Positions 1 to 7,789 of a stretch of DNA of 7,789 nt are shown in pieces. A program made the position numbers and the translations under genes. The number at the start of each line of letters is the position of its first letter. Positions within the stretch are counted from its first letter, which is position 1. Source of the DNA: Candidatus Cloacimonadota bacterium (lineage in GTDB: Bacteria; Cloacimonadota; Cloacimonadia; Cloacimonadales; WRIO01); assembly GCA_017998585.1 (NCBI GenBank), contig JAGOCT010000075.1:1-7789 (forward strand), given 5' to 3'. The notes below the pieces were generated by a model that was given only the letters and a program-made list of their open reading frames with translations, did not search any database and was not told the origin of the DNA.

Positions 1-1835
1 GCTTCTAAAACAGATATTCTGGCTTCAGGATTATGAGTTATCAGATTGAGCAAGATATCTTTCATCTCATCATTGGTATCTAATGAATGAATAAATCGTT
101 CATAGTATATTTTTTCAAACAGACGACCTGAATGATAAAGGTCCAGGGTATCTTTCTTATTAATCATTAACAACATGGCAATACCGGCATAATATGAAAA
201 GCTCTTGTTCTCTACCCATTTATTGTTTTGTTTTACTTCGGGGCAAATCATGTAGCGATTACCCAGCACATTTTGAAGCAGAGGATTTTCCAGAAAAGTC
301 TCATTCTCCTGATTAATCAATATCCAAAAATCATTAATAAATGGATTTTTTAACTTATCAAACTGAATAGAATTGGGGGCTATTCCCAGTATTTTGTATT
401 TTTTGCGTTGAAGCATGATAAAGAATTCAACCATTTTCTTTAAATCATTTCTCAGACCTTTCATAAAATACTGAGGGAAGTAATTCTGAGGAGATTGATA
501 GGAAATCAGACTTTCATTTGCAGAAATCTCAATCAATTCAGGCAAGAAAGTGTAGTTTTGAATCAAATTTACACGACTCTTGTAAAAAAGAGAGTCCCTC
601 AAACCACTTTCGACATTCCCTAATTGATTTGACATATTGACATTTGAGCACTGTCCAGACAGGTCAAAGAATCTCTCTTTTCTAATTACATTGAAAGCGA
701 TAATATTTTTCTTATATCGTTGTTCCCTTTCTATATCTAAGTTCTTAGCAAACCAATTGCCAGAAATGGAAACAAGATTCTGATCAGTATCAATTTTATA
801 TATGCAGGGATTAAAATTAACATTTTTATTTGAGCACAATTCTGAAACGAATTCCTGTAAACTCTGATAGCGATTATCCGGATTATCCTGTAATGCCTTC
901 CTGAAAACATCCGGCCAGTGCTTTGCATTTGCTTTTCGTGTAATGTCCTCAAAGATATTCCAGTCAAGAATCACTCTTTTATTTAAATCGAGAACAGGTC
1001 CCTTGCCTGTGATTAATTCAAATGCAGACATCGCAAGCGCATATACATCAACCGCTGGCGATAAATACATTGACTGGTCTTCTGCGATCTCCGGGGCACT
1101 ATAGCCTGGTGTTGTTGTGATTTTATTATGTAATTCATCATTTACCATGATTGCAAAACTACCCATATCAATCAGAACCAGCTGTTTGTCATCAGTATAA
1201 ATCGTATTGCTGGGTTTTAAATCACAATAATAAAAATGGAATTTCACACCTTGTGACTCATATATGGTATGAAAACGGGTTAAAATATTCGCAATGGTTT
1301 TAATGTAAAACTCAACAAAGCCAATTCGATTGGTGTTTAGTATATAATGCTCTGATGTTAACGGACCACCGGTAAAATAGTTCACCACCAGATAAGGTTC
1401 TTCTTTGTAATAATCCTCTTCAATACAAAAAGTCTCATCTTTATCGGTAATATGCGGTCCAAATATTTCAGGATTAATGTCTGTAAACAAATCTAAAGGA
1501 ACCGGAATACTTGGAATACCTCTTGCCCAACCATGTAACATCGCCGCATACTCTGTTTTAATACTTTCTCTGATGCTTTCAATCGTATCCGTTCTGTCAG
1601 CATCATTTCGATGCTTAAAAAGAATGGGTTTATAGATAGCTCGTTTTATCAAAACTTTTTTATCATAAAGCTGTTTGTCTTTTGCAATCAGAATAATACC
1701 TATTCCCCCGACTGCAAGCAAATCAATGACTTCATAACGGTCATTCTTTAAAAAACGGGGAATCTTGTAATTCATACCATTTTTTTCAAAAACCAGCAAT
1801 TCCCTGTTCAATCTATTATTAAATTGTCTTTTCAT
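1..1835 (-). CDS. Hanks-type Ser/Thr protein kinase with a second degenerate kinase-like domain; C-terminus cut by window edge
   Basis: Predicted cytoplasmic Ser/Thr kinase, 611 codons visible, open to the left edge without a stop. Residues about 33-335 form a full kinase domain: a glycine-rich loop LAVGGIGIILIA (40-51), Lys64 (VLIK), a candidate helix-C Glu95, the catalytic loop YCDLKPSN (203-210; Asp205, Lys207, Asn210), DMG in place of DFG (223-225), APE (247-249), Asp263 and Arg322. The HRD motif reads YCD, so this is a non-RD kinase. Residues about 375 onward repeat the order of kinase C-lobe landmarks in decayed form: GIAPN (484-488), DFW (502-504), YMICPE (528-533), SYYAG (547-551), NPEAR (602-606). 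This suggests a tandem pseudokinase. ATG at 1835 is chosen because it has a well-placed GAAGGAT and lies 2 bases after the FHA gene's stop. No transmembrane helix or PASTA repeat is seen in the visible part. The kinase assignment is sure; the substrate is unknown; FHA and VWA partners are inferred from context. Confidence 0.93.
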   Translation of the reverse strand, partial: MKRQFNNRLNRELLVFEKNGMNYKIPRFLKNDRYEVIDLLAVGGIGIILIAKDKQLYDKKVLIKRAIYKPILFKHRNDADRTDTIESIRESIKTEYAAMLHGWARGIPSIPVPLDLFTDINPEIFGPHITDKDETFCIEEDYYKEEPYLVVNYFTGGPLTSEHYILNTNRIGFVEFYIKTIANILTRFHTIYESQGVKFHFYYCDLKPSNTIYTDDKQLVLIDMGSFAIMVNDELHNKITTTPGYSAPEIAEDQSMYLSPAVDVYALAMSAFELITGKGPVLDLNKRVILDWNIFEDITRKANAKHWPDVFRKALQDNPDNRYQSLQEFVSELCSNKNVNFNPCIYKIDTDQNLVSISGNWFAKNLDIEREQRYKKNIIAFNVIRKERFFDLSGQCSNVNMSNQLGNVESGLRDSLFYKSRVNLIQNYTFLPELIEISANESLISYQSPQNYFPQYFMKGLRNDLKKMVEFFIMLQRKKYKILGIAPNSIQFDKLKNPFINDFWILINQENETFLENPLLQNVLGNRYMICPEVKQNNKWVENKSFSYYAGIAMLLMINKKDTLDLYHSGRLFEKIYYERFIHSLDTNDEMKDILLNLITHNPEARISVLE

Positions 1836-1837
1836 GA

Positions 1838-2839
1838 CTAATCCTTCACAATTTTCAGAGAGAATTCTCCCAACACTATTTCTCCGTCCATCTTTAAAAC
1901 GGCCTTATCCTCAGGAAAGACTTCCTGATTGTTGTAAGTACATCTGTGAGAACCGGTATTCTTCATAAACAAAAATTCCTCATTCTGCCAGATTTTCAGA
2001 TGATTTCTTGATATTCTGTCTAATTTATCTGAATAGCGGGATAAATCAATATCAACTACTTTCATTGACAGGGATTTTCTTCCGACCAAAACAGGATGAT
2101 GTTTGATAATCGGATATTTGTCTTTCTTTTGTCCCTGAAAATAAATCTCTATTGCACATTTTTCTTTTGTTATTGGCCAGTTCTTTCTTTCATCTTGTTC
2201 GGTCTCTGCCTGCTTTGACTGAGGGGATTGCTGATTGCTTACAGGTTGTTGAACAGGTTGGCTGCTAATCATCTGTGTTTTTTTCTTTTCAGTCGAATGA
2301 ACATAGACAGTATGCTTTTCATTCTGAGTCGTATAAATGAGCGTATAAAAGCCAGCAGGCAGATTTTTTATTGTTATTTTATTTTGGTTCACAGATAAAC
2401 AAGAATTATATTGTGATTCAACAAAGCTACAATCTTGAATTGTTGCTACAGCAGTAATATCACAAGAGTCTTCTTCACAAAAATCAATACTAACAGAAGG
2501 CTTATTAATCAGAATCTTTTCCTGAGTTAAAGGGACTTCAGCTTTTGTGATTTTTATCTCTTCCTGAATAACGACAGGTTTAACAGATTCTGTTTTTTGG
2601 GAGTCCTCTGATTCAACAATTTCAAAATCAATAATATCTGAATACCCTGTATCTTCAACGGTGTATTTAACTCTACGGAATGCCTTTTTAATCGCATTTT
2701 TGTCAGGGGTAATAATTAATTCATTTTTTTCTGATCTGATATCCAAATCATTGTCATTATCAATTTCCCAGGTGATTGTATCTAAATCATCGCTCTTAGC
2801 TTTGAAAACATTTTCCTGATTTATATAGATATATCTCAT
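1838..2839 (-). CDS. FHA-domain protein with N-terminal beta-rich regions
   Basis: Likely phosphothreonine-reading adaptor of 333 residues. The C-terminal FHA domain (about 226-333) has the classical landmarks: Gly253-Arg254 in LVGRKS, Ser277-Arg278-x-His280 in ISRNHLKI, and Asn294 in KNTGSH. These are the residues that in known FHA domains fold the phosphopeptide-binding loops. Residues 1-75 look beta-rich (alternating hydrophobics, YTVEDTGYSDIIDFEI), possibly an Ig-like fold. Residues about 115-182 look like a second beta-sandwich (ITIKNLPAGFYTLIYT) and carry four cysteines (121, 126, 137, 147). A Gln/Ser/Lys-rich linker (about 186-222) joins them to the FHA domain. No signal peptide is seen. 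The ATG is preceded by TTGAGGT. The gene sits 16 bases after the VWA stop and 2 bases before the kinase start, which suits a scaffold between kinase and substrate. The FHA call is firm; the N-terminal folds are by-eye impressions. Confidence 0.9.
   Translation of the reverse strand: MRYIYINQENVFKAKSDDLDTITWEIDNDNDLDIRSEKNELIITPDKNAIKKAFRRVKYTVEDTGYSDIIDFEIVESEDSQKTESVKPVVIQEEIKITKAEVPLTQEKILINKPSVSIDFCEEDSCDITAVATIQDCSFVESQYNSCLSVNQNKITIKNLPAGFYTLIYTTQNEKHTVYVHSTEKKKTQMISSQPVQQPVSNQQSPQSKQAETEQDERKNWPITKEKCAIEIYFQGQKKDKYPIIKHHPVLVGRKSLSMKVVDIDLSRYSDKLDRISRNHLKIWQNEEFLFMKNTGSHRCTYNNQEVFPEDKAVLKMDGEIVLGEFSLKIVKD
1841..1847 (-). promoter_or_regulatory. Ribosome binding site of the kinase gene
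   Basis: GAAGGAT on the minus strand, 5 bases before the ATG at 1835. It lies in the last codons of the FHA gene, so the kinase is probably translated by coupling to its upstream neighbour. It fixes the kinase start, because the reading frame has no stop within the window to define it otherwise. Confidence 0.7.
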
Positions 2840-2843
2840 TTTA

Positions 2844-2850
2844 ACCTCAA
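2844..2850 (-). promoter_or_regulatory. Ribosome binding site of the FHA-protein gene
   Basis: TTGAGGT on the minus strand, 4 bases before the ATG at 2839. It lies in the 16-base spacer (2840-2855) that is the longest non-coding stretch in the window. The spacer is too short to hold a promoter or terminator. Confidence 0.65.
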
Positions 2851-2855
2851 CTTAG

Positions 2856-4175
2856 TTAAATAATCACTTGTTTAATATTTTGTGAAGTTGTACTTTTAAA
2901 AGCAGATCTGACTGATGATTTTGTCGAGTTATAAGAAATATTGTTGATATCTTCCATTGAAAGGGCATTATCTCTTACGATTTTGTTTTTTAATTTCCTG
3001 AACTCATTTGCTTTTTCATTATCACCAATTTGCTCTGCCAGATTTGCCATCGATTCAAGTCTTGCGGCTGCCTGAGTAAAGTTTTTCTCATTAACCAGTT
3101 TGTTAAGTTCTGTTTCATGTATTAATATTTCAATATCCTTATAAGCAATATCAATCGAGCTTGATATAATTAAATCGGATGCAGAATCAGAGAAATTTAC
3201 AAAAATAGCCTGAGTTACTGATTCATTATCAATATTCTGGCTGGGGCAGGAATAAACGATTTGAGCTTCTCCAATCTGCAAAGAATTAGAATCGGGTGCA
3301 TCCATTGTAAAATCAAATAGAAATTCAACAAAACCCTGTTGTTCAATATCGCCTGCTGATACTTGAACAACGGTTCCATTATTATTTCTCTGAACAAATT
3401 TATCAAAGTTTTTCTGAGAAGGTAAGTGCATAAAAAAGTGTACATCCCTGATTTCCTTAATAAAATGCAGGTTAATGAATACTTTTTTAAGAAATACATT
3501 TGAAGAACTTTTATATATATTAAGGAAAACCGTTGAAGCCTGAGCCGGATCAGTCAGGTTCTCAGTCAAACTCCCTGAATAATCAGTAAATTGTTTCATA
3601 AAATTATAGTTAAAATCACCGCCAATGCCCATAGAATCTGTAGTAATCCCCTGCTTAGCCATCTCACTGCATATAGACAATGCATTGGCACTATTTCCTC
3701 CATAGGCATTACCATCTGTTAAAAAAATCAATTTATGATTTTCATTCGCTCTGCTGTTACAAACAGATTTTGCCATTTGCATTGCTGCTTCAAAATTTGT
3801 TGCACCATTGTCATTGCCATATTCAACAAGAGCTTGCCTAAGGGCTGAGTCGGCATTCCCAGGTAAATGATCTGCCCTCACAATTGCCTGAGAATTAAAA
3901 GAGATAATACTGATTGTATCTGTTGGCTGAATATAACTCAGTAAAGAGCTCACCGCGTCAATCACAGTTTTACTCTTTGAATTTCCACTATTGTAAAAAC
4001 TTTCTCTCATGGAGCCGCTGCTGTCTAAAAGGAAAACAAGATTTATCTTCTCCCGTTTCTTTCTGTCTTTCTTTTCGCCTGCTAAAATTTGTATTCTGCC
4101 CTTAACCTGTTCATCAATAGATTTCTTTAAAATTCTGTCCTTGCTCAATGATAATGATAATTGTAATTCATTCAT
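2856..4175 (-). CDS. VWA-domain protein with intact MIDAS and Ser/Thr-rich C-terminal tail
   Basis: Predicted cytoplasmic metal-dependent protein-interaction platform, 439 residues. The VWA domain spans about 44-225 and has a complete MIDAS: DSSGS (51-55; Asp51, Ser53, Ser55), Thr126 in GATN and Asp154 in LTDG. It should therefore bind Mg2+ or a similar ion and a partner acidic residue. A short strand-rich segment precedes it (LQLSLSLSKDRIL). A second beta-rich region (about 226-335) and helical hairpins (about 343-402, EILIHETELNKLVNEK onward) follow, an arrangement reminiscent of bacterial stand-alone VWA proteins found beside kinases and PP2C phosphatases. The last 25 residues are different: 10 of the 18 residues from 414 to 431 are Ser or Thr, a candidate phospho-acceptor tail. 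No signal peptide or membrane helix is seen, unlike secreted or membrane VWA proteins. ATG is preceded by AGAGGTG. The gene follows PP2C with 3 bases between the coding regions. The VWA call is sure; binding partners are inferred. Confidence 0.93.
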   Translation of the reverse strand: MNELQLSLSLSKDRILKKSIDEQVKGRIQILAGEKKDRKKREKINLVFLLDSSGSMRESFYNSGNSKSKTVIDAVSSLLSYIQPTDTISIISFNSQAIVRADHLPGNADSALRQALVEYGNDNGATNFEAAMQMAKSVCNSRANENHKLIFLTDGNAYGGNSANALSICSEMAKQGITTDSMGIGGDFNYNFMKQFTDYSGSLTENLTDPAQASTVFLNIYKSSSNVFLKKVFINLHFIKEIRDVHFFMHLPSQKNFDKFVQRNNNGTVVQVSAGDIEQQGFVEFLFDFTMDAPDSNSLQIGEAQIVYSCPSQNIDNESVTQAIFVNFSDSASDLIISSSIDIAYKDIEILIHETELNKLVNEKNFTQAAARLESMANLAEQIGDNEKANEFRKLKNKIVRDNALSMEDINNISYNSTKSSVRSAFKSTTSQNIKQVII

Positions 4176-4178
4176 TTT

Positions 4179-5828
4179 TCACCTCTGGTTATTTATTTTT
4201 TTAAATTCCTGATTTTCTTTTTTCGCTTTCGTATTGGTCAGAATTAAGAGTGTCATATTATCAACTCCTGCTTTTTCATCTGCCATTCGACAAATCTGTC
4301 TGGAGACTTCTTTTAGATTAAAATTATGCTTTTGCATCAATTCTTTGAATAGTTTTAAGAGTTCTCTTTCATTTTCAACATCATCATCTCCTGTCTTAAT
4401 ACTGTCCATTAGTCCATCCGTACACACAAAGAGATAAGAATTCTCTTCAGGGTAATAGTTGAAAAAGCTGATGTCTTCATCTTTAATATTGCTATTAAAC
4501 TGATTTGTGGATTGATCATATTCAGACATTGGAATCACCTTGGTTAAATGTTTATCAGAAGCATCTTCTGTAAATATTTTCCTGTCAGTTGTCTGAAAAT
4601 AATTGGCAATCCGTTCTTCCAGTACATTATGATCTTCATTAATTCTCATGATTTTATCACCTTTGACATAATAAACCTGAGAATCCCCCAGATAAGCAAA
4701 TAACACCCTGTTTTTATCGGTAAAACCTAATATTAAGGTAGAGCACATAGGATGAACATCTGTTAACTGCCTATTCAAGACTCTCTTATTTAAGTCTGCT
4801 ATGCTTTCTTCATTGATGTTTCTGATGATTTCCGTCAACTTCTTTTTACATTCATTAATCCAGTCTTCACTGTCAAAATGAGAGATACTTGACATAAATT
4901 GCAGAATTTCATCTTTTCTGTCTTCAATATAGTTCAATATCTTAATGGATGCTAATTTCCCGCTGCCGATATTAGCAGTCGATACTCCATCTGCAAGCAT
5001 AAACAACATTGACTGGCAATTTTCAGAGCGAACCAGTGTATAAGCATCTTCATTTTGAAGAGATTTTTTATTCCGGCCATGCTCAGTATGAAAAGCATAT
5101 TCCCATACATTATCAGTCACTTGCTTTTTCTCGCAAATAGATTTCTTTTTACTGTTAAAATAAAATGCTGCGATATCATTACATGATTGGAATTTTTTCA
5201 AATCGTAAGAAATTTCATGAATGGCATATTTTTCTTCTGGTTTCAGTTTGAAAAAAGACATCATGACTTTAAAGATTTTTTTGATTGATATCAAGGCAGG
5301 AGAAGGCAAGTTTTGAATGTCTGTTTTCAGCAAATACAAATAAAAGGCATTTTTAGTCAGCTCTTGATTTAAAAGTTGCTGACTGATAAACATAGAATTC
5401 AGCTTTGCACTCATTAAATCATAATATTCATTTCTCACAGAATCAGGTATTTTCTTTTGGTCTGAAATGCAATAAGTATCCGCATCTAACCAGTTAAAGA
5501 GGATTTTATTATCGGATGAGATATAGAATTTATCATAAGGGATAACATACCAATACTTATTCAAAGTACTCATGTTATCTAAAAAACGGGCAAATGATAT
5601 CACCATTTGTTCTCTTTCATTTCGATTAGTTGTTCTCATTAATTTTTGATGGAATAATTCAATCTCGGCATTTTCATCACTCACAAGCATCTCTTCATCA
5701 AGCATGGATTGCTCAGAAAAATGACTGCAAACATACTTAATCAAAGCGTCAACATCTGTTAAAGGTTGAGTTTCATTTTTTAAAAATTCCTTTTTAATGG
5801 AATCAATAACAAATTCTTTAAACTTCAT
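4179..5828 (-). CDS. PP2C-family Ser/Thr phosphatase with long N-terminal extension
   Basis: Predicted metal-dependent phosphatase, 549 residues, about twice the size of a bare bacterial PP2C (about 240-260). The catalytic domain lies at about 240-532: NEDAY (259-263), LADGV (278-282, Asp280), LGDSQVYYV (380-388), CTDGL (469-473, Asp471) and VDNMT (522-526, Asp523). The acidic residues that hold the two metal ions in PP2C enzymes are thus present and it should be active. The opening motif looks more like the PP2C_2 type than PstP-type enzymes, and the usual GDSR reads GDSQ. The first 235 residues match no family I can name with certainty; residues about 90-215 show a weak likeness to a decayed kinase C-lobe. 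A Lys-rich tail (534-549) ends the protein. No membrane segment is seen. ATG is preceded by AAGGAG and the start overlaps the upstream gene by 11 bases. It probably reverses the marks of the kinase at the other end of the operon. Confidence 0.92.
   Translation of the reverse strand: MKFKEFVIDSIKKEFLKNETQPLTDVDALIKYVCSHFSEQSMLDEEMLVSDENAEIELFHQKLMRTTNRNEREQMVISFARFLDNMSTLNKYWYVIPYDKFYISSDNKILFNWLDADTYCISDQKKIPDSVRNEYYDLMSAKLNSMFISQQLLNQELTKNAFYLYLLKTDIQNLPSPALISIKKIFKVMMSFFKLKPEEKYAIHEISYDLKKFQSCNDIAAFYFNSKKKSICEKKQVTDNVWEYAFHTEHGRNKKSLQNEDAYTLVRSENCQSMLFMLADGVSTANIGSGKLASIKILNYIEDRKDEILQFMSSISHFDSEDWINECKKKLTEIIRNINEESIADLNKRVLNRQLTDVHPMCSTLILGFTDKNRVLFAYLGDSQVYYVKGDKIMRINEDHNVLEERIANYFQTTDRKIFTEDASDKHLTKVIPMSEYDQSTNQFNSNIKDEDISFFNYYPEENSYLFVCTDGLMDSIKTGDDDVENERELLKLFKELMQKHNFNLKEVSRQICRMADEKAGVDNMTLLILTNTKAKKENQEFKKINNQR
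4180..4186 (-). promoter_or_regulatory. Ribosome binding site of the VWA gene
   Basis: AGAGGTG on the minus strand, 4 bases before the ATG at 4175. Its final TG is part of the TGA stop codon of the PP2C gene (4179-4181), so termination of one gene and initiation of the next occur at the same place. Confidence 0.65.
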
Positions 5829-6399
5829 TTGTTTTACTCCTTAAATAATCTTCAAAATCTTTTTTTTGTTTTATGATTTCATCTGTTTTTTTTGTAATTA
5901 TATCCAAAATATGACCACAATCACTCATCTCTTTTTTTAATTCATGATAAGAATCAGCAAGATATTTTAAGTATTGAAAATCATTTTGATAATTGTCAGA
6001 AACTATTTTCAACTCCGGACTTTCTTTTATAAGTTTGTCCAGGGTATTTAGTATTTTTAGAAATTCTTCCATTTTTATGATATCATCAGAAATGGTATTT
6101 ATATCTTTCTGTTTTAATTCTAATTGTTTCAACAACATTTCTTTTTTTTGAATCAGACCATTCATCTCACTAAGTTGTGTTTGAATATTATCCTGTATTC
6201 CGGTAGATTGTCTGAGCATAAAAAAGTTTAACATTGAGCTCAATTGATTTAACACACTATTCATTTGACCATTATCAGAAGCCGTTTGATTTGAGTATTT
6301 TTTAAAACAATATAGAATTAGCTGATTTAGTATATTATCCTTTTCTAAAGGATTATGTTGTTCTAAATACTCATCAATTAATATTTTAAGATTATCCAT
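5818..6399 (-). CDS. Small helical, coiled-coil protein of unknown function
   Basis: I do not recognise a family for this 193-residue protein. It is charged (rich in Lys, Asp, Glu, Gln, Asn, Leu, Ile) and looks almost entirely helical. Residues 1-35 could form short helices. Residues about 70-125 have heptad-like hydrophobic spacing (IQTQLSEMNGLIQKKEMLL onward), broken at Pro128. A second coiled-coil-like stretch runs from about 140 to 188. Only Cys31 and Cys161 are present; there is no signal peptide, membrane helix or catalytic motif. ATG 6399 has GGGGAGG upstream and overlaps the AAA+ gene by 8 bases, while its own end overlaps the PP2C gene by 11 bases, so it is a real, translationally coupled member of the operon. 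Its place between the ATPase and the phosphatase suggests an adaptor or oligomerisation partner, but this is only inference. Three runs of eight A occur in the coding strand (5860-5867, 5886-5893, 6142-6149). Confidence 0.85.
   Translation of the reverse strand: MDNLKILIDEYLEQHNPLEKDNILNQLILYCFKKYSNQTASDNGQMNSVLNQLSSMLNFFMLRQSTGIQDNIQTQLSEMNGLIQKKEMLLKQLELKQKDINTISDDIIKMEEFLKILNTLDKLIKESPELKIVSDNYQNDFQYLKYLADSYHELKKEMSDCGHILDIITKKTDEIIKQKKDFEDYLRSKTNEV
5837..5842 (-). promoter_or_regulatory. Ribosome binding site of the PP2C gene
   Basis: AAGGAG on the minus strand, 8 bases before the ATG at 5828, a near-consensus site at ideal spacing. It lies in the last codons of the coiled-coil gene and supports ATG 5828 as the start. 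Confidence 0.75.
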
Positions 6400-7789
6400 T
6401 TAACCTCCCCAGCGCGATATCAAAATATTCTTTCTGAAAGGATATTTCCCTTTGATTTGAAACTGCAGACATAACTGCAATATTTTTTAATTCATCAATC
6501 AGTTTTCTTAATGTCCTTGCATTGGCAAAATATCTGATTTGTCTTAATTTTTCAAAAATTGAAAGGAGAAAATCATCGTCCTCAAAGTTTAAAGAGTAAC
6601 AAGACTCCTTATTCATTTGTTGTTTAAATATCGCTAAAAGTTCTGATGCATTATAATCGGGGAAATCAATAAACTCAGTAAACCGTCCTTTTAACCCAGG
6701 GTCATAATCCCACAATCGTTGCATTTGTTGAGGATAACCTGCCAATATAATACAAATATCATTTCTATGATTTTCCATAAAAGGGACTAATGTATTAATT
6801 ACATTTGTGCCGTATGAAAAACCTGATTGTTGGGGGACAAGCTGATGGGCTTCATCAATAAAAAGAACACCACCCAGAGATGAATTGAGTAATTTTTGAA
6901 AATGTTCTTCAGTCCCTCCAACTGCACTTTTTATCAATTCTGAAGCTGAGTAATTCTTTATTACAGCACGATTAATAATTTTTAATCTGCATAATTCATG
7001 AGCAATCATATTTGCCACCATCGTTTTCCCTGTTCCTGGATTTCCAGTAAAAACAAAATGACCAGGGCTTAAGTTATTTTCAATTTTCTTTCGTCTGAAA
7101 TAAACCTTTAAAGTATCCTTGATGTCATCTAAACCAACTAAGTCATCTAATTGACCTTTAGTTCTGTCAACTTGCTTAAAAAAGTCCTGATTTTCAAAAT
7201 GTTCTGTTTTAAGCTTATCAGATTGTAATGACAGACATTTCGTTATTGCGTTATTAACAATATTAGTAATGACTCCGGCATTACCAAAATGATTATTCTT
7301 AGCAAACTTTGAGTGATTCAACAATACATGATAACAATAATTGTGAGTATTCTCAAAAACAAACGAATCAACAGGCTGATTTAGTTTATCCAGATGATAT
7401 CTCATTATTTCTGAAAGTTCCTCTTCATTGTAATCATTGATGTCCCACTGTTGAATCCTTCTGGCTCCGCCCTGATTATATGAGAGCATTTTGATGGTAT
7501 CTTCTTTATAACCAGCAAAAATAGTCATAAACTGTCCTTGGTATGCAGACATATGCCCAATCAACTGAGATAAGGCCTCAATACCGACGGTATCATTGTC
7601 TCCTGTTATTAGCGAATAAGCTTCATCAATAAACAAAACTCCACCTAATGCTTTTTCCACCAACTGTCTGGTTTTTATTCCTGTTTCACCCACATACTGA
7701 GAGACAAGATCAGCACGCGAAGATTCAATCAAATGCCCCTTTTCTAATATGCCTTCTTCTTTTAAAATGTTTGCTATCAATCTGGCAAT
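6392..7789 (-). CDS. Double-module CbbX/SpoVK-like AAA+ ATPase; N-terminus cut by window edge
   Basis: Predicted ATP-driven protein remodeller of the CbbX/SpoVK clade; 465 residues visible, numbered here from the first codon at the right edge. Module 1 lacks its Walker A (beyond the edge) but has a pore-loop-like QYVGET (31-36), Walker B GGVLFIDEAY (49-58) and an arginine-finger-like GARRI (108-112). Module 2 (from about 215) is complete: Walker A GNPGTGKT (249-256), Walker B GGVLFIDEAH (306-315), sensor-1 region ILAGY, PGLKGRF with the arginine finger Arg369, and sensor 2 NAR (423-425). Module 1 has NAG where sensor 2 NAR is expected, and module 2 has SAVGGT in place of the aromatic pore loop. 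The frame is open at the edge; TTG at 7780 is an internal Leu codon in IARLIAN, which in relatives follows Walker A, so it is not the start. No Rubisco genes are near, so a Rubisco activase role is unlikely. It is the first visible gene of the operon. The actual target is unknown. Confidence 0.93.
   Translation of the reverse strand: MARLIANILKEEGILEKGHLIESSRADLVSQYVGETGIKTRQLVEKALGGVLFIDEAYSLITGDNDTVGIEALSQLIGHMSAYQGQFMTIFAGYKEDTIKMLSYNQGGARRIQQWDINDYNEEELSEIMRYHLDKLNQPVDSFVFENTHNYCYHVLLNHSKFAKNNHFGNAGVITNIVNNAITKCLSLQSDKLKTEHFENQDFFKQVDRTKGQLDDLVGLDDIKDTLKVYFRRKKIENNLSPGHFVFTGNPGTGKTMVANMIAHELCRLKIINRAVIKNYSASELIKSAVGGTEEHFQKLLNSSLGGVLFIDEAHQLVPQQSGFSYGTNVINTLVPFMENHRNDICIILAGYPQQMQRLWDYDPGLKGRFTEFIDFPDYNASELLAIFKQQMNKESCYSLNFEDDDFLLSIFEKLRQIRYFANARTLRKLIDELKNIAVMSAVSNQREISFQKEYFDIALGRLNG
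6404..6410 (-). promoter_or_regulatory. Ribosome binding site of the coiled-coil gene, inside the AAA+ gene
   Basis: GGGGAGG on the minus strand, 4 bases before the ATG at 6399. It is encoded within the last codons of the AAA+ ATPase, whose stop (6392-6394) lies just past the next gene's start. This arrangement favours coupled, near-stoichiometric translation of the two proteins. Confidence 0.7.

Follow-up and report, generated by a model that had tools for sequence, protein, structure and literature searches.

Several gene sets that join a protein kinase to a phosphatase have been described, and we summarize them here as they appear in the available portions of the cited papers. The TerY-P triad consists of a TerY-like VWA protein, a PP2C phosphatase, and a Ser/Thr kinase with a C-terminal zinc ribbon or OB fold, and extensions of type III-A CoCoNuT systems carry a SpoVK-family ATPase beside TerY-P (PMC11090510). 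KKP (kinase-kinase-phosphatase) systems have two separate active kinases with CSD and FHA domains, and the available text of the KKP paper contains zero occurrences of VWA and AAA (PMC11341870). T7SSc loci include VWA, kinase, and PPM phosphatase proteins, and T7SSe, f, and j include FHA proteins; T7SS loci require the TsxC ATPase and usually also a WXG100 protein (PMC11217815). GAP1-N2 conflict systems combine an active kinase, an adjacent PP2C, and a stand-alone VWA protein (PMC7159879). We found no description in the open-access literature of the six-gene set reported below.

The DNA analyzed here (the window), probably from a member of the Cloacimonadota, spans a 7.8-kb contig from end to end and is filled, according to the ORF listing, by six long ORFs, every one on the minus strand. 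In the order of transcription, they encode an AAA+ ATPase, a coiled-coil protein, a PP2C phosphatase, a VWA protein, an FHA protein, and a kinase. Successive genes overlap by 8 and 11 nt and are then separated by gaps of 3, 16, and 2 nt, as expected from the original prediction of a tight operon, and the six domain assignments in that prediction are likewise borne out by Pfam (with weak matches only for the coiled coil). The description of the operon as having six genes, by contrast, reflects the contig ends, which leave the AAA+ gene without its 5′ end and the kinase gene without its 3′ end: the kinase of relatives is ∼778 residues long, and the related operon described next has a seventh gene. 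A promoter scan returned 38 candidates against 34.9 expected (i.e., shuffle level), and a terminator scan returned 6 against 3.4 expected. None of the six genes of the window encodes a nuclease or other effector.

All six genes are found on a contig of a Neomarinimicrobiota MAG (L002), in identical order; that the genes should be neighbors in related genomes was a point on which the original prediction had staked itself, and L002 bears it out. Protein identities between the window and L002 are 49% for VWA, 44% for the second AAA domain, 41% for the kinase, 33% for PP2C, 29% for FHA, and 20% for the coiled coil, and Rfam has zero matches in either contig. Because the order of the six genes is retained at 20–49% protein identity, they form a conserved unit; as judged by this sequence comparison, the phospho-signaling set with its AAA+ gene is a real, conserved functional unit in two distantly related bacteria. 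A first scan of genome contigs found nothing, and L002 was found in a second scan that used 13 closer sequences. The distribution of the operon is scattered and very patchy, which is untypical of a core regulator: it is present in 1 of the 245 genomes searched in the phylum of L002 and, at better than 1e-100, in 2 of 392 in a wider genome sample (37 places were listed in this sample and 11 were examined in wider context, L040 and L042–L046 among them only for similarity to module proteins). The AAA+ and coiled-coil genes have been seen together with the remaining four in no more than two loci, the window and L002. For six of the ten full-length kinase relatives, the longest contig (15–66 kb in five cases, 6.7 Mb in one) is identical in size to that of a VWA relative, which shows a shared contig rather than adjacency.

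We found no close relatives in searches of phages, plasmids, and viral contigs. Blastn of the window against phages gave no match, and scans of viral contigs with the VWA protein and the kinase yielded nothing besides one hit (L001), a VWA protein among apparent phage structural genes that we judged to be unrelated. The plasmid matches to the kinase (7 records) and to PP2C (2 records) are all distant and partial. VWA-FHA-PP2C-kinase quartets are present on Gloeothece and Deinococcus plasmids (L034 and L035), where their neighbors are ordinary or replication genes.

The AAA+ gene (6392..7789; 465 residues within the window) matches Pfam AAA in two stretches (1.3e-28), and its nearest NCBIfam models are SpoVK, EccA, and CbbX, in keeping with the predicted tandem CbbX-like ATPase. 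The 5′-cut window protein stays below the curated cut-offs for equivalog status with all three models (SpoVK, 285.6 bits versus 422.95; EccA, 262.1 versus 466.65; CbbX, 251.1 versus 459.25). Walker B motifs of both AAA domains and Walker A of the second lie within the window; Walker A of the first is seen only in the near-identical protein P0058 (99.6% identity over 278 residues), from which we judge the full-length ATPase to be ∼822 residues long. A search for AAA+ relatives covered proteins of up to ∼814 residues, and all 7998 scored candidates matched; on plasmids, P0058 matches 268 records, none covering more than 80% of the query. The neighboring coiled-coil or helical protein (5818..6399; 193 residues; the 8-nt overlap is with the AAA+ gene) has only weak Pfam matches, all under cut-off, and its counterpart, which occupies the corresponding position in L002, is recognizable at E = 1.9e-9.

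The nearest solved relatives of P0058 are CbbX and EccA1, the latter being among its three PDB hits, and among the NCBIfam models EccA ranks second for the ATPase. These matches, together with the VWA, kinase, and phosphatase proteins of T7SSc and the FHA proteins of T7SSe, f, and j, are what would be expected if the operon were a phospho-regulated, T7SSc-like accessory of secretion or surface assembly, in which the EccA-like ATPase would chaperone exported substrates in the cytoplasm. However, no TsxC/FtsK/EssC-type ATPase or WXG100 protein was recognized among the ORFs of the window and L002 (both short contigs), and TssC is absent from both relative genomes searched (G001 and G372; control positive in 1 of 14). 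We consider a secretion role quite improbable. TerD is also absent from these two genomes (control positive in 2 of 14), and as far as they can tell, a complete T6SS or Ter locus appears unlikely.

The kinase gene (3..1835) begins with an active-looking Ser/Thr kinase domain (828..1763, approximately residues 25–336; Pfam Pkinase, 6.6e-20), in which Lys64, Asp205, Asp223, and the APE motif are kept in 10/10 rows of an alignment (A4) built from 10 of 12 relatives (P0055 and P0056, matched over 41%, were omitted). In a structure model of the relative P0052, this first domain corresponds to PknB/PknI folds, and a second kinase fold at residues 355–620 is followed by an alpha/beta pattern; in the window, the second fold runs from approximately residue 355 to the contig end (3..773), and the C-terminal alpha/beta domain of relatives falls outside. 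By this model, the full-length kinase joins two kinase folds in tandem; the C-terminal one, which lacks the catalytic Asp, is probably a pseudokinase. It is the structure model alone that links the second half to kinases, since sequence profiles do not (probability ≤0.5).

Between the coiled-coil and kinase genes lie the three remaining members of the set. The VWA protein (2856..4175; 439 residues; Pfam VWA_2, 1.8e-16) has an intact MIDAS, the residues of which are kept in 33/33 rows of alignment A1 (33 of 44 relatives; the fragments P0014 and P0016, the partial matches P0039–P0044, and P0029, P0030, and P0032 were left out), and it scores 26.9 bits against Pfam vWA-TerF-like, just under the 29.4 cut-off. 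The phosphatase (4179..5828; 549 residues) matches Pfam PP2C_2 above cut-off (1.6e-9), and its metal-site Asp residues are kept in all six rows of alignment A5; a structure model from two sequences has a mean pLDDT of 42.0. Its N-terminal region of ∼245 residues is without an assigned domain, and profile alignment does not support a degenerate kinase there (probability ≤1.9). As a separate observation, the regions that match this N terminus look kinase-like in the L034/L039/L041 set (95.7) and in L050 (92.8). Neither the VWA protein nor the phosphatase of the window matches any PADLOC model. The FHA protein (1838..2839; 333 residues) has its FHA domain at residues 251–324 (∼2089–1868; Pfam FHA, 9.3e-5, 23.2 bits versus a cut-off of 20.7), with the SRNH motif present in both the window and L002.

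The seventh gene, into which the L002 operon runs on, is similar to a histidine-kinase-domain protein of a diverged cousin locus (L036). L036 has PP2C, VWA, FHA-like, and kinase genes, followed by the protein with the histidine-kinase ATPase domain and then by receiver and PIN-like proteins; no AAA+ or coiled-coil gene was recognized upstream. Its PP2C scores 23.8 bits in Pfam, just under the cut-off of 24, and its FHA-like protein does not reach the FHA cut-off (14.9 versus 20.7 bits). A second kinase-like gene of L036 (20.9 versus 31.7 bits) may correspond to the second half of the window kinase, by position and this sub-cut-off Pfam match and without sequence similarity. The histidine-kinase protein of L036 has no match on plasmids. 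Because the seventh gene of L002 resembles a histidine-kinase protein, the switch is probably not Ser/Thr-only. In a single instance (L036/L052), the cousin locus stops 357 bp short of a CRISPR cluster with CARF-HEPN, Cas6, RT, PrimPol, Cas1, and an array, which suggests a directly testable link to phage defense. The genome of L036 has four Cas1 genes, that of L002 a single Cas1 on a different contig from the operon, and the Csm1 model is under cut-off in both of the genomes searched for it. By reading of the sequences, with no family model behind the labels, the L002 and L036 proteins look TPR-like and one ORF looks Cas2-like; the PIN active-site residues were identified in the same way.

From gene content, gene order, conservation, motifs, and a fold model, we infer a set of regulatory steps, a kind of target, and a defense role. 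A stress or infection signal would free the kinase from restraint by the fused pseudokinase, and the freed kinase would phosphorylate Thr residues on its operon partners. The FHA protein would then dock on the phospho-marks, with the MIDAS-bearing VWA protein as platform, and the assembled complex would load or activate the tandem CbbX/SpoVK-type AAA+ ring, which would remodel a target protein, with the coiled-coil protein as its adaptor, until PP2C resets the switch. In relatives, histidine-kinase and receiver proteins probably extend the switch to His-Asp signaling. That the switch drives an AAA+ remodeling machine is plausible, and we tentatively regard the window as most of a conserved, rare phospho-signaling operon whose likeliest role, if still short of a probable one, is in the response to conflict (with phages or other invaders) or to stress. 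The gene order kept between the window and L002, the contigs shared by kinase and VWA relatives, the intact motifs of writer, eraser, reader, platform, and ATPase, the kinase-pseudokinase fold, the scattered distribution, and the PIN-like gene and nearby CARF-HEPN/Cas cluster of L036 favor this reading, as do the antiphage or conflict roles described, in the available parts of the papers, for systems that are kin in kind: TerY-P and the SpoVK-bearing CoCoNuT extensions (PMC11090510), KKP (PMC11341870), and conflict-system kinase/PP2C/VWA sets (PMC7159879). Against it stand a CRISPR adjacency that is single, spotted post hoc, and in a genome with several Cas1 genes, the location of the lone Cas1 of the L002 genome off the operon contig, an AAA+/coiled-coil pair seen beside the remaining genes in two loci and not recognized upstream in L036, the lack of an effector among the six genes and of close phage, plasmid, or viral-contig relatives in our searches, the ordinary or replication genes beside the plasmid quartets, and the absence of PADLOC matches for the VWA protein and PP2C of the window.

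The same CbbX and EccA1 relatives of P0058, and the Gloeothece and Deinococcus plasmid quartets, which lack AAA+ and have ordinary neighbors, would suit a chromosomal regulator of stress, envelope, or cell cycle with no conflict role, its ATPase being a CbbX-like chaperone for protein quality or enzyme reactivation. The very patchy distribution and the CRISPR and PIN-like neighbors of the cousin locus argue against such a regulator, which we take to be a real possibility, albeit an unlikely one. Returning to conflict, a more elaborate proposal, which we find distinctly unlikely, is an undescribed immune-signaling system in which a JAK-like kinase-pseudokinase, a phosphatase, an FHA reader, and a VWA scaffold fire a two-ring CbbX-type AAA+ remodeler, and a histidine-kinase/receiver pair links it to an RNase arm (PIN or CARF-HEPN) and, in certain hosts, to CRISPR immunity; if true, a single locus would bring together eukaryote-like Ser/Thr signaling, two-component signaling, and CRISPR second-messenger immunity. 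Should the simpler conflict or stress reading hold, the kinase/phosphatase/VWA switch, so far seen in TerY-P, KKP, and T7SS add-ons, would also drive a tandem CbbX-type AAA+ machine, both ATPase domains of which look active. In an operon this small, biochemistry could identify the target of the switch, and the kinase-pseudokinase tandem with its probable histidine-kinase extension would offer a compact test case for Ser/Thr versus His-Asp cross-talk.

How close, then, is the operon to the described systems? It shares with TerY-P a VWA protein with a MIDAS, a PP2C, and a Ser/Thr kinase as neighbors, and with KKP two kinase units, a PP2C phosphatase, and an FHA domain. One could therefore see in it a member or direct offshoot of these antiphage modules with the AAA+ gene as merely a loose neighbor, and the kinase does score against the PADLOC PD-T4-6 models (best 3.2e-19), as would many Ser/Thr kinases. 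However, even with E values of up to 10 allowed, the window VWA protein hits none of the PADLOC families, the TerY model included, in contrast to the VWA protein of L034, which matches the TerY model PDLC02224 at 2.1e-5; Pfam (E up to 0.1) finds neither a zinc ribbon nor an OB fold nor a cold-shock domain on the full-length L002 kinase, and in the structure model of P0052 the kinase tail is a second kinase fold and an alpha/beta domain; and the window adds FHA, coiled-coil, and AAA+ genes, the last of which keeps its place in L002. The PP2C neighbor notwithstanding, we reject membership of TerY-P, and the match to TerY-P in the original prediction survives as an analogy. Membership of KKP is rejected as well: in place of two separate active kinases, a single gene encodes a kinase fused to a pseudokinase, and the FHA domain has a gene to itself, along with VWA and AAA+ genes. 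Direct descent from either module is accordingly very doubtful in our view. The CoCoNuT extension resembles the window in having a tandem SpoVK-type AAA+ in the same locus as VWA, PP2C, and kinase, but its ATPase, as described in the available part of the source, has Walker motifs only in the C-terminal domain, whereas the window-type AAA+ has them in both, and neither a second VWA gene nor McrB/McrC genes were seen in the window or the L002 ORFs examined. The GAP1-N2 sets, in the available account, differ in lying in GTPase loci of actinobacteria and in having zinc-ribbon kinases (PMC7159879). T7SSc is similar in its VWA, kinase, and phosphatase, and T7SSe, f, and j in their FHA protein. The L034 and L035 quartets have the same four neighboring domain types as the window, but at a VWA identity of 19–20% and with no AAA+/coiled-coil pair annotated alongside. 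By analogy, the operon is best read as a relative in kind of the TerY-P and KKP kinase-phosphatase modules.

The window appears to be the whole of a 7789-base contig, as the best match of its VWA protein is that protein itself, with a longest contig of just this length. It carries six ORFs in a single tight run on the minus strand: a tandem AAA+ ATPase with its 5' end missing, a coiled-coil protein (193 residues; weak Pfam matches only) and, all like the ATPase with Pfam support, a PP2C protein (549 residues), a VWA protein (439 residues), an FHA protein (333 residues) and a kinase whose 3' end is cut after 611 residues, which bears out the six-gene phospho-signalling/AAA+ operon described in the original prediction. 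Cloacimonadota is the likely host, because P0058, a longer relative of the AAA+ protein in nr, is 99.6% identical to it across 278 residues, and P0052 is 93% identical to the kinase, both being named Candidatus Cloacimonadota (P0052 by NCBI). The MIDAS residues of the VWA protein are conserved in all 33 aligned relatives, Lys64, Asp205, Asp223 and APE of the kinase in 10/10, and the metal-site aspartates of PP2C in 6/6. The window FHA domain has GR, SxxH and the Asn that follows. The two AAA domains in the window each have a complete Walker B, and each a complete Walker A as well when P0058 stands in for the missing 5' end. Among the best 25 of 53 Pfam families, none had its best stretch in residues 1-290 of P0058; this N-terminal region could be a degenerate ATPase domain, the third in the protein, or else act as a sensor. 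A structure model of P0052 points to a second kinase fold in the kinase gene.

When 84,980 species genomes were scanned with 13 close VWA sequences, a procedure that detects only relatives sharing two short conserved peptides, one of the 290 pattern matches was confirmed as a locus: L002, a contig of 8684 bases from a Neomarinimicrobiota MAG. All six genes lie there in the order and orientation of the window, with protein identities of 20-49% (VWA 49%, AAA second domain 44%, kinase 41%, PP2C 33%, FHA 29%, coiled coil 20%); the AAA+ gene is likewise cut by the contig end, and the FHA domain has GK in place of GR. For 6/10 full-length kinase relatives, the longest contig is identical in size to that of a VWA relative (17664, 15705, 30220, 66427, 26326 and 6741034 bases), which shows kinase and VWA on one contig without implying adjacency, the last being chromosome-sized. 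At 1e-20, the VWA protein is found in 1/245 genomes of the L002 phylum, and some VWA match in 31/392 genomes of a wider sample, where only G001 (the L002 genome) and G372 score better than 1e-100; in a second, partly overlapping sample centred on G372, 4/386 genomes have a match at 1e-35. The module is a conserved unit, yet rare and scattered.

The 7.6 Mb genome G372 holds a diverged cousin locus, L036, which encodes a PP2C protein, a VWA protein (26% identical to that of the window), an FHA-like protein (below cut-off; SxxH without its His), a kinase (30% identity) and, from a second gene, another kinase-like product (below cut-off). The locus goes on with a TPR-like protein that bears a HATPase domain (4.7e-8), a protein with a receiver domain (1.4e-10) and, at 17939-19048, a PIN-like protein that stays below cut-off at 1.3e-3; its start overlaps the receiver stop by 4 nt, and its C-terminal tail is repetitive and Thr/Ser/Pro-rich. 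No window-like AAA+ or coiled-coil gene was recognised in L036. Within the cousin module, the PIN-like protein is a candidate effector with RNase activity. On the same strand, 357 bp past its gene and directly downstream of the module, begins a CRISPR cluster (L052:1406-15110, contig C183) with a CARF-HEPN protein that scores above the TIGR02710 cut-off, Cas6, an RT-primase fusion, a CRISPR PrimPol, Cas1 and an ORF that we read as Cas2-like; its array has at least 41 repeats. The fusion joins the RT to an AEP primase and looks unusual; the PrimPol is a second one there. Matches to the Csm1 model in G372 are below cut-off and on contigs other than that of the cousin locus. The adjacency is a single case, spotted post hoc; because G372 has four Cas1 genes in total, adjacency by chance should be uncommon.

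VWA-FHA-PP2C-kinase quartets, with no AAA+ annotated, occur on one Gloeothece and one Deinococcus plasmid, and VWA/PP2C/kinase sets at L039 and L041; a signalling core of these four types therefore extends beyond the window module, and both the AAA+/coiled-coil pair and the pair with the histidine kinase look as if added to this core. The initial interpretation is supported in part and calls for widening. The Deinococcus quartet (L035:11896-17682, VWA-kinase-FHA-PP2C) adjoins replication and partition genes of a megaplasmid. By profile alignment, the N-terminal regions of the PP2C proteins at L034:13868-15613, L039:11737-13635 and L041:10509-11951 (jointly, probability 95.7) and L050:7306-8952 (probability 92.8) are kinase-like, so that in sequence these proteins resemble pseudokinase-PP2C fusions within VWA/kinase neighbourhoods. 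In genome G578, three VWA genes of the same superfamily stand in a row around the PP2C gene (L050:5858-11728), and one more match is reported with an internal stop.

Gene content, order, motifs and neighbours are observed, and the second kinase fold comes from a model. In the mechanism that we propose on top of these, the kinase would put marks on its partners, with the second fold, a probable pseudokinase, serving in restraint or sensing; FHA and VWA would build a complex on these marks, the AAA+ protein would remodel a target via the coiled-coil protein, and PP2C would provide the reset. Three points make a conflict or stress role more probable than housekeeping: the distribution is scattered, the cousin has CRISPR/PIN-like neighbours, and the module is akin to TerY-P, KKP and SpoVK-bearing CoCoNuT extensions.

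TssC and TerD are absent from 2/2 relative genomes searched. In excerpts of PMC11090510, TerY-P comprises a TerY-like VWA, PP2C and a kinase with a C-terminal zinc ribbon, stand-alone antiphage forms having an OB fold on the kinase instead. The window module differs in its kinase tail, and even with E-values as high as 10 admitted, its VWA protein gave no match to the TerY model of PADLOC; it is therefore likened to TerY-P in working, yet not classed as TerY-P. In KKP the kinases are two separate proteins that carry CSD and FHA domains; the text of PMC11341870 leaves VWA and AAA unmentioned. T7SS variants have VWA, kinase, phosphatase and FHA parts in common with the window, and have TsxC (excerpts of PMC11217815). 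The window AAA+ protein is kin to SpoVK, EccA and CbbX but falls under the cut-offs of all three, and its type retains Walker motifs in both domains, whereas the SpoVK ATPase of CoCoNuT extensions retains them only in the C-terminal domain (PMC11090510, in part). The window module is a conserved, rare phospho-signalling/AAA+ operon of putative function, a variant of a known switch type.
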